From positions 62,001 to 126,000 of the forward strand of contig CAIWKE010000028.1 of NCBI GenBank assembly GCA_903913215.1: a stretch of 64,000 nucleotides of DNA, given 5' to 3'. This stretch comes from an uncultured Holophagaceae bacterium. Lineage in GTDB: Bacteria; Acidobacteriota; Holophagae; Holophagales; Holophagaceae. This document shows positions 1 through 64,000 of this stretch, in pieces. A program made the position numbers and the translations under genes. The notes beneath the pieces were generated by a model. It did not search any database. It was not told where the DNA came from and saw only the letters and a list, made by a program, of their open reading frames with translations. Position 1 is the stretch's first letter, and every line of letters begins with the position of its first letter.

Positions 1-608
<608 letters not shown>

Positions 609-795
609 TCAGGCTCAAATGTTTGTATTATAGATAATTATAAAAATAATAATTTCTGTATTTAAAAAACATGTATAAACAATATTAAAGCAATATCAGT
701 TTTTTGGTCACTTTACTAAGCACTTGTAATTAAATTTGTTATTATTTATTCATTAATTATTTAAAATAAACTAGTTATAACTATTTTATACATCG

Positions 796-820
796 AATTT
801 TGATGATTTTTGTCAAAATT
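796..820. promoter_or_regulatory. Perfect 8-bp inverted repeat, candidate operator
   Basis: AATTTTGA (796-803) and TCAAAATT (813-820) are perfect inverted copies separated by 9 bases. The site lies in the AT-rich region about 190 bases before the first gene of the respiratory operon. Symmetry and length suit a dimeric regulator. The half-sites resemble the TTGA core of Crp/Fnr-type sites, but the spacing does not match the classical FNR box, so the regulator is unknown. Confidence 0.4.
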
Positions 821-928
821 TGATCTCCGACAATTAATTTAAGTTAATTATCGACAGTATTTAAATAATGTGCCCCAGGTCACACTGTGTCTGCCGGTAA
901 ATCGAGATCGTTGAAAAGCGACAGACAG

Positions 929-942
929 ATCATCAAGATGAT
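929..942. promoter_or_regulatory. Short palindrome ATCATC-AA-GATGAT
   Basis: A 6-bp inverted repeat with a 2-base centre, about 70 bases upstream of the first operon gene. It may be an operator or part of a leader hairpin. The function is unknown and so short a palindrome can occur by chance. Confidence 0.25.
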
Positions 943-1012
943 GTTTTCAGCACCAGCCTTCAAACACGCCTCGGATTCCTCCGCCTGGGTTTAGACCCAA
1001 AGGACGCGCCCC

Positions 1013-1216
1013 ATGGAACTGACCTGGATCACGATCGCCGCCAGCTTGGCGATGGGTTCGGCGGCAGCCTTCTTCTTCATCTACGCGGTCAAGCGGAACT
1101 GGATGCAGGATCTCGAGGAGTCGAAGTACCAGGTGTTCTGGTCCGACGCGCAGGACATGAAACGGGTGAAACCCACTCAGGAGACGGCCGATGGCAGTCA
1201 ATCTAAAGCGAAGTAG
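1013..1216 (+). CDS. Small CcoS-like cbb3 oxidase assembly protein
   Basis: 67 residues: an N-terminal membrane helix (about 5-26, ending [10 protein letters not shown]) followed by a short acidic segment [13 protein letters not shown]. This is the layout of CcoS, a single-helix protein needed to load cofactors into cbb3 oxidase, whose soluble part has a similar D-L-E...D motif. It is the first gene of the bc-cbb3 operon. AAAGGA lies upstream of the ATG, and its 3' end overlaps the Rieske gene by 26 bases, indicating translational coupling. A second protein with the same kind of tail is encoded at 6758. The CcoS assignment rests on a weak pattern. Confidence 0.55.
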
Positions 1217-1682
1217 CGGGGAGGATTCCGACGGGGGCAAGACCTCCCGTCGACGGATGCTCGGTTGGCTGACCGGCGTGGGCCTCTTCGGTTCCGCAGG
1301 CCTCAGCGCCGTGTCCAACTTCGTCTTCATCAAGCCGCGGGCCACCTACGGTCAACCCCAGCGGTTCAGCGTGGGCAAGCCCGAGGACTTCCCGGAAGGC
1401 ACACGCTCGGTCCTGGGCGCCCGTGGCATCTGCATCGTGCGTGAGGGCACCAAGCTGGCGGCGATCTCCACCACCTGCACCCACCTGGGCTGCACCGTGG
1501 CTTCGGCCGAGACCGGCTTCGCCTGCCCCTGCCACGGCTCGCGCTTCGATCCCGATGGCAACGTCACCGGGGGGCCCGCACCGCGGCCGCTGCCCTGGTT
1601 CCAGGTCACCCTCGCCCCGAACGGCGAGATCGAAGTGGACAAGGACATTGAAATCACGCCTGGGAGCTACCTGACCCTATGA
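1191..1682 (+). CDS. Rieske iron-sulfur protein of a cytochrome bc complex
   Basis: 163 residues. A basic N-terminus with twin-arginine signal [11 protein letters not shown] precedes one membrane helix, so export is probably by Tat with the anchor retained. The soluble domain carries both 2Fe-2S boxes, CTHLGC and CPCHGSRFD, with the usual Cys/His ligand pairs and the linking disulfide cysteines. It takes electrons from quinol and passes them to the c-type heme protein. It lies between the CcoS-like gene and cytochrome b, and its stop codon overlaps the cytochrome b start (ATGA at 1679). Confidence 0.93.
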
Positions 1683-2962
1683 GCCCTGTGACGCCCCCCA
1701 AACCCTCCCCCTTCGCCGCCCTGCTGGAACTCCCCGGCAACGTCTGGAAGTCCATCTTCCGGAACCCGCTCCCGTCCAATGACCTGGAGCGCTCGGCCAC
1801 CAGCTTCACGAACTTCTTCCTGCACATTCATCCCGTGAAGGTGCACAAGAACTCGCTGCGGCCCACCTACACCTTCGGCCTCGGTCTGGTCTCGTTCTTC
1901 CTGTTCGTGATCCTGATCGTGACGGGCATCCTGCTGATGTTCTACTACGTGCCTTCCACGACCCAGGCCTACGATCGGATGCTGGATCTGCGAGGTACCG
2001 TGGCCTTCGGCACCCTGCTGCGGAACATGCACCGCTGGTCCGCCCATGCCATGGTCGCCGTGGTCTTCCTGCACCTCTGCCGGGTCTTCCTCACGGGCTC
2101 CTACAAGAAGCCTCGGGAGTTCAACTGGGTGGTGGGCGTCGTCCTCTTCCTGCTGACGCTTTTCATGAGCTTCACGGGCTACCTGCTGCCCTGGGATCAG
2201 CTGGCCTTCTGGGCCATCACGGTGGGCACGGCCATCGCCGGCTACGCTCCCATCGTGGGCAAGGACATGCAGTTCCTGCTCATGGGTGGCACCAGTGTGG
2301 GCCAGGAGGCGCTCCTGCGCTTCTACGTGCTCCACGTGGCGGTCCTGCCCTCCGTGCTGATCCTAGCGATCGCCATACACTTCTGGCGCATCCGCAAGGA
2401 CGGCGGTCTTTCCCGTCCCGAGGACGCGGATCCCACCATCAACCTGGAAGCCATCCCCGCTGTGAAGGCCTCGGTACTGGAGCCCAAGAAGACCTACGGT
2501 CTCCAGGGTCTGGTTCGCGGGCCGCTCACCAAGGTGGGCCAGATCCCGGACAACACCGTGTTCTCCTGGCCCAACCTCTTCCTGGCAGAGCTGTTCACCT
2601 TCGTGGTGACCCTCTCGGCCATTCTCATCGTCTCGTTGCTCTTCAACGCACCGCTGGAGGAGCCGGTCAACGCCCTGCATCCGCCCAACCCTGCCAAGGC
2701 GCCATGGTACTTCCTGGGTCTCCAGGAAATGGTCAGCTACTCGGCCTTCTGGGGCGGCATCGGCGTGCCCACAATCTTCGTCCTGCTGCTGCTGGGAACC
2801 CCCTACCTCGACCGGGGCCCCAAGGGTGTGGGCAAGTGGTTCTCCCGGGACCGGCTGCTGGCGAACACGATCTTCATCACCTTCGTGGTGGCGAACATCA
2901 TCTTCGTGATCATCGGCACCTTCTTCCGCGGGGCCAACTGGTCCTTCGTGACCCCCTGGTGA
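1679..2962 (+). CDS. Cytochrome b of the bc complex
   Basis: 427 residues, the length of a full cytochrome b rather than a split b6/subunit IV pair. The four heme ligands are visible as paired histidines in helix B (HRWSAHAMV) and helix D (LHVAVLP...AIHFW). The C-terminal part carries [10 protein letters not shown] in place of the PEWY quinol-site motif of mitochondrial bc1, a variant common in bacterial bc complexes. About eight membrane helices. It oxidises quinol together with the Rieske protein. It overlaps the Rieske gene by 4 bases and is followed after 10 bases by the heptaheme cytochrome. Confidence 0.93.
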
Positions 2963-2972
2963 GGAGCGCGAC

Positions 2973-4787
2973 ATGAGACTGGCACTCGCCATTGGCACTT
3001 TCTTCATCCTCGTCATCCACGGGATCGTCTTCTACAACCAGTTTGGGCATCCGTGGGAGCGGAACCAGAACACCTACTTCGACCAGGCCAAGGTGCTGGC
3101 CAAGACCGACACAGAAAAGGCCGCGCTGGCTGCCCGTCGACCCCGCATCGAGCAGATCGTGGTGAGCAACTTCGGCGAGACCCGCGTGGATCGCTGCACC
3201 ACCTGCCACATCGCTGCCGACGATCCGCGCTTCTCCTCTCATGCTGAGCCCGTGAAGACTCACCCCTACTCCGCCACCCTGGGCGACTACCAGAAGGACG
3301 GCAAGTGGGAGCGTCGCCACAAGTTCGCTGAATTCGGCTGCACGGTCTGCCATGACGGTCAGGGCCGTGGCCTCGATGCCGAATACAGCCACGGCAGGGA
3401 CGAATACTGGCCGGATCCCCTGCTGGGCTTCACCACCCAGGAGAACTGGCGCAAGGACTTCGCCCCCAAGCTCAAGGGCAAGGAATACATGGAGGCCAAC
3501 TGCGCCCAGTGCCACACCGACACAGCCTTCGCTGGTACGGCGCTGGTGACCCGCGGACGTGTGCTCTTCTTCGCCACCAACTGCTATGGCTGCCACCGCA
3601 TTGAAGGCCTTTCGGACGGCACCATCGGTCCCGACCTCTCGGACGTGGGCCGCAAGTGGAAGCTGGACTACCTCTGGGGCCGTATTGCCGATCCCAAGTC
3701 CATCCTGGCCACCTCGATCATGCCGAAGTTCAACCTCAAGGATGAGGACATCAAGGCCCTAGTGGTCTTCCTCAAGAGCCGGAAGGGCCGAAATTTCGCC
3801 GAGACTGAGATCCAGCGCTTCAAGGTAAAGCTCACGGGCGGCGCCGAGTTGGTCCAGGCCACCATCAAGCCGGTGCAGATCAACCCCAAGGAGATGGTCA
3901 AGCAGGGCGAGAAGCTGGTCCTCGACCGGGCCTGCACCGCCTGCCACAAACTCGGCGAGCGGGACGGCGGCATCGCCCCGGACCTCAGCCAGGAAGGCCT
4001 CATCAAGGACTCGGAGTGGATCTACGACCACTTCAAGAACCCCAAGTCCACCATGCCCGACTCGATCATGCCCGCCTTCCGTTTCACGGACGACGAGTTC
4101 AAGGCCATGACCGCCTACCTGGTCACCCTCAAGGGCGTCACCGCACCCCCGGCGGGCGAAGCCATCTACAAGAATTACTGCCTGCGCTGCCATGGCGAGA
4201 AGGGCGACGGTCACGGTCCCATCGCTGAGCACCTGGATCCCTACCCCCGGGACCTCACCAAGGCCGGCTTCATGAACTCCAAGCCCGAGGCGCGGCTCGT
4301 CAACTCCGTCCGCAACGGCGTGGCCGGCACCTCGATGCCCGCCTGGGGCAAGCTCCTGAATGAGGAGCAGGCCAAGGCCGTGCTGAGCTACGTGCAGAGC
4401 TCCTTCACCAAGGAGCCTCGGCGCGAGGTCAAGCCCCACGCCATTCCCGAAAAGAACCCGGTCGCCACCAGCAAGGAATCCGCGGACCGAGGCGAGGCCC
4501 TTTTCGTGAACCGCTGCGCCGGCTGTCACGGCAAGAAGGGCGATGGCAAGGGGCCCAATTCCCTGGACATCCTGCCCAAGCCTCGGAACCTCCGGAACAG
4601 CTTCTTTGTGAACAGCGTGGACGACAAGCGCCTCTTCGATTCCATCGAATACGGCGTCCAGGGCACGGCCATGCCTTCCTGGATCGACTACGGGCTGACC
4701 CACAACGATGTGGGCGACCTCGTGAACTTCATTCGCAGCATCAACCAGAAACCGAAGGGGGGCCAGCATGCAGCCGCAATTCAGTAA
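2973..4787 (+). CDS. Heptaheme membrane-anchored cytochrome c
   Basis: 604 residues with one N-terminal helix (about 2-20) and seven CXXCH heme sites at about residues 75, 123, 177, 204, 321, 403 and 515. The last two ([13 protein letters not shown] and [13 protein letters not shown]) lie in two similar mono-heme cytochrome c modules like the C-terminal half of CcoP. The middle part resembles cytochrome c1-type or NorC-like modules. No separate cytochrome c1 or CcoP gene exists in the operon, so I infer that this protein accepts electrons from the Rieske protein and delivers them to the CcoN/CcoO oxidase. Its 3' end overlaps ccoN by 20 bases. Confidence 0.88.
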
Positions 4788-6162
4788 GGCCGAGGTGACC
4801 AAGGTGCCAGAAGGTGCCCTGGTTCACGAGGACGCCACGGCCAAGTGGTTCCTCATCAGTTCGGTGGCCTATTTCTTCATCGTTGGCATCATCGCCCTGA
4901 TCATCGCCGCGAAGTTCGTGTGGCCCGACCTCATGGGCTCCATGTCGTGGCTCACCTATGGCCGCCTGCGCCCCCTGCACGTGAATGGCATGCTCTTCGG
5001 CTGGCTCTTGGCTGCGGACATGGGCCTGGCCTACTACGTGATTCCCCGCCTCTGCGGTGTGCCGCTGTGGAGCGAGAAGCTGGGGCTCGCCACAGCAGCC
5101 CTCTGGAACGTCATCATCCTGGGCGCCGTCGTCACGCTCATGGCCGGCCTGAACCAGGGCTGGGAGTACGCCGAGCTGCCCTGGTACCTCGACATCCTCG
5201 TGGTGGTCGCCTGGATCATGTTCGGCATCAATGTCTTCATGACCGTGGCCAGCCGCAAGCACCAGGCCATGTACGTGACCATCTGGTACACCATGGGCTG
5301 CATCCTCTGGACGGCCTTCGTCTACCTCACGGGCAACTTCGCCACCCTCTTCGCCACGGGCACCAACCAGGCCAACCTGAACTGGATGTACGTGCATAAC
5401 GCCGTGGGCCTGATCTTCACGCCTATCGGCCTCGGCATCGCCTACTACTTCATCCCCCGGGCCTCGAACACCCCCCTGCACAGCCACAAGCTGTCCATGA
5501 TCGGGTTCTGGTCCCTGGCCTTTGTCTACGTCTGGACCGGCGCCCACCACATGCTCCACGGGCCCATCTCCCAGTGGCTGCAGACCATCGCCATCGCCTT
5601 CTCGCTCATGCTGCTCATCCCCGTGTGGGCTGTGGTCTACAACCTCTTCGCCACCATGAAGGGCCAGTGGCACCAGCTCCGCGAGAGCGTGCCCCTCAAG
5701 TTCCTCATGTCCGGCGTGGTCTTCTACCTGCTCACCTGCTTCCAGGGCCCCATGCACAGCCTGCGCACGGTGAACGCCATCGTCTCCAAGACCGACTGGA
5801 TCCCCGGCCACGCCCACATGGCCGTGCTGGGCTGCTTCAGCTTCTTCGCCATCGCCGGAACCTACTTCGCCATGCCCAAGATCATGGGCAAGGCGCTGCA
5901 CTCCCAGTCGCTCGCCAACTGGAGCTACTGGATGCTGATGATCGGCGGCCTGGGCTTCTTCACCACCCTCTGGCTGGGCGGCTTCTGGCAGGGCTGGCAG
6001 TGGAACAATGTCAGCATCCCCTTCATCGACACGGTCATCGCCCTGAAGCCCATTTGGATCGTCCGCTTCTTGTCGGGAATCATGATGTTCACGGGCATCG
6101 TGTTCTTCGCCTACAACATTCTGGCGACCGCCCTGGGCACCCACGAGGAGGCGGCCGTTTAG
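4768..6162 (+). CDS. ccoN: cbb3-type cytochrome c oxidase subunit I
   Basis: 464 residues and about 12 membrane helices, the expected size. Metal-ligand regions typical of CcoN are present: [12 protein letters not shown] (low-spin heme), GAHHMLHGP (CuB pair) and [11 protein letters not shown] near the C-terminal heme ligands. It reduces O2 to water at a heme b3-CuB centre and pumps protons; enzymes of this class have high oxygen affinity and serve in microoxic respiration. It overlaps the heptaheme gene and is followed by ccoO after about 20 bases containing GGAG. Confidence 0.95.
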
Positions 6163-6183
6163 GCCGCAGAAAGGAGAGCGACC

Positions 6184-6753
6184 ATGTTCAAAAAAGCTGA
6201 CAACAACGCCCTTTGGGCCATCGGAATCTCACTCGTCCTGTTCTTCATCGGGGGCCTGCTCACGACGGTGGCGCCGCCTCTCATCGACAAGTCCTGGTCG
6301 AAGCCCTTCGAGAACCATGACCCCGCCCAGGGCGTCACAGGCAAGCTCGTCAAACTAAACGAGCAGCAGCTCAAAGGCCGCGCCATCTACGTCCGGGAAG
6401 GCTGCTGGTACTGCCACACCCAGCAGATCCGCACCCTCCTGGCCGACACCAAGCGCTACGGCTGGAAGGGCGTCGACGCGCCGATCTCCACCCCGGACGA
6501 GTTCGTCTATGACGATCCCCACATGTTCGGCACCAAGCGTACGGGCCCTGACCTCGCCCGCATCGGCGGCAAGTACGACACCCAGTGGCACCGTACCCAC
6601 TTCCGGAACCCCCGCGATCTTGTGAAGGGCTCCATCATGCCGCCCTACACCTGGATCGTGAACAACCCCGAGGAGTTCAACGCCCTGGTGGCCTACCTCC
6701 AGACCCTCGGTCGCGCCAAAGACTGGCGTCCAGCCAACGACTACGAGAAGTAG
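6184..6753 (+). CDS. ccoO: cbb3-type cytochrome c oxidase subunit II (mono-heme)
   Basis: 189 residues. One N-terminal helix (about 12-33) is followed by a periplasmic domain with a single heme c site CWYCHTQQIR near residue 74 and a distal methionine region (GSIMPPYTW), the standard CcoO pattern. It transfers electrons to CcoN. AAAGGAG precedes the ATG. The next small gene follows 4 bases after the stop. Confidence 0.94.
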   Translation: MFKKADNNALWAIGISLVLFFIGGLLTTVAPPLIDKSWSKPFENHDPAQGVTGKLVKLNEQQLKGRAIYVREGCWYCHTQQIRTLLADTKRYGWKGVDAPISTPDEFVYDDPHMFGTKRTGPDLARIGGKYDTQWHRTHFRNPRDLVKGSIMPPYTWIVNNPEEFNALVAYLQTLGRAKDWRPANDYEK

Positions 6754-6757
6754 TTCC

Positions 6758-6940
6758 ATGCCGGCCACCGACTACACCTACCCCAGCGTCTACTTCGCCT
6801 ACCTCTTCTTCTTCCTCTGCTTCGCCTTGGCGGTGTACTTCTGCTTCAGGTCGCGCCGGGACGGTTACTGGGGCGACGAGGGCGAGGACGCGAAGTTCCA
6901 GGTTTTCCAAGATGACGACCCCAAGAGGAGGACCCCATGA
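6758..6940 (+). CDS. Small membrane protein, CcoQ/CcoS-like
   Basis: 60 residues: one helix (about 9-29, FAYLFFFLCFALAVYF) and then a charged tail containing AKFQVFQDDDPKRR. Position right after ccoO is typical of CcoQ, a small stabilising subunit, but the tail (KFQVFQDD) also resembles that of the 67-residue protein opening the operon (KYQVFWSD) and the CcoS motif. I cannot decide between the two. It overlaps the next gene by 4 bases. Confidence 0.6.
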   Translation: MPATDYTYPSVYFAYLFFFLCFALAVYFCFRSRRDGYWGDEGEDAKFQVFQDDDPKRRTP

Positions 6941-7248
6941 GCGACCCGATCAAGAACGGTAAGGAGGAACTCAAGGACTTTGCCGGCGGCTGGATCCAGG
7001 AGCGCAAGGGCACTGATGCCCCCGGCTTCCTGAAATTCGTGACTCCCATCATCAGCCTTGGGGGCGCCAGCTACCTGGTGTTCCAGATGTACGGCGATGT
7101 GCACCACGCCACCCGGGGACCCTTCGTTGAGCAGTTCAACAAGGTCTCCCAGACCAGCCCCGTCTTCATGTATGTCGTAGCAGGGATGGTTTTCATCTAT
7201 GCCGTGATCGTTTCTGTATTCGCCTTCCAGAAACCCCATAAGGATTGA
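6937..7248 (+). CDS. Two-helix membrane protein of the cbb3 operon
   Basis: 103 residues with a soluble N-terminus and two predicted helices (about 28-50 and 72-94, the second VVAGMVFIYAVIVSVFAF). No heme motif. CcoP subunits begin with a helical domain before two heme modules, and this protein occupies the CcoP place in gene order. It may be a heme-less equivalent of that anchor, with the hemes supplied by the heptaheme protein; this is inference only. The ATG overlaps the previous stop (ATGA). Not recognised as a named family. Confidence 0.6.
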   Translation: MSDPIKNGKEELKDFAGGWIQERKGTDAPGFLKFVTPIISLGGASYLVFQMYGDVHHATRGPFVEQFNKVSQTSPVFMYVVAGMVFIYAVIVSVFAFQKPHKD

Positions 7249-7252
7249 CGCT

Positions 7253-9187
7253 GTGGATACCGCCACTTGGCAGTTCAGGGTTCCCGACGACTCACAGTAC
7301 TGGGTCGAGATGGTCAAGTGCCAGCACGCCTGTCCGGTGCATACGGATGCCTGCGGGTACGTGACGGCCATCGCCGAAGGGCGATACGAGGAAGCCTATC
7401 GCATTGCACGCTCCACCAATCCGTTCGCCTCCATCTGCGGACGGGTCTGCGGGGCACCCTGCGAGGCCAACTGCCGACGTGGTTCCCTGGATGAACCCGT
7501 GGCGATCCGCGCCCTCAAGCGCTTCGTCACGGACAAGTTCGGCCCGGAGACCGGCGACTACGCCGCCTACCGTGCCGGAAGCAACCAGCGCATGCTTCCT
7601 CCCAACCACGGCGACTACGAGCGTGTGGCTGTGGTGGGCGGGGGCGTGAGCGGAATGACTGTGGCCCATGACCTGGTCCAGATGGGCTACAAGGTCACGG
7701 TCTTCGAAGCCAACGCCGAGCCCGGTGGCATGCTCATCGCCGGCGTCCCCGTGTTCCGCCTCCCGCGGGACCTGGTGCGTCACGAGATCAACGCCATCCT
7801 CTCCATGGGCGTCGAGCTCAAGTGCAACATGAAGCTGGGCCGCGACTTCAGCATTGCGGAACTGCGGGCCCAGGGCTACAAGGGCATCTTCCTGGGCGTG
7901 GGCCTGCCCAATGGGCGCAAGCTCTCTCTGCCCGGCGGCGAGACCGAGGGCGTCTTCGACGGCATGGAATTCCTCAAGGCCTTCAACGAAGGCAAACCCC
8001 TGCCCATGGGCCGCCGCGTGGTAGTGGTGGGCGGCGGCAACGTGGCCTACGACGTGGCGCGCTCCGCCCTGCGTCCCTTCGAGGCCCTGAATCAGGACGA
8101 CGCCCTGCTGGAAATGGGACATAGTGAAAAGGTCGCCTACGACGTGGCTCGCTCCGCCCTGCGCATGAGCGGCGACAAGGAGATCCACGTGGTCTGCCTC
8201 GAGTCCCGGGACGAAATGCCCGCGGACGATGTGGAAGTGGAAGAGGGCGCCGAAGAAGGCATCCACCTGCACAACCGCGTGGGCCCCAAGGAGATCATCG
8301 TCGAGAACGGGAAGCTCAAGGGCCTGCGGGTCGTCAAGTGCCTCTCCGTCTTCAACGAGGAGCGCCGCTTCGACCCCAAGTTCGACGAGAATGACCTCAC
8401 AGACATCCACGCCGACACGGTCATCTTCGCCATCGGTCAGACCTCGGATCTGACCTTCCTAAAGCCCGAGGATGGCGTCGAGGTCAACCGCGGCCTCATC
8501 AAGGTCGATCCTGTCACCTACCAGACCACGGCGCCGGATGTCTTCGCCTGCGGCGATGTGGCCCACGGCGCCCGCCTCTTCATCGACGCCATCGCCTCGG
8601 CGCACACGGCCGCGCGTTCCATGCATGACTTCCTGCGCGGCACCCGTACCGATGTGGTAGTCCGCAAGCGCTGGCTGCCCGCAGCCTACACCATGGCCGA
8701 AGGCTGGCACCGGGCCCCCCGCGAGAACGCCCCCGTGCTCGAGAGCGAGATCCGCGCCACCTCCGTGGAGAACGTGGAGCTTAGCTTCCCCGAGGCCACG
8801 GCCCGGCAACAGGGCTCCCGCTGCCTCCGTTGCAACATCAACACCGTCTTCGAGACGGAGCACTGCATCGCCTGCAATGGCTGCGTGGATGTGTGCCCCG
8901 AGGACCTCATCAAGTTGGTGGGCATCAGCACCCTCTCGGACTACGACGCCCACGAGCGCCTGGTCCAGGCGGGGGCGGAGTTCAGCCTGGCCGAGTACCA
9001 GGCCATGGACCACCAGGAGAAGGACGAACTGGGCGGCATCATGCTGAAGGACGAGAGCACCTGCATCCGCTGCGCCATGTGCGCCTCGCGCTGCCCCACT
9101 CACGCCATTCTCATGAAGCGTTTCGAACACTACACGGAATGCGTATCGATTCCGTCGCCGAACCCGAAGATTCTGTATAATAACTGA
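7253..9187 (+). CDS. GltD-like FAD/NAD(P) oxidoreductase with ferredoxin domains
   Basis: 644 residues, GTG start. The N-terminus carries a cysteine cluster (CQHACPVHTDACGY, then CGRVCGAPCEANC) like the iron-sulfur domain of glutamate synthase small subunit. Next are an FAD-binding GGGVSGMTVAHDL motif and an NAD(P)-binding VVVGGGNVAYDVARSALR motif. The C-terminus has two ferredoxin-type 4Fe-4S clusters (CIACNGCVDVCPEDL, CIRCAMCASRCPTH). It probably moves electrons between NAD(P)H and a ferredoxin-like or membrane partner; the substrate is unknown. VAYDVARSALR occurs twice, 30 residues apart (see findings). It sits inside the cbb3 operon, 4 bases after the preceding gene and directly abutting ccoG. 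Confidence 0.85.
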   Translation: MDTATWQFRVPDDSQYWVEMVKCQHACPVHTDACGYVTAIAEGRYEEAYRIARSTNPFASICGRVCGAPCEANCRRGSLDEPVAIRALKRFVTDKFGPETGDYAAYRAGSNQRMLPPNHGDYERVAVVGGGVSGMTVAHDLVQMGYKVTVFEANAEPGGMLIAGVPVFRLPRDLVRHEINAILSMGVELKCNMKLGRDFSIAELRAQGYKGIFLGVGLPNGRKLSLPGGETEGVFDGMEFLKAFNEGKPLPMGRRVVVVGGGNVAYDVARSALRPFEALNQDDALLEMGHSEKVAYDVARSALRMSGDKEIHVVCLESRDEMPADDVEVEEGAEEGIHLHNRVGPKEIIVENGKLKGLRVVKCLSVFNEERRFDPKFDENDLTDIHADTVIFAIGQTSDLTFLKPEDGVEVNRGLIKVDPVTYQTTAPDVFACGDVAHGARLFIDAIASAHTAARSMHDFLRGTRTDVVVRKRWLPAAYTMAEGWHRAPRENAPVLESEIRATSVENVELSFPEATARQQGSRCLRCNINTVFETEHCIACNGCVDVCPEDLIKLVGISTLSDYDAHERLVQAGAEFSLAEYQAMDHQEKDELGGIMLKDESTCIRCAMCASRCPTHAILMKRFEHYTECVSIPSPNPKILYNN

Positions 9188-10531
9188 ATGAGCATTCAGT
9201 CAGAAGCCGCCGCCAAACCCAAGGTCGAGCGCCTGCCGCCTCTCCCGCCCCCGGAGACGGTCTACAAGCGCATCCGCAAGCGCTTCCACCTGGCCTTCTT
9301 CCTGGCCTTCGTGGCGGCGCCCTTCTCGAACCTCATGCGTTTCGATATCCCGCGCCAGCGCTTCTACTTCGCTGGTGTGGAACTGTGGATCAGCGAATTT
9401 TCCATCATCTTCTTCGCGCTGATGTTTCTCATGTTCGTCATCGCGGCTTCGGCCATCATCCATGGCCGGGTCTACTGCAGCTACGCCTGTCCCCAGATGA
9501 TCTTCAGCGAGTGGAGCCAGTCCGTGGAGCGCTGGGCCAAGCGCCAGGCCCAGCAGCGGCTCAAGGCGGCTTCGGCCGGATTGAAGGACGCCGCAGCCAA
9601 AGGCCTGTTCTACACCATCCTGGCCCTGGCTTCGGTGTTCCTGGCTTTCGTGTTCACCTCGTATTTCCTGCACCCGAAGGATCTGCTGGGGCGCCTGCTG
9701 CACTTCGACCTCGTCACCGTGGGCGGCATCACCGGCGCCGTGGTGACCCTTTTCACCTTCCTGGACTTCACCCTGGTGCGACAGAAGTTCTGCACCACCA
9801 TCTGCCCCTACGGCTACATCCAGGGCATGCTCCAGGACAAGCACACCCTCCTGGTGGCCTACCAGGATGGCGAGGACGAGGCCAAGGACTGCATCGACTG
9901 CAAGAAGTGCGTCCGGGTCTGCGAAATGGAAATCGATATCCGGAACTCGCCCTACCAGATCGAGTGCGTCCACTGCGGTGACTGCATCGATGCCTGCGAG
10001 GACATTCTTCGCAAGGTTGGCAAGCCGGGCCTCATCCACTACGCCTGGGGCGAGAATCCCAAGGTGGCCACCGGACAGAAGGAGGCCTGGTACCTGCGCT
10101 GGGGCTTCCGCGACGCCAAGCGGGTGGTCATCTTCGGCATCATGGCCTGCTACCTGGGTGGCCTAGCCCTGGCCCTCTCACTCCGCCGCCCTGTGCTGGT
10201 GGAGATCAACCCTGACCGTGCCACGATGTACAAGCTGCTGGACGACGGCCGCGTGGCCAACATGATCCGCCTCAAGCTGGCCAACCGCACCGGCCGCGAC
10301 GTCAAGGTGCGCCTCTGGGTTGAAGGTCTTCCCGGTGCCGACCTGGCCCTGCCCGCCAATCCCGTGGCCCTCAAGCCCGGTGAATCCTTCGAACAGACGG
10401 TGGAACTCCGGGCCCCCTTCGTGCAGGATGGTGAGGATGTGCACCACATCCGGATCCTGGCCCAGTCCGATGCCGCCCGGAAATCCGACGCCGAAGAGAT
10501 GACCTTCATCACCCCCATCAAGAGGAAGTGA
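9188..10531 (+). CDS. ccoG: cbb3 oxidase accessory polyferredoxin CcoG/FixG/RdxA
   Basis: 447 residues. Several membrane helices surround an iron-sulfur core: CSYACPQ, TTICPYGYIQGM, CIDCKKCVRVCEMEIDIR and CVHCGDCIDACEDILRK. These are hallmarks of CcoG, a membrane Cu(II) reductase that supplies Cu(I) for cbb3 oxidase maturation. The C-terminal about 120 residues form the extracytoplasmic Ig-like domain seen in the family. The start abuts the preceding stop (TGA-ATG). It is followed by the CcoH-position protein and CcoI, the usual ccoGHI order. Confidence 0.93.
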   Translation: MSIQSEAAAKPKVERLPPLPPPETVYKRIRKRFHLAFFLAFVAAPFSNLMRFDIPRQRFYFAGVELWISEFSIIFFALMFLMFVIAASAIIHGRVYCSYACPQMIFSEWSQSVERWAKRQAQQRLKAASAGLKDAAAKGLFYTILALASVFLAFVFTSYFLHPKDLLGRLLHFDLVTVGGITGAVVTLFTFLDFTLVRQKFCTTICPYGYIQGMLQDKHTLLVAYQDGEDEAKDCIDCKKCVRVCEMEIDIRNSPYQIECVHCGDCIDACEDILRKVGKPGLIHYAWGENPKVATGQKEAWYLRWGFRDAKRVVIFGIMACYLGGLALALSLRRPVLVEINPDRATMYKLLDDGRVANMIRLKLANRTGRDVKVRLWVEGLPGADLALPANPVALKPGESFEQTVELRAPFVQDGEDVHHIRILAQSDAARKSDAEEMTFITPIKRK

Positions 10532-10534
10532 CCC

Positions 10535-10696
10535 ATGAGTGAACCGAAGAAGGGCGGGGGCGCCTTCCTCACCATGTTCTGGCTCATAGGCACCCTGTTT
10601 GTGGTCATCCTCGGTGTGGTCTACGTGATCACGAAGAAGGCCAATCCCATCATGCTCGACGAGCAGGGCCGTCCCCAGCAGACCCAGCATTCATGA
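10535..10696 (+). CDS. 53-residue membrane protein in the ccoH position
   Basis: The frame runs from ATG at 10535 to TGA at 10696 and gives 53 residues: a Lys/Gly-rich start (MSEPKKGGG), one helix (about 11-32, FWLIGTLFVVILGVVYVI) and a short polar tail. It lies exactly between ccoG and ccoI, where ccoH (fixH) usually lies. CcoH proteins are much longer, typically about 150 residues with a periplasmic domain, so this may be a minimal CcoH or an unrelated small subunit. Its stop overlaps the ccoI start (ATGA at 10693), a strong coupling signal that supports it as a real gene. Confidence 0.7.
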   Translation: MSEPKKGGGAFLTMFWLIGTLFVVILGVVYVITKKANPIMLDEQGRPQQTQHS

Positions 10697-13095
10697 CTTC
10701 GGTGATGGTCTGCGAGCTCTGTGGCGCCGGCGCCACGAAGCACCCGCAGGTGCAAGTTTTTCGTGACCAGGAGCTGCGCTTCTGCTGCACCGGCTGCCTG
10801 AATGTCTACGCCATCCTGCTGGAGAGCGGGGCCATCGAGGCGGGCGTTGACCTGCGTCAGACAGACCTCTTCCAGGAGAGCCAGCGGCTGGGCCTCCTGG
10901 GCGTGGCCGAGCCCCTGCCTGCGGCTCTGCCCGAAGGGGCCGAGACTCGGGAGGCGCTCTACCAGCTGTCTGGCATGTGGTGCGCCGCCTGCGGCTGGGT
11001 GGTGGAGCATGGCCTGCGCCAGGAGCCCGGCATCGTGACGGCGGAGGTGTTGTTCACCTCGGACTTGCTGAAGGTCACCTACTGTCCCCAGTTGCTGCCC
11101 CCGGATGTGATCCCCGAGCGCGTGAAAGCCCTGGGCTATCGGGCCGCGGAGTTCGGCACTGAGCAGGAGGGGGCGCGCCGCGAGTGGCAGGACATGGTGC
11201 TGCGTCTGGGCATCGCCGGAGCCATGTGGATGAACGTGATGCTCTTCAGCCTGGTCATCTACGCCAGCTACTGGGAGCACATCGCCGGCTGGGCCCAGAG
11301 CTTCATCCCCTTCATCCTCATGGGCCTGGCCCTGCCAGCGGTGCTCTACTCCGCCTGGCCCATCCACCGCATTGCCTGGTTTGGGCTGAAGCGCGGCACT
11401 CTGCGCATGGAGGCCCTCATCTCCACCGGCGTTCTGGCGGCCTTCCTGTACAGCTCTGTGCAGGCCTTCCAGGGCGGGCGACATTACTACTTCGACACGG
11501 CCTGCGCCATCGTCACCCTGGTCCTGGCGGGCAAGGCTCTGGAGCGGGGAGCCAAGGACCGCAGCGCCCGCGCCATCGCCATGCTCCACCGCCTGCTGCC
11601 CCGCAAGGCCCGGCTGCGCATCGAGGGCCAGGAGCGGTTCGTGGCCATCGAGGCCCTGGAGCCAGGCCTGGTCTTCCTCGTGAAGCCCGGTGAGCGCATT
11701 CCCGCCGATGGCGTAGTGGTCGCGGGCAGCTCCGCCGTGGACGAGGCCGTGGTCACCGGCGAGGCCGACCCCCGGGCCAAGACCGTGGGCAGCGCCGTGG
11801 TCTGCGGCAGCCTCAACACCTCCGGGGTTCTGGAGGTCCGTGTCACCCGGGCCGGCGAGGACTCCACCCTGGCCCAGATCGTGAAGTCCGTGCAGGGGGC
11901 CCTGGCCAGCAAGAGCCCCCTGGAACGCACCGTGGACCAGGTCTCCCGCATCTTCATCCCCGTGGTGCTGGGCTTGGCTCTGGTGACGGTGGTCGTCTGC
12001 CTGGGCCGGGGACTCCACCCCACCGAGGCCCTGTTGCGGGGCATTGCGGTGCTGGTCATCGCCTGCCCCTGCGCTCTGGGCATCGCCACCCCACTGGCCA
12101 CCACGGCTGCCATCGGCAGCGCTTCCCGGCAGGGCATCATCATCCGCGATGTGCGTGTGCTGGAGACCTTTCGCAAGGTGGACCTGCTGGTGCTGGACAA
12201 GACCGGCACTCTCACCGAAGGCGACTTCCGCGTGCGTCACGCGGCATTGGACCACCTGGACTTGGTAGCTGGTCTGGAATCCTATTCCGAGCACCCCCTG
12301 GCCCATGCGATAGGCCGCTATGCCGCCGACCAGGGAGTTGCACGGCTTGACGCCTCGGATATCGAAGTGCGGGCAGGCCTTGGGCTGTCAGGTCGGGTGG
12401 CGGATCGTTGCGTCGCCGTGGGCAACCGGAAGCTGTTGGCTGCGGAATGCATTGCCCTGGGACTGGAACTCGACGCCCAGGCCGCGACCTGGGAAGCGGA
12501 AGGCCTCACGGTGGCCTTCGCGGCGGTGGATGGCACCTGCGTGGGTGCCCTGGCATTCGGCGACCGCCCCCGTGCCGAGGCGGTTGAGGTCATCGCGGAG
12601 CTGCGCGCCCGGGGCATTCGTACCGTGCTCCTGTCCGGCGATTCTCCTGCTACCACCGAGCGTGTGGCCCGCGCCGTGGGTGTGGACGCCTGGGTGGGCG
12701 GCGTGGCCCCCGCCGAAAAGGCCGAGGCCGTGCGGCGCTTCCAGGCTGAGGGCAAGGTTGTGGCCATGGTTGGTGACGGAGTGAACGACGCCCCGGCCCT
12801 GGCCGCCGCGGACCTGGGCATCGCCATGGGCTCCGGCGCCGACCTGGCCACCCACGCCGCCCCGGTGGTGCTCATGCGGGACTCTCTCAGCCGCATCACC
12901 AGCATCTTCCGCCTAGCCACGCTCACGGTACGGGTGCTGAAGCAGAACCTCTTCTGGGCCTTCTTCTACAACACCCTCGGCATCGCCCTGGCCATGACCG
13001 GCATCCTCAATCCCATCCTCGCCGCCGGTGCCATGGTGCTGTCCAGCCTCTCCGTCATCGGCAACTCCATGCGGTTGGGGCGACAACAGGGTTGA
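10693..13095 (+). CDS. ccoI: Copper-exporting P-type ATPase for cbb3 maturation
   Basis: 800 residues. An N-terminal cysteine-rich segment (CELCGAG...RFCCTGC) is followed by a heavy-metal-associated domain with MWCAACGW near residue 95. Then come the transmembrane ion channel with ACPCALGIATP, the phosphorylation motif DKTGTLTEG, and MVGDGVNDAPALAAADLG. This is the CcoI/FixI/CtpA architecture; these pumps export copper to the periplasm for the CuB centre. It is the last gene of the operon and converges on the next gene with 12 bases between stops. Confidence 0.94.
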   Translation: MTSVMVCELCGAGATKHPQVQVFRDQELRFCCTGCLNVYAILLESGAIEAGVDLRQTDLFQESQRLGLLGVAEPLPAALPEGAETREALYQLSGMWCAACGWVVEHGLRQEPGIVTAEVLFTSDLLKVTYCPQLLPPDVIPERVKALGYRAAEFGTEQEGARREWQDMVLRLGIAGAMWMNVMLFSLVIYASYWEHIAGWAQSFIPFILMGLALPAVLYSAWPIHRIAWFGLKRGTLRMEALISTGVLAAFLYSSVQAFQGGRHYYFDTACAIVTLVLAGKALERGAKDRSARAIAMLHRLLPRKARLRIEGQERFVAIEALEPGLVFLVKPGERIPADGVVVAGSSAVDEAVVTGEADPRAKTVGSAVVCGSLNTSGVLEVRVTRAGEDSTLAQIVKSVQGALASKSPLERTVDQVSRIFIPVVLGLALVTVVVCLGRGLHPTEALLRGIAVLVIACPCALGIATPLATTAAIGSASRQGIIIRDVRVLETFRKVDLLVLDKTGTLTEGDFRVRHAALDHLDLVAGLESYSEHPLAHAIGRYAADQGVARLDASDIEVRAGLGLSGRVADRCVAVGNRKLLAAECIALGLELDAQAATWEAEGLTVAFAAVDGTCVGALAFGDRPRAEAVEVIAELRARGIRTVLLSGDSPATTERVARAVGVDAWVGGVAPAEKAEAVRRFQAEGKVVAMVGDGVNDAPALAAADLGIAMGSGADLATHAAPVVLMRDSLSRITSIFRLATLTVRVLKQNLFWAFFYNTLGIALAMTGILNPILAAGAMVLSSLSVIGNSMRLGRQQG

Positions 13096-13107
13096 GCCGC
13101 ACTGCCC

Positions 13108-13866
13108 TCAGCCCGCCGCCTGAAGGCGCAGCAGGGTCACGGCCTGCCAGAGAATGTAGGCACCCATGCCCGCCACCAGGAGGCCCCCCAGGCGCAGGAG
13201 GATGGCCTTCCAGGCCTGGCTGAGGCGGGTGCTGGCGAGGCCCAGGCCCAGCAGGAGGGGGGCGTTGCCCAGGCCGAAGGCGGCCATACCCGCGGCGCCC
13301 ATTTTCCAGTCCCCAGCATCCAGGGTGCGCAGCAGCATCATGTAGACGAGGCCGCAGGGAATGAGGCCCCAGAGCATGCCCAGGGCGTAGGGCAGGGTGC
13401 CCAGGGCTAGGCCCTTGCCCAACAGGCGCTGGAGCACCTTGGGCAGCTTGAACTCCATGAGGGCGTCCGCCCGGCCCCCCAGAGCCATGACCAGGCCCAT
13501 GAGCAGCATGAGGGCGCCGATACCCAGCTTCACCCACACCTGCCAGGGCCAGGCCTGGGCGGCGATGAGGGCCGCGCCATCCGGGCGGCAACAGGCGTGC
13601 ATGTCCTGAACCGTCTGCAGGCGGGCGAAGCCCCCGAGGAAGCCGATGAGGGCGCCCAGGATCGTGTAGGTGCTGATGCGGCCCAGCTGGAAGCGCAGGT
13701 GCCGCGTCCACATGCGGCCGCCCTGCTTGGCCTGGCTCAGCCCGAAGGCCGCCACGATGGGACCGCACATACCCGCGCAGTGGCCCAGGGAGCCCAGCAG
13801 CCCCGCGATCCACATGACCACCAGCCAGGGGGCCGCGTGGGGATGGTTGAGCCAGGCTTCGAGCAT
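13108..13866 (-). CDS. TauE/SafE-like (cytochrome biogenesis type) membrane protein
   Basis: 252 residues and about six membrane helices. Near residues 29-42 it has GHCAGMCGPIVAAFGL, the conserved HCxGMCGP motif of the 'sulfite exporter TauE/SafE' proteins that accompany cbb3 oxidase genes in many genomes. Members are thought to be metal or thiol-linked transporters for oxidase assembly; substrate unproven. It is convergent with ccoI, so it is near but not part of that transcript. The ATG at 13866 is used because it is the last start before the first helix; a longer reading in another frame is a shadow. Confidence 0.8.
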   Translation of the reverse strand: MLEAWLNHPHAAPWLVVMWIAGLLGSLGHCAGMCGPIVAAFGLSQAKQGGRMWTRHLRFQLGRISTYTILGALIGFLGGFARLQTVQDMHACCRPDGAALIAAQAWPWQVWVKLGIGALMLLMGLVMALGGRADALMEFKLPKVLQRLLGKGLALGTLPYALGMLWGLIPCGLVYMMLLRTLDAGDWKMGAAGMAAFGLGNAPLLLGLGLASTRLSQAWKAILLRLGGLLVAGMGAYILWQAVTLLRLQAAG

Positions 13867-13942
13867 GGGCCATGGTCCCGCGTCAGCAGGCCCACCCGCA
13901 AGGGACGGCGGTCACCGATGGCCCAAAAACCCGAAGCGCCGC

Positions 13943-14212
13943 TCAGTCCTCTTCAAGCTTCTCCACACTGACCACCATCCGCGAGGCCACAGCGGCCAGG
14001 GCGCCCACGGCGGCGAAGACCGGGAGCAGGGCCGCCCCCACCAGGCCGATGGTGAGCGGGATCTCGATGAGGGTCTTGCCCTCTTCGTTCTTGATCGTGA
14101 TGCGCCGGATATTGCCCTGGTGGATGAGCTCCTTGATCTTGTCCAGGACCTTGCCCCCCTCCAGCTTGAATTCCTCAGTCCTGGTGGGGCGCTGATTGCC
14201 GAGCGTGTTCAT
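13943..14212 (-). CDS. DUF4342 domain protein
   Basis: 89 residues. The segment from about 15 to 60 (KVLDKIKELIHQGNIRRI, then IKNEEGKTLIEIPLT) matches DUF4342, and a single helix follows (about 54-78). The family has an N-terminal UBA-like helical part joined to a membrane helix; its function is unknown. AGGGAGATCCC lies just before the ATG. It lies 26 bases downstream of the sensor-like membrane protein and is probably co-transcribed with it. Confidence 0.8.
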   Translation of the reverse strand: MNTLGNQRPTRTEEFKLEGGKVLDKIKELIHQGNIRRITIKNEEGKTLIEIPLTIGLVGAALLPVFAAVGALAAVASRMVVSVEKLEED

Positions 14213-14238
14213 GGGATCTCCCTTGAAAGAGGCGGGGC

Positions 14239-14892
14239 TCAGCTCCGCACCAACAGCTGCTTGGCGAGCCAGACCTGGAAGCGGCCCAGGAGCAGGGCCA
14301 GGTGGAGGCTCATAGGCAGGAGGCCCAGGCCCGCCAAGCCGCAGAGCAGGGCGGTGAGGGTGGGGTGTGCGGTGCTCCAGGCCTGGGGGCCAACGTCGAG
14401 GCTGATCCCGCCTGTGGCATGGAAGAGGCTGGCGATGGGCACGGCTAGCAGGCCCAGGCCCACGGCGAGCAGCGTGATCAGGCTGGTGAAGTAGGCGATG
14501 CCCAAGGGCAGGAGCAGCACAAAGTAGAGCAGGCTGGTCCAGGTGCGGCGATCCTTGAGGAGGGTGGTCCAGCGGGCCAGGAAGCCCTCCCCTGCGGGCA
14601 GGAGGGCTGGCGCCTCCGATGCATCCCGCTCATCCTCGTCAGCCACAAGGATCCTCAAGAGGTGCACCTCACCCACGGCCAGCAGGCGCGTGCCCGCCAG
14701 GAAGGTCAGGGCCACGGGAATGCCGATGACGAGGATGGCCAGGCCTAGGCTCAGGGAGAGGCCCGTCACCGCGTAGGTGAAGGCCAGGATGCCCGTGCCC
14801 AGGCTGAGCAGCAGGTAGGCCAGGGTGGTGTAGGCCCGGCGCGTGGCCAGAACCTCGAAGAAACCAGGGTGGGTGGGGGCGAGCAGGGACAT
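14239..14892 (-). CDS. Sensor-domain-like four-helix membrane protein
   Basis: 217 residues from ATG 14892, chosen because GGAG sits 8 bases upstream; an in-frame start at 14925 lacks one. It has two pairs of hydrophobic helices (about 20-65 and 120-185) separated by a polar loop rich in Glu/Asp. The pattern recalls the 'putative sensor' domain found alone or fused to histidine kinases in actinobacteria and others. No catalytic motif is seen. It probably forms a unit with the DUF4342 gene, whose proteins are also membrane-linked. Confidence 0.6.
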   Translation of the reverse strand: MSLLAPTHPGFFEVLATRRAYTTLAYLLLSLGTGILAFTYAVTGLSLSLGLAILVIGIPVALTFLAGTRLLAVGEVHLLRILVADEDERDASEAPALLPAGEGFLARWTTLLKDRRTWTSLLYFVLLLPLGIAYFTSLITLLAVGLGLLAVPIASLFHATGGISLDVGPQAWSTAHPTLTALLCGLAGLGLLPMSLHLALLLGRFQVWLAKQLLVRS

Positions 14893-15031
14893 GGCGACTC
14901 CAGGTGTCCCCAAGCTACGGAGCATCGGCTCAGCAGGTGAGCGTCAATCGGCGAACAGTGCCCCCGCACCGGTGAAGCCGTTGGGGCTACTTGCTGAAAA
15001 CTGAAAACTGGTGGTGATCAGTTGTTTTTAT

Positions 15032-16564
15032 TCAGCCCAGGCTGCGCACGCGCCAGAGGGGCAGTTCATCTCCGACCTTGGGTGCGGGCAGGAGGCCGTT
15101 TTCGAAGGCGCCGTCGTCGCTCTCGGGTTCGCAGAGGTAGGCGGCGATGGCGGCCAGGGGTTGGTCCGTGGGGACCAGGGCCCAGCCTGCCGGGGCGGGG
15201 CGGGGCTCGGTGTGCCAGGAGACCTCCAGTTCGCCCACCTTGGCGGCCTCGAGGATGGCGCGGCCGCCCTCTGAGCCCAGGCTCTCCACCCGGGGCACTT
15301 CCACCTCGAAGGTGCCGATGGCCTCCTGGGCACTCAGCCCGTGCTTGCGCAGGTGGGCGGCCATGGTGGCGGGCACCAGGTAGGCCTCGGGACGGTCAAT
15401 GATGCGGGTGCCCACGAAGCGGGCGAAGTGGGGGATGGTCACGCGGGTGGGCGCACCTTCCAGTGTGCGGGGCAGGCGGGTGAGGATCTCGATGGGCCGG
15501 GCAAAGGTCTCCAGGCCGTAGCGGATGGCCATGCGGTCCCGGGGCACCTGGCTCAGGGCCACGGTCTGCAGCACCTCGTCCCGGTGGGCGGCCACGAAGC
15601 GGAAGGTCTCCAGCATGAAGGCGTAGGCGGTGCGGACCCGCTCGGAAAACGGGATGTAGGAGTAGCACTCCAGCAGCAGATCCAGGCGGCTGGTGAGGCC
15701 CCGGTAGTTGCCGCCGAAGCGGGGGTGGTGGGGATAGGTCATCCAGCCTTCGCGCACCGGGGCACCGGGCTCCGCATCGCGCTCAGCATCGATGGCGCGC
15801 TCGTCCTCCACAAAGTTGCCGTACCAGCCCGAGTCCAGGCCGTGGTTGGCCTTGAGGGCGGCGGTGACCGGCGGCAGCAGACGCTCCCGCATGAACTCGA
15901 TGGGTTCTCGGCGGCCCGTTTCAACGGTGTGCGGCACATCGTAGGTCATGGAGAAGCGGTGGATGGAGCCGTTGGTGGCGTGGTTGTCGATGGTGAGGTC
16001 CGCGGCCCAGGGCTGGCAGACGCGGCTCTGGAGCAGGCGCATCTCTTCGCCTTCCAGCCGCATGTAGTCGCGGTTCAGGTTGATCTTGGCGGCGTTCACG
16101 CGGGTGCCCACGCCGCTGTCCGGACCCAGCTGGCCCTCCAGCTTGGGCAGGTGCAGGCGTCGATTCCCTGGATCGATGGCGTCATTGCCATCGGGGTTGA
16201 AGAGGGGCACCACCACCAAGGTGAGGCTGGCCAGGAGCTGATCCGCGTCCAGGCCCGGCTTGTTCTCCAGGAGGTCCCGCACCAGCATGAGGCAGCCCTC
16301 CTTGCCCTCCACCTCGCCAGCGTGGATGCCGCTGATGACCAGCACCACGGGCAGGCCCAGGGCCCGGGCCCCCTCGGGTGTGGTGGCCCCGTGGGCGGAG
16401 AGCACCAGCAGCGGCAGCTCCCGGCCATGGGGGCTCTCGCCAAAGCTGCTGATGTGCAGGCGACGGTCGCCCTTGGCCGCCAGCCCGGCGATGAAGGTCA
16501 TGACGTCCGCGTGGCGGCTGGTCTCTTCGTAGCGGGTGGCTTCGGCGCGGGTGAGCAGGCTCAT
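15032..16564 (-). CDS. M14 family zinc carboxypeptidase-like protein
   Basis: 510 residues from ATG 16564, which has AAGGAG seven bases upstream; an earlier in-frame ATG at 16585 lacks one. The zinc-site motif is SGIHAGEVEGKEG (H-x-x-E) near residue 90, followed by NPDGNDAID, NAAKINLNRDYMRLE and DNHATNGS (the third, histidine, ligand). This is the M14 (carboxypeptidase A/succinylglutamate desuccinylase-like) fold. No signal peptide is visible, so it is probably cytoplasmic. Substrate unknown; cleavage of an acylated or peptide substrate is expected from the family. Confidence 0.82.
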   Translation of the reverse strand: MSLLTRAEATRYEETSRHADVMTFIAGLAAKGDRRLHISSFGESPHGRELPLLVLSAHGATTPEGARALGLPVVLVISGIHAGEVEGKEGCLMLVRDLLENKPGLDADQLLASLTLVVVPLFNPDGNDAIDPGNRRLHLPKLEGQLGPDSGVGTRVNAAKINLNRDYMRLEGEEMRLLQSRVCQPWAADLTIDNHATNGSIHRFSMTYDVPHTVETGRREPIEFMRERLLPPVTAALKANHGLDSGWYGNFVEDERAIDAERDAEPGAPVREGWMTYPHHPRFGGNYRGLTSRLDLLLECYSYIPFSERVRTAYAFMLETFRFVAAHRDEVLQTVALSQVPRDRMAIRYGLETFARPIEILTRLPRTLEGAPTRVTIPHFARFVGTRIIDRPEAYLVPATMAAHLRKHGLSAQEAIGTFEVEVPRVESLGSEGGRAILEAAKVGELEVSWHTEPRPAPAGWALVPTDQPLAAIAAYLCEPESDDGAFENGLLPAPKVGDELPLWRVRSLG

Positions 16565-16581
16565 GGGAACTCCTTGGGGCC

Positions 16582-16788
16582 TCAAAGGCTCCGCTTCAGG
16601 ACGATCGTGCCCAGGTGGGACACGCGGTAGCAGCCGATGGCCCGCTCGCGGATGAGGTCGTTTCTCTCGAGGTACATCAAGTCCGCGTCCGTGGCCCCGG
16701 CTTTCACCAGGTGGTCCCGGGGCACGTCCGGATGCTTGGCCACCACCTGCAGCAGGGTCAGTTGGCGGGGGGTGATGGCATCGGCCAC
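16582..16788 (-). CDS. Hypothetical small protein, possible winged-helix
   Basis: 68 residues (MADAITPRQLTLLQVVAKHP...), the central part reading like a helix-turn-helix: PRDHLVKAGATDADLMYLER then a beta-hairpin CYRVSHLGTIVLKRSL. This is reminiscent of small winged-helix domains, but I do not recognise a family. It lies 17 bases upstream of the M14 gene on the same strand and 18 bases after the CHMI-like gene, so it is probably part of the same transcript. Confidence 0.6.
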   Translation of the reverse strand: MADAITPRQLTLLQVVAKHPDVPRDHLVKAGATDADLMYLERNDLIRERAIGCYRVSHLGTIVLKRSL

Positions 16789-16806
16789 GGGGACTCCTAA
16801 ACGGGA

Positions 16807-17169
16807 CTAGCTGAGCTGGCGGCGGTAGCTGGGACGGTGGATGTCCGTGATCTGGACCGTGAGGCTGAAGATCCGCTCCGCAAAGGCGCGGGGGAAGTGC
16901 CGGGCCAGCACGGGCAGCAGGGACTCCGTGAGCTGGGCCTTCACTTCATCCGTGCGGCCGCCCAGGATCTGGACGTTGAGGGTCACGAAGGCCCGCTGGG
17001 GATCTCCGTCCCCTACCACGAAGGTGTCATGTCGCAGCAGGCGGCTCTTGATGTCCGCCTCCACGAAGAGTCCTGTGGCCACCAGGGCCTGGTTCACGGA
17101 GCCCAGCACCTCCACCCAGTCGGGCTGGTCCGGGAGGTTGGCAGAGGCTTCAAGAAGGCAGTGGGGCAT
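16807..17169 (-). CDS. 5-carboxymethyl-2-hydroxymuconate isomerase-like tautomerase
   Basis: 120 residues beginning MPHCLLEASANL, the diagnostic start of the CHMI (HpaF) family, in which the proline exposed after Met removal is the catalytic base. Length fits the family. HpaF acts in homoprotocatechuate degradation, but no other gene of that pathway is nearby, so the physiological substrate is uncertain. Neighbours on the same strand are DUF2164 upstream and a small hypothetical downstream. Confidence 0.75.
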   Translation of the reverse strand: MPHCLLEASANLPDQPDWVEVLGSVNQALVATGLFVEADIKSRLLRHDTFVVGDGDPQRAFVTLNVQILGGRTDEVKAQLTESLLPVLARHFPRAFAERIFSLTVQITDIHRPSYRRQLS

Positions 17170-17189
17170 GGGGTACCTGTTCAGGGATC

Positions 17190-17474
17190 CTAACGCCGAA
17201 GGTCCGGCTTGCGGGCAATGCCCTTCTTCTTGTCCCAGTAGCTGGTCTCCTCGGCGAAGCAGATGTTCTCCAGGTCCGTGACCCGCTCCTGGAGGCAGCC
17301 CTGGGCGTCACTGATGGCCTGGTTGTAGATGCTGGGGCCGATCTCCTTCAGGCAGAACCGGAGGAAGGTGCTGGCTCCCAGCTCGCCGATGCTTTCGCCG
17401 TATTCCTCGGAGACAAAGCGCTGGATGGCGGGCTGCAGGCGCTTTTCGGTGGCGGGGGAGAGCTGGATGTCCAT
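17190..17474 (-). CDS. DUF2164 family protein
   Basis: 94 residues. The segment RFVSEEYGESIGELGASTFL then LKEIGPSIYNQAISDAQGCL matches DUF2164, a small family of unknown function. The typical members are about 80 residues; this one has a charged C-terminal extension (SYWDKKKGIARKPDLRR). The ATG at 17474 overlaps the stop of the preceding gene (TGATG), implying translational coupling with that membrane protein. Confidence 0.78.
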   Translation of the reverse strand: MDIQLSPATEKRLQPAIQRFVSEEYGESIGELGASTFLRFCLKEIGPSIYNQAISDAQGCLQERVTDLENICFAEETSYWDKKKGIARKPDLRR

Positions 17475-18037
17475 CAAGGGGTCTCCGGTGGATCGTCGGC
17501 AGGGGGCGTGGCGGGCGGTGCGGCGGTCGGGTTGGCGAAGCGCTGGGCCCGCAGGTGGAAGTCGTCCGTGAAGGTGCGGCGCACCGGCGGCGGGGGCTCG
17601 GCCTCGGCCAGCACCCGCGCTTTGCGCACGCGCCAGAGCCCGAAGGCCGCGGGCAGTAGCAGCAGCCAAGGGTATTCCAGCAGAATGCGCTGGGGGTTCA
17701 GGCGGAACTGGGTGGGGCGCAGGTTGTCTTCGTACCAGGCGTCCAGGATCCAGACCTCCTCCTCCGGCTCCAGGCTGGCGGCCTCGGCCTTGGACATGAC
17801 CAGCACCCGGTTCCGATCGCCCTGCTTGGCGCTGACATAGTCCGTGATGGCGCTGTCCTGATTGCGGTCCACGCTCACCACGCTCAGGTGCGCCACCCGT
17901 GGCTTCTGGAGGTGGCAGAAGGGGTTCAGGGCCACCAGGAAGAGTTGCACCGCCGTGAGCCACAGCACTGCGCCCACCAGCCCCCAGAGGAAGGTGAGGG
18001 CGGTCCAGCGCAGGGCGGGGCGGGAAAGTGCAGGCAT
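17474..18037 (-). CDS. Hypothetical membrane protein
   Basis: 187 residues from ATG 18037 (a GTG at 18100 in frame would add 21 residues). One N-terminal helix (about 10-35), a soluble domain of about 80 residues with VSVDRNQDSAITDYVSAKQ and EEEVWILDAWYEDN, then a second helix (about 122-138) and a proline-rich tail. It may be a DUF3592-like protein, but I do not recognise it with certainty. It is translationally coupled to DUF2164. Confidence 0.6.
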   Translation of the reverse strand: MPALSRPALRWTALTFLWGLVGAVLWLTAVQLFLVALNPFCHLQKPRVAHLSVVSVDRNQDSAITDYVSAKQGDRNRVLVMSKAEAASLEPEEEVWILDAWYEDNLRPTQFRLNPQRILLEYPWLLLLPAAFGLWRVRKARVLAEAEPPPPVRRTFTDDFHLRAQRFANPTAAPPATPPADDPPETP

Positions 18038-18171
18038 GACTGAAGTATCGCCGATTCCCCCCGGAGCTGGGCCACTGCGAATATCCTGGGAGTCCTTCAC
18101 CGCAGACCAAATTCCAGGACTGGGCCCGCCCGGTCGACATTGAAGACAACCCCTTCCAGCTGGCTTCCGCC

Positions 18172-20457
18172 ATGGCTCCTCCCGAACCTCCAGATCCTCA
18201 GACTGCCCAGCTCACTTCGCCAGGCTGGGGCACTTTGCCCCTGGAGTCGGCGCCCATCGGCATCGCCCTCAGCCAGGGGGGCCGGTATCTTCAGGTCAAT
18301 GCAGCCTATGTGCGCCTCTTTGGGGCGGACAGCCCCGAGGATCTCCTGGGCCATTCCCTGATGGAGAACATTGCCGAAAGCCAACGGGACCTGGTCCGGG
18401 CCCGCAACCGGGAGCGGGAACAGGGCGGGCAGGGTCTCCTGGAATACGAGACGCTGGGCCGCCGCCTGGACGGGAGCACCTTCCCCATGAAGGTCCATCC
18501 CACCACGGTGCCCCTGGAAGGTGGGCTCGGCACTCTGGCCTTCATCACGGACCTCACGGAGCAGCGGCACATCCAGGAGCAGCTCCTGGGCAGCGAGGCC
18601 ACCTTTCAGTCCTACGTGGAGCAGTCCATCGATGTGATCTTCGTGCTGGCTGCGAACGGCACCTTCGTCTTCGCCTCCCCAGCCTGGGAGCGGCATTTCG
18701 GCTATCCAGTCAGCGCCATTCTTGGACAGCCCTTCGCCCCCTTCGTCCACCCGGAGGACGTGGCGCCCTGTGCCGCCTACCTGGGCCGGATCTTGAGCCG
18801 TGGACAAGCAGAGACCAGCCCGCCCTACCGGGTCCGTCATGCAGATGGCAGCTGGCGCTGGTTCCTGGCCAACGGGACCCGGGTCTGCGCCCCGGATGGA
18901 AGCCCACAGTTCATGGGAGTGGCCCACGACATCACCGAGACCCGGCGGGCCGAAGAGGCCTTCCGGGAGAACGAGGAGAAGCTGCGGGTCATCTTCGAGG
19001 CCTCCAAGGCAGGCATCATCCTGGTGTCGGAACAGGGCGTCATCACCTTCGCCAACCAGTGCATGGCGGACCTCTTCGGCCTGCCCCTGGAAGCCGTCAT
19101 TGGGACCACCTACCCGGATCACCTGGACCCCTCCGAGAAGGTCACGGGCGACCAGCGCATGCGCATGATAATCACCGGGGAGATCAGCTTCGTGTCCGTG
19201 GAGCGGAGGTTCCTGCGGGGGGACGGCACCACCTTCTGGGGCCACCTCTCGGGGCGGCGCATGGAGAACCCCGACGGCAGCCTACGGGCCCTGGTGGGCA
19301 TCATCACGGACGTCACCAAACGCCGCGAGGCCGAGGAGCAGCAGCGCATCCTCGAGGCCCAGCTGCACCAGGCCCAGAAGATGGAAAGCCTGGGCAGCCT
19401 GGCCGGGGGCCTGGCCCATGACATGAACAACGTGCTGGGGGCCATCCTGGGCCTGGCCTCGGCCCACCAGGAGGACCTGCCGCTGGAGAGCCCCGCCCGG
19501 GGCGCCTTCGGCACCATCATCCAGGCCGCAGAGCGGGGCGGGAATCTGCTCAAGAGCCTGCTCAGTTTCGCCCGGCAGAACGTGGCAGAGGAGCGGGCCC
19601 TGGACCTGAACATCCTCCTCCAGGAGGAAGTCCTCCTGCTGGAGCACACCACCCTGGCCCAGGTCCGCCTCATTCTGGATTTCAGCCCGGACCTGCGCGG
19701 CGTCCTGGGAGATGCGGGGGCCCTCACCCACGCCTTCATGAACCTCTGCGTCAATGCCGTGGACGCCATGCCCGAGGGGGGCACCCTCACCCTCCGCACC
19801 CGGAACCTCAACCCGGACTGGGTGGAGGTCCAGGTGCAGGACACAGGCATGGGCATGGCCACGGACATCCTGGACAAGGCCCTGGATCCCTTTTTCACCA
19901 CCAAGGAAGTGGGCAAGGGCACGGGGCTGGGTCTTTCCATCGTGTACCGCACTGTGAAGAACCACCAGGGCGAGATGCAACTCCACAGTGAGCCCGGCCT
20001 GGGCACGTGCGTGACCCTGCGCTTCCCCGCCCAGGACCTGCCTGCAGGCACCCGGGAGAGTTCCGGCGCTCAGGCCGCGGCGGCCTCTCGGGGACGACTG
20101 CAGGTGCTGCTGGTGGACGATGACGACCTCATCCAGAGTTCCATCAACAGCATGCTGGGCTTCCTGGGGCACCAGACCACCTCTGCCCTCTGCGGGGAGG
20201 AGGCCCTGGCGGCGATCCGGGCCGGGGCCCGGCCCGACCTGGTGATCCTCGACATGAACATGCCGGGCCTGGGTGGGGCCGGTACCCTGCCCATCCTGCG
20301 CCAGTTGCTGCCCACGGTGCCGGTGCTCCTGGCCACGGGTCGGGCAGACCAGACTGCCCAGGATCTGGTCCGGGCCCACCCCTTCGTCCACCTGCTCCCC
20401 AAGCCCTTCGGCATGAAGGAGCTGCGCGCCAACCTGGAGCCCTTCCTGGGGGACTGA
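18172..20457 (+). CDS. PAS-PAS-PAS hybrid histidine kinase with C-terminal receiver
   Basis: 761 residues, no membrane helix, so soluble. Three PAS domains (about 20-135, 140-260, 265-385), then a dimerisation domain with phospho-acceptor His about 416 in [16 protein letters not shown], and an ATPase domain with N-box [14 protein letters not shown] and G-boxes DTGMGMA / [10 protein letters not shown] receiver follows, with LLVDDDD near 648 and phospho-acceptor Asp about 694 in [15 protein letters not shown] domains imply sensing of redox, ligand or light; the cue is unknown. The receiver closely resembles those of the kinases at 44329 and 55008 and the lone receiver at 25103. No output domain. 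Confidence 0.9.
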   Translation: MAPPEPPDPQTAQLTSPGWGTLPLESAPIGIALSQGGRYLQVNAAYVRLFGADSPEDLLGHSLMENIAESQRDLVRARNREREQGGQGLLEYETLGRRLDGSTFPMKVHPTTVPLEGGLGTLAFITDLTEQRHIQEQLLGSEATFQSYVEQSIDVIFVLAANGTFVFASPAWERHFGYPVSAILGQPFAPFVHPEDVAPCAAYLGRILSRGQAETSPPYRVRHADGSWRWFLANGTRVCAPDGSPQFMGVAHDITETRRAEEAFRENEEKLRVIFEASKAGIILVSEQGVITFANQCMADLFGLPLEAVIGTTYPDHLDPSEKVTGDQRMRMIITGEISFVSVERRFLRGDGTTFWGHLSGRRMENPDGSLRALVGIITDVTKRREAEEQQRILEAQLHQAQKMESLGSLAGGLAHDMNNVLGAILGLASAHQEDLPLESPARGAFGTIIQAAERGGNLLKSLLSFARQNVAEERALDLNILLQEEVLLLEHTTLAQVRLILDFSPDLRGVLGDAGALTHAFMNLCVNAVDAMPEGGTLTLRTRNLNPDWVEVQVQDTGMGMATDILDKALDPFFTTKEVGKGTGLGLSIVYRTVKNHQGEMQLHSEPGLGTCVTLRFPAQDLPAGTRESSGAQAAAASRGRLQVLLVDDDDLIQSSINSMLGFLGHQTTSALCGEEALAAIRAGARPDLVILDMNMPGLGGAGTLPILRQLLPTVPVLLATGRADQTAQDLVRAHPFVHLLPKPFGMKELRANLEPFLGD

Positions 20458-20494
20458 GGTCGCACCTGCTGGGATGGGCCTAGAATGAGCTCCC

Positions 20495-21715
20495 ATGTCC
20501 CCTTCCGCCTTGCTCGGTCCTGACGGCCGCCTGCTCTTCCTGGCGCGGGCGGCGCGAATGTTCGCCTACGGTTTCCTCTCCGTGGTGCTGGTGCTCTACC
20601 TGGCGGGTCTGGGCTTCGGGGAGGGGCGCATCGGCCTGCTCCTCACCCTCACCTTGGTGGGGGATGCCCTCATCTCCCTGGCCATCACCCTGCGGGCGGA
20701 TCGCCTGGGACGGAAGCGGATGCTGATCCTGGGCGCCCTGCTCATGATCCTGGCAGGCCTGCCCTTCGCCCTCAGCGGCAGTTTCTGGGTGCTGGTGGTG
20801 GCGGCCACCCTGGGTGTCATCAGCCCCTCGGGCAACGAGGTGGGTCCATTCCTGGCCATCGAGCAGGCCGCCCTGTCCCAGGTGCTGCTGGAGGAGCGCC
20901 GTACGGGCGTCTTCGCCTGGTACCACCTCACCGGCGCCTTCGCCACGGCCCTGGGGGCCCTGGCCGGGGGCTGGTCCGCCCAGGGGCTCCAGGCCGAGGG
21001 CCTGGCTCCCGTGGCCAGCTACCGGGTGCTGGTGCTGGCCTACGCCACCGTGGGCCTGCTGCTGGCCCTGCTCTTTGCCTGGCTCTCGCCTCGCATTGAG
21101 GCTCCCTCTGCCGCTGCCCAGGCCGGGCGCTGGGGCCTGCATGCCTCCAAGGGGGTGGTGCTGCGCCTCTCGGCCCTATTCTCACTGGACGCCTTCGCTG
21201 GCGGCTTCGTCATCCAGAGCCTGGTGGCCTACTGGTTCCACAAGCGGTTCGGCACCTCGCCAGGCCAGCTGGGGACCATCTTCTTCGCGGCCAACCTGCT
21301 GGCGGGGCTCTCGGCCCTCTATGCCGTGAAGCTGTCGAAGCGCATTGGCCTCATCCGCACCATGGTCTACACGCACATCCCGTCAAATGTGCTGCTGATT
21401 CTGGTGCCCCTCATGCCGAACCTGCCCCTGGCCGTGGCCATGCTACTGCTGCGCTTCAGTATTTCTCAGATGGACGTGCCCGTGCGCCAGGCCTACACCA
21501 TGGCCGTGGTGGCGCCGGACGAGCGCTCCGCCGCTGCGGGGGTCACCGGCATCGCCCGCACCACGGGGGCCGCCATCTCCCCCGTGCTGGCCGCCCCGCT
21601 ACTCGCCCTACCGGCCCTGGCCGGGGCACCCTTCTTTCTGGCCGGGGGCCTGAAGATCCTCTATGACTTGCTGCTCTACCGGATGTTCAAGACTTCGGAC
21701 CGCCAGGGGGACTGA
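20495..21715 (+). CDS. MFS transporter
   Basis: 406 residues with about 12 predicted helices. The family A-like motif occurs after helix 2 (LRADRLGRKRMLILG near residue 67). Such proteins are proton-driven exporters or permeases; the substrate cannot be read from sequence. It starts 37 bases after the hybrid kinase and may share its transcript, which could mean the kinase and transporter respond to a common compound (inference). Confidence 0.85.
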   Translation: MSPSALLGPDGRLLFLARAARMFAYGFLSVVLVLYLAGLGFGEGRIGLLLTLTLVGDALISLAITLRADRLGRKRMLILGALLMILAGLPFALSGSFWVLVVAATLGVISPSGNEVGPFLAIEQAALSQVLLEERRTGVFAWYHLTGAFATALGALAGGWSAQGLQAEGLAPVASYRVLVLAYATVGLLLALLFAWLSPRIEAPSAAAQAGRWGLHASKGVVLRLSALFSLDAFAGGFVIQSLVAYWFHKRFGTSPGQLGTIFFAANLLAGLSALYAVKLSKRIGLIRTMVYTHIPSNVLLILVPLMPNLPLAVAMLLLRFSISQMDVPVRQAYTMAVVAPDERSAAAGVTGIARTTGAAISPVLAAPLLALPALAGAPFFLAGGLKILYDLLLYRMFKTSDRQGD

Positions 21716-21813
21716 AGTTCCATTGATCACAAGGTCCCTGGATGTTTCGCCAGGAAGAGAACAAGCTGGTCGTCAATAGCTCCGAAATCGATCTTCAACC
21801 CAGGAGGACTCGC

Positions 21814-22899
21814 ATGAGCACCCGTGATCTCGTCCGCACCACTTTGGCTGCTGCGCTGTTGGCAACCACCGCCCTCGGGGCCGCACCGCCCCCGGAACCC
21901 GTGAAGGTGGGCTTCGTCTATGTTGGACCCGTGGGGGACTCGGGTTGGACCTTCCAGCACGACCTGGGGCGCCGGCAGATGGAGGCGAATCTCAAGGGCA
22001 AGGTGGTGACCCGCTTCGTGGAGAACGTGCCCGAGGGTGCCGACTCCGAGCGTGTGATCCGTGAGATGGCCCAGGGCGGAGCGAAGGTCATCTTCGCCAC
22101 CTCGTTCGGCTACATGAACCCCTGCCTCAACGTGGCCAAGCAGTTCCCCAACACGGTATTCATGCACGCGACCGGCTACAAGACCGCCCCCAACATGGGC
22201 ATCTACAACGGCCGCTTCTATGAGGGCCGCTACCTCAACGGCGTTCTGGCGGGCAAGCTCACGAAGACGAACATCGCCGGCTACGTGGCCTCGTATCCCA
22301 TCCCCGAAGTGGTCATGGGCATCAACGCCTTCCTGCGGGGCATGCGCAGCGTCAACCCCAAGGCCGAGATGCGCGTGGTGTGGGTGAACTCCTGGTTCGA
22401 CCCGGGCAAGGAGCGCGAGGCGGCCCTGACCCTCATCGCACAGGGCGCGGACATACTCACCCATGAGACCGACTCCGCCGCTGCCAACCAGGCCGCCGAG
22501 GAGAAGGGCGTGAAGGTCTTCGCCTACAACTCCGACGAGTCCAAGTACGGCCCCAAGGCCCAGGTGGGCGGCACCATCCTGACCTGGGGTGACTACTACA
22601 CCAAGGTGGTGGGCGACGTGCTGGCGGGGCAGTGGAAGAGCGGCAGTGTCTGGGGCGGCCTCAAGGACGGCTTCATCAAAATGGGCCCCATGAGCGCCGC
22701 GGTGCCCAAGGACGTCCAGGCCATGGTCAAGCACCTGGAGGCCCAGATCGTGGCTGGCAAGCTGCATCCCTTCACGGGCCCCGTGGTGGATCAGGATGGC
22801 AAGGTGCGCCTGCCCGCAGGCCAGACCATCTCCGATCACGACCTGGAGAAGATGGACTACTTCGTCCAGGGCGTGGCGTCGAAGCTACCGGGGAAGTAG
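21814..22899 (+). CDS. BMP/PnrA-type nucleoside-binding ABC substrate protein
   Basis: 361 residues from ATG 21814, which follows a perfect AGGAGG by 6 bases. The N-terminal signal peptide ends near [12 protein letters not shown] and has no lipobox cysteine, so the protein is probably free in the periplasm. [20 protein letters not shown] and [20 protein letters not shown] are characteristic of BMP-family (PnrA, Med, TmpC) nucleoside-binding proteins. It is followed after 17 bases by a purine deaminase, which supports a purine or nucleoside ligand. No ABC permease or ATPase gene is in the window. Confidence 0.87.
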
Positions 22900-22916
22900 A
22901 TCAGAAAAGGGACATC

Positions 22917-23930
22917 ATGGACCTGGAGACGTTCATCCGGCGCCTGCCCAAGGCGGAGCTGCACCTGCACATCGAGGGCTCGCTGGAGCCGGAGCTGATG
23001 TTCGAGCTGGCCCGGCGCAACGGCGTGGTACTGCCCTACGGCAGCGTGGAGGAACTGCGGGCGGCCTACGCTTTCACGGACCTGCAGTCCTTCCTGGACA
23101 TCTACTACGCCGGGGCGGCGGCCCTCCTCCACGAACAGGACTTCTTCGACCTGGCCATGGCCTACTTCCAGCGGGCCGCAGCGGATGGGGTGGTGCACGC
23201 GGAGCTGTTCTTCGATCCCCAGACCCACATGGCCCGAGGTGTCGCCTTCGAGACGGTACTGGATGGCCTGGAGCGGGCCGCCACCGCGGCCCGGGAGCGC
23301 CTGGGCATCACTTCGCGCCTCATCCTCTGTTTCCTGCGCCACCTTTCGGAAGCGGAAGCCTTCGAGACTCTGGAGCAGGCCCAGCCCCACCACCACCGCT
23401 TCCACGGGGTCGGCCTGGACTCCTCGGAGCTGGGGCATCCGCCTTCCAAGTTCGAGCGGGTCTTCGCCTGCTGCCATGACCTGGGCCTGCGTCTGGTGGC
23501 CCATGCGGGCGAGGAGGGCCCCCCGGAGTATGTCTGGGAGGCCCTGGACCTCCTGCGCATCGAGCGAGTGGACCATGGCGTGCGCTCGGCGGAAGATCCG
23601 CTCTTGTTGGAGCGCTTGGTGCGGGAGCGAGTGCCCCTCACGGTGTGTCCCCTCTCCAACGTCAAGCTGCGGGTCTTCCCGGAGTTGGCCCAGCACAACC
23701 TCAAGGCGCTGCTGGACAAGGGGCTCTGCATCACCCTCAATTCCGACGACCCCGCCTACTTCGGTGGCTACCTCGGTCAGAACTTCCTGGCGAGTGCAGA
23801 GGCCCTGGACCTCAGCCGCGCTGACCTGACCACCCTGGCCCGCAACAGCCTCGAAGCCGCCTTCGTGACCCAGGCTGAGCGCGCCCCCTGGCTGGCCGAG
23901 CTGGAGTCCGTGGCGGGGCTGGGGTACTGA
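22917..23930 (+). CDS. Adenine/adenosine deaminase
   Basis: 337 residues. The zinc site is complete: [26 protein letters not shown] (metal His and catalytic Glu), and [32 protein letters not shown] is typical of the adenine-deaminase branch of the adenosine deaminase family rather than of classical Add, so adenine to hypoxanthine is the more likely reaction. It pairs with the periplasmic BMP protein, suggesting uptake and salvage of exogenous purines. AAAAGG precedes the ATG. Confidence 0.85.
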
Positions 23931-23970
23931 GAATCCGGGAGTTCAGGGTTTGGCTGGATGAAAAAATCTA

Positions 23971-24029
23971 ACCGCAGAGGGCGCAGAGAAAGACCCAGGC
24001 CCCTCTGCGTCCTAGGCATCCTCTGCGGT
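23971..24029. repeat. Nested palindromic intergenic repeat, CGCAGAG type
   Basis: Outer arms ACCGCAGAGG (23971-23980) and CCTCTGCGGT (24020-24029) are perfect inverted copies. Inner arms GCGCAGAG (23981-23988) and CTCTGCGT (24003-24010) match 7 of 8. It lies between two plus-strand genes. Related elements occur at 25043, 33576 and 36525. It could act as a transcription terminator-like hairpin, but no T-run follows. Confidence 0.7.
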
Positions 24030-24201
24030 AAAACAAGCGATGGATGCTGCCACAGCGTGGCGAACAAAGTGCTGTAATTCAAGGAAGTCTTTTGTTAAAA
24101 ATAGTATTAATTCGATCAGTCAAGCTTGTTACAACAATTAAAATCTTTTAAATTTCTATGGGTGCGACTACCTTCAGGACCGCCCTCTGGAGGTGGGCCC
24201 C

Positions 24202-25029
24202 ATGCCGCACGCAACCCAGTCCTTCTTCCGCAGCACGCTGTTAGGCCTCGCGGCCACGGCCCTGGTGGCCCAGAGCGGTCCCATGCCGCCGCCCCCGTTG
24301 ATCCAGATCGCCCGGGAGGAGCTGAAACCAGGGCATGGCGCCGCCCATGCCGCCACCGAATCCAGTTGGTCCCGCATCATGCGGAAGGCCAAGTCCACGG
24401 ACTACTACCTGGGCATGAGCTCTGTCACGGGCCCCTCGGAGGCCTGGTTCCTCATGTCGTACGGCTCCTACGCGGACTATGAAGCCAAGCAGAATGAGCT
24501 GGACAAGAATCCGGCCGCGAAAAAGGAGATCGACACCATCTCCCAGGCGGACGGCGAGCACCTGACGGGTGTCCGGACCATCCTGGCCAAGTACCGCAAA
24601 GAGCTGAGCTATGGGCCCGACGTGGAGATTGGCAAGATGCGCTATTTCCGCATCCGCACCTTCCGCATCAAGCAGGGTCACTGGCGTTCCTTCGAGGACG
24701 GGGTGAAGGCGGCCATGGCAGCCTACAAGAAGAGTGAGTATCCAGCCTCCTTCGCCTTCTACGAGGTCACAGCGGGCATGGGCTCGCCCTCCTACCTGGT
24801 GCTGCGGCCCCTGAAGTCCCTGGCGGAGCTTGACGCTACCGACGCCGCCGACAAGGCCTTCCAGGAGGCCCTGGGCGAGGAGGGGCAGAAGACCATGTCG
24901 AAGGTCTTCTCCGAGGACGTGAACGCCGTGGAGAACCAGCTGTTCTCCTTCAATCCCAAGCTCAGCTTCGTGGGCCCGAAAACCCTGGCCAGCGATCCCG
25001 CCTTCTGGACCTTGAAACCTGCGAAGTAG
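24202..25029 (+). CDS. Secreted hypothetical protein
   Basis: 275 residues from ATG 24202, preceded by GGAGGT at 7 bases. Signal peptide (about 1-22, SFFRSTLLGLAATALVAQS). The mature protein has two similarly sized halves, each beginning with a beta-strand and a large helix (IQIAREELKPGHGAAHAA; RIRTFRIKQGHWRSFEDGV), suggestive of two ferredoxin-like alpha/beta-barrel domains as in NIPSNAP/Dabb-type proteins. That comparison is weak and the function is unknown. It stands alone between two palindromic repeats. Confidence 0.72.
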   Translation: MPHATQSFFRSTLLGLAATALVAQSGPMPPPPLIQIAREELKPGHGAAHAATESSWSRIMRKAKSTDYYLGMSSVTGPSEAWFLMSYGSYADYEAKQNELDKNPAAKKEIDTISQADGEHLTGVRTILAKYRKELSYGPDVEIGKMRYFRIRTFRIKQGHWRSFEDGVKAAMAAYKKSEYPASFAFYEVTAGMGSPSYLVLRPLKSLAELDATDAADKAFQEALGEEGQKTMSKVFSEDVNAVENQLFSFNPKLSFVGPKTLASDPAFWTLKPAK

Positions 25030-25042
25030 CTCAAAAACTGAA

Positions 25043-25083
25043 AACCACACTCGCAGAGTCCAGTTTTCTCCGCGAGTGTGGTT
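25043..25083. repeat. Palindromic intergenic repeat, CGCAGAG type
   Basis: Arms AACCACACTCGC (25043-25054) and GCGAGTGTGGTT (25072-25083) are a perfect 12-bp inverted repeat. The left side continues as ACACTCGCAGAG, exactly the 12-mer found again at 36525. It lies between two convergent genes and could serve as a bidirectional terminator. Confidence 0.7.
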
Positions 25084-25102
25084 GTACTCCCGTGGCGTCC
25101 AG

Positions 25103-25522
25103 TCAGCCCCTGGGCACGCCCGCCAGTTGTTGCTGCAGTTCCTCGATGCCGAAGGGCTTGGCCAGCAGGGTGACGCCAGCATGGGTCGCTATGACCTTGT
25201 GGGCTTGATCGTCCACGCGGCCCGTGGCCAGGAAGACCGGCACCCCGGGGCAGAGTTCGCGCAGGCGGGGCAGGGTGCCCAGGCCACCCAGACCTGGCAT
25301 GTTCAAATCCATGATCACCGCCTGCGGAAGGTAGCCCTCCTCCACGAGCCTCAGGGCGCCCTCGCCACTGGAAGCCACCCGTATCCGGTGCTCCAGGGCC
25401 TCCAGCATCATGCCCATGGTGATCTGGATGAGGGGGTCGTCGTCCACCAGCAGCACCTCCAGGGGGCCACTGAACGGACCCTTGGAGTGGGCGGCGGGTT
25501 CTGGCGCGGCGGTGGCATTCAT
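25103..25522 (-). CDS. Lone receiver-domain protein
   Basis: 139 residues forming one CheY-like receiver: acidic pocket LLVDDDPLIQ, phospho-acceptor Asp about 72 in VIMDLNMPGLGGLGTLP, conserved Thr in FLATGRVDD and Lys in LLAKPFG. There is no output domain. The sequence is much closer to the receivers of the hybrid kinases at 18172, 44329 and 55008 than to typical transcriptional regulators, so it may shuttle phosphate among them. Its ATG overlaps the stop of thiM by 4 bases, an unexplained pairing. Confidence 0.9.
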   Translation of the reverse strand: MNATAAPEPAAHSKGPFSGPLEVLLVDDDPLIQITMGMMLEALEHRIRVASSGEGALRLVEEGYLPQAVIMDLNMPGLGGLGTLPRLRELCPGVPVFLATGRVDDQAHKVIATHAGVTLLAKPFGIEELQQQLAGVPRG

Positions 25523-26310
25523 CCGAGCCCCTCGATCCGGGCGAGTCGCTCCAGATCCTCCTGGCGCAAGGAGGCCAGCTGGTCCAGCAGGGCCACCTGG
25601 AAGCTGCCGGGGCCCTGGCTGTGCTCGCGGGCCAGCTCACCCGCCACGCCCAGCACCACCATGGCGTCCACAGCGGCTCGGAAGGGATCCGGGTTTACGG
25701 CGGCGAAGGCGCCCATGAGGGCCGTGGCTGTGCAACCCATGCCCGTGATGCGGCCCATGATGGGATCGCCGTTGTGGATGCGGGCCAGGCGCTCGCCTTG
25801 CACGATGAGGTCCACGGGGCCACTCACAGTCACCACGCAGTTCCAGCGCGAGGAGAGCTGTCGGGCCGCCTCCAGGGCGCCCTCCACGGGGTCGGTGGCG
25901 TCCACGCCCTTGGTGCCGCCGCCGAGGTTGGCCAGGGCCAGGATCTCCGAGGCGTTGCCGCGGATGAGGCGGGGGCCGGTCTCCTCCAGCAGGCGCTGGG
26001 CCGTGCGGGTGCGAAAGGTGGTGGCCCCCACGCCCACGGGATCCAGCACCGTGGGGATGCCCTTCCGCTGGGCGGCACGACCCGCCAGCACCATGGCCTC
26101 CACCCAGGGCCCGCTGAGGGTGCCGATGTTCAATACCAGGGCCGATGCCAGGGCGGTCATCTCCTCCACTTCCTCAAGGGCGTGGGCCATGACCGGAGAG
26201 GCGCCCACGGCCAGCAGCGCATTGGCCGTGGTGTTCATCACCACGTAGTTCGTGATGTTGTGGACCAGAGGAGCCTGGCTGTGGATCAGGCGTACGTCGT
26301 TCCAAACCAT
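25519..26310 (-). CDS. thiM: Hydroxyethylthiazole kinase
   Basis: 263 residues. Opening VHNITNYVVMNTTANALLAVG, then VLDPVGVGATTFR, LIRGNASEILAL and GRITGMGCTATALMGAF (catalytic Cys and anion hole) are diagnostic of ThiM, which phosphorylates the thiazole moiety in thiamin salvage. No other thiamin gene is adjacent and I see no TPP riboswitch motif in the leader. The downstream receiver gene overlaps it by 4 bases. Confidence 0.93.
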   Translation of the reverse strand: MVWNDVRLIHSQAPLVHNITNYVVMNTTANALLAVGASPVMAHALEEVEEMTALASALVLNIGTLSGPWVEAMVLAGRAAQRKGIPTVLDPVGVGATTFRTRTAQRLLEETGPRLIRGNASEILALANLGGGTKGVDATDPVEGALEAARQLSSRWNCVVTVSGPVDLIVQGERLARIHNGDPIMGRITGMGCTATALMGAFAAVNPDPFRAAVDAMVVLGVAGELAREHSQGPGSFQVALLDQLASLRQEDLERLARIEGLG

Positions 26311-26364
26311 GGCAGTCCTGAGTGGGTGGATCCCAGGCTCAGTATACCGATGTGAAAATCGACC

Positions 26365-27780
26365 TCAGAGCGGGGCCTCACCCTCGCTGGCTTCCTCCAT
26401 GTGGCCCTGGAAACCCTTCATGACCAGGCCGTGAATGAGGGCCTGGGTCACGCGGTAGAAGAACCAGGGCAAGGCCGGGTTGAAGTCGTGGATGGCCACC
26501 AGGTTGAAACGGCCTCCCAGCAGATCACGAAATTCCAGGCGGGCCGTGCGGCCGCCCAGGACCCGCGCCAGGGCTCCGCCGGTGATGAAATACATGCGGC
26601 GATCCGGCGAGCTGTGGGTCGGCTTGAAGTCCAGGCGCAGCAGCAAAGGGCCCCATGGTTTCTGACGCACGGTCCAGGAGCCGTCCTCCTGGCGGTCGGT
26701 GGTGACTGCCACCTTCATGAGGGTGCCCAGCCAGGGGAAGTATCGTTCCGCCATCCACTCGGCGTTGCGTCCTGCGGGCAGGCGCAGGCGCTGGATGGAA
26801 CGCACCCGCCCCGACTGGCGGAGGATCTCGTCATCCTGGCGCCGTTGGGGCTGGGGGGCCGTCATGGCCCGAAGGGACGCTTCCAGGGTCTCGCGGAAGG
26901 GCGTCCAGTTCAGGGTGGCGGCGCGCATGACCGGATTGTCCTGGCCCTGGGTGCCCGCAGAGAAGTGGTCCAGCAGGTAGGTGCGAAAGACCGGGTGGAG
27001 GGAGGGATGCACCACCCGCAGCAGGGCGGCGAAGAGGCCCTCAGGCATGCCTGGCCAGGGCCTGAAGTGGGCCTTCCGGCCTAGGTGGGTGGCCGTGTCC
27101 TCCAGCATCTGGCGCAACGTCACCGGCTCGGGCCCGAAGATGTCGAAGGTGCCGCCGAAGGTGTCTGGATTCCCCACACAGTGTCGGAAGGCGGCCAGCA
27201 GAGCCTCCAGGGGAAGGGGGCGGACCGCATGCTCCGCCAGCCGCGGCAGGGGCAGGTGCGGCATGCGCTCCACCAGGCGCACCAGCAGCTTGGACAGCTC
27301 GCCCCCGGGGCCCATCACCAGGCCCGTGCGCAGCACCGTGAGGGGGACGCCATGGCTGCCCAGGACTTCCTCCAGCTCGCGGGCATCCCGGGCCGTGGGG
27401 CGGTCGGGATGACTCAGCAGGGGCGCCCGGTAGACCAGCTGCTTGACGCCATTGCGCTGGGCCGCCCAGGAGAAGTTGTCCGCCACGAGCAGGTCCATGT
27501 CCCGGCTCAGGGCCTGGTCCAGGCGGGCCGAGGGGTCGCGGTTGTGTACCAGGTAGATGGCGTAGTCCACGCCTTCCAGTCCTGCCTCCAGATCCCCGCG
27601 CGAGAAGTGATCGCAGGTCCGCACCTCGTCCTGCTCCCGCACGGCGCGGCGGGCCATGGAGCGGGTGAGGATGCGCAGATCGAAGTGCTTTCCCAGGGTT
27701 TCGCACAGGGCGGCGCCCACAAAGCCGCTGGTGCCGGCGATGGCGACCCGGGGGCGGGAGGATGGAATGGGGGTGGACAC
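26365..27780 (-). CDS. NAD(P)-binding epimerase-like protein with DUF2867 domain
   Basis: About 471 residues from GTG 27780; an ATG at 27864 would add 28 residues but overlap the upstream gene by 56 bases. The N-terminal Rossmann domain has VAIAGTSGFVGAALCETLG (NAD(P)-binding) and resembles NmrA/complex-I 39-kDa-like short-chain proteins (to about residue 290). The C-terminal part (IQRLRLPAGRNAEWMAERYF to the end, with FITGGALARVLGGRTARLEF) matches DUF2867. This two-domain fusion is common in actinobacteria and others; the substrate is unknown. It follows a serine hydrolase gene by about 30 bases. Confidence 0.8.
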   Translation of the reverse strand: MSTPIPSSRPRVAIAGTSGFVGAALCETLGKHFDLRILTRSMARRAVREQDEVRTCDHFSRGDLEAGLEGVDYAIYLVHNRDPSARLDQALSRDMDLLVADNFSWAAQRNGVKQLVYRAPLLSHPDRPTARDARELEEVLGSHGVPLTVLRTGLVMGPGGELSKLLVRLVERMPHLPLPRLAEHAVRPLPLEALLAAFRHCVGNPDTFGGTFDIFGPEPVTLRQMLEDTATHLGRKAHFRPWPGMPEGLFAALLRVVHPSLHPVFRTYLLDHFSAGTQGQDNPVMRAATLNWTPFRETLEASLRAMTAPQPQRRQDDEILRQSGRVRSIQRLRLPAGRNAEWMAERYFPWLGTLMKVAVTTDRQEDGSWTVRQKPWGPLLLRLDFKPTHSSPDRRMYFITGGALARVLGGRTARLEFRDLLGGRFNLVAIHDFNPALPWFFYRVTQALIHGLVMKGFQGHMEEASEGEAPL

Positions 27781-27808
27781 GCTAGAGGATAGCAACGGCG
27801 GCCAGCCT

Positions 27809-28564
27809 TCAGGTCCAGCGGCTGCTCCGGATTGGGCTGGGTGGTGGGGGCTCAGGGTGCCCATGATTTCGCTGGAGAAAGTCCTGAATGGCTTGCACGC
27901 AGGCCTCGGGCCGGGTCTGGAGGAGCCAGTGGGGCCCCTGGAGGCGGACCATGTCCAGCGTGGGGCCGTGGCTGCGAAGCCAGGTCGCGGCGGCCTTCGG
28001 AACCAGGCGGTCCTGAGCCGCCACCAGGGCCAGCAGGGGCACCTCGATCTGCCTTAGGCAATCCGTATGATCCACGGTGCTCACGGCCAGGAGGCGGCCC
28101 TTGAGGGTGGCCGGCGGGAAGAAGGTCAGCATCGTGTCCACCAGATGCTCCAGAGCCCCGGCATGGCGCCCGCCCAGCAGCAGGCGCCGCAGCCAGGACA
28201 GGGGCAGGCGCGGGGGCGGCAGGTTGCGCAGCAGGGGTGCCAGCCAATTCAAGTGGGGCCTGGGATTGCGGGCAAAGGTCGAACAGAGGACCACGCCCAC
28301 CAACCCCTTGGGCCGCTCCGCCCCCAGGGCCAGGACCACAGGCCCGGAGAAGGATTCCCCCAGCAGTAGGAAGGGGCGGTCCACAGGCAGCTGGTCCCGG
28401 GCGAAGGTGATGCAGTCGGCGTAGGACGTCAGAGCCACCGGGTACCGCAGCACCCGCGTGGGCCACTTCCCCAGTGCTTCCAGGAAGGGCTCGAACATGA
28501 TCCCCGTCCCGTCCATGCCGGGAAGCAGGACCAGGAGTGGCGGGGCGTCAGGCGGGGAAGACAT
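27809..28564 (-). CDS. Alpha/beta hydrolase
   Basis: 251 residues with LVLLPGMDGTGIMFEP (oxyanion-hole loop), nucleophile elbow LLLGESFSGPVVLALG (Ser about 90) and candidate catalytic Asp/His in AAQDRLVP and LQGPHWLLQT. This is a cytoplasmic esterase/lipase-like fold with unknown substrate. It is the first gene of the pair with the epimerase-DUF2867 protein. Confidence 0.82.
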   Translation of the reverse strand: MSSPPDAPPLLVLLPGMDGTGIMFEPFLEALGKWPTRVLRYPVALTSYADCITFARDQLPVDRPFLLLGESFSGPVVLALGAERPKGLVGVVLCSTFARNPRPHLNWLAPLLRNLPPPRLPLSWLRRLLLGGRHAGALEHLVDTMLTFFPPATLKGRLLAVSTVDHTDCLRQIEVPLLALVAAQDRLVPKAAATWLRSHGPTLDMVRLQGPHWLLQTRPEACVQAIQDFLQRNHGHPEPPPPSPIRSSRWT

Positions 28565-28739
28565 CTGGGCAGTATCTCAGCCCAAGGGGCGCATTCCCAG
28601 CGGAGTACATGATCAACAGTGATCCCTGCGCCGGGGTTTTCTGGTTCTGCTTCCTCGCCGTTCCTCACCGGTTAAATGTTCTTCCGGTTTTGGTGCCTGG
28701 CAGTTGGGCTGCGGCCAGTGTTTCTGGACCATGGGTGGT

Positions 28740-29516
28740 TCACAACGTCGTGCTGTGTCCGCCATCGAGGATGAGCTGCTGGCCGGTCATGTGGCGGGAG
28801 GCTTCGGAGGCCAGGAAGACCACGGCGCCCATGAGGTCCGCATCGCCGCCCAGGCGGCCCAGGGGCGTGGCGGCCAGGACCTCCGCTTCGATCTTCTCCA
28901 GTAAGGCCGCGGACATTTTCGTGGGGAAGAAACCCGGGCAGATGGCGTTCACGTTGATGTTGTGCGGGCCCCACTCGGAGGCCAGCGTGCGGGTGAAGGC
29001 CAGCACCGCGCCCTTGCTGGTGTTGTAGGCCAGGGTGGTCATGCCCGGCGGGTTGCCCGCCAGCCCGGCAATGCTGGAGATGTTGATGATCTTGCCTGAC
29101 CCCTGGGGCATGAAGCAGCGCCGTCCCACCTCCTGGCTCAGGACAAACATGGCGTCGATGTTGAGGGCCATGACCTTACGCCAGGCCTCCACTGGGAGGG
29201 CCTCAGCCGGCGCACTCCAGGTGGCCCCGGCGTTGTTCACGAGGATATCGATGGTGCCGTAGCGGGCCAGCACCGCGTCCACCAGACTGGGGATGGCTTC
29301 GGCCTTGACGAGGTCGCCCGGCACGACCAGCACCTCGAAGCCCAGGGCCTGCAGTCGTGCCTCCGCCAGCGCCAGCTCATCGGCCTTCCGCGCCGTGAGC
29401 GCCAGCTTCGCGCCCATCTCCCCCAGGGCCATCGCCATCTGCAGACCGAGGCCGCGGGACCCGCCGGTGACCAGGGCCACCTTGCCGGAGAGATCGAAGA
29501 GTTGTCTGACGCCCAT
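28740..29516 (-). CDS. Short-chain dehydrogenase/reductase
   Basis: 258 residues of a classical SDR: cofactor motif VTGGSRGLGLQMA, NNAG, catalytic Ser in NISSIAGLAG, and YNTSKGAVLAFTR (YxxxK), ending with the usual LDGGHSTTL. It resembles gluconate 5-dehydrogenase or 3-oxoacyl reductase-type enzymes; the substrate is not determinable. The gaps to both neighbours (175 and 102 bases) suggest it may be transcribed alone. Confidence 0.88.
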   Translation of the reverse strand: MGVRQLFDLSGKVALVTGGSRGLGLQMAMALGEMGAKLALTARKADELALAEARLQALGFEVLVVPGDLVKAEAIPSLVDAVLARYGTIDILVNNAGATWSAPAEALPVEAWRKVMALNIDAMFVLSQEVGRRCFMPQGSGKIINISSIAGLAGNPPGMTTLAYNTSKGAVLAFTRTLASEWGPHNINVNAICPGFFPTKMSAALLEKIEAEVLAATPLGRLGGDADLMGAVVFLASEASRHMTGQQLILDGGHSTTL

Positions 29517-29618
29517 GAATGACCTCCCCTGCCTGCCGCGAGTGGATAGGGAGACTCTGCGGCAAAAGGCAGCTGAAGGCCAGGGGCGCTCTGGGGGCCG
29601 CCCGACAGAAGGGGAGGT

Positions 29619-30074
29619 CTACATGGGCAGGAGCTGTGGGTGGGCCAGCCGGGCGAAGTCCTCATAGGCCATGCGCACCACCTCGGTGTGGGTGCCGGCA
29701 TTGAAGGCAATCTGCTCGTCGGCGGCGAGGTGGGGCTCGACATAGGTCGGCAGACCGAAGAGGTGGCCGAAGGGCGGCATGGCGCCCGGCTCACAGCCAG
29801 GGAAGTCGGGGATGAAGTCCCGCTCCTCGGCCAGCTTGGCCTCCAGGGCCCCGGTGCCTTGGCGCAGCCGCTCCAGGTCCAGCTTCCGGTTGGCGGGCAG
29901 CACCGCCAAGGCTAGGTGGCCATCGAGCTCGACCACCACCGTCTTGGCCATCTCCCGGCCAGGAATGTGGGCCGCCCCAGCCACGGAGGTGGCCGTGAAG
30001 GCCACGGGGTGCGGGATGACCTGGAAAGGCACCCGCTGCTCGTTCAGGAATTGCTTCAGGTTCATCGCGGGCAT
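29619..30074 (-). CDS. YbaK/EbsC-type aminoacyl-tRNA deacylase
   Basis: 151 residues of the YbaK fold: PFQVIPHPVAFTATSVAGAA, conserved lysine in GREMAKTVVVELDG, and a C-terminal FNAGTHTEVVRMAYEDF. Family members hydrolyse mis-charged tRNAs, such as Cys-tRNA(Pro) or Ala-tRNA(Pro). The length and end pattern fit the stand-alone deacylase group. AGGAGG just upstream fixes the ATG at 30074. Confidence 0.82.
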   Translation of the reverse strand: MPAMNLKQFLNEQRVPFQVIPHPVAFTATSVAGAAHIPGREMAKTVVVELDGHLALAVLPANRKLDLERLRQGTGALEAKLAEERDFIPDFPGCEPGAMPPFGHLFGLPTYVEPHLAADEQIAFNAGTHTEVVRMAYEDFARLAHPQLLPM

Positions 30075-30145
30075 GGCAGCCTCCTGGGACCGGAACCAGA
30101 GTTAAAGATGGGTCCGGGTCCAGGGAGGCGCCAAGGTTTTGAACG

Positions 30146-32620
30146 TCAGCCCATGGGCTCTTCGTGCTTGCAGGCGGGGCATACCAGCACCTGGATCGGA
30201 TCCTTGCCACGGGGCTTCTTGGTCTTTTCGCCCATCATGGGGTTCTTGCAGGCGGGGCAGGTGACGGGCACGGGCTTGTCCCAGGCGGTGAAGTCGCACT
30301 TGGGATAGTTGGTGCAGCCGTAGAAGACCTTGCCGAAGCGCGTCTTGCGGGGGCTGATGCCGCCTCCGCACTTGGGGCAGGGGATGGCCAGGATCTCCTT
30401 CTTCACGGTCTTGCAGCCTGGGTAGTCGATGCAGCAGACGAACTCACCGTAGCGGCCATGGCGCTTCACGAAGCCCTTGCCGCAGTTGGGGCAGTTCTCC
30501 CCGGTGGGCTCGTCGGCGGGAACGGGAATGCCCTTGGGGTCGGCCTTCACGATGCCCTTGCACTTGGGGTAGTTGGGGCAGGCCCAGAAGGGGCCCCACT
30601 GGCCCTTGCGCAGGTTCATGGGGGTGGTGCCACACAGCGGGCACTCCGGCGCGTCTTCGGGCTCTTCCATCTTCTCGAGGTCTGCGGTGTAGTCGCACTT
30701 GTCCTTTTCGAGTTCGGCGCTGTAATTCGTACAGCCCACGAAGAGGCCATTGCGGCCGATGCGCTTGAGCAGCGTGCCGGCGCCCTTCTTGCGGGTGCCG
30801 CACTTGGGGCAGGCCTCGCCTGTGGGCACGCCGGCCTTCAGGTTCTGCATGTCCCGGCCGGCGGCGGCCAGGGATTCCTCGAAGGGGCCGTAGAAGTCCG
30901 TCATGGCCTTCTTGAAGGTGAGCTTGCCTTCCTCGATGCGGTCGAGGTTGCCCTCCATGCCCGAGGTGTACTTGGGATCCATGAGGTCCACGAAGCCCTG
31001 CAGCAGCAGCTCCGTGACGGTCATGCCCAGATCCGTAGGCTTGAAACGACCCTCGTGTTTCTTGACGTAGTCGCGGTCCTGGATGGTGCTGATGATGCTG
31101 GCGTAGGTGGAGGGGCGGCCGATGCCATCCTCTTCCAGTTCCTTCACCAGGGTGGCTTCATTGAAGCGGGTGGGGGGCTTGGTGAACTGCTGGTCCGCGT
31201 CGAGCTGCTCGAGCTTGAGGGCCTCGCCGAGCTTCAGGGCCGGCAGTAGGGTGTCATCCTCTTCCTCTTCTTCGGGGCCCTTGGTGGCATCGGCGATGGC
31301 TTCGGCGTCGGTCTCGGTCTTGTCGGCGCGGTAGACCGCCAGCCAGCCCGGGAAGCGCTCGATCTCACCCTTGGCCTCGAAGAGGGCCGTGTCCTTGCCC
31401 GCGGTGGCCTCGGTCTGAACCACGGTCTCGTCGAAGCGGGCGGCCTCCATCTGCGAGGCCATGGTGCGGCGCCAGATGAGGGCGTAGAGGCGGAACTGGT
31501 CCGGCTCCAACTGGCCGCGCAGGCTCTCGGGCGTGCGGGTGATGTCCGTGGGGCGGATGGCCTCATGGGCGTCCTGGGCGCCGGCCTTGCCGGTGTAGAT
31601 GCGGGCCTTGGCGGGCAGGTATTCCTTGCCGTATTTGTCGGCGATAAACTCGCGGGTGGCCTCCACGGCCTCGGGGGCCATGCGCGGCGAGTCGGTTCTC
31701 ATGTAGGTGATGAGGCCCACGGGGCCTTCGCCGAAGTCGACGCCTTCATAAAGTCGCTGAGCGTTCTGCATGGTGCGGCTCACGCTCATCTTGAGCTTCT
31801 GGGCCGATTCCTGCTGCAGCTTGGCGGTGGTGAAGGGGGCGGCCGGATTCCGCTTCTTCTCCTTGGTCTCCAGGCCCGTGACGGTGTACTGGGCTTTCTC
31901 CAGCTTCGCCTTCAGATCTTGGGCCTGGACGCCATCGCCGACCCGGCGCTTGGTTTCCTTGTTGCCCAGCTGCAGGGGCTGTCCACCCAGCTTCACAAGC
32001 TTCATCCAGAAGGTGGGCGGCAGCTTGGCGGCGAAGCGGCCCTTCAACACCCAGTATTCGACGGGGTTGAAGGCCAGGATCTCCTTTTCGCGATCCACGA
32101 TGATGCGCACGGCCACGCTCTGCACGCGCCCGGCGCTGAGGCCGCGGCGCACCTTGTCCCAGAGCACCTGGCTGACCTTGTAGCCCACCAGGCGGTCCAG
32201 CACGCGGCGGGCCCGCTGGGCATCCACCAGCTTCTTATTAATGACCGTGGGCGCGGCCATGGCCTTCTGGATACCTGCGGGGGTGATCTCGTTGAAGAGG
32301 ACCCGACTTACGGGGAGGCTCTTGGGCGGCTTGATGGCCTCCAGCAGGTGCCAGCTGATGGCCTCCCCCTCGCGGTCAGGATCCGTTGCGAGAATCAGTT
32401 CATCGGCAGTCTTGGCGGCGGCACGAAGCTCCTTGACCACCTTCTCCTTGGCCGGGCTGATCTCGTACTCCTCCTGGAAGCCGTTCTCGATGTCCACGCC
32501 CAGCTTACGGGGCAGGTCCCGGATGTGGCCTACGGAGGCCATCACCTTGTACCCCTTGCCGAGGTACTTGGTGATGGTCTTGGCCTTGGAGGGGCTTTCG
32601 ACGATCACGAGCTTGGTCAA
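30146..32620 (-). CDS. topA: DNA topoisomerase I
   Basis: 824 residues from a TTG at 32620, preceded by GGGAG and yielding the canonical (M)TKLVIVESPSKAKTI start; the longer ATG reading adds a non-conserved leader. Toprim domain (about 1-140), type IA core with catalytic Tyr in VGLITYMRTDS (about residue 305), and five C-terminal zinc ribbons, four with full Cys4 sets (for example CPKCGTRKKG, CPNCGKGFVK, CPKCGGGISP). It relaxes negative supercoils. It lies directly downstream of dprA, a common bacterial arrangement. Confidence 0.95.
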   Translation of the reverse strand: MTKLVIVESPSKAKTITKYLGKGYKVMASVGHIRDLPRKLGVDIENGFQEEYEISPAKEKVVKELRAAAKTADELILATDPDREGEAISWHLLEAIKPPKSLPVSRVLFNEITPAGIQKAMAAPTVINKKLVDAQRARRVLDRLVGYKVSQVLWDKVRRGLSAGRVQSVAVRIIVDREKEILAFNPVEYWVLKGRFAAKLPPTFWMKLVKLGGQPLQLGNKETKRRVGDGVQAQDLKAKLEKAQYTVTGLETKEKKRNPAAPFTTAKLQQESAQKLKMSVSRTMQNAQRLYEGVDFGEGPVGLITYMRTDSPRMAPEAVEATREFIADKYGKEYLPAKARIYTGKAGAQDAHEAIRPTDITRTPESLRGQLEPDQFRLYALIWRRTMASQMEAARFDETVVQTEATAGKDTALFEAKGEIERFPGWLAVYRADKTETDAEAIADATKGPEEEEEDDTLLPALKLGEALKLEQLDADQQFTKPPTRFNEATLVKELEEDGIGRPSTYASIISTIQDRDYVKKHEGRFKPTDLGMTVTELLLQGFVDLMDPKYTSGMEGNLDRIEEGKLTFKKAMTDFYGPFEESLAAAGRDMQNLKAGVPTGEACPKCGTRKKGAGTLLKRIGRNGLFVGCTNYSAELEKDKCDYTADLEKMEEPEDAPECPLCGTTPMNLRKGQWGPFWACPNYPKCKGIVKADPKGIPVPADEPTGENCPNCGKGFVKRHGRYGEFVCCIDYPGCKTVKKEILAIPCPKCGGGISPRKTRFGKVFYGCTNYPKCDFTAWDKPVPVTCPACKNPMMGEKTKKPRGKDPIQVLVCPACKHEEPMG

Positions 32621-32669
32621 TGGAGGACTCCCTACTGGCCTAAGGATGGATCCTATTGGCACACCTTTG

Positions 32670-33515
32670 TCAAGTGACCGGTAGGGCAGAAAGGTCCTCC
32701 AGGAGGTTGGCTGTGGATAGGCAAATCATTGCAGCGCCTTCTCTTAACAAAAAATTTGGGCCTTCGACCGAAAGGTCCTCCGGGGCGCCGGGGCAGACCC
32801 ATAGCTCCTTGCCCAGGTCCAGGGCCAGCCGGGCCGTCACCAGGGAGCCGGACTTCAGCCGGGCTTCCGTGACCAGGACACCCTGAGTCCAGGCCGCCAA
32901 CAGCCAGTTGCGACGGGGGAAGTGCCAGCGCAGGGGCGGAGCCTGGGGCGGAAAGGGGGTGAGGACGCCGTCTCCCGCCGCCACCATGCGGTCCATGAGG
33001 GGCCGGTTCTCCGGCGGGTAGGGGTGATCCAGGCCGGAACCCATGACGCCCCAGGTGGGGCCCGCCGCCAGGGCTCCCTCCTGGGCGGCCCCGTCAATGC
33101 CCCGCGCCAGGCCCGAGATCACCGCCACACCCGCCTCCGTGAGGGCTCGCGCCCAGGCCCGGGTGCGCTCCCATCCCCGCTTGGAGGCCACACGGCTGCC
33201 CACGATGGCCACCCGCAGGCCCGGGGGTGGCAGGCTGCCCCGCACCCAGAGGGCCACTGGATAGGGCAGGGGGGCGATGAGAGGGTCGGCACCTTCGTCG
33301 CCAGGCAGCAGGAGGCGGGCGCCCCGGTCCAGGGCCTCCTGGCGCAGGTGGGGCAGCTACGCCGCAAGGTGTTCCAAGGCCCCCACCTGCTCTGGTGCCA
33401 GCGCCGGGGCCGGGTCCAGCTGGAGGGCCGCCCAGAGCCGGGCTTTCTGGCGCTCAGGCCAGTCCAGCAAGGTGAAGGCGAGGGCCCAGAGGCGAAGGTC
33501 GAAGGGGTGGACCAT
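32670..33515 (-). pseudogene. dprA: DprA-like DNA-processing protein interrupted by in-frame TAG
   Basis: One continuous minus-strand frame runs from ATG 33515 (MVHPFDLRLWALAFTLL) to the stop at 32670 but has a TAG at 33359-33357, after GALEHLAA. The text continues in the same frame with LPHLRQEALDRGARLLL and then the Rossmann core VAIVGSRVASKRG, ISGLARGIDGAAQEG and GSLVTARLALDLG of DprA, the RecA/ssDNA loader for transformation. Full length would be about 281 residues, lacking the C-terminal winged helix of longer homologues. A single CAG to TAG change would explain it. A truncated product from an internal GTG at 33257 is possible but no SD is seen. Adjacent to topA as is usual. Confidence 0.8.
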
Positions 33516-33575
33516 ACGGGTTCCAGCGGGATGCCCCCATGCTGGCGGCGGATGTCCCGAATTCCAACTGCAAAA

Positions 33576-33770
33576 GAGAAACCGCGAAAGGCGCGAAAGG
33601 GCGTGAAAGGATGGGATCAAGGTTCGGAGGGCCGAGCTGGCGGCGCCACGAAGGGTTGGTCAATCTAAAATAATTAAAATAATGAATTTAGCAACATAGG
33701 ACACAAGGGGCCCGAATGCACAGGTGGCCAAGCTTTTTTTAGCGTCTTTTCGCGCGTTTCGCGGTTCTCC
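33576..33770. repeat. Inverted pair of CGCGAAA-type intergenic repeats
   Basis: GAGAAACCGCGAAAGGCGCG plus GAAAGG follow-on (33576-33610) reappears inverted at 33741-33770 (read on the minus strand, GGAGAACCGCGAAACGCGCG then AAAAGACGC). The two copies face each other across about 130 bases of partly AT-rich DNA between dprA and rpmB. Same style as the elements at 23971, 25043 and 36525. Confidence 0.6.
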
Positions 33771-33819
33771 TTTTCTCTTCGTGGTTTCTGGGTCAGGGGC
33801 CACCCGCCATCCTTTCTGC

Positions 33820-33847
33820 TTGCGTTCGGCCCCTGCACGGATACACT
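33820..33847 (+). promoter_or_regulatory. Candidate sigma-70 promoter of rpmB
   Basis: TTGCGT (33820-33825) and TACACT (33842-33847) with 16-base spacing sit about 40 bases before the rpmB start. The match to TTGACA/TATAAT is moderate, and the position is right for a short-leader housekeeping gene. Confidence 0.4.
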
Positions 33848-33888
33848 GGTTCTCTTGTTTGTTTTCTCTTTTGGCTCATGAGGTTCCC

Positions 33889-34080
33889 ATGTCCCGTCAG
33901 TGCGAAATTTGCGGTAAGAAGCCCCAGTTCGGGAACAATGTCTCCCACTCCAACAACATCACCAAGCGCCGGTGGAATCCCAACATCCAGCGCGTTCGCG
34001 CCCTGGTGAGCGGCGCCCCCAAGCGCTTGCGGGTCTGCACCTCCTGCATCCAGGCTGGCAAGGTCATCAAGGCCTGCTAG
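33889..34080 (+). CDS. rpmB: Large ribosomal subunit protein bL28
   Basis: 63 residues: [31 protein letters not shown] and a C-terminal [14 protein letters not shown]. Two CxxC pairs (residues 5/8 and 50/53) make this the zinc-binding (C+) form of L28. GAGG lies upstream and a strong rho-independent terminator follows the stop, so it is transcribed alone. Confidence 0.97.
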
Positions 34081-34097
34081 GTTTTTCCGAGACATCC

Positions 34098-34124
34098 AAA
34101 AGGCGGCCCTCGGGCCGCCTTTTT
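34098..34124 (+). terminator. Rho-independent terminator after rpmB
   Basis: Arms AAAAGGCGGCCC (34098-34109) and GGGCCGCCTTTT (34112-34123) pair perfectly over a 2-base centre and end in a T-run, 18 bases after the rpmB stop. Confidence 0.92.
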
Positions 34125-34223
34125 GTGTCTACCGAGCCGCCCCCTGGAATCCGGAGGAAGGCCTGTCTCGCTGCAGTACACTGGTCAGACCGGGTCGGCC
34201 GACCTGGGAGGCGGAGTGGCGGC

Positions 34224-34634
34224 ATGGCGTACATCGAGTGGCAGGAGGCCCTGGCAGTCGGGCACCCAGGGATCGACGAGGACCACCAGACGCTGGTGGA
34301 CGCCCTGAACCGCCTTCAGGCTGCCGTGGCAGAGGGCCGCGACCGCGACGAGGTGGCCGCGGTGCTCTACTTCCTGCGGGACTACACGGTGTCCCACTTC
34401 AAGACCGAGGAGGCCCTGATGATCCAGTACGCCTACCCTCAGGCCTCCTCCCACTTCGCGGCTCACTCGGACCTTCTCATGCAGGTGAGCGACTTCATCG
34501 CGGAGTTCCGCTCTGGCAAGCTGGTACAGGGCCAGAGTCTGGTGGACTTCCTGGAGACCTGGCTCATCAACCACATCCTGGACAGCGACCGGGCCCTCGC
34601 TGTGCATCTGCAAGGACGGGTGCTGGCGGGCTGA
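34224..34634 (+). CDS. Bacteriohemerythrin
   Basis: 136 residues with all diiron ligands in order: GIDEDHQTLVD, VSHFKTEEALM, SHFAAHSDLL and LINHILDSDRAL. It is a four-helix bundle that binds O2 reversibly at a non-heme diiron centre; proposed roles are O2 delivery to oxidases or O2 sensing and storage. In an organism with a cbb3 oxidase it fits microaerobic life. Start ATG 34224 has a GGAG-rich upstream region. tsaB follows after 17 bases. Confidence 0.93.
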   Translation: MAYIEWQEALAVGHPGIDEDHQTLVDALNRLQAAVAEGRDRDEVAAVLYFLRDYTVSHFKTEEALMIQYAYPQASSHFAAHSDLLMQVSDFIAEFRSGKLVQGQSLVDFLETWLINHILDSDRALAVHLQGRVLAG

Positions 34635-34651
34635 TCGCCTAGACTGGATCC

Positions 34652-35347
34652 ATGCTCCTCGCCCTCGACACCGCCACCGAGATCCTCCACCTGGCCCTCA
34701 TCCAGGGCGACCAGGTGTGGGCGCGCCGGGTGCCTGCAGGCGTAGGGCGGGGTCACAGCGAGCGCCTGCTTCCCACCCTGAACGAGCTCATGGCCGAGGC
34801 CGGGGCCAGGCCCGCGGATCTCTCCGGTGTGGCGGTCTGCCTGGGGCCCGGCGGCTTCACGAGCCTGCGGATCGGCGTGGCCACAGCCGAGGGCCTGGGC
34901 CTCACGGGCCTGCCCACCTGGGGCTTCTCCGCCTTCGAATTGCGGGCTGAGGCCCTGCGCCAGGCCGGCGTGGTGGGCCCATGCTGGGTCCTGCTGGACG
35001 GTCAGCGGGGCGAGGCCTTCCACCAGCGCTGGGCTGAGGACGCCACCGAACCCGCCGCCAAGAGCCTCCTGCCGAGCTTGGCCGAGCGCATTGGCGCCGA
35101 ACAGTGGTGGGCGCCAGAGGCTTTCCTGCCCAAGGCCGAGGCCGTCCTGACCACGCCCCGCATCGCCCTGGACGACGAGGGCGCGGCCACCCTGGCGGGC
35201 CTGGTGGCCCTGGCTCGGCGGGTAGCCCAGGGCCCTCCAGAGGCGCCCCTGGTGCCCTTCTACCTGAGGGAGACCGATGCGGAGGTGAACTTCCCCTTGG
35301 CCGCCGCCCACCTCTCCGAGGCCCTGCGCAAGGGCGTGGCGCGATGA
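34652..35347 (+). CDS. tsaB: tRNA t6A37 threonylcarbamoyltransferase complex subunit TsaB
   Basis: 231 residues starting MLLALDTATEILHLALIQGD and containing ERLLPTLNELM and AVCLGPGGFTSLRIGVATAE, the signature of TsaB, an inactive ASKHA-fold scaffold that supports TsaD in forming t6A on ANN-decoding tRNAs. rimI overlaps its stop (ATGA), the classic tsaB-rimI pairing. Confidence 0.93.
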   Translation: MLLALDTATEILHLALIQGDQVWARRVPAGVGRGHSERLLPTLNELMAEAGARPADLSGVAVCLGPGGFTSLRIGVATAEGLGLTGLPTWGFSAFELRAEALRQAGVVGPCWVLLDGQRGEAFHQRWAEDATEPAAKSLLPSLAERIGAEQWWAPEAFLPKAEAVLTTPRIALDDEGAATLAGLVALARRVAQGPPEAPLVPFYLRETDAEVNFPLAAAHLSEALRKGVAR

Positions 35348-35775
35348 GGGAGAGTCTGGAGGCTGGAGTCTGGCGTCTGGAGGTAGGCGAACCGCTGCCG
35401 GAGTGGGTGGTCCGACTGGACCGCACGGCCTTCGGCAGCCCCTGGAAGGCGCCTTCGGACCAGGAAGGGTTGTGGCTCCTGCCCGAACGCGGCTTCGCCC
35501 GCTGGACGCTCATTCCGGCCGCCGCCGAGGCCGAACTGCTGCGCATTGCCGTGGACCCTGCCCACCGAGGTAGTGGGCTCGGCCGGACCCTGTTGGAGGC
35601 CTGCCAGCGGGATCTGGCCGCGCAGGGCATCGACCACCTCTTCCTGGAAGTGCGCGTGTCCAACGCCAGCGCCATCGCCCTTTATCGCACCTGCGGCTGG
35701 AAGCCCTGCGGCCTGCGGCGGAGCTACTACGCCGACGGTGAAGACGCGGCGCTGTATGCGCTGAAGCTGAGTTAG
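35344..35775 (+). CDS. rimI: GNAT acetyltransferase, RimI-like
   Basis: 143 residues of GNAT fold. Acetyl-CoA loop VDPAHRGSGLGRTLLEACQR (Q/RxxGxG/A type), followed by LFLEVRVSNASAIALYRTCG and a C-terminal RRSYYADGEDAALYAL, the RimI signature region. RimI acetylates the N-terminus of ribosomal protein bS18. Overlap with tsaB supports the name. The N-terminal third is shorter and more divergent than usual. Confidence 0.85.
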   Translation: MRESLEAGVWRLEVGEPLPEWVVRLDRTAFGSPWKAPSDQEGLWLLPERGFARWTLIPAAAEAELLRIAVDPAHRGSGLGRTLLEACQRDLAAQGIDHLFLEVRVSNASAIALYRTCGWKPCGLRRSYYADGEDAALYALKLS

Positions 35776-35793
35776 AAGAAAAGAAAAACAGAT

Positions 35794-35831
35794 CACCACC
35801 AAGGCGCCAAGACACCAAGAAAAACACCAAG
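35794..35831. repeat. Intergenic ACCAAGGCGCCAAGACACCAAG-type repeat, single-sided
   Basis: Purine-rich tandem of CACCAAG-like units (CACCACCAAGGCGCCAAGA then CACCAAG twice) just after rimI. No facing copy is found. It resembles in style the other intergenic elements here but shares no exact core with them. Confidence 0.4.
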
Positions 35832-35958
35832 AAATGCTGTCGAGTCCTGCTGCAACCTTTCCCACAGCTCAGCGCGACCTCCTCAACCTCAGGCCTGTGG
35901 CCACCTCAGTAGCGCTGAGCCCCCCGGCCACCCCTTGTCTCCATTCCCTACCCCCAGG

Positions 35959-35989
35959 TCTTGACCAACAGGACCAATCCACTCATATT
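35959..35989 (+). promoter_or_regulatory. Candidate promoter of first rrf2 gene
   Basis: TTGACC (35961-35966) and CATATT (35984-35989) with 17-base spacing lie upstream of the ATG at 36011. The -35 lies within TCTTGACCAA, a 10-mer also present at 36663 before the second rrf2 gene, so it may overlap an autoregulatory operator. Confidence 0.45.
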
Positions 35990-36010
35990 TGGGGTCTCTC
36001 TGGGGACGCC

Positions 36011-36508
36011 ATGCTCGGAATCTCGCGACAGACCGACTACGCCGCCCGCGTGGTGCTGCACCTAGCCTGTCTGGCGCCCGGGGCCAAGGTGCCCATTGCC
36101 GACATCGCCAGGCACCGGATGCTGCCCCTGGATTTCGTGCGGCGCATCGTGGGCGACTTGGTGAAGGCGGGCGTCCTCAAAACCTCCCGGGGCTCCGGGG
36201 GCGGCGTGAGCCTGGCCCGGCCCGCAGCGGAAATCTCCCTGGGCGAGGTGGTCCACGCCATGGAAGGGGGTATCGCCCTCAACCACTGCGTGAGCGACCG
36301 CCGCGTCTGTCCCCTGGCGGACCAGTGCCCCGTGCAGTCCGTCTGGGTGGAGGCCACCCAGGTGCTGGATGACTATCTGGTCTCCGTGCGCTTCGATCTG
36401 CTGGCCCTCCGCAGTGCCACCCACCAATCCGCCCACCAGCGCGTGCAGGCCCACGGCCGCGTGCGCGGCGCCGAGCGCTGCCCCATTGCGGACGTGGTCT
36501 CGACCTGA
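36011..36508 (+). CDS. Rrf2-family iron-sulfur transcription regulator (first of two)
   Basis: 165 residues from ATG 36011 (in-frame sequence further upstream is not conserved). N-terminal winged helix ISRQTDYAARVVLHLACL, recognition region and wing KTSRGSGGGVSLARPAAEIS, then three cysteines in C-x6-C-x5-C (NHCVSDRRVCPLADQC) able to hold a 2Fe-2S or 4Fe-4S cluster as in IscR, NsrR or RsrR. Senses iron-sulfur status, NO or redox state. No isc/suf genes are adjacent, so the regulon cannot be guessed. About 60% identical by eye to the next gene's product. Confidence 0.9.
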   Translation: MLGISRQTDYAARVVLHLACLAPGAKVPIADIARHRMLPLDFVRRIVGDLVKAGVLKTSRGSGGGVSLARPAAEISLGEVVHAMEGGIALNHCVSDRRVCPLADQCPVQSVWVEATQVLDDYLVSVRFDLLALRSATHQSAHQRVQAHGRVRGAERCPIADVVST

Positions 36509-36524
36509 GGGCCGAGGGATCACA

Positions 36525-36623
36525 ACACTCGCAGAGGTTCAGGAGGGAACTGAGGTACGCGGAGAAAGAGACATCTTTCTTTCTCAGCGATTCGCGATGC
36601 CCTCCTCTTTTCTCTGCGAGTGT
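36525..36623. repeat. Palindromic intergenic repeat, CGCAGAG type
   Basis: ACACTCGCAGAG (36525-36536) and CTCTGCGAGTGT (36612-36623) are perfect inverted 12-mers 75 bases apart. The left 12-mer is identical to 25047-25058. Further inverted pairing occurs inside (GGAGGG with CCCTCC near 36542 and 36600). It lies between the two rrf2 genes. Confidence 0.7.
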
Positions 36624-36662
36624 ATTGATACAGAAATGTATTTTGAATAGATGACCCATTGA

Positions 36663-36697
36663 TCTTGACCAAGATTACCAAAAGAGTAATGTTGACC
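36663..36697 (+). promoter_or_regulatory. Promoter/operator region of second rrf2 gene
   Basis: TCTTGACCAA (36663-36672) repeats the motif before the first rrf2 gene. Inside is an inverted repeat ATTAC-N7-GTAAT (36674-36678, 36686-36690) and a second TTGACC (36692-36697). The symmetry suggests binding by an Rrf2 dimer, probably with autoregulation or cross-regulation. Confidence 0.4.
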
Positions 36698-36719
36698 TCG
36701 AAGACACCTTTGAGGCCCC

Positions 36720-37202
36720 ATGATCGGCATCTCCCGGCAGTCGGATTACGCAGCACGTCTCGTGCTGCATCTGGCCTGTCTGCCTGCGGGGACACGGGTT
36801 TCGATCCCCGAGATCTCGGAGACCCGGCTCCTGCCCGCGCCGTTCACCCGCCGCATCGTGGGCGACCTGGTGAAGGCTGGCTTGCTCAAGACCCAGCGCG
36901 GCACAGGCGGCGGCATCAGCTTGGCCCGGCCCGCGGCGGAGATCTCCCTGCTGGACATCCTCAACGCCGTCGAAGGTGGCGTGGTCCTGAATGCCTGCCT
37001 GGAGGGCGGGAAGCCCTGTGTCTTCGGGCAGGGCTGCCTGGTCCAGCGGGCCTGGGGCCAGGCGACGGACCTGCTGCAGCAACATCTAACCACCGTCACG
37101 TTTGACACGCTGGTGGCGGCCTCGCCCAGCCACCAGTCCGCCCACAATGAGCGCGCCGCTGCGGTGCGCAAACCCCTGCGCAAGACCAAGCCCCCCGTCT
37201 GA
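36720..37202 (+). CDS. Rrf2-family iron-sulfur transcription regulator (second of two)
   Basis: 160 residues, MIGISRQSDYAARLVLHLAC, wing GTGGGISLARPAAEIS, and cysteines again in C-x6-C-x5-C (NACLEGGKPCVFGQGC). Close paralogue of the gene at 36011. The helix following the DNA-binding domain differs most (TRLLPAPFTRR against HRMLPLDFVRR), so the two may read different operators or signals. The basic tail RKPLRKTKPPV is unusual. Confidence 0.9.
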   Translation: MIGISRQSDYAARLVLHLACLPAGTRVSIPEISETRLLPAPFTRRIVGDLVKAGLLKTQRGTGGGISLARPAAEISLLDILNAVEGGVVLNACLEGGKPCVFGQGCLVQRAWGQATDLLQQHLTTVTFDTLVAASPSHQSAHNERAAAVRKPLRKTKPPV

Positions 37203-37244
37203 ACTGGCCCCATGGGCCACCCCCTGCCGCATGCCGACTCAAGG

Positions 37245-37349
37245 CCGGCCAGGATTCCCCTGTATTCTCACCGGCCCTGCCGGAGCTGCCCAACCCTTGC
37301 GAACACCGGCCCCGCGCCGGTCAGGGTTCCTTTGTCTTCTCAACCGCCC
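37245..37349. repeat. Imperfect 33-bp direct repeat upstream of the OmpW-like gene
   Basis: Positions 37245-37277 and 37317-37349 align without gaps at roughly 26 of 33 bases; both start CCGG(C/T)CAGG(A/G)TTCC and end TTCTCA. They are 72 bases apart in the leader of the porin gene. Could be tandem regulator sites or remnants of a duplication. Confidence 0.45.
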
Positions 37350-37376
37350 CCGGGAGATCCCGGAGGCCCTCTCTGG

Positions 37377-37997
37377 ATGTCTGCCATGAAGCTGCTCAGT
37401 TCCATCACCCTGCTCGCCGTCGCACTTGTGGCGCCTGGCCTCCGTGCCCAGGAGGGCCCCTGGATGGTCCGTCTCCGCGCGGTCTCCCTGAATCCCGCCA
37501 ACAAGTCCGATGCGGTCACGGGCATTCCTGCGGACGCCATCCACGTCAGCAGCAAGGTCATTCCCGAAATCGATTTCAGCTACTTCTTTTCCCCGAACCT
37601 GGCTGCGGAGCTGGTGCTGACGGTCCCCCAGGAGCATGACGTCACCCTGGCGGGCACCAAGATCGGCACCTTCAAGCAACTACCTCCCACCCTCCTGGGC
37701 CAGTGGCACTTCCTCCCGGGCCAGACGGTGAATCCCTATGTGGGTCTGGGGCTCAACCTCACGCTCATCTCCGATGTGAAGCTGGCCAATGGTGCGCTCG
37801 ATCTGGACAAGACCAGCGTCGGCCTGGCCGCCCAGGCCGGTGTGGACTTCCAGGTGGCTAAGAACTGCTTCATCAACGTGGATGTGAAGTACGTGCAGAT
37901 CCACAGCGATGTGAAGGTCGCCGCCACCGGCGCCAAAGTCACCAGTGTCAAGGTCGACCCCATGCTCTACGGCGTGGGCATCGGGTACCGGTTTTAA
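37377..37997 (+). CDS. OmpW-family outer membrane protein
   Basis: 206 residues from ATG 37377, placed 10 bases after GGAGG (a second ATG lies at 37386). Signal peptide MKLLSSITLLAVALVAPG with cleavage near LRAQ. Mature part: repeating amphipathic strands such as EIDFSYFFSPNLAAELVLT and NPYVGLGLNLTLI, ending GVGIGYRF with a C-terminal aromatic, as expected for a small 8-strand barrel. OmpW proteins form channels for small hydrophobic compounds and are often stress-regulated. Confidence 0.85.
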   Translation: MSAMKLLSSITLLAVALVAPGLRAQEGPWMVRLRAVSLNPANKSDAVTGIPADAIHVSSKVIPEIDFSYFFSPNLAAELVLTVPQEHDVTLAGTKIGTFKQLPPTLLGQWHFLPGQTVNPYVGLGLNLTLISDVKLANGALDLDKTSVGLAAQAGVDFQVAKNCFINVDVKYVQIHSDVKVAATGAKVTSVKVDPMLYGVGIGYRF

Positions 37998-38013
37998 AGG
38001 CGCATGACAACTG

Positions 38014-38039
38014 GCTCAGGGGCGCTTGCGCCCCTGAGC
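38014..38039. terminator. Perfect hairpin between convergent genes
   Basis: GCTCAGGGGCGC (38014-38025) and GCGCCCCTGAGC (38028-38039) pair perfectly over a TT centre, 16 bases after the OmpW-like stop and before the convergent DUF4242 gene. No T-run follows on either side; a strong hairpin, probably a bidirectional terminator. Confidence 0.6.
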
Positions 38040-38109
38040 TAAGTGATCTTCTGCTGGAGCCGTCCATGAAGGCACAGCGGATCGGGCGCAGCGGTGGTGG
38101 GCAGCGGCG

Positions 38110-38508
38110 CTACTTCGGGCTCAGCACGACGGGGATCTCGATGATGTCATCGACCGGGATCTTGTTGGCGGTGGCTGCCTCCCTGACGGCCTTTTCGCTG
38201 GGTCCGTCATAGATGCAAAAGGTCTTCGTCTTGTCCGCGTTGGCGTAGGAATGCACCCAGTGCACGCCGAAGGTGGAGTTGCAGGCGTTGACCGACTTCT
38301 TGGCGGCGGCGTCGAGGCCGGCCAAGGCGCCGGCGGGGAAGGTCCGCACGACCATGAATCGATGCAACCCTGCCTCAGGCACGGGCACGGCGGGAGCGGG
38401 TTCAGCCGCCAGAGTGGGCGTGGCCTTGGGGGCTTCGCGGGCCATGAGGCTGGCGGGCAGCAAGGCAAAGGTCGAGAGAAGGGGCAAGGCGAAGGCGCGG
38501 ACGGACAT
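38110..38508 (-). CDS. Secreted DUF4242 protein
   Basis: 132 residues. Signal peptide (about 1-23, ending ASLMAREAP), then a proline/alanine-rich linker and a domain RFMVVRTFPAGALAGLDAAA, VHWVHSYANADKTKTFCIYD, IPVDDIIEIPVVL. The last two segments are diagnostic of DUF4242, small ferredoxin-like proteins related to a nickel-binding Streptomyces protein (SCO4226). Here it is exported, so a periplasmic metal-binding role is possible but unproven. Confidence 0.8.
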   Translation of the reverse strand: MSVRAFALPLLSTFALLPASLMAREAPKATPTLAAEPAPAVPVPEAGLHRFMVVRTFPAGALAGLDAAAKKSVNACNSTFGVHWVHSYANADKTKTFCIYDGPSEKAVREAATANKIPVDDIIEIPVVLSPK

Positions 38509-38739
38509 GGTTCATCCTTGGCAGAAGGGTGGATTCAGGACCGGTGTCCTGGGGGACACCGGGAAGAGGGAGCGCGGCAATGCTGCCAACTGGAGTGCCG
38601 ATAGCCACCCACCGCCAGAAGCCCGCAGGCCCAACATGGCTCAAAACGAGCTCGAGTCAATAGACATAAAAAATAAATTTAATGCCTTATTTTTGCTAAT
38701 GACTTGGGCTTCCTATCGAACCTCCTATTTGCCCAAGGC

Positions 38740-39996
38740 TCAAGCCTTCTCCAACAGCACCACTCGATTGCTGTTGGTGCCCTGGGCGTTGTTGCCGACG
38801 CCCCAGATGTGGGCGGTCTTGGTGAAAGTCTGGCGGTTCACCAGGACGCCGTGGGCGCGAAACCCCGCGGCGAGGCCCAGGGGCAGGATGACCTCATCCA
38901 GACGCAGCTTGCCACGGCGCACCTCGCCCACCTCGAAGGCCACAAAGCCGCCCCGGCGCGTGACGCGGTGCAGCTCCGCGAGCACCTCCTCCATGGTTGT
39001 GGACCAGGCCGCCACGGTGCGGGGGGTGCTGATGTCCCGGGCGATGGCGGCGGCGTCGAGGCCCGCGAACCAGCAACGCAGCCAGTTGTCCCCGGCGTAG
39101 TCCACCACGTCCAAGAAGGGCGGCGAGGTCACCGTGAGGGTGACGGAGGCAGCGGGCAGGTCGGAGGTGGCGCGGGCATCCCCCGTGAGGAAGTGGGCGT
39201 CCAGGGCCGCATCCCGCAGGTTCTGGACCTGGGCAGGTTCCAGGCGGGTCAGGAGCTGCTTCGTCTTCTTGAGGATGAGGGCATGGGTGTCCCGGTAGGG
39301 GGGCACCTGCTCCCGCTGGACGTTGATCAGGCGCTGTTTGTCCGCCGTGAGGGCCTGGTTGGGGGGCAGGGTGTAGACGGAAAAGAAGCCGGCGCTGTGG
39401 CCCGTGAGCCGGTTGGTGGCGACCATGCGGATCCAGGCGTCCAGGGTATCCAGGCGGCCCTGGGCGGCGCGCTCCAGACACCAGGTCCGCAGGCCCCGGA
39501 TCTCGGCCTCCGTGTCCGGGTGGAAGAACATGGCCAGGTCCAGGCCGTCCGTGGGGCCGCTGCGGGGGATCTCCGCCAGGCGGGCGGCCACGGCACTGGG
39601 CTCCGGCGGGCTGAGGCGCGGCTCCGCCAGCATGCGGGAGAGGGGATTCACGTCGTTGGCCGCCACCTGGCGCCCCAGGAGGGCGGCCTCGATGAGGGTG
39701 GTGCCCCGGCCGCTGAAAGGGTCGTAGATGCGCTCGCCGGGCGCGCTGAGGCGCTCGATGAAGTGGCGGGGCAGCTGGGGCTTGTAGCAGGCCCGGTAGC
39801 TGATCTCGTGCAGGTTGGCGGCCTGGCGCTGCCGCGAGGTCCAGAACTCCAAGCTGAGGCGCGGGTAGGCTGCCTCCCCGTCGTTCACGGTGTCCCAGGC
39901 TTCAGGCGGGGGCGCCTGGAAGGCGGGTTCCCCGCTGCCGGGCACGAAGCCCAGCAGGAAGCCGCGCTGCTGCACCTCCGTGTCCCCCATCACCAT
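38740..39996 (-). CDS. DNA methyltransferase (N4/N6 amino-type), orphan
   Basis: 418 residues. SAM-binding motif IYDPFSGRGTTLIEAALLG at about 90 followed by NDVNPLSRML, and the catalytic motif VTSPPFLDVVDY (S/D-P-P-Y/F) at about 295. CYKPQLPRHFIERL precedes motif I as in several bacterial and archaeal site-specific modification enzymes. Motif I precedes motif IV, unlike the most common beta-class order. No restriction endonuclease or specificity gene is adjacent, so it is probably a solitary methylase; the target is unknown. A tRNA or protein substrate cannot be excluded. Confidence 0.75.
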   Translation of the reverse strand: MVMGDTEVQQRGFLLGFVPGSGEPAFQAPPPEAWDTVNDGEAAYPRLSLEFWTSRQRQAANLHEISYRACYKPQLPRHFIERLSAPGERIYDPFSGRGTTLIEAALLGRQVAANDVNPLSRMLAEPRLSPPEPSAVAARLAEIPRSGPTDGLDLAMFFHPDTEAEIRGLRTWCLERAAQGRLDTLDAWIRMVATNRLTGHSAGFFSVYTLPPNQALTADKQRLINVQREQVPPYRDTHALILKKTKQLLTRLEPAQVQNLRDAALDAHFLTGDARATSDLPAASVTLTVTSPPFLDVVDYAGDNWLRCWFAGLDAAAIARDISTPRTVAAWSTTMEEVLAELHRVTRRGGFVAFEVGEVRRGKLRLDEVILPLGLAAGFRAHGVLVNRQTFTKTAHIWGVGNNAQGTNSNRVVLLEKA

Positions 39997-40037
39997 CCGC
40001 CTGCCCTTCGTCGAGCATCCAGGATAGCCTGCTGAGG

Positions 40038-42119
40038 ATGACCACTCAGCCCAAGCGACATCCCGAGTTGACGCGCCTTTACGTAGCGGCGGGCTTGGTG
40101 GCCCTCATCCTCGTGATCATCCTGGCCTACAAGGCTGTCGGCAATCGCGTGGCCGTAGGCGGGCTGGACGCCCCCTCGCGCTGGATGCTGGTGGCCGTGG
40201 GCGTGCTCAACGCCAGCCTCATAGGCACCCTCCTCTTCATCGTGGCCCGCAGCGTGGCCAAGCTCTACTTCGAGCGCAAGAGCGGCATCCTGGGCTCGCG
40301 CCTGCGCACCCGCATGGTGCTGACTCTCTTTGTCGTGGGCATCGTGCCCAGCCTCATCCTCTACCTGGTGGGCCGGGACTTCATCAGCAAGAACGTGGAG
40401 CGCTGGTTCAGCCCCGAGACGGAAATCGTCATCCGCGATGGCGCCAAGGTGGCCGAGGATCTGCGGGCCGCGGCCCGGGTCCGGTTGGACTTCGGTGCAG
40501 GCCGACTGGCGGTTTCGGCCTCGGCGGATCCCCAGGTGATCCGCGGAGCTTCGGGCCTGGACCTGGTGGCTGCCCTGGGGGGCAAGGGCGAGGCCAGCGT
40601 GCGCGCCCTGGACCTCAAGGTCGGCGTGCCGCCGCCGGAATTGAGCCCCCTGGTCGGAGACAGCCTCCAGGAATCCCGTGATGGGCTTTGGATGCTGCGC
40701 GGTGTGGCCCGGGGGGACGGCGCCTGGGTCGTGGGCACCTTCATGCCCCGGGAGACCCTGGACCGGGTTCTGGCCCTGGAGCAGCGCTTTCGCGAGAGCC
40801 AGCAGATCCGGGCCGCCAAGGATACGCTTCAGACCCTGCCTCAGAACACCTTTCTCTTTCTCACCTTGCTGACCCTGTTCTATTCCGTGTGGTCTGGCCT
40901 GGCCCTGGCCAAGTCCCTCAGTGAGCCCATCCGCGCACTGGCCAAGGCCGCCCAGCGCGTGGGTTCCGGGGACCTGGATGTGGAGCTGCCCGAACTGGGC
41001 GAGGACGAGCTGGCCTTCCTGGCCCGCACCTTCAACGCCATGACCCGGGACCTCAAGACCAACCGCGAGGCCATCGAGACCCAGGCCAGCCGCATTGAGC
41101 AGCACCGGGCCTACCTGGACCAGCTCCTAGCGGCCCTGCCCGTGGGCGTCATGAGCTGGCGCCCGGACGGCGAGCTGCGGATCCTCAACGCCGCCGCCGG
41201 CAGCTGGCTCGGTCTGGAGGCCGTGGATCCCACCGAGGCGCGCTGGGAGGCTTTGCGCGACCTGCCGCGCCTGGGCCGCCTGCCGGAGCTGCTGGCCACC
41301 GTGCGCGAGACCCAGCGGGGCGTGCAGGAGGAGCTGCGCCTGGGCGGCGAAGGCGAGGGCCGCCCCGTACGGGCCATCCTCGAACCCATCCAGGGCGGCG
41401 GCGTGTTGGCGGTGCTGGAGGACCTCTCCCTGCTGGCCCAGGCGGAGAAACGCGCCGCCTGGCAGGAGGTGGCCCGGCGCATGGCCCACGAGGTGAAGAA
41501 CCCCCTCACACCCATCCAGCTCACCGCCCAGCGCCTGCTGCGCCTGCAGAGGGAGGGCCGCCTTGAGCCCGAGGCCGTGCAGGAGGGCGCTGAGCTGATT
41601 CTGACGGAAGTGGCCAGCCTCTCCCGCCTGGTGGACAGCTTCACCCGATTCGCCCGGTTGCCGATCCCCCAGTTCGCCCCCTGTGATGCCGCCGAATTGC
41701 TCCGCCAGGTCGCGGCCCTCTACGAGCCGAACCACCCGGGCCTGCATTGGGAGCTGGACTTGCCTGAAGGCTCGGTGCCCGCCCACTGGGACGGGGACAT
41801 GGTGAAGCGGGCCCTCATCAATTACGTGGATAATGCCGTGGCTGCTGTGGCCAGCCTTGCGCCGGGCCAGGGGCGGATCCGCCTCTCCCTCGTCCGTGAG
41901 GGCGAGTCCCTGCGCTTCGCCGTCGAAGACAGCGGCGTGGGCGTGCCCGAGGAGGATCGCGAGCGCCTCTTCGAGCCCTACTTCAGCACCAAGCGCAAAG
42001 GCACAGGCCTGGGCCTCGCCATCGTTCGTCGCATCGCCCAGGATCACGGTGGCGAGGCGAGGTACGAGGCCCTGGCTGTGGGCAGTCGGTTCAGCCTGGA
42101 ACTGCCGAGTGTGCGTTGA
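40038..42119 (+). CDS. NtrY-like membrane sensor histidine kinase
   Basis: 693 residues. Three N-terminal helices (about 14-36, 50-75, 92-115), an extracytoplasmic domain (about 120-265), a fourth helix (about 270-290) and a HAMP domain starting KSLSEPIRALAKAAQRVGSG. Then a PAS domain (about 370-460), His about 484 in RRMAHEVKNPLTPIQLTAQR and ATPase motifs NYVDNAVAAVA, DSGVGVPEEDR, GTGLGLA. The H-box wording and architecture match NtrY of the NtrYX system (nitrogen, redox and envelope responses). No ntrX-type regulator follows in the window, so its partner is elsewhere. Divergent from the methyltransferase with 41 bases between starts. Confidence 0.88.
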   Translation: MTTQPKRHPELTRLYVAAGLVALILVIILAYKAVGNRVAVGGLDAPSRWMLVAVGVLNASLIGTLLFIVARSVAKLYFERKSGILGSRLRTRMVLTLFVVGIVPSLILYLVGRDFISKNVERWFSPETEIVIRDGAKVAEDLRAAARVRLDFGAGRLAVSASADPQVIRGASGLDLVAALGGKGEASVRALDLKVGVPPPELSPLVGDSLQESRDGLWMLRGVARGDGAWVVGTFMPRETLDRVLALEQRFRESQQIRAAKDTLQTLPQNTFLFLTLLTLFYSVWSGLALAKSLSEPIRALAKAAQRVGSGDLDVELPELGEDELAFLARTFNAMTRDLKTNREAIETQASRIEQHRAYLDQLLAALPVGVMSWRPDGELRILNAAAGSWLGLEAVDPTEARWEALRDLPRLGRLPELLATVRETQRGVQEELRLGGEGEGRPVRAILEPIQGGGVLAVLEDLSLLAQAEKRAAWQEVARRMAHEVKNPLTPIQLTAQRLLRLQREGRLEPEAVQEGAELILTEVASLSRLVDSFTRFARLPIPQFAPCDAAELLRQVAALYEPNHPGLHWELDLPEGSVPAHWDGDMVKRALINYVDNAVAAVASLAPGQGRIRLSLVREGESLRFAVEDSGVGVPEEDRERLFEPYFSTKRKGTGLGLAIVRRIAQDHGGEARYEALAVGSRFSLELPSVR

Positions 42120-42134
42120 CGGGAGCAGAACTGC

Positions 42135-42376
42135 TCAGTTGGCCTTGGGAAACCGCACGATCATCCTTACGAAACTGTTGGTGGGTTTGCCCTTCGCGAC
42201 TGCGGGCGCGAAGGTAGAGCGCATACCTGTGTCGATGACGGCCTGAGTGTAGTCCCAAATAGGCATCCGGTGGCTCGGCCATGACAGTGACCTTTTCGGG
42301 TTTGCCTGAAGCGTCCACGTAGAATCCGCAATTTAATTCCTATGGGTGTGCGGATTGGCTTTGAATCGCCCTGAGT
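42135..42376 (-). pseudogene. Frameshifted TonB C-terminal-like remnant
   Basis: Reading the minus strand gives NCGFYVDASGKPEKVTVM then AEPPDAYLG in one frame, and directly after, in the next frame, YTQAVIDTGMRSTFAPAVAK and NSFVRMIVRFPKAN followed by TGA at 42137-42135. Joined, they read as a TonB_C-type domain (beta-hairpin, helix, strand). Upstream, a third frame contributes KPIRTPI. At least one and probably two frameshifts (near 42256 and 42330) break it. No intact start is visible. Confidence 0.65.
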
Positions 42377-42519
42377 GCAGAGAAGTCCTGAGTTTGGAAG
42401 TCGGAGGTTGGGCGAGGTTGCTCGAGTGCCTGCCTCAGCTCTCCTCAAAGCCCCCAGTAACCTCTATTTAGATTGCTTTGATGGTTCGGGTCTGGGTCAC
42501 AGACCCCAGGTCCGTATCT

Positions 42520-42624
42520 TCAGACCCCTGACAACTTCCCTTTCCGGCGCCACTTTCTGAACCAGATTCCCACGGGCCCCAGCACCAGCCAGACCAGGAG
42601 CACGACCTTGAGGAGGGGCGTCAC
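42520..42624 (-). CDS. Possible 34-residue membrane peptide downstream of apt
   Basis: GTG 42624 to TGA 42520 encodes one hydrophobic helix (LLKVVLLVWLVLGPVGIWF) and a strongly basic end (RKWRRKGKLSG). It starts 10 bases after the apt stop on the same strand. Positive-inside topology fits a small inner-membrane protein, but there is no clear SD. Treat as tentative. Confidence 0.35.
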   Translation of the reverse strand: MTPLLKVVLLVWLVLGPVGIWFRKWRRKGKLSGV

Positions 42625-42634
42625 TCGGGGCGGG

Positions 42635-43159
42635 CTAGTAGCGGATGAGACTGAAGACGGGCAGGCCCTCGACCTTCTCGCGGCCGGGCAGAGAGGTCAG
42701 CTCAATGAAGACCGTGAGGGCCACGGCCTGGGCGCCGGTGCGCTGTACGAGGCGCTGGGCGGCGGCGGCGGTGCCGCCGGTGGCCATGACGTCATCCACG
42801 ATGAGCACGCGGTCCCCGGGCTGGAAGGCATCCAGGTGGATCTCCAGGGCGTCGGTGCCATATTCGAGGCCGTAGGGCTCGTGGTGGGTGGCCATGGGCA
42901 GCTTGCCGGGCTTGCGGGCGGGGACGAAACCCAGGCCCAGCTTCTGCGCCAGGGCGCTGCCGAAGATGAAGCCCCGGGATTCCAGGCCCAGCACATGGGT
43001 GGGCTGGAGGGTCAGGACCGGCTCAGCCATGGCTGCCACGGCCTCGCGGAAGGCCTCGGCATTGGCCAGCAGGGGCGTGATGTCGCGGAACATGATCCCC
43101 GGCTTGGGGAAGTCGGGGACATCGCGGACGAGGTGGAGGAAAGGGCTGGTCGTGGGCAT
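42635..43159 (-). CDS. apt: Adenine phosphoribosyltransferase
   Basis: 174 residues from ATG 43159, the family-typical length and start (FLHLVRDVPDFPKPGIMFRD). PRPP-binding loop VLIVDDVMATGGTAAAA, and LESRGFIFGSALA. It converts adenine and PRPP to AMP, completing a purine-salvage set with the adenine deaminase and BMP binding protein at 21814-23930. It lies 2 bases after the acylphosphatase stop on the same strand as acylphosphatase and surE. Confidence 0.95.
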   Translation of the reverse strand: MPTTSPFLHLVRDVPDFPKPGIMFRDITPLLANAEAFREAVAAMAEPVLTLQPTHVLGLESRGFIFGSALAQKLGLGFVPARKPGKLPMATHHEPYGLEYGTDALEIHLDAFQPGDRVLIVDDVMATGGTAAAAQRLVQRTGAQAVALTVFIELTSLPGREKVEGLPVFSLIRY

Positions 43160-43161
43160 GG

Positions 43162-43428
43162 CTACCTGTGGATGGCGAATGGAAAGGGAAGGGAGTGTCC
43201 CATGTCCAGGGGGGTCCAGTCCAGCCGCTCCGCGGTGCCGTAGCCTGGGCCCTCGGCCAGCCGGGCGCGGAATGCGGCCAGCTCGGCGGCGCCGCCCTCG
43301 GCCTCGCCACTCACGGAGCCATCCATCTCGTTGCACACCCAGCCCCTGAGTTCCAGGGCCTGGGCCTCCCGCTGGGCGAACCGCCGATAGCCCACGCCCT
43401 GGACGAGGCCGTAGACGCGAAAGGCCAT
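43162..43428 (-). CDS. Acylphosphatase
   Basis: 88 residues: RVYGLVQGVGYRRFAQREA carries the catalytic Arg of the VQGVGYR loop and RGWVCNEMDGSVSGEAEG the catalytic Asn. Hydrolyses acyl phosphates such as carbamoyl or 1,3-bisphosphoglycerate. Size fits. Located between surE and apt with 10- and 2-base gaps, a single operon. Confidence 0.9.
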   Translation of the reverse strand: MAFRVYGLVQGVGYRRFAQREAQALELRGWVCNEMDGSVSGEAEGGAAELAAFRARLAEGPGYGTAERLDWTPLDMGHSLPFPFAIHR

Positions 43429-43438
43429 GCGCACGGAA

Positions 43439-44188
43439 CTAGGCTCCGAACGTGGCGTCGAAATCTGCCTGCCGCGCCAGGGTCTCGGGGCAGCCCAGGT
43501 CCAGGCGCAGGGGGGTGACACTGGCATGGCCGCTGAAGACCGCCTCCGCATCGCTGCCTGGGGCCTTGGCGTAGGTGGGGCCCGCATCGCCGCCGATCCA
43601 GTAGTAGGGCGTGCTGCGGGGATCCGTGCGGCGCTCCACCAGGTCGTGGTAGGCCCGGCTGTCCTGGGTCGTGAGCTTGAAGCCCTGGGGAATGCCCTTG
43701 GGCAGGTTCACGTTCCAGATGCGGTTCTCGGGCAGCTCCATGGCCTCCCAGCGCTCCAGGAAGGACTGGATCCAGGGCTCGGCCTCCTCCAGGGAGCCTT
43801 GGGGGTGGATGGAGAAGGCCGCGGCCCGGGCCCCCTGCAGGCGGCCCTCGAAGGCGGCGCCCACGGTGCCGGAGTAGAAGACGTCTTCGCCCAGGTTGAA
43901 GCCATGGTTGATGCCCGAAAGCACCCAGTCCGGCTGCCGCTTCAGCACTTCACAGATGCCCAGCAGCACGCAGTCCACGGGGGTGCCATCGCAGGCGAAG
44001 CGCTCCGGCCCCACTTGGTTGAGGCGCAGGATGTTGTGGAGGCTCAGGGCCGAGGAGATGGCCGACCGGTTGCGGTCCGGGGCCACGGTGACCACCCGGC
44101 CGAAGCGGGAGGCCGCCCGGGCCAGGGCCGCGAGGCCCGGGGCCCAGAGGCCATCGTCGTTGGTGAGCAGGATCAGGCGTTCAGACAT
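43439..44188 (-). CDS. surE: 5'/3'-nucleotidase SurE
   Basis: 249 residues opening MSERLILLTNDDGLWAPGL (metal-binding Asp pair), with VAPDRNRSAISSALSL, CDGTPVDCVLLG and LSGINHGFNLGEDVFYSGTV, all SurE signatures. Cleaves nucleoside monophosphates; with apt on the same transcript it touches purine nucleotide turnover. First gene of the surE-acylphosphatase-apt unit. Confidence 0.95.
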   Translation of the reverse strand: MSERLILLTNDDGLWAPGLAALARAASRFGRVVTVAPDRNRSAISSALSLHNILRLNQVGPERFACDGTPVDCVLLGICEVLKRQPDWVLSGINHGFNLGEDVFYSGTVGAAFEGRLQGARAAAFSIHPQGSLEEAEPWIQSFLERWEAMELPENRIWNVNLPKGIPQGFKLTTQDSRAYHDLVERRTDPRSTPYYWIGGDAGPTYAKAPGSDAEAVFSGHASVTPLRLDLGCPETLARQADFDATFGA

Positions 44189-44328
44189 GGTTCCAGTCTA
44201 CCCGGTGGGCCGAGCTTCCATGAGAGAGGGGCAAGAACGGACCGTTCGGGATGCCCTTTCATGATAGGCAAAAGCAACCAGGAGAAAGTAAATGGACATT
44301 TAGGTATTCTTTAAAGTTCTGGCACCCC

Positions 44329-47175
44329 ATGGATCCCAAACGGAAGCGGCCCATCGGCCTCCTGTTCTTCCTTGTTCTGCTCGCCGCGAGCCTGATCCTG
44401 GTCTCGCTCGAGTTGCGCAACCTGGGGGAAAGTCGCGCTCATGCGGTGCATCTGGCCGAGGTCCACACCAGGAACCTAGCCCAGGCCATGGACCTGAGCG
44501 TCTCCGCCACGGTCGGCCGCATCGATCAGGGCCTGCGTACTGTGACTGCCGAAATGGAGCGGAGCCTGGCTGCAGGGCGGTTGGACCGGACCCGGCTGGA
44601 AGGCTTCATCGCCACCCAGCAGGCGCTATTGCCCGAGGCCGTGGCCATCCGAGTCACCGATGCCGAGGGAACCATCCTCCTCAACAAACCCTCCCAGAGC
44701 GCCTCCTCCACCCTGCGGGACCGCCCCTTCTGGAGCCTCCTGCAGGCTGATCCGGCGGCGGGGCTCTACGTCTCCAGGCCGCATATAGGCCTGTTCACCA
44801 AACGCTGGATCTTCAGTTTCGCGCGGCGCTTTAACCTGCCGGACGGCCGTTTTGGCGGCATTGTGGTTCTGCCCGTGTTTGTGGACCATTTCCAGAAAGC
44901 CCTCACTGGATTCGAGGTGGGCACTGGCGGGATGCTCACGCTGCGGGACAGTGATGGGGGCTTTGTGGCGCGGCACCCAGCGGTCCTGGAGGGCGAGACT
45001 CTCCGCATCGGCGATCGCGAGATGTCCGAAAAACTCCGGACCATCATCACCAGCGGCAGCACCCAGAGCACCTTCCAGACGGTCACACCCTTTGACGGAG
45101 CCTCCCGCATCCTCACGTTCCGCCGGATGAGCCAGGTCCCGATGTTTGTGCTGGCGAGCCTGGCGGAGGTGGACTACCTGTCCCAGTGGCGTGCCGAACG
45201 CAGACGGACGCTGGCGCGTCTGGTGACCGTCCTGCTTGGCATCTGGCTTCTCTCCGGCGTGCTCTGGCGCGGCTGGGAGGGCCGGGAGCGGGGCATCCGT
45301 GCGCTGGCGGAAAGCGAGTTCCGGTACCGGACCCAGTTCGATCGAGCCAGCGAAGGCATCTCCCTGGTCTCCTCGGAGGGCCTCCTCTTGGAGGCCAACG
45401 AATCCTTCCTCCGCATGCACGGCTTTACCTGGGAGGAACTGAAGGGCCGGCGACTGAAAGATCTAGACACGCCAGATTCCTACGAGCACGCAGCGGGCCG
45501 GATACGCTGCCTTGAGGCCGGAGAGGTGCTGACCTTTGAAGTCAACCATGTCCACAAGGCGGGGCATGTCTTTCCCCTGGAAGTATCTGCCAGCAAGGTC
45601 ACCCAGGGCGGCAGCTCCGCCTACCTCTGCTTCCATCGGGACATCACCGAACGGAAGCTGGCTCAGGAGGCCATGCAGAAGGACCAGTCGCGTCTGCTGA
45701 AGGCCGAGTTGGTCGCCCGTTTCGGCAGCTGGGAGCTGGACCTGGCCAACCGCAAGATGAGGGCTTCCGTTGGCGCGGGCCTGATCTACGGCTTGGAGGG
45801 AGGGGCCTGGAACATCGACGAAGTGCAGCACATGGTGCTGCCCGAATACCGGCCGACCATGGACGCGGCCCTCACTGGACTAATTGAGCACCGGCAGCCC
45901 TACAACATCGAATTCCAGATTCGGCGGGCCGGCGATGGCGAGCTGCGCACCGTCCACTCGGTGGCCGAGTATGACCCTGCCAAGCACACCGTGTTGGGCG
46001 TGATCCACGACATCACCGAAAAAAAGCTCGACGAGGAGGAGAAGCACCAGCTCCAGGCCCAGCTGCAGCATGCCCACAAGATGGAGAGCCTGGGGAGCCT
46101 GGCGGGCGGGGTGGCCCATGACATGAACAATGTCCTCGGGGCGATCCTGGGTCTGGCCAGCGTCCAGGGGCAACAGGCCCCACCGGGATCCACCCTCAAG
46201 AGGAGCCTGGAAACCATCGCCACGGCCTGCCAGCGGGGCGCCAAGCTGGTGAAAGGCCTGCTGGGCTTCGCGCGGCAGAGCCTGGCCGAGGAGAAGGTCC
46301 TCGACCTGAACAGCCTCGTCCGGGAAGAAATGGAACTGCTGGAGCGCACCACCCTCCAGAAAGTGAGGCTGGAAACCGATCTGGCGGAACCTCTGCTGCC
46401 CGTGACTGGCGATCCAGGTGCCCTGGGCCACGCCCTCATGAACCTTTGCGTGAACGCGGTGGACGCCATGGAGCCCGGAGGGCTGCTCACGGTGCGCACC
46501 CGGAATGATGGCGCCAGCAGGGTGCTCCTGGAGGTCCTGGACACCGGTAGCGGAATGCCCGCGGAAGTCCTGGCCAAGGCCATGGACCCGTTCTTCACCA
46601 CCAAGCCTCTGGGCAAGGGCACAGGCCTGGGCCTGTCGATCGTGTATGGCACCGTGAAGGCTCATGGCGGGACCATCAGCATTCAGAGTGAACCGGGCCG
46701 GGGCAGCCGGGTGGCCATTCACCTTCCAGCCAGTTCCTCCCGCGAGGCTGAGATCGGGGAGGCTGCCCAATTGCCTTTCAGCCCATCCGGAGAGGCCTTA
46801 CTGCTACTGCTGGTGGACGATGATGAGTTGGTCCAGGAGACCCTGGTGGCCATGCTGGAGACCCTGGGCCATGAGGTCCGCGTCACGTCCAGCGGGAAAG
46901 CGGCCTGTGCGGAGCTGGAGTGCGGGCTACGGCCTGATGCCATCGTGCTGGACATGAACATGCCCGGGCTCGATGGCGCTGCGACCCTTCCCCTGCTGCG
47001 CAGCCTGCTGCCGGGGGTGCCGATCCTCCTCTCCACCGGCCGCAGCAACCAGGCGGTCCTGGACCTGGTGAACAACACTCTGGATGTGTTCCTGCTGCCC
47101 AAGCCCTTTGACCTCCGGGTCCTGCAGGAGCATCTGATGATCCTGCCGAAAGTCCCGAAGCCCGCCGTGCCCTGA
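44329..47175 (+). CDS. Membrane Cache-PAS-PAS hybrid histidine kinase
   Basis: 948 residues from ATG 44329 (an in-frame ATG at 44251 would add 26 non-conserved residues). Helix about 9-27, an extracytoplasmic PDC/Cache-type domain (about 30-285), second helix about 300-320, two PAS domains (about 335-570), then His about 597 in [17 protein letters not shown], ATPase motifs [14 protein letters not shown] and [10 protein letters not shown], and a C-terminal receiver with Asp about 875 in [12 protein letters not shown]. The Cache domain points to an external small-molecule signal. No cognate regulator is adjacent. Kinase and receiver parts are very similar to those of 18172 and 55008. Confidence 0.9.
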
Positions 47176-47224
47176 GGGCGCGCCTGGGCGATCGGGCTCC
47201 TCCAGGATAGGATGCAGGATTCCC

Positions 47225-47800
47225 ATGGATTACCCCCGCCCGGATCGTCCCCCGCACCAGCCCCTCCAAGGGGAGCCTGACCCCCGTGCGGCCATCCTCG
47301 CCCGGATCCGTGAAAGGATCGTGGCCTTCGCGGCATCTCGTAGTGCGGGGGCCTCGGCGGAGGACCTGGCCCAGGAGGTGCTGATGCTCATTCACGAGAA
47401 ATACGGCCACCTGGACCGCCTGGAGGACCTGCTGCCCCTGGCCTTCCAGATCCTGCGCTTCAAGCTGATGGCCCAGCGCCGCAAGGCCGCCCGGCGCGGC
47501 GAGTACGACGCGGTGGACGTGCACGAGTTTCCGCCTCCCTCGGACGCCCCGGATCCCGCCACGGTGCTGGAGCGCAAGGAGCTGCTCACCCGCCTCATGG
47601 GCGGCATCGGGCGCTTGGGTGAGCGCTGCCGGGAGCTGTTCCGCCTGAAGCTGGAGGGGAGAGGGTTTTCCGACATCCAGCAGCACTTCGGTGCCGCCAA
47701 CCTCAACACCGTTTACACATGGGACCACCGCTGCCGCCAGCAGCTGCTGGAGGCCCTGGGTGGCAGCTGGGACGCAGCAACTGGAAGGGGGAGGCCATGA
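47225..47800 (+). CDS. ECF-like RNA polymerase sigma factor
   Basis: 191 residues. Region 2-like helices with SAEDLAQEVLMLIHEKY and LPLAFQILRFKLMAQRRKAA (sigma2.2-2.4), then a sigma4-like helix-turn-helix near GERCRELFRLKLEGRGFSDI. The C-terminal HTH is less typical than in classical ECF factors (QQHFGAANLNTVYTWDHRCR). It is translationally coupled to an anti-sigma-like membrane protein (ATGA overlap at 47797), the usual sigma/anti-sigma layout. Confidence 0.82.
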   Translation: MDYPRPDRPPHQPLQGEPDPRAAILARIRERIVAFAASRSAGASAEDLAQEVLMLIHEKYGHLDRLEDLLPLAFQILRFKLMAQRRKAARRGEYDAVDVHEFPPPSDAPDPATVLERKELLTRLMGGIGRLGERCRELFRLKLEGRGFSDIQQHFGAANLNTVYTWDHRCRQQLLEALGGSWDAATGRGRP

Positions 47801-48909
47801 AGCCCCTGGAAGCGGAAAAGCTGCTGGGCGGCCACGCCGCCGGGATCCTCAGCGAGGCGGAACGCCGCGCCCTCTTTGAAGCGGCTCTGGAGCACCAGGA
47901 GCTCTTCGACGCCCTGGCGGATCAGGAAGTCCTGCGGGAGCTGCTGGCGGATCCCGCCTCCCGGGCCCAGCTGCTGGCGGCCCTGGCCCCGGCCAAACGG
48001 TCCGTGCCCCTCTGGCGCCATCCCGCCCTCCTGGGCGCCGCTGCCAGCCTGCTGGTGGCCGCCACCGCGGGCCTGGCCTACCTCCGCAGCCCCCAGTCGC
48101 TGGCGCCGCGCCTGGAGCCGCCTGTGCTCCAGGAAGCGCCCGCCGCGAAGGATCTTCCGGCAGGCAAGGAGGCAGCTCCCATCGCCCCGGCCCCAAGGGA
48201 GGAACGCCTGCAGAAGCTGAAGGGCGCACCCAGTCCTGCCGCCCCGACCCAGGTGTCGCCCCCGCCGTCCCCCTCGCCACCGGCCGAAGCCCAGGCGGTG
48301 GTGGAGGTGCTGTCCCGGGCCCCTGAGGCTGCGGCCGCCCCGAAAGTCCAGGATCTGCAGAAGGCCCAGGAGCGGAACCTGGCCGTACAGGAGCGGGCCG
48401 AGGCCCTGCACAGCCGCCCGGCCAAGGCTGCGGCGCCCATGCCTTCTGCCGCTGCAGCTCCTGCCGCGGTTCCGGCTGGTGTCCCCGGTGGCGTCATCGG
48501 GGGCGTGGTGGGTGGCGCGAGCGGAAGCGGAGTCCGAGTCAAGAAGGCCGAGGCGCCGGCGGCGAAGGCCGACCTCCTGGCCCCGGGCTCTGTGCGAGGC
48601 GAGGTCATCCCCCCGGCCTGGAATCTGGAAACCCTGCCCGATGGGAAGGCCCAGCTGACCGTGCTGGCCCCCCCCTATGCCCAGGCCCTGCTCCTCCAGC
48701 GGGGGCCTGCGGGACTGCGCGTGGTGAAACTTCTGAAAATCGACGGGCCTGGCGGCTCACTCCTCCGCTGGCGCGCTCAGCTCAGCCCGGAGCCGGGGGA
48801 CACCGTGGACCTCTACCTGCTGAACAGTCCCGTGGCCGATCCCACGAAGTTGCCTGAAGACGGGCCTGTGGATGGGTTCCGCGTGCGGGTCCACCCGGCC
48901 AGACGCTGA
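47797..48909 (+). CDS. Anti-sigma-like membrane protein with Ala/Pro-rich linker
   Basis: 370 residues. N-terminal cytoplasmic helical part (about 1-65, MKPLEAEKLLGGHAAG...), one membrane helix (about 72-92), a long Ala/Pro/Lys linker, then VPAGVPGGVIGGVVGGASG (about 225-243), and a C-terminal globular domain (about 265-370). There is no zinc HxxxCxxC motif of classical anti-sigma factors, so the role rests on gene position. The Gly/Val stretch recurs in the VIT/VWA protein at 51306, linking the two genes. Confidence 0.68.
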   Translation: MKPLEAEKLLGGHAAGILSEAERRALFEAALEHQELFDALADQEVLRELLADPASRAQLLAALAPAKRSVPLWRHPALLGAAASLLVAATAGLAYLRSPQSLAPRLEPPVLQEAPAAKDLPAGKEAAPIAPAPREERLQKLKGAPSPAAPTQVSPPPSPSPPAEAQAVVEVLSRAPEAAAAPKVQDLQKAQERNLAVQERAEALHSRPAKAAAPMPSAAAAPAAVPAGVPGGVIGGVVGGASGSGVRVKKAEAPAAKADLLAPGSVRGEVIPPAWNLETLPDGKAQLTVLAPPYAQALLLQRGPAGLRVVKLLKIDGPGGSLLRWRAQLSPEPGDTVDLYLLNSPVADPTKLPEDGPVDGFRVRVHPARR

Positions 48910-48922
48910 ACTGTTGCCGGGG

Positions 48923-50920
48923 CTACTTGTCCGCCAGGAACACGTTGACCACATCGCAAAGGCTCTTGGGATCGAGGTTCTTGCTGAGGAACTGGCCCAG
49001 CTCGAGGGTCAGGTCCGTCCTCAGGCTGGCGGGGTCCTCCAGGGCACTGATGACCATCACGGGCGCCTTGGGGTTGACTTGGCGGATTCGGCTCACGAGC
49101 TCGAGGCCATCCATCTTCGGCATGAGGATGTCCGTCATGATGAGCCGGTACGAGGTGGGGTCCGGGGCCGAGAGATACAGCTTCCAGGCCTCCTCACCAT
49201 CCGCGGCCTCCTGCACGACATAGCCGGAGGCTTCCAGGCTGCTGCGGATCTTGAGGCGCGTGGCCTGATCGTCCTCGACCAGGAGAATCTTCCCCTGCGG
49301 ATCGAGGCTGTGTTGCATGGGCTCATCCGGGAGCCGGGTGGCGGCTTCGGCCTTCAAGAGCAGGGTCCGCCGTGCCTCGAGGACTCGCTGGATGCATCCC
49401 GAGATGTCCCGGGCTGATTGCGGCTTGCTGAGGATTTCATCGAACTTGTAGGACTTGAGGACGGCTGGTGTAAGGTCCTCGATCACGCCCGTGACGAGAA
49501 TGGTGGGTAGGCCGGGCCGGATCTTCTGGATGTGCTCCGTGAGCTCAGCTCCAGAGAGGTGGGGCATTTCCAGGTCGGTCACGAGGACATCGTAGGCGGT
49601 GGGATCGCTGAGAAAGGCGGCCAGGGCGTCCCGGCTGCTGGTCTTGGCGGTGACTTCGTAGCCCAGTTCGCCGAGACCCTGCTTGAGGAGGGCCGCGATG
49701 AGGTCCTCGTCGTCCACCAGGAGGACCCGTGCGGAGCCCCGCTCGGCAGGACTGACCTCCAGGTCCAGGGTGGTGGGCCGGGCTGCTGAGATTGGAAGGT
49801 ACACCCGGAACTCACTGCCTTTGCCCACGCTGCTGGTCACCGCGATGCCACCCAGGTGCTTGTGCACGATGCCGTGGACCACGGCCAGCCCCAGTCCGGT
49901 GCCTTCGCGCACATCCTTGGTCGTGTAGAAGGGTTCGAAAATCCGTTCCTGGATGTCACGGGTCATGCCGCACCCGGTATCCCGGATGCTCAGGACCGCA
50001 AAGCGTCCGGCCGGCAAAGGGCTGTGGGAACCCTCCAGGACCAGAGGCCCTTCGACCTCGCCCAGGTTGATGCTGAGGGTCCCGCCCTCGCTGCCCATGG
50101 CATGGAAGGCGTTGATGGCCAGGTTCATGAAGACCTGGTGGATCTGGTTGGGGTCGCCCATCACCCAGAGGGCGGTGGCCGCTTCGCCGGTGAGCTTCAC
50201 CCGCTTCGGCAATGTGGCGTGGAGGAGCCGGGTCGCCTCCTTGACGACCACGCTCAGGTCGAAGGGAATCCACTCTTCTCGGCCCTTGCGGCTGAATGTC
50301 AGGATCTGGCGATTCAACTCCCGGGCCCGGCGTCCGGCCTGGAAGATGATCTCAAGGGCGCGCCGGGCGGGGCTGGTGGCTTCAAGCTTCAGATTCAGCA
50401 TCTCTGCCGCGCCCAGGATGGCTGTGAGGATGTTGTTGAAATCGTGGGCGATGCCCCCGGCCAGGCTGCCGAGGCTTTCCATCTTCTGGGCTTGCAGTAG
50501 CTCCGCCTGCAGTTCCTGTAGTTTCTGTTCTGCGAGTTTTCGCGCCGTGATGTCCTCCTTCACGGCGACATAGCCCGTCACAACCCCCTGCTGATCACGG
50601 ATGGGGGAGATGGAGGCCTGTTCCCAGAAGTGGGCGCCATTCTTCTTCTTGTTGTGGAACTCGCCACGCCAGCTCTGGCCCAGCAGCAGGCTGGCCCAGA
50701 ACTGCTGGTAGAACTCTGGGGGGGATTCGCCGGACTTCAGGAAGCGGGGGTTCAGGCCCAGGACCTCCTGGCTGGAATAGCCGGTGACCTCGGTGAACAT
50801 GGGGTTCACGTACTCGATATCACCCTTCAGGTTGGTGATGATCACGGAGGCAGGCATATGGTCCATCGCCGTCGATAGGCCACGGAATTTCATCTCCATG
50901 GCTCCTGTCATGGGCGGCAT
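48923..50920 (-). CDS. PAS hybrid histidine kinase with two receivers
   Basis: 665 residues from ATG 50920, chosen for AAAGGAG upstream; an ATG at 51013 is in frame but unconserved. One PAS domain with PAC (about 10-125), His about 159 in GGIAHDFNNILTAILGAAE, ATPase motifs NLAINAFHAMG and EGTGLGLAV, then two receivers with acceptor Asp in VTDLEMPHLSG and IMTDILMPKMDG. Soluble. It is encoded on the opposite strand between the anti-sigma-like gene and the VIT/VWA gene, splitting what looks like one functional group. Confidence 0.9.
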   Translation of the reverse strand: MPPMTGAMEMKFRGLSTAMDHMPASVIITNLKGDIEYVNPMFTEVTGYSSQEVLGLNPRFLKSGESPPEFYQQFWASLLLGQSWRGEFHNKKKNGAHFWEQASISPIRDQQGVVTGYVAVKEDITARKLAEQKLQELQAELLQAQKMESLGSLAGGIAHDFNNILTAILGAAEMLNLKLEATSPARRALEIIFQAGRRARELNRQILTFSRKGREEWIPFDLSVVVKEATRLLHATLPKRVKLTGEAATALWVMGDPNQIHQVFMNLAINAFHAMGSEGGTLSINLGEVEGPLVLEGSHSPLPAGRFAVLSIRDTGCGMTRDIQERIFEPFYTTKDVREGTGLGLAVVHGIVHKHLGGIAVTSSVGKGSEFRVYLPISAARPTTLDLEVSPAERGSARVLLVDDEDLIAALLKQGLGELGYEVTAKTSSRDALAAFLSDPTAYDVLVTDLEMPHLSGAELTEHIQKIRPGLPTILVTGVIEDLTPAVLKSYKFDEILSKPQSARDISGCIQRVLEARRTLLLKAEAATRLPDEPMQHSLDPQGKILLVEDDQATRLKIRSSLEASGYVVQEAADGEEAWKLYLSAPDPTSYRLIMTDILMPKMDGLELVSRIRQVNPKAPVMVISALEDPASLRTDLTLELGQFLSKNLDPKSLCDVVNVFLADK

Positions 50921-51305
50921 AGGGTGTTGCTCCTTTTCGAAGCGTGTCAGGTAATTCGAATTGATCGATAGGCAATAGTCACCGGCCGCCCTACTCATCC
51001 CCTTCCGGGGCACTCGCCGGACCCGAGGAGGCGGGGAGTCTGGCCAGGCATTTCCGCAACAACATCGCTGGGGATGGCCGTGAACAATGGTTCTACGGCT
51101 TCGACTCGGCGGCCATTCCGGGGCTGATCCCTCTGTCTGGGCCTTGGTCTCTCGCCGTCCTCTGGGTGCGGAATTATATTTTCGCTGCTGCAGTCAAAGG
51201 CCTGGAACCTTCCGCCAAGGATTTCTCCGTGGTTTGAAAGGATCCACGGCCCCGCGGCATTCCCTCCTGAGCGCACCTCGCTGGTGCGACCTTTTGGAGG
51301 CTTCC
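50921..51305. promoter_or_regulatory. 385-base divergent intergenic region
   Basis: No gene supported. It must hold promoters for the kinase (minus) and the VIT/VWA protein (plus). A weak -10-like TATATT lies near 51174-51179. GGAAC (51204-51208), followed 18 bases on by CCGT, recalls an ECF sigma promoter for the plus-strand gene, which would fit the nearby sigma factor. Both are guesses from pattern only. Confidence 0.3.
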
Positions 51306-53726
51306 ATGCTGCTGCGCCGCTCCACCGCCACCCTGCTTGCCGGCTGCGCCGGGTTGGTCTTCACGGCACCGGGAGGGGCCCAGGTCCTGCCCCGGCCCCG
51401 GTCCGAGCTGAAGGTGCTGGCCCCCGGGACCGAAGCCGCGGATCGCAGCCTCTCGCCCTATTTCTTTGTGAAGAGCGAGGAGGGGGCCCTGGACCAGCTG
51501 CCCCTGAAGGCCACCTCGGCCAAGGTGGCCATCTCAGGGGTCATCGCCGATGTAAGCGTCACGCAGGTCTACCGCAACACTGGCACCAGGCCCCTGGAGG
51601 CCATCTACGTGTTCCCGGGCTCCACACGCTCGGCGGTCTACGGCCTGACCATGACCATCGGGGAGCGGGTGCTCAAGGCCCAGATCAAGGAGCGAGGCCA
51701 GGCCCGGGCCGACTACGAGGCGGCGAAGCAGCAGGGGCGCAGCGCCTCCCTGCTGGAGCAGCAACGGCCTAACGTCTTTCAGATGAACGTGGCGAACATC
51801 CTGCCGGGGGACGAGATCCGGGTGGAGCTCAGCTACACGGAATTGCTGGTGCCCACGGAAGGCACCTACGCCTTCGTCTTTCCCACGGTGGTGGGCCCCC
51901 GCTATGCGGGCCGCGAAGCCACGGAATGCAGCCCCGGTTCCAGTACCGGCGAAGCCTGGGTGGCCAATCCCTACACCCACGCGGGGGAACTCCCCGCCAC
52001 CACCTTCGACCTGGAGCTGAAGCTCTCGGCAGGCCTGCCCATCCAGCGCATGGTCTGTGATACGCACAAGACCTCCATCGCCTATGACGGCAAGGCCGAG
52101 GCCACCCTCAAGCTCGATCCCAGCGAGGCCCAGGGCGGCAATCGGGATCTCATCGTGAGGTACCAGCTGGCGGGCGGTGCCGTGCAGTCGGGCCTGCTGC
52201 TGGATCAGGGCAAGGATGAGAACACCTTCCTGCTCATGGCCCAGCCCCCCAAGCGCGTGATGCCCAAGGATCTGCCGCCCCGGGAGTACGTCTTCATCAT
52301 GGATGTCTCGGGCAGCCAGATGGGTTTCCCCATCGAGGTCTCCAAGGTGCTCATGCAGGAGATGATCCAGGGCCTGCGGCCCCAGGACCTCTTCAACGTC
52401 ATGGTCTTCGAGGGCAGCGCGGCCCTCTGGTCCAATCAATCCCAGCACGCCACTTCCGCAAATGCGCAGGCCGCCCTGGCCTTCGTGAAGGCCCAGAACG
52501 GGGGTGGTGGCACCGAGCTGGGCAGTGCCCTGCGCAAGGCCCTGGGCCTGCCGCGGCTGCCGGGGATCTCGCGCACCTTCGTGGTCTCCACGGACGGCTA
52601 CATCAGCACCGACGGCCAGGTCTTCGATACCATCCGGCAGAACCTGGGCTCGGCGAACCTCTTCGCCTTTGGCATCGGCTCCTCCGTGAACCGCCACCTC
52701 ATCGAGGGCATGGCCCACGCGGGGCAGGGAGAGGCCTTCGTCATCACGCGACCCGAGCAAGCGGCCGCCGAGGCCGCGCGCTTCCGGTCCTACGTGTCCG
52801 CGCCGGTGCTCACGAACCTCAAGCTCACCACGAATGGCTTCCACATCCAGGATCTGGAGCCCATGCAGCTGCCGGACGTGCTGGCGGATCGCCCCGTCAT
52901 CTGCCTGGGCAAATGGACCGGCGAAGCCAAGGGCACGGTCACACTGTCCGGGGTGAGCGGCAGCGGCCCCTGGAGCCAGACCTTTGAGGTGGGTCGGGAG
53001 AAGCAGCGGAACCACGGCGCCCTCCGCCAGCTCTGGGCCCGCCAGCGCATCCAGATGCTGTCGGACTACGACCAGTTCGGCTCGACGCCGGAGCGCCAGG
53101 CCGAGGTCACGCGCCTGGGCCTCCGCTACAACCTGCTCACGGCCTATACCTCGTTCGTGGCCGTGGACAGCCTGGTGCGGGCCAAGGGCCCCGGCACCAC
53201 GGTCACCCAGCCCCTGCCGCTGCCTCAAGGCGTCAGTGATGCGGCCGTGGGGGCCAGCTTTGCCGGCGTCCCCGGCGGCGCCATCGGTAGTGTGGTGGGA
53301 TCCCGTTCCGTGGCCTACGCCGCGGCGCCCCCGCCTCCCAGTGAGCACCTGCACCTGAAGAAGGGCATCGCGGCCACCCTCCACGCCGAGGCGCTGGCGG
53401 ACAACACGGCCCGCAAGGAAGTGAAGAAGGACCGCGCGGCCCACCCCATCCTGGCCTTCTCGGGGATCACGGGCACCTCGGATCCGGCGGCCCTGCACCG
53501 GGAGCTGGACACCCTCCTGGGCGATCCAGCCGTGGTGGCGGCCCTGGCCAGCCTGCCTGCGGGCACGGATCTGGAGCTGCAGGTCAATGGCTCTGGCCAC
53601 GTGGTGGGCGTCAGCTTCAGCCGCACCTTCGCGGGTGAGGCCAAGGCCAAGGCCCTCCTCCTCCGCTGGCAGCTGAAAAGCTGGACCGGAGGCATGGCCG
53701 GAAGCATGGAGCTGACCCTGGGCTGA
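51306..53726 (+). CDS. Exported VIT and VWA domain protein
   Basis: 806 residues from ATG 51306 (GGAGG nearby). Signal peptide (about 1-24, ATLLAGCAGLVFTAPGGAQ). A VIT domain (about 45-175, with VTQVYRNTGTRPLEAIYVFP) precedes a von Willebrand A domain (about 300-470) with MIDAS motif FIMDVSGSQMG and STDGYISTDG. The C-terminal part has FAGVPGGAIGSVVGSRS, then a proline patch and a further domain. Family members are inter-alpha-trypsin inhibitor heavy-chain-like; bacterial roles are poorly known, often envelope-linked. No sortase or LPXTG signal is seen. Confidence 0.85.
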   Translation: MLLRRSTATLLAGCAGLVFTAPGGAQVLPRPRSELKVLAPGTEAADRSLSPYFFVKSEEGALDQLPLKATSAKVAISGVIADVSVTQVYRNTGTRPLEAIYVFPGSTRSAVYGLTMTIGERVLKAQIKERGQARADYEAAKQQGRSASLLEQQRPNVFQMNVANILPGDEIRVELSYTELLVPTEGTYAFVFPTVVGPRYAGREATECSPGSSTGEAWVANPYTHAGELPATTFDLELKLSAGLPIQRMVCDTHKTSIAYDGKAEATLKLDPSEAQGGNRDLIVRYQLAGGAVQSGLLLDQGKDENTFLLMAQPPKRVMPKDLPPREYVFIMDVSGSQMGFPIEVSKVLMQEMIQGLRPQDLFNVMVFEGSAALWSNQSQHATSANAQAALAFVKAQNGGGGTELGSALRKALGLPRLPGISRTFVVSTDGYISTDGQVFDTIRQNLGSANLFAFGIGSSVNRHLIEGMAHAGQGEAFVITRPEQAAAEAARFRSYVSAPVLTNLKLTTNGFHIQDLEPMQLPDVLADRPVICLGKWTGEAKGTVTLSGVSGSGPWSQTFEVGREKQRNHGALRQLWARQRIQMLSDYDQFGSTPERQAEVTRLGLRYNLLTAYTSFVAVDSLVRAKGPGTTVTQPLPLPQGVSDAAVGASFAGVPGGAIGSVVGSRSVAYAAAPPPPSEHLHLKKGIAATLHAEALADNTARKEVKKDRAAHPILAFSGITGTSDPAALHRELDTLLGDPAVVAALASLPAGTDLELQVNGSGHVVGVSFSRTFAGEAKAKALLLRWQLKSWTGGMAGSMELTLG

Positions 53727-53745
53727 ATCCGACCAACCAAGACTG

Positions 53746-53773
53746 GCGCGCCTCCCCGGTTGGGGAGGCGCGC
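53746..53773 (+). terminator. Strong hairpin after the VIT/VWA gene
   Basis: GCGCGCCTCCCC (53746-53757) and GGGGAGGCGCGC (53762-53773) pair perfectly around GGTT, 19 bases after the stop. The following bases are not T-rich, so intrinsic termination is plausible but not textbook. Confidence 0.6.
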
Positions 53774-53811
53774 TGCGTTCGTCTTGGGTGGGCGCAGAGG
53801 TGCGCGATGCG

Positions 53812-54966
53812 CTACAGCCTGGCGTCCAGGGGAATATCCAGAATGAAGCGGCTGCCGGCGGGGGCGTTGTCTTCGACGCGAATTTCGCCGTGGTGGCGCT
53901 CGGCCACCAGCTTGCAGAAGGCTAGGCCCAGGCCCTTGCCCCGCGCGGCCTTGTCGGCGGATTCCACGAGAAAGAGGCGGTCGAAGATGCGCTGCTTCAG
54001 GTCGTTCGGCACGCCCAGGCCCTGGTCTGAAACAGAGAGGTGGCAGCGGTTGCCGGTGGCGTCCACATCGGCCCGCACCACAATGATGGAGCCTTCCGGT
54101 GCGAAGCGGGTGGCGTTGTCCAGCAGGTTGAAGAGGGCCCGGCGCAGGAGGTATGGGTCGACCCAGACTTGACTCACCCCGGCCACGGCCACCTCGAAGC
54201 GGTGGCGGCGGCGGGTGCCGAAGTTGTCGAACTCGCTCACAGACTGCACCAGCCAGGCAAGGGCAGGGACCTCCTCCAGGTGGAGGGGCGTGATGGTCTG
54301 ATCTGCCAGGGAGAGATCCAGGAAGTTGGAGACCATGCCCTGGAGGCTGCGGGTGCAGGCCACCATGCGCCGCCGGTGCACCTGCCAGTCTGCCTCGTTG
54401 CCGCTCTCCTCGGAAAGGTCTGCGGTGGCCAGCAGGGCGCCCAGCATGTTCTTCATGTCGTGCATGACGAACTGCACCATCTCTTCTTGGCGCATCTGCA
54501 GGTCCAGGAGGTCGTCCTTTTCCCGGCGCAGATGCTGGCGCAGGCGGCGGAGGCGCAACAGGCTGCGGACCCGGCTCTGCAGTTCTGCGGCCAGGATCGG
54601 CTTGCGGAGGAAGTCGTCGGCCCCGGCCCGCACGGCCTCGGCGTGGCTCTGGGGGCGCTCGTCGCCGGTGATGATGAGGATGGGGATGTCCTCGGCGGCG
54701 GGCAGGGCGCGGAGGTGGGTGCAGATGTCCAGGCCGTGCGCGTCCGGCAGCAGCAGGTCCAGCACCAGCAGGTCCGGCAGCCGCTGGTCCATGGCCCGCA
54801 GGGCCTCGGCCGCGCTGGCGGCGCTGCGGACCTTGTAGCGGGCTTCCGTCAGCGCGAAGCGGACAAACTCCATGGTGACCGGGTGGTCCTCTACGACCAG
54901 GATCTCCTTGCCCTCATCGGCACGGACATAGGGGCGCTGCGTGGGGATTTCCGGGGATGTGGACAT
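53812..54966 (-). CDS. Receiver-histidine kinase
   Basis: 384 residues: N-terminal receiver (about 18-135, LVVEDHPVTM, DLLVLDLLLPDAHG, and Lys in LRKPIL), then a short coiled segment rich in Arg/Leu and a kinase core with His about 169 in QFVMHDMKNMLGALLATADL and ATPase motifs NLLDNATRF, DQGLGVPND, GKGLGLAF. The order receiver-then-kinase, with no input domain, suggests it is driven by another kinase, possibly the large hybrid kinase upstream on the same strand (41-base gap). Confidence 0.88.
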   Translation of the reverse strand: MSTSPEIPTQRPYVRADEGKEILVVEDHPVTMEFVRFALTEARYKVRSAASAAEALRAMDQRLPDLLVLDLLLPDAHGLDICTHLRALPAAEDIPILIITGDERPQSHAEAVRAGADDFLRKPILAAELQSRVRSLLRLRRLRQHLRREKDDLLDLQMRQEEMVQFVMHDMKNMLGALLATADLSEESGNEADWQVHRRRMVACTRSLQGMVSNFLDLSLADQTITPLHLEEVPALAWLVQSVSEFDNFGTRRRHRFEVAVAGVSQVWVDPYLLRRALFNLLDNATRFAPEGSIIVVRADVDATGNRCHLSVSDQGLGVPNDLKQRIFDRLFLVESADKAARGKGLGLAFCKLVAERHHGEIRVEDNAPAGSRFILDIPLDARL

Positions 54967-55007
54967 AGGTCTCTTGAAGAACTGATCGTGGGTTGGCAGC
55001 TACTTCT

Positions 55008-58000
55008 TTAATCCCTGTCAGCCGGGGTACAGCCCGACTTGGCGGCCCAGCCCAGGCCCTGTTGGAGCGCTGCCAGGTCGAAGGGCTTTGGGAGCAGGGC
55101 CACATTGGAGCTGCCTGCCACCAGGTCCAGAGCCGCCTGGTCCGCCCGGCCCGTGGCCAGCAGCACCGGCAACCTTGGCTTCAGCTGCCGCAGCTGGTGG
55201 AAGGTCTCGCGGCCATCCATGTCCGGCATGTTCATGTCGAGGATGACCAGATCCGGATTGCAGTCGGCGCCGAGGAGGGCCAGGGCCGCAACGCCGCTGG
55301 AGACCGGAGTGACGTGGTGACCCAGCAGCTCGATGAGGCTGGGGATGGCCTCGAGGATCAGCTCGTCATCGTCCACCAGCAGGACCTTGAGCGCCGATTG
55401 GGGCAGCCCTGCTTCGGGGGGCGCGGAGGCCTTGACCGAGTCCGGTCCTGGGGCGAGGCCCGGGAACCGGAGCAGGATCTGGGTGCCCCGGCCGGGTTCG
55501 CTGTGGAGCTCCAACTCCCCCCGATGGCTCTTGACGGTGCCGTAGACCATGGACAAACCCAGGCCCGTGCCTTTGCCCTGGGGCTTGGTGGTGAAGAAGG
55601 GATCCAGGGCCCTGGCCAGAACTTCCGGCGCCATGCCCTGGCCCGAATCGGAGACTTCCAGGAGCACCTGGTTGTTGGGCTCATTGCGGGTGCGGAGGGT
55701 GAGCGTCCCGCCCTCGGGCATGGCGTCCACGGCGTTCACGCAGAGGTTCATGAGGCCGTGGTTCAGCGCCGAGGCGTCCCCCTTGATCAGCCGCAGCCCC
55801 TGGGCCAGGTCCATGTCCAGCCGGACCTTCTGTAGGGTGGTGCGCTTCAGCAGGGTGGTGACCTCGAGGACCACGGCGTTCAGGTCCACGTCCAGTTCTT
55901 CCGCCAGCTGCTCCCGGGCGAAACCCAGCAGGCCCTTCACCAGGTCGCCACCGCGCTTGCAGGCCTTTGTGATGGTCTCCATATCCCGGTGCAGGGGCGA
56001 GGCGGCCTCGGCCTTCCGCAGATGCACTGAGGACAGGGCAGTGATGGCCGCCAGCACATTGTTGATGTCGTGGGCCACGCCTCCGGCCAGGCTGCCCAGG
56101 CTTTCCATCCGCTGGCTGCGCTGGAGCTGGAGCTCCAGGTTACGACGCACTTCCTCTGCTCGCCTCTGCTCGGTGATGTCCGTGAAGGTGATCACCACCT
56201 GACTGAGCCGCCCGTCTGGTCCTATCACCGGGGAGCCATTGCAGATCAGCCAGATTGGTTCCTCCAGGTCCGGGCGGGCGAGGCCCAGGATTTCGCCCAG
56301 GAAACCCTGGCCAGCCGCCAGGACCCGGTTGACGGGGTAATCCTCGAGGGGCATGGGGCTGCGGTCTTCGAGCAGGAAGTGCCAGCGGGGATCCAGCGCC
56401 GTCTTGCCCCGCAGCTGGGCTTCGCTGAGGCCCAGGAGTTCGGCGGCCCTGGCATTGGAGAACTGGATGGCAGTGTCTGCGCCGTGGACGACCACGCCGG
56501 AGGTGAGCTGTTCCACCAGGGCCCGGTACCGGCCCTCGCTCTCCCGGATGGCCGAGATGGCGTCCAGCCGCTCCAGCTCGGCAGCTGCCCGGGCGGACAC
56601 CTGGTCCAGGGTCAGCTTCGCAAAGCCGGAGTCCCCCAGCGGACTGCGACCGATGACCGCGATGAGTCCGATGGGCTGGCCCTGATGATCGAAGAGGGTG
56701 ACCCCCAGGTAGCTTTCGGCTCGCAGCTCCTGCAGGACCTGATCCTGGGGGAAGAACTGCGCCACGCTGGCGGGGAAGCAGCAGACGCCTTTGCCCACCA
56801 CCTCTCCGCAGGGCGTGTCCTTGAGCGCGTAGGTGACATTGTCCTCAAAGCGGCCGTCGGTCCAGACCGCCAGGGTCCGGGCCGAGAGCCCGTCGCCCTC
56901 CAGCCGGTCGATGCAGACGAAGTCCATGTCGAGGCTGCTGGCCAGGAAGCGGGCCAGGGCGTTGAAGAAGGTCTCTTCCTGCACGCCGCTGCTGGTCTGG
57001 GCCAGGAAGGCCTGCACCGCCTCCAGGCGCTTCCGGTCTGTGATGTCGACATTCGTGCCGATCATGCGGACGGGCCTGCCCTCCGGGTCGCGGAACGTCT
57101 GGGCATCAGCCTTGATGGTGCGGACCTCGCCGCTGGGTTTCAAAATGCGGAATTCCTGCGAGTATTCCCGGTCCCCCCGGAGGGCGGCCTGGACCTCGGC
57201 TTCGGAGGCGGGCAGATCGTCCGGGTGCACGGTGCCCCTCCAGGCCGCATAGGCGCCTCCAAAGTCGTTCGGATCCAGGCCGTAGAGCCGGTACATGCTC
57301 TCGTCCCAGGTCAGGCGGTCCGTCGTGATGTCCCAGTCCCAGATGCCGATGTGGCCGGCCTGGGTGGCCAGCTGGAGGCGCTGGCCCTGGTCCCGCAGGA
57401 CCGCCTCGTCGGCCAAGCGCTTCCGGAAGTAGGTCACGCGGCGGTCGCGCCAGAAGGCGGTCAGGCCGGCCAGCACTGCCAGCGCCGTGGCCAGCGCCAG
57501 GAGCAGCGTCCCGCGCAGGTTCCGGTGGTAGTCGGCCAAGGCTTCGGTGCGGTCCATGCGGGTGACCAGGTACCAGGGGGAACCTGGGATGGGCCGCAGG
57601 TCCGCCAGGACTGGGACATTCCGGTAGTCGTGGCCCTCGACGATACCCTGCCTCCCCAGCACCGCCATGGCCGCGGGCAGGTTGGGATCCGTCAGTGGCC
57701 GCCGCAGGCTCAGGGCAGAGCCCGACCAGAAGCGCACCTCATTGAGGAACAGGACCGCGTCACCGTCCTTGCGCACCAGCATGGTTTCCGCAGATTCTGA
57801 GGACGTGGGCCAGCGCCGGATCATGGGGTAGAGCACGCGCCGGGGATCGATGCGCAGCAGGAGGAGGCCCATGGGCGCTGAGATGCGCGGCGGCCCTTGC
57901 AGGGGGACCAGGAGGTACAGATGGGCCTTCTGCTCCTTGGGCTCGAGAAGGAAGTCCACCAGGCGGGCCTGCTTCGAGTCCAGGGCCTCCCGCAGGTCCG

Positions 58001-58415
58001 GGAGCAGGGCGGCGGGCAGTGGGGGCCGCCCGGTGGGCCACGCTGCGAGTTCCATCCCCTGCGGATTCAGGATTCGAGCCTCGTCGTAGTGGGTCTGCTT
58101 GCTCAGCCAGGCCTGGAGAATGGCTTCGGTTTGCGCCTCCTGGTGGCGCCCGGACCGCTGGTTGAGTAGGGCCTCAAAGGGCTGCATGTGGGAGAGGGTG
58201 TCGGCATCCTGCATCCGCTCCTGGCGCCACAATTTGATTTCTCCGGCCTTCAGCTCGCCGATGGCGCTCAGCTGGGCGGCAGCCCTGGCCAGGGCCTGAT
58301 TCCGCTGGCCCCGGAGGGAAAGCCAAGTCCCCAGAATGATGGCCAGGAGCATGAGCCCCATGAGGACGAACAGGCCGATGGGCCTGCGCCAGGGGATGGG
58401 GGACTGGGTCGTCAT
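55008..58415 (-). CDS. Large membrane hybrid histidine kinase (sensor-PAS-GAF-PAS-kinase-receiver)
   Basis: 1135 residues from ATG 58415 (an in-frame start at 58505 adds 30 unconserved residues). Helix about 10-32, large extracytoplasmic domain (about 35-300) of Cache-like character, second helix about 302-325, PAS (about 350-470), GAF (about 480-625), PAS (about 640-755), His about 782 in GGVAHDINNVLAAITALSS, ATPase motifs [14 protein letters not shown] and GKGTGLGLS, receiver with Asp about 1060 in VILDMNMPDMDG. It precedes the receiver-kinase at 53812 and is divergent from the corrinoid operon, which makes a signalling link to it worth testing. Confidence 0.9.
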   Translation of the reverse strand: MTTQSPIPWRRPIGLFVLMGLMLLAIILGTWLSLRGQRNQALARAAAQLSAIGELKAGEIKLWRQERMQDADTLSHMQPFEALLNQRSGRHQEAQTEAILQAWLSKQTHYDEARILNPQGMELAAWPTGRPPLPAALLPDLREALDSKQARLVDFLLEPKEQKAHLYLLVPLQGPPRISAPMGLLLLRIDPRRVLYPMIRRWPTSSESAETMLVRKDGDAVLFLNEVRFWSGSALSLRRPLTDPNLPAAMAVLGRQGIVEGHDYRNVPVLADLRPIPGSPWYLVTRMDRTEALADYHRNLRGTLLLALATALAVLAGLTAFWRDRRVTYFRKRLADEAVLRDQGQRLQLATQAGHIGIWDWDITTDRLTWDESMYRLYGLDPNDFGGAYAAWRGTVHPDDLPASEAEVQAALRGDREYSQEFRILKPSGEVRTIKADAQTFRDPEGRPVRMIGTNVDITDRKRLEAVQAFLAQTSSGVQEETFFNALARFLASSLDMDFVCIDRLEGDGLSARTLAVWTDGRFEDNVTYALKDTPCGEVVGKGVCCFPASVAQFFPQDQVLQELRAESYLGVTLFDHQGQPIGLIAVIGRSPLGDSGFAKLTLDQVSARAAAELERLDAISAIRESEGRYRALVEQLTSGVVVHGADTAIQFSNARAAELLGLSEAQLRGKTALDPRWHFLLEDRSPMPLEDYPVNRVLAAGQGFLGEILGLARPDLEEPIWLICNGSPVIGPDGRLSQVVITFTDITEQRRAEEVRRNLELQLQRSQRMESLGSLAGGVAHDINNVLAAITALSSVHLRKAEAASPLHRDMETITKACKRGGDLVKGLLGFAREQLAEELDVDLNAVVLEVTTLLKRTTLQKVRLDMDLAQGLRLIKGDASALNHGLMNLCVNAVDAMPEGGTLTLRTRNEPNNQVLLEVSDSGQGMAPEVLARALDPFFTTKPQGKGTGLGLSMVYGTVKSHRGELELHSEPGRGTQILLRFPGLAPGPDSVKASAPPEAGLPQSALKVLLVDDDELILEAIPSLIELLGHHVTPVSSGVAALALLGADCNPDLVILDMNMPDMDGRETFHQLRQLKPRLPVLLATGRADQAALDLVAGSSNVALLPKPFDLAALQQGLGWAAKSGCTPADRD

Positions 58416-58763
58416 GCGCAGTCCCCTGTTTGCGCTGGGCTCGACCCGCGGTGCCGCCTGATGCTCAAGAGCAGGGCCAACCGGAGGTCTGGGGCGTGAC
58501 TGCACATACGAACCCGCAAGGTCTGATATGGCCCTGCTATCGGTGGTTCAGGCTGGGGTGATGAGTCCTGGCGATTTAAGTCTGATTGTTTTAGATGATC
58601 ATTTTTTTACTTGGTAAATATTTTAATAGACTTGGAAATAAACAAATCCGATTTTGTCATGTCTCGAGATTTTTAGCCGATACGGATTCTATCGACGTGG
58701 GGAGGGCCGCCAGGGTGACCCGACTGCCGCCGGTCAGGATGCCCCGGGGGCTGAGGAGGCTGA
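58416..58763. promoter_or_regulatory. 348-base divergent intergenic region with AT-rich core
   Basis: No gene supported. From about 58575 to 58680 the DNA is strongly AT-rich. It should contain the promoter of the corrinoid operon and that of the large kinase. I see no cobalamin riboswitch hallmarks and cannot fix a promoter by eye. Confidence 0.4.
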
Positions 58764-59405
58764 ATGGAAGCCAGGACTCTGCGTTTTGAAGCGGCGTTGC
58801 TGTCCATGGACCGCGTGCTCTGCCGGTCCCTGCTCCAGGAAGCCATGGGGGAGGAGCGGCAGCTTGAGGGCATCGAGCATCTCCTGGGCCCTGCGCTGGC
58901 CCACATTGGCGACCGCTGGGAGGCCGGGGAACTGGCCCTCACCCAGGTCTACATGGGGGGCCGCATCTGCGAGGATCTGCTGGCGGATCTCTGTCCCACA
59001 AGCAGCACGCCGGTGGCCGGTGGGCCGCGTATTGGCGTGGGCGTCCTCCTGGATCAGCACCAGCTGGGCAAGCGCATCGTGGCCTCCTCGCTGCGGTCCT
59101 GCGGCTTCCAGGTGCTGGACTACGGCCAGGGCCTGGAGCCCCTGGAGCTGGCCCGGCTGGCCCGGAAGGACCAGGTGCCCATCCTCATGGTCTCGGTGCT
59201 GATGCTGAATTCCGCCCTGCGCCTCCGCGAACTGCGGGAGGCCCTGGGTGAGGGGCCGGAGCGGCCCCGCCTGGTGGTGGGGGGGGCGCCCTTCCGCTTC
59301 AACCCGCGCCTCTGGCAGGAGGTGGGCGCCGATGCCGTGGGGCAGACCGGCGTTGATGCGGTGGCTATCGCCCAGCGGCTTCTGGAGGAATCATGTGCGC
59401 CATGA
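58764..59405 (+). CDS. Corrinoid (B12)-binding protein
   Basis: 213 residues, ATG preceded by GAGGAGG. N-terminal helical cap (about 1-85) like methionine synthase cap and MtaC/MtbC proteins (DRWEAGELALTQVYMGGRIC), then a B12-binding Rossmann domain with DQHQLG (the D-x-H-x-x-G motif whose His coordinates cobalt from below), SVLMLNS (S-x-L) and VVGGAPFR (GG). Such proteins carry a methyl group between two methyltransferases. Stop overlaps the next gene by 13 bases. Confidence 0.87.
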   Translation: MEARTLRFEAALLSMDRVLCRSLLQEAMGEERQLEGIEHLLGPALAHIGDRWEAGELALTQVYMGGRICEDLLADLCPTSSTPVAGGPRIGVGVLLDQHQLGKRIVASSLRSCGFQVLDYGQGLEPLELARLARKDQVPILMVSVLMLNSALRLRELREALGEGPERPRLVVGGAPFRFNPRLWQEVGADAVGQTGVDAVAIAQRLLEESCAP

Positions 59406-60445
59406 CTTCGGCCCAGCGTGTGTTCACGACCCTCTCCCACCAGGAGCCGGACCGGGTGCCCCTGGCCCTGAACCTGGTCCTGCGTGGGGCCCGGGAGCTG
59501 GGCCTCAGCATCCGCGACTACTTCTCGGATCCCGCCAACGTGGTTGAGGCGCAGCTGCGACTGCAGCAGCGCTTCCGTTCTGATGTCCTGTTCGGATTCT
59601 TCCACGCGGCCCTGGAATACGAGGCCTGGGGCGGCGAGGTGGTCTTCACCGAGGATGGACCCCCCAACAGCGGTGCGCCAGTGCTGGGCTCCCACCAGCC
59701 GCTCTCCAGCCTCCGCCTGCCAGAGCTGGCGGCCTCCAAGGGCCTGCTAAAGGTGCTCCAAGCCATCGAGGCCATGAAGGCCCGGGTGGGGGACGAGGTG
59801 CCCATCCTGGGCGTGGCCGTATCGCCCTACTCACTGCCGGTGCTGCAGCTGGGCTTCGACCGCTACATCGAGCTGCTGCTGGGCGACCGCGCGGAGTTCT
59901 GGACGCTCATGGAACAGAACATCGCGTTCTGCCAGAGCTGGGCCAACGCCCAGCTGGCCGCTGGCGCCAGCGCCATCGTGTACTTCGACCCCCTGGCCTC
60001 GCCCACCCTCGTCCCCCGCTCCCTCTACCAGGACACCGGCTTCCAGGTGGCCCAGCGGACTTTCGCGGGCCTCAAGGGGCCCACGGTCACGTTGCTGGCT
60101 TCAGGCCGCAGCCTCGGTGTGCTGGATGACCTCGCCGCCACCGGGACCTTGGGTGTGGGCGTGAGTTGCGATGAGGACTTGGCCCAGATCAAGGCCGCCT
60201 GCCGGGGACGCCTTTGTGTCATCGGCAATCTGAACGGCCTGGCCATGGTGGATTGGAGCCCCGCGGAGGCGGAGCGGCAGGTCAAAGCGGCCCTGGCCCA
60301 GGCCGGGCCCGGCGGCGGCTTCATCCTGTGCGACACCCACGGGGAGATTCCCTGGTGGGTTCCGGATGACACGCTGATGGCCCTTGGTGAAGCCGTCCAG
60401 ACCTGGGGCCGCTATCCCCTGGTCGGGGCCGAGGCCCATGCCTGA
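59393..60445 (+). CDS. UroD-family methyltransferase-like protein (MtaA/MtbA-related)
   Basis: 350 residues from ATG 59393 (second ATG at 59402). Starts SAQRVFTTLSHQEPDRVPL as uroporphyrinogen decarboxylase/methylcobamide:CoM methyltransferase-like proteins do. Where MtaA/MtbA-type enzymes have the zinc motif H-x-C-G, I read TLLASGRSLGVLDD, without His or Cys. The C-terminal segment has CDTHGEIPWWVPDD. Hence the canonical zinc site seems altered, and thiol methyl transfer may be lost or rearranged. Partner of the corrinoid protein upstream (13-base overlap) and overlapping the DUF1638 kinase downstream (8 bases). Confidence 0.82.
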   Translation: MCAMTSAQRVFTTLSHQEPDRVPLALNLVLRGARELGLSIRDYFSDPANVVEAQLRLQQRFRSDVLFGFFHAALEYEAWGGEVVFTEDGPPNSGAPVLGSHQPLSSLRLPELAASKGLLKVLQAIEAMKARVGDEVPILGVAVSPYSLPVLQLGFDRYIELLLGDRAEFWTLMEQNIAFCQSWANAQLAAGASAIVYFDPLASPTLVPRSLYQDTGFQVAQRTFAGLKGPTVTLLASGRSLGVLDDLAATGTLGVGVSCDEDLAQIKAACRGRLCVIGNLNGLAMVDWSPAEAERQVKAALAQAGPGGGFILCDTHGEIPWWVPDDTLMALGEAVQTWGRYPLVGAEAHA

Positions 60446-63400
60446 GAGCATCTGCGTCCTGGTCTGCGGCCATTTCCTGGCCGAGGCCGAGGCCGTGTGC
60501 CAGACCACCGAGCTGCAGCGGGTGCGGGTGGACAGCGTCCCTTCCCGGTGCGGGCGACCCTGCCTCTCCTGGGCGGAGCTGGAGGCCAAGCGGCAGCGGC
60601 CAGACGAACCCCTGGTGGTCTTCGGCGGTCTCTGCCTGGGGGCCCTGGACGAAGCTGAAGCCCGCTCCCGGGGTATGGTGCTGCATCGCACAGAGAACTG
60701 TCAGGAGATGCTGCTCAACGTGCGGATGCTCCAGGCCTTCCTGAGCCAGGGTGCCTACGTGCTGACGCCCGGCTGGGTCGCGCACTGGCGGGCCCACCTG
60801 GAGGAGCAGGGAACAGATGCTGGGCTGGTCCGTGAGTTGTGGCGGGAATCCATCAGCAGCTTGCTGCTGCTGGATACCGGGGTGGGTGAACCAGAGGTGC
60901 CCTTCCAGGAGCTCATTGCCTACCTGGGCCTGCCGGGCGAGATCCTGCCCCTGGGGCTGGATCACTTCCAGCTGCTGCTGGAGCGGGCCATCCTGGAGGC
61001 GCGGCTCCGCCTGGAGAAGGCCCGGGCCGAAGGCAGCGTCCATCTGGCCCAGCGCCAGGCGGCGGATCGCGCCACGGCCCTGGAATTCCTGGGGGCTCTG
61101 AGCCACAGCTTGAAGGAGGCCGATGTCATCCAGGGCATCGTGAACCTCTTCCGCATGCTCTTCCACGCCGAGCAGGTCGCTTTTCTGCCCCGGGGCGACG
61201 AGGGGGTATCTGACCAGGCTGCAAGCTCGTACCTGGAAACGGACCAGGGCTTCCTGGTGCCCATCGCCACCTCCGTGGGCCTGGCGGGCCACCTCCGGGT
61301 TGAGGGGCTGGCCTTCCCCCAGTTCAAGACCCACTACCTGAACCTGGCCATTTCCATGGCCGGGGTCTGCGCCCTGGCCCTCCAGAACGCCCAGACCTAC
61401 CGGGTCGTGGAGGAATCCCGGGCCTACCAGCGGCTGGTGCTGGACGTCCTGGATGTCTTCTACCAGCCCCGCGAGTCTGAGGAGGATGTGAGCCGGGTGC
61501 TGGGCTACCTCCAATCCTTTGCCGGCGTGGATGCCTTGGCCCTGCGTCTGCGGGACCAGGAGCGCTTCGCCATCGACCATCGGCGGGGCTACCCTTCGGC
61601 CTTCACGGACTTGAGCTGCTCCCGCTGCCTGGACGATCTGGCCGGTGGTCAGGGGCGTGCGCCGGCCGGGGCCCAGCGCAGCACCCGGGGCAGCCTGTGG
61701 ATCAACGACCTGCCCGCCGGAGATCCCGCGTGCCCCTGCGAGGCGATGGGCTTCCGTTCGGTGGCCCTGGTGCAGCTCAAGCTCCGCGGTGGGGTGGCGG
61801 GGATCATCCAGCTCCACCATCGCCAGCCAGGTCACTTCTCGCCGGTGCTCATCGAGCGGCTGGAGGGCGTGGCCCGCAGCATCGGCATCGGCCTCGAGCG
61901 GCGCTGGGCCGAAGCGGACCTGCGCCGGGCCAACCGGGAGTTGGAGTCGCGGGTGGAGCAGCGCACCACGGAGCTGGCCCACATCAACCAGGAACTGCGG
62001 CAGGAGATCCTGGAGCGCACCCGGGCCGAGGCGCACCTGGAAACCCGCTCCGTGGAGCTGCAGGTGCGCCTCAAGGAGCTGCACTGCCTCTATGAGCTGT
62101 CCAACCTCTTCGAGGAGCACGAGGGCCAGGTGGAGGTGCTGGGCCAGCGGGCCATCGACTTGGTTCCCGGGGGCTTCAGCCACCCGGAGCGGACCTGGGG
62201 CCGTCTGCGCCTGGATGACCGGGCCTTCTGTTCCGCGGACTTCCGGGAGGGCCCCTCATGCCTCAAGGCCTCCCTCACCATCAACGGCGAGGCCCGGGGC
62301 TCGCTGGAGGTGTACGCGGATCCAGACCCCGATGCACCGGCCTTCCTGGTCGAAGAGCAGGAGCTGGTGAAGAGCATCGCTGACCTCATCCAGGGCCTGG
62401 TGGACCACGTGGAGGTGGAGGCGGACAACCGGCGGGTCGAGCAGGCGCTGCTGCAGAGCCAGAAGCTGGAGGCTCTTGGTACCTTGGCCGGTGGCATCGC
62501 CCACGACTTCAACAATGCCCTGACGCCCATCATCGCCCTGGCGGATCTCAGCCTGATGAAGCTGGGGGATGAAAGCCCCCTCCGCCGGCACCTCGAGTTG
62601 ATCAAAGTATCTGGGAACAGGGCCAAGGACCTGGTGGATCAGATTCTCCTCTTCAGCCGGAAACAGCCGCCGAGCCTGCAGGCGCTGGACCTGAGGCCCA
62701 CCCTGCAGGAGGTGCTCCGGCTCATCCGGGCGACCCTGCCCAGCACCATCGAGATCCAGGAGGAGCTGCACCTGGAAGAGGGCCTGGTGCTCGGGGATCC
62801 CACCCAGATCCATCAGATCGTCATGAACCTCTGCACCAACGCCTCCCACGCCATGCAAGAGGGGGGCGGCACCCTCACGGTGCGGCTGCTGCCCCATCAG
62901 ATCTTCAGTGGGGATGACCTCTGCACCCTGGGCCTCGCCCCCGGACACTACGCCCAGCTGGAGGTGGCCGACACGGGCAAGGGCATGACCCCCGAGCTGC
63001 AGGCCCGGATCTTCGAGCCCTTCTTCACCACCAAGGGCGTGGGCAAGGGCACGGGTATGGGGTTGGCCGTGGTCCATGGCATCGTGACCTCCTACCACGG
63101 CCACATCTCCGTGTACAGCGAGCCCGGCCAAGGCACGACCTTCCGGATCTACCTGCCCATCACCCGGGAGGGTGGTGCAGCCCAGGCGGGCCCCGTCAAC
63201 ACCACCGACACCCCCCGGGGTGCCGAGCAGATCCTGGTGGTGGACGACGAGCCTTCCATCCGCCAGGCCCTCAGCGCCCTGCTGCAGACCCTCGGCTACC
63301 GCACCCTCAGTGCCGAGGGTGGGGCCCAGGCCCTGGAGCGCCTGCGCGATGAGGCGGGTGGGGTGGACCTCATCCTCACGGACATGACCATGCCGAAGAT

Positions 63401-63593
63401 GACCGGGCTGGAGCTGGCCCATCAGGTGCACGCGCAGTGGCCTGGCCTGCCCGTGGTCCTCTGCAGCGGCTTCTCAGACCAGATCAGTGCCGAGGGCCTG
63501 AGAGCTGAGGGCATCCGCGAGTTCGTCCACAAGCCCTTCACCGCCGCCCAGGTGGCCGGGGCCCTGCGGCGGGAGCTGGATCGGGAGGGCTGA
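60438..63593 (+). CDS. DUF1638-GAF-GAF hybrid histidine kinase with receiver
   Basis: 1051 residues from ATG 60438, overlapping the UroD-like gene by 8 bases. Residues 1-190 resemble DUF1638: CVLVCGHFLAEAEAVC, EPLVVFGGLCLGAL, HRTENCQEMLLNVRM, GAYVLTPGWVAHW and LLLLDTGVGEPEVPF match the C/H-rich pattern of that family, which in other genomes accompanies corrinoid methyltransferases. Then GAF-like regions (about 205-330 and 335-480), a coiled segment, a further GAF-like part (to about 660), His about 688 in GGIAHDFNNALTPIIALADL, ATPase motifs NLCTNASHAM and GKGTGMGLAV, and a receiver with Asp about 980 in ILTDMTMPKMTG. I infer a sensor tuned to methyl/corrinoid chemistry. Confidence 0.88.
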   Translation: MPESICVLVCGHFLAEAEAVCQTTELQRVRVDSVPSRCGRPCLSWAELEAKRQRPDEPLVVFGGLCLGALDEAEARSRGMVLHRTENCQEMLLNVRMLQAFLSQGAYVLTPGWVAHWRAHLEEQGTDAGLVRELWRESISSLLLLDTGVGEPEVPFQELIAYLGLPGEILPLGLDHFQLLLERAILEARLRLEKARAEGSVHLAQRQAADRATALEFLGALSHSLKEADVIQGIVNLFRMLFHAEQVAFLPRGDEGVSDQAASSYLETDQGFLVPIATSVGLAGHLRVEGLAFPQFKTHYLNLAISMAGVCALALQNAQTYRVVEESRAYQRLVLDVLDVFYQPRESEEDVSRVLGYLQSFAGVDALALRLRDQERFAIDHRRGYPSAFTDLSCSRCLDDLAGGQGRAPAGAQRSTRGSLWINDLPAGDPACPCEAMGFRSVALVQLKLRGGVAGIIQLHHRQPGHFSPVLIERLEGVARSIGIGLERRWAEADLRRANRELESRVEQRTTELAHINQELRQEILERTRAEAHLETRSVELQVRLKELHCLYELSNLFEEHEGQVEVLGQRAIDLVPGGFSHPERTWGRLRLDDRAFCSADFREGPSCLKASLTINGEARGSLEVYADPDPDAPAFLVEEQELVKSIADLIQGLVDHVEVEADNRRVEQALLQSQKLEALGTLAGGIAHDFNNALTPIIALADLSLMKLGDESPLRRHLELIKVSGNRAKDLVDQILLFSRKQPPSLQALDLRPTLQEVLRLIRATLPSTIEIQEELHLEEGLVLGDPTQIHQIVMNLCTNASHAMQEGGGTLTVRLLPHQIFSGDDLCTLGLAPGHYAQLEVADTGKGMTPELQARIFEPFFTTKGVGKGTGMGLAVVHGIVTSYHGHISVYSEPGQGTTFRIYLPITREGGAAQAGPVNTTDTPRGAEQILVVDDEPSIRQALSALLQTLGYRTLSAEGGAQALERLRDEAGGVDLILTDMTMPKMTGLELAHQVHAQWPGLPVVLCSGFSDQISAEGLRAEGIREFVHKPFTAAQVAGALRRELDREG

Positions 63594-63609
63594 GCCAGAG
63601 GGGCGCGAC

Positions 63610-64000
63610 TTAATGCAGCCGCTTCTCGTAGCAGCGGAAGCGCAGGCCGGGCCGGAAGCCCAGGCCGATCTCCCCGGCCAGCGTGTAGCCCAGCTTGGGG
63701 AAGAGGGCCTGGGTGGCCGCGTTCTGCACGTTGGTGTCCACGCGCAGCGTGGCGATGCCACGGTGCCGGGCCTCGACCTCGGCCTGCGCCATGAGCCCCA
63801 GGGCCAGCCCCCGGCCCCGGGCCGCCGGGTCCACGGCCAGACGGTGGACCACGATGGCAGCCTCTGTGAGGTCCCAGCCCACCACCGCGTATTCCGGTTC
63901 CTGATCGGTGGTGATGGCCGCCATACCCAGGAGCTGCCCCGCTTCAAGGGCCACCCAGAGCTGCCCCAGCTCCGCATCCCGCGCGAAGACGGCGGCGTTG
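63610..64000 (-). CDS. GNAT acetyltransferase (5' end beyond window)
   Basis: At least 129 residues visible, the frame staying open to the window edge. Acetyl-CoA loop VDPAARGRGLALGLMAQAEV, followed by TLRVDTNVQNAATQALFPKL and a C-terminal YEKRLH, standard for small-molecule or peptide N-acetyltransferases. Substrate unknown. It converges with the DUF1638 kinase gene, 16 bases between stops. Confidence 0.8.
   Translation of the reverse strand, partial: NAAVFARDAELGQLWVALEAGQLLGMAAITTDQEPEYAVVGWDLTEAAIVVHRLAVDPAARGRGLALGLMAQAEVEARHRGIATLRVDTNVQNAATQALFPKLGYTLAGEIGLGFRPGLRFRCYEKRLH

Follow-up and report, generated by a model that had tools for sequence, protein, structure and literature searches.

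An in-frame amber codon in dprA and the probable loss of natural transformation in a member of the Geothrix group

Introduction

The window, that is, the whole stretch of 64,000 nucleotides that was analyzed, contains a DprA-like reading frame that is cut by a TAG codon close to its start. Is this gene a pseudogene, does it still yield a shortened working protein, is the stop a sequencing or assembly error, or is the codon read as an amino acid? We address this question through the predicted structure of the protein, the state of the gene across the genus, the fate of other transformation genes in the same genome, and the way in which this genome uses its stop codons.

The interrupted dprA frame

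The stop that the initial annotation had reported at 33359-33357 is present on the minus strand: the frame begins with an ATG at 33515, runs through 52 codons up to the TAG, continues with 228 sense codons, and closes with a TGA at 32672-32670 (Table 1). The length of about 281 residues given there for a restored product is right as well. A search of the genome that carries the window (G000) recovered a single dprA and, with the TAG at codon 53, DprA is not encoded there by one uninterrupted frame. The next frame downstream, which we take to be topA, served as a control and for the construction of a tree.

Table 1. Coordinates of the interrupted dprA frame, its parts, and its downstream neighbor
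Feature	Position in the window	Strand	Remarks
Interrupted dprA frame	32670..33515	-	281 codon positions including the TAG, plus the final TGA; PF02481 behind the stop
In-frame TAG, codon 53	33357..33359	-	29/29 aligned congeners have Asp, Ser or Asn here
52-codon piece before the TAG	33360..33515	-	First two helices and start of the third, N-terminal helical domain (predicted)
228-codon piece after the TAG	32673..33356	-	Rossmann-type DNA_processg_A domain; free of other stops and frameshifts
Evident restart frame after the TAG	32670..33257	-	GTG is the first ATG/GTG/TTG; 195 aa
topA (DNA topoisomerase I) frame, presumed	30146..32662	-	Next downstream of dprA; internal stops: 0

The similarity to DprA that had been noted on both sides of the stop was confirmed. 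The piece behind the TAG matches PF02481 (DNA_processg_A) with an E-value of 4.4e-54 and 183 bits, above the cut-off of 29.6, and TIGR00732 (dprA) with an E-value of 1.5e-52 and 178 bits, below the equivalog cut-off of 191.15 bits; the intact DprA of a relative likewise stays below this value (187.8 bits). The 52-codon piece before the TAG, when searched alone, hits none of the Pfam and NCBIfam models at E-values up to 1. Beyond the first few residues, however, it can be aligned gap-free with the N-terminal regions of 29 congeners, and its match exceeds chance because the full-length DprA of a congener runs through the stop with 82% identity.

The structure predicted for the intact DprA of a relative (277 amino acids; 16 sequences; mean pLDDT 92.7) starts with three helices, formed by residues 3-12, 17-28 and 37-59, which are followed by alternating strands and helices; the DprA of an intact relative matches the structure 3maj over residues 44 to 270. 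The column of the TAG corresponds to residue 49 of the modelled protein and is thus predicted to lie within the third N-terminal helix, ahead of the Rossmann fold. Since the stop falls into this helix, the peptide made before it is predicted to lack the Rossmann domain. With the DprA proteins represented by TIGR00732 and by the structures 3maj, 3uqz and 4ljr, the locus shares the Rossmann domain, which is here in frame behind the stop; it differs from them in that its coding frame is interrupted, and the Geothrix form falls just short of the TIGR00732 cut-off even when intact.

Two further features were seen in this part of the window. Just upstream of dprA there is an inverted repeat of 37 bases (33572-33608 and 33738-33774; 78% complementary, 129 bases apart). 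Two similar regulator-like frames, presumably Rrf2-like, lie in tandem at 35834-36508 and 36720-37202, and either one can also be aligned with the counterpart of its neighbor in the related genome G019.

The host genome and dprA across the genus

The genome that carries the window comprises 3,902,199 bases in 41 contigs and is 95.04% complete with 0.45% contamination. In a scan of public genomes, the named relatives consisted for the most part of Geothrix species and of metagenome assemblies from Holophagaceae, with a best identity of 82%, and on these grounds we assign the bacterium to the Geothrix group.

The comparison with close relatives that had been recommended revealed an open frame at the TAG column in all 29 aligned congeners, which carry Asp (GAC or GAT) in 20 cases, Ser (AGC) in eight and Asn (AAC) in one. 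Gln is found in none of them, and the suggestion that CAG is the normal codon is therefore not borne out. Because every codon present at this column in the relatives is at least two substitutions away from TAG, CAG could at most have been a possible intermediate on the way to the stop.

A dprA match is present in 41 of the 47 genomes of the genus set, which includes the window's own. The gene is full-length and open in 37 of these, carries the TAG in the window's genome, is decayed in G003, and is partial in G064 and G065, where it lies at contig ends. No match was found in six genomes (G062, G020, G010, G033, G034, G026), five of which are 64-80% complete. Two of the six were considered as losses of both dprA and comEC and were not counted: neither gene was found in G034, but only 143 bases separate topA from the upstream end of its contig, and neither was found in G020, but a topA orthologue was not found there either. 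As in the window, dprA directly adjoins topA in many genomes of the genus. As expected of a pseudogene, orthologues are intact in close relatives, commonly in the same genomic place. There is also variation among the relatives: the two genes are about 10 kb apart in seven genomes (G063, L213:1300-11346; G006, G015, G017, G024, G031, G036), and the C-terminus of DprA is unlike the rest in G006, G017, G024, G031, G036 and G004.

Further lesions in the transformation pathway

ComEC forms the inner-membrane DNA channel. The only comEC found in the window's genome carries an in-frame TAG, and about 237 codons are missing from it in frame. When 38 genomes were searched with the Competence model (PF03772), its frame reached 396 amino acids versus at least 778 in the 34 other matching genomes; in the comparison with relatives, the match breaks off at residue 412 and restarts at residue 648 of 776. 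The TAG lies at residue 141; 24 of 30 relatives have Gln there. The deletion removed about 710 bases and is located at a short repeat: both of its ends could be placed in 17 of the 30 relatives tried, and in 10 of these 17 an identical word of 7-9 bases is found at the two ends. This fits a slippage deletion, and we infer that the repeat is too short to make an assembly collapse likely.

The ComEA-type HhH protein is still encoded by an open frame and scores 64 bits versus 79-85 in seven relatives. It departs from these relatives at five of the 48 columns that are invariant among them, including the glycine of the HhH hairpin; in a control comparison, each of the seven differs from the other six at only 0-2 columns. 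PilQ and three PilT-family ATPase frames are above cut-off in the window's genome and free of stops, as is a ComF-like frame, which scores below the TIGR00201 cut-off here as it does in all 47 genomes. ComM/YifB proved unusable as a pathway marker: the TIGR00368 cut-off is passed by 8 of 14 control genomes and by none of the 47 genomes of the genus. That other genes of the same pathway are broken in the same genome, comEC by a nonsense codon and a deletion and ComEA by missense changes, is a further property expected of a pseudogene. The impairment of natural transformation suspected in the initial annotation thus very probably amounts to its loss, with comEC independently broken.

Contig C36 of this genome carries a lone additional ATPase gene (L261:2908-4545, minus strand) whose product of 546 amino acids has MshEN and T2SSE domains, is PilB/GspE-like, and is encoded beside nuo genes in G019. 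An in-frame TAA (L261:3790-3792) precedes the ATPase core in the window's genome; in each of six congeners examined, including G003, the gene is open. We considered it as a further part of the competence machinery but left it out of the count, since G003 keeps this gene undamaged despite the loss of its comEC and dprA.

A second case within the genus

G003, a genome of 360 contigs that is 85% complete, has damage of its own in both genes. Its dprA (L206:3732-4334) shows a gap between residues 52 and 159, a frame change and a TGA, and its comEC (L207:1404-2460) shows a gap between residues 180 and 597, a frame change and stops; a ComEA of about 108 amino acids was not found in this incomplete genome. 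A tree built from the topA of 35 genomes joins the window's genome to G031 (support 84/98), and G003 falls into a different clade, next to G022 (96/95); dprA and comEC are both intact in G031 and in G022. The losses in the window's genome and in G003 look independent.

When the two genes are considered jointly in the 39 genomes that could be judged, both are intact in 37, both are broken in two, and no genome is mixed (Fisher p 0.0013, a value that ignores kinship and leans on the fragmented and 85% complete genome of G003). Left out of this count were eight of the 47 genomes, namely the six that gave no dprA match, together with G064 and G065, whose dprA lies at contig ends. Apparent comEC stops in G063, G031 and G065 lie within the last few residues and were rejected as damage; these genes were scored as intact.

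Rate of change and competing explanations

The mean dN of dprA relative to topA is 3.09 in the window's genome, which ranks sixth among 30, and dN/dS was about 0.30 when measured against its closest relative by topA. Breaks at invariant columns (3/110) are tied for the highest among 37 and are only weakly raised. H-to-Q, H-to-N and G-to-D changes are found at positions where 34 or more of the other 36 congeners share one residue and the rest have no letter. Taken together, the rate of change of dprA does not appear to be clearly raised. This, and the otherwise undamaged frame, would speak against a pseudogene; from the two it would follow that the stop is recent, or that part of the product is still useful.

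The latter possibility takes the form of a shortened but working DprA, made through a restart at GTG 33257 or through low-level readthrough, whose Rossmann fragment would bind single-stranded DNA in a role outside transformation. The clean and still seemingly constrained downstream frame is in keeping with this, the restart product of 195 amino acids would hold most of the Rossmann domain, and the predicted N-terminal helices (residues 3-59) precede the Rossmann elements. Moreover, short forms of DprA exist: the solved chains 4ljr, 5mll and 4ljk, which we take to be H. pylori proteins, comprise 219-229 residues and align from query residue 97 onward, with only about 40 chain residues ahead of this point. 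However, no Shine-Dalgarno-like run was seen by eye before GTG 33257, and a restart there, at residue 83 of the relative, is predicted to cost the protein a strand (63-65) and a helix (72-76) as well. The three substitutions at near-uniform columns and the retention of the N-terminus in the 37 full-length congeners also count against a shortened DprA, which we regard as improbable.

Still less credible is a sequencing or assembly error in the dprA of an otherwise competent strain. In its favor, the remainder of the frame is intact, and no codon of the relatives lies fewer than two changes from the TAG. Against it, the comEC of this genome has two lesions of its own, one of them the loss of about 710 bases at a short repeat, and ComEA is degraded too. 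As the whole story, the assembly error raised in the initial annotation is unlikely, for errors would be needed in dprA, twice in comEC, and in comEA. The distribution of interrupted frames in a comparison with orthologues in G019 also argues against it. In version 1, confined to contig C28, 25/87 own frames versus 15/91 in the reverse direction were interrupted, figures dominated by antisense shadow frames and duplicated genes; version 2, on the same contig, gave 12/75, near-start stops included, versus 5/76. Version 3 took in contig C28, the greater part of C36, and small portions of C27 and C40, and found mid-gene stops in 12/163 own frames versus 11/168 in the reverse direction; this crude rate is alike both ways, a point against the pseudogene reading, and does not set the genome apart, and genome-wide decay was thus rejected. 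Among the 12 own interrupted frames, dprA and one secretion-type ATPase were the only ones assigned to a known family; a Pfam scan of six others gave no match, and the remaining four are short (107-127 amino acids).

A reading of TAG as an amino acid, be it by an amber suppressor, as pyrrolysine or through a changed code, could draw on the occurrence of in-frame TAG codons in two competence genes (dprA and comEC), but it was rejected as exceedingly improbable because TAG ends 46 of the 149 own genes whose ends agree with those of their G019 orthologues (TGA 83, TAA 20; TAG 48/149 in G019) and is an ordinary terminator here, because the proposed search for a suppressor tRNA found the anticodon CTA in none of the 39 tRNAs typed by ARAGORN (40 hits in the 95% complete genome), and because recoding would leave the comEC deletion standing. 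The 40th hit (L142:230-294 on contig C11; 65 bases) is weak (30.7 bits) and was not called by ARAGORN; by eye, its loop reads GAA. Of the overall reading in the initial annotation, the DprA similarity on both sides and the product length hold, and the loss of transformation is very probable; for CAG as the usual codon there is no support, a fragment with only the Rossmann domain is improbable, and neither an assembly error as sole cause nor suppressed readthrough is likely.

A pseudogene in a lost pathway

We conclude that dprA has, with high probability, become a pseudogene recently, and that its stop is one among several lesions in a natural-transformation pathway that has been lost; judged from its genes, the bacterium can most likely no longer import and retain foreign DNA. 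In the course of events that we envision, ComEC would have failed first, or together with dprA. Because the loss of ComEC would leave no incoming single strand to be protected and loaded with RecA, the main job of DprA would be gone, and a nonsense mutation in its gene would then be tolerated. The genes for type IV pili would have been retained since pili have other uses. The present output of dprA would be at most a peptide of 52 residues, or a little of an N-terminally shortened Rossmann fragment.

Relation to known systems and significance

The loss of competence through broken genes is a well-known kind of gene loss. A study on Acinetobacter baumannii (PMC11472951) describes comM as inactivated in 22% of the Acinetobacter strains; as in the present case, part of a group has an inactivated transformation gene that its other members keep. 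There, it is comM that is hit by mobile elements, whereas here comEC, dprA and comEA are affected by nonsense mutations, a deletion at a repeat, and missense changes, and the TIGR00368 model for ComM is passed by none of the 47 genomes of the Geothrix genus. The available Piscirickettsia salmonis genomes have an interrupted comEC, as here, with an intact dprA, according to PMC12955456; the interruptions are due to transposable elements and the other transformation genes are intact, in contrast to the additional decay of dprA and ComEA in the window's genome.

From ComEC-bearing soil genomes, with Acidobacteria among the phyla sampled, natural competence was inferred to be common in abundant soil bacteria and to help recombination; as far as the accessible part of this work (PMC7305173) goes, competence in Acidobacteriota has so far been inferred only from genome data. 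The word Acidobacteria was not found in the accessible part of a paper on the evolution of ComEC (PMC6299819), and no report on competence in Geothrix was found in the openly licensed literature, in which a single aquifer paper mentions both Geothrix and natural transformation, once each. The case of a broken dprA and comEC in Geothrix appears to be new, while the kind of loss is known.

We tentatively propose, as an idea that may well prove wrong, that transformation is ancestral to the Geothrix group and is being lost from it time and again in modular fashion, with ComEC, DprA and ComEA disappearing together in separate lineages while the pilus and ComF-like frames are kept. If this is true, genuine DNA uptake in Acidobacteriota would be recognizable by an intact set of comEC, dprA and comEA, and DprA would have no strong role outside transformation in these bacteria. 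The pseudogene reading itself explains the odd stop in dprA through a loss that spans the pathway, and not as an isolated curiosity or a case of recoding, and it makes Geothrix strains with intact genes candidates in which natural transformation in Acidobacteriota could be tested.
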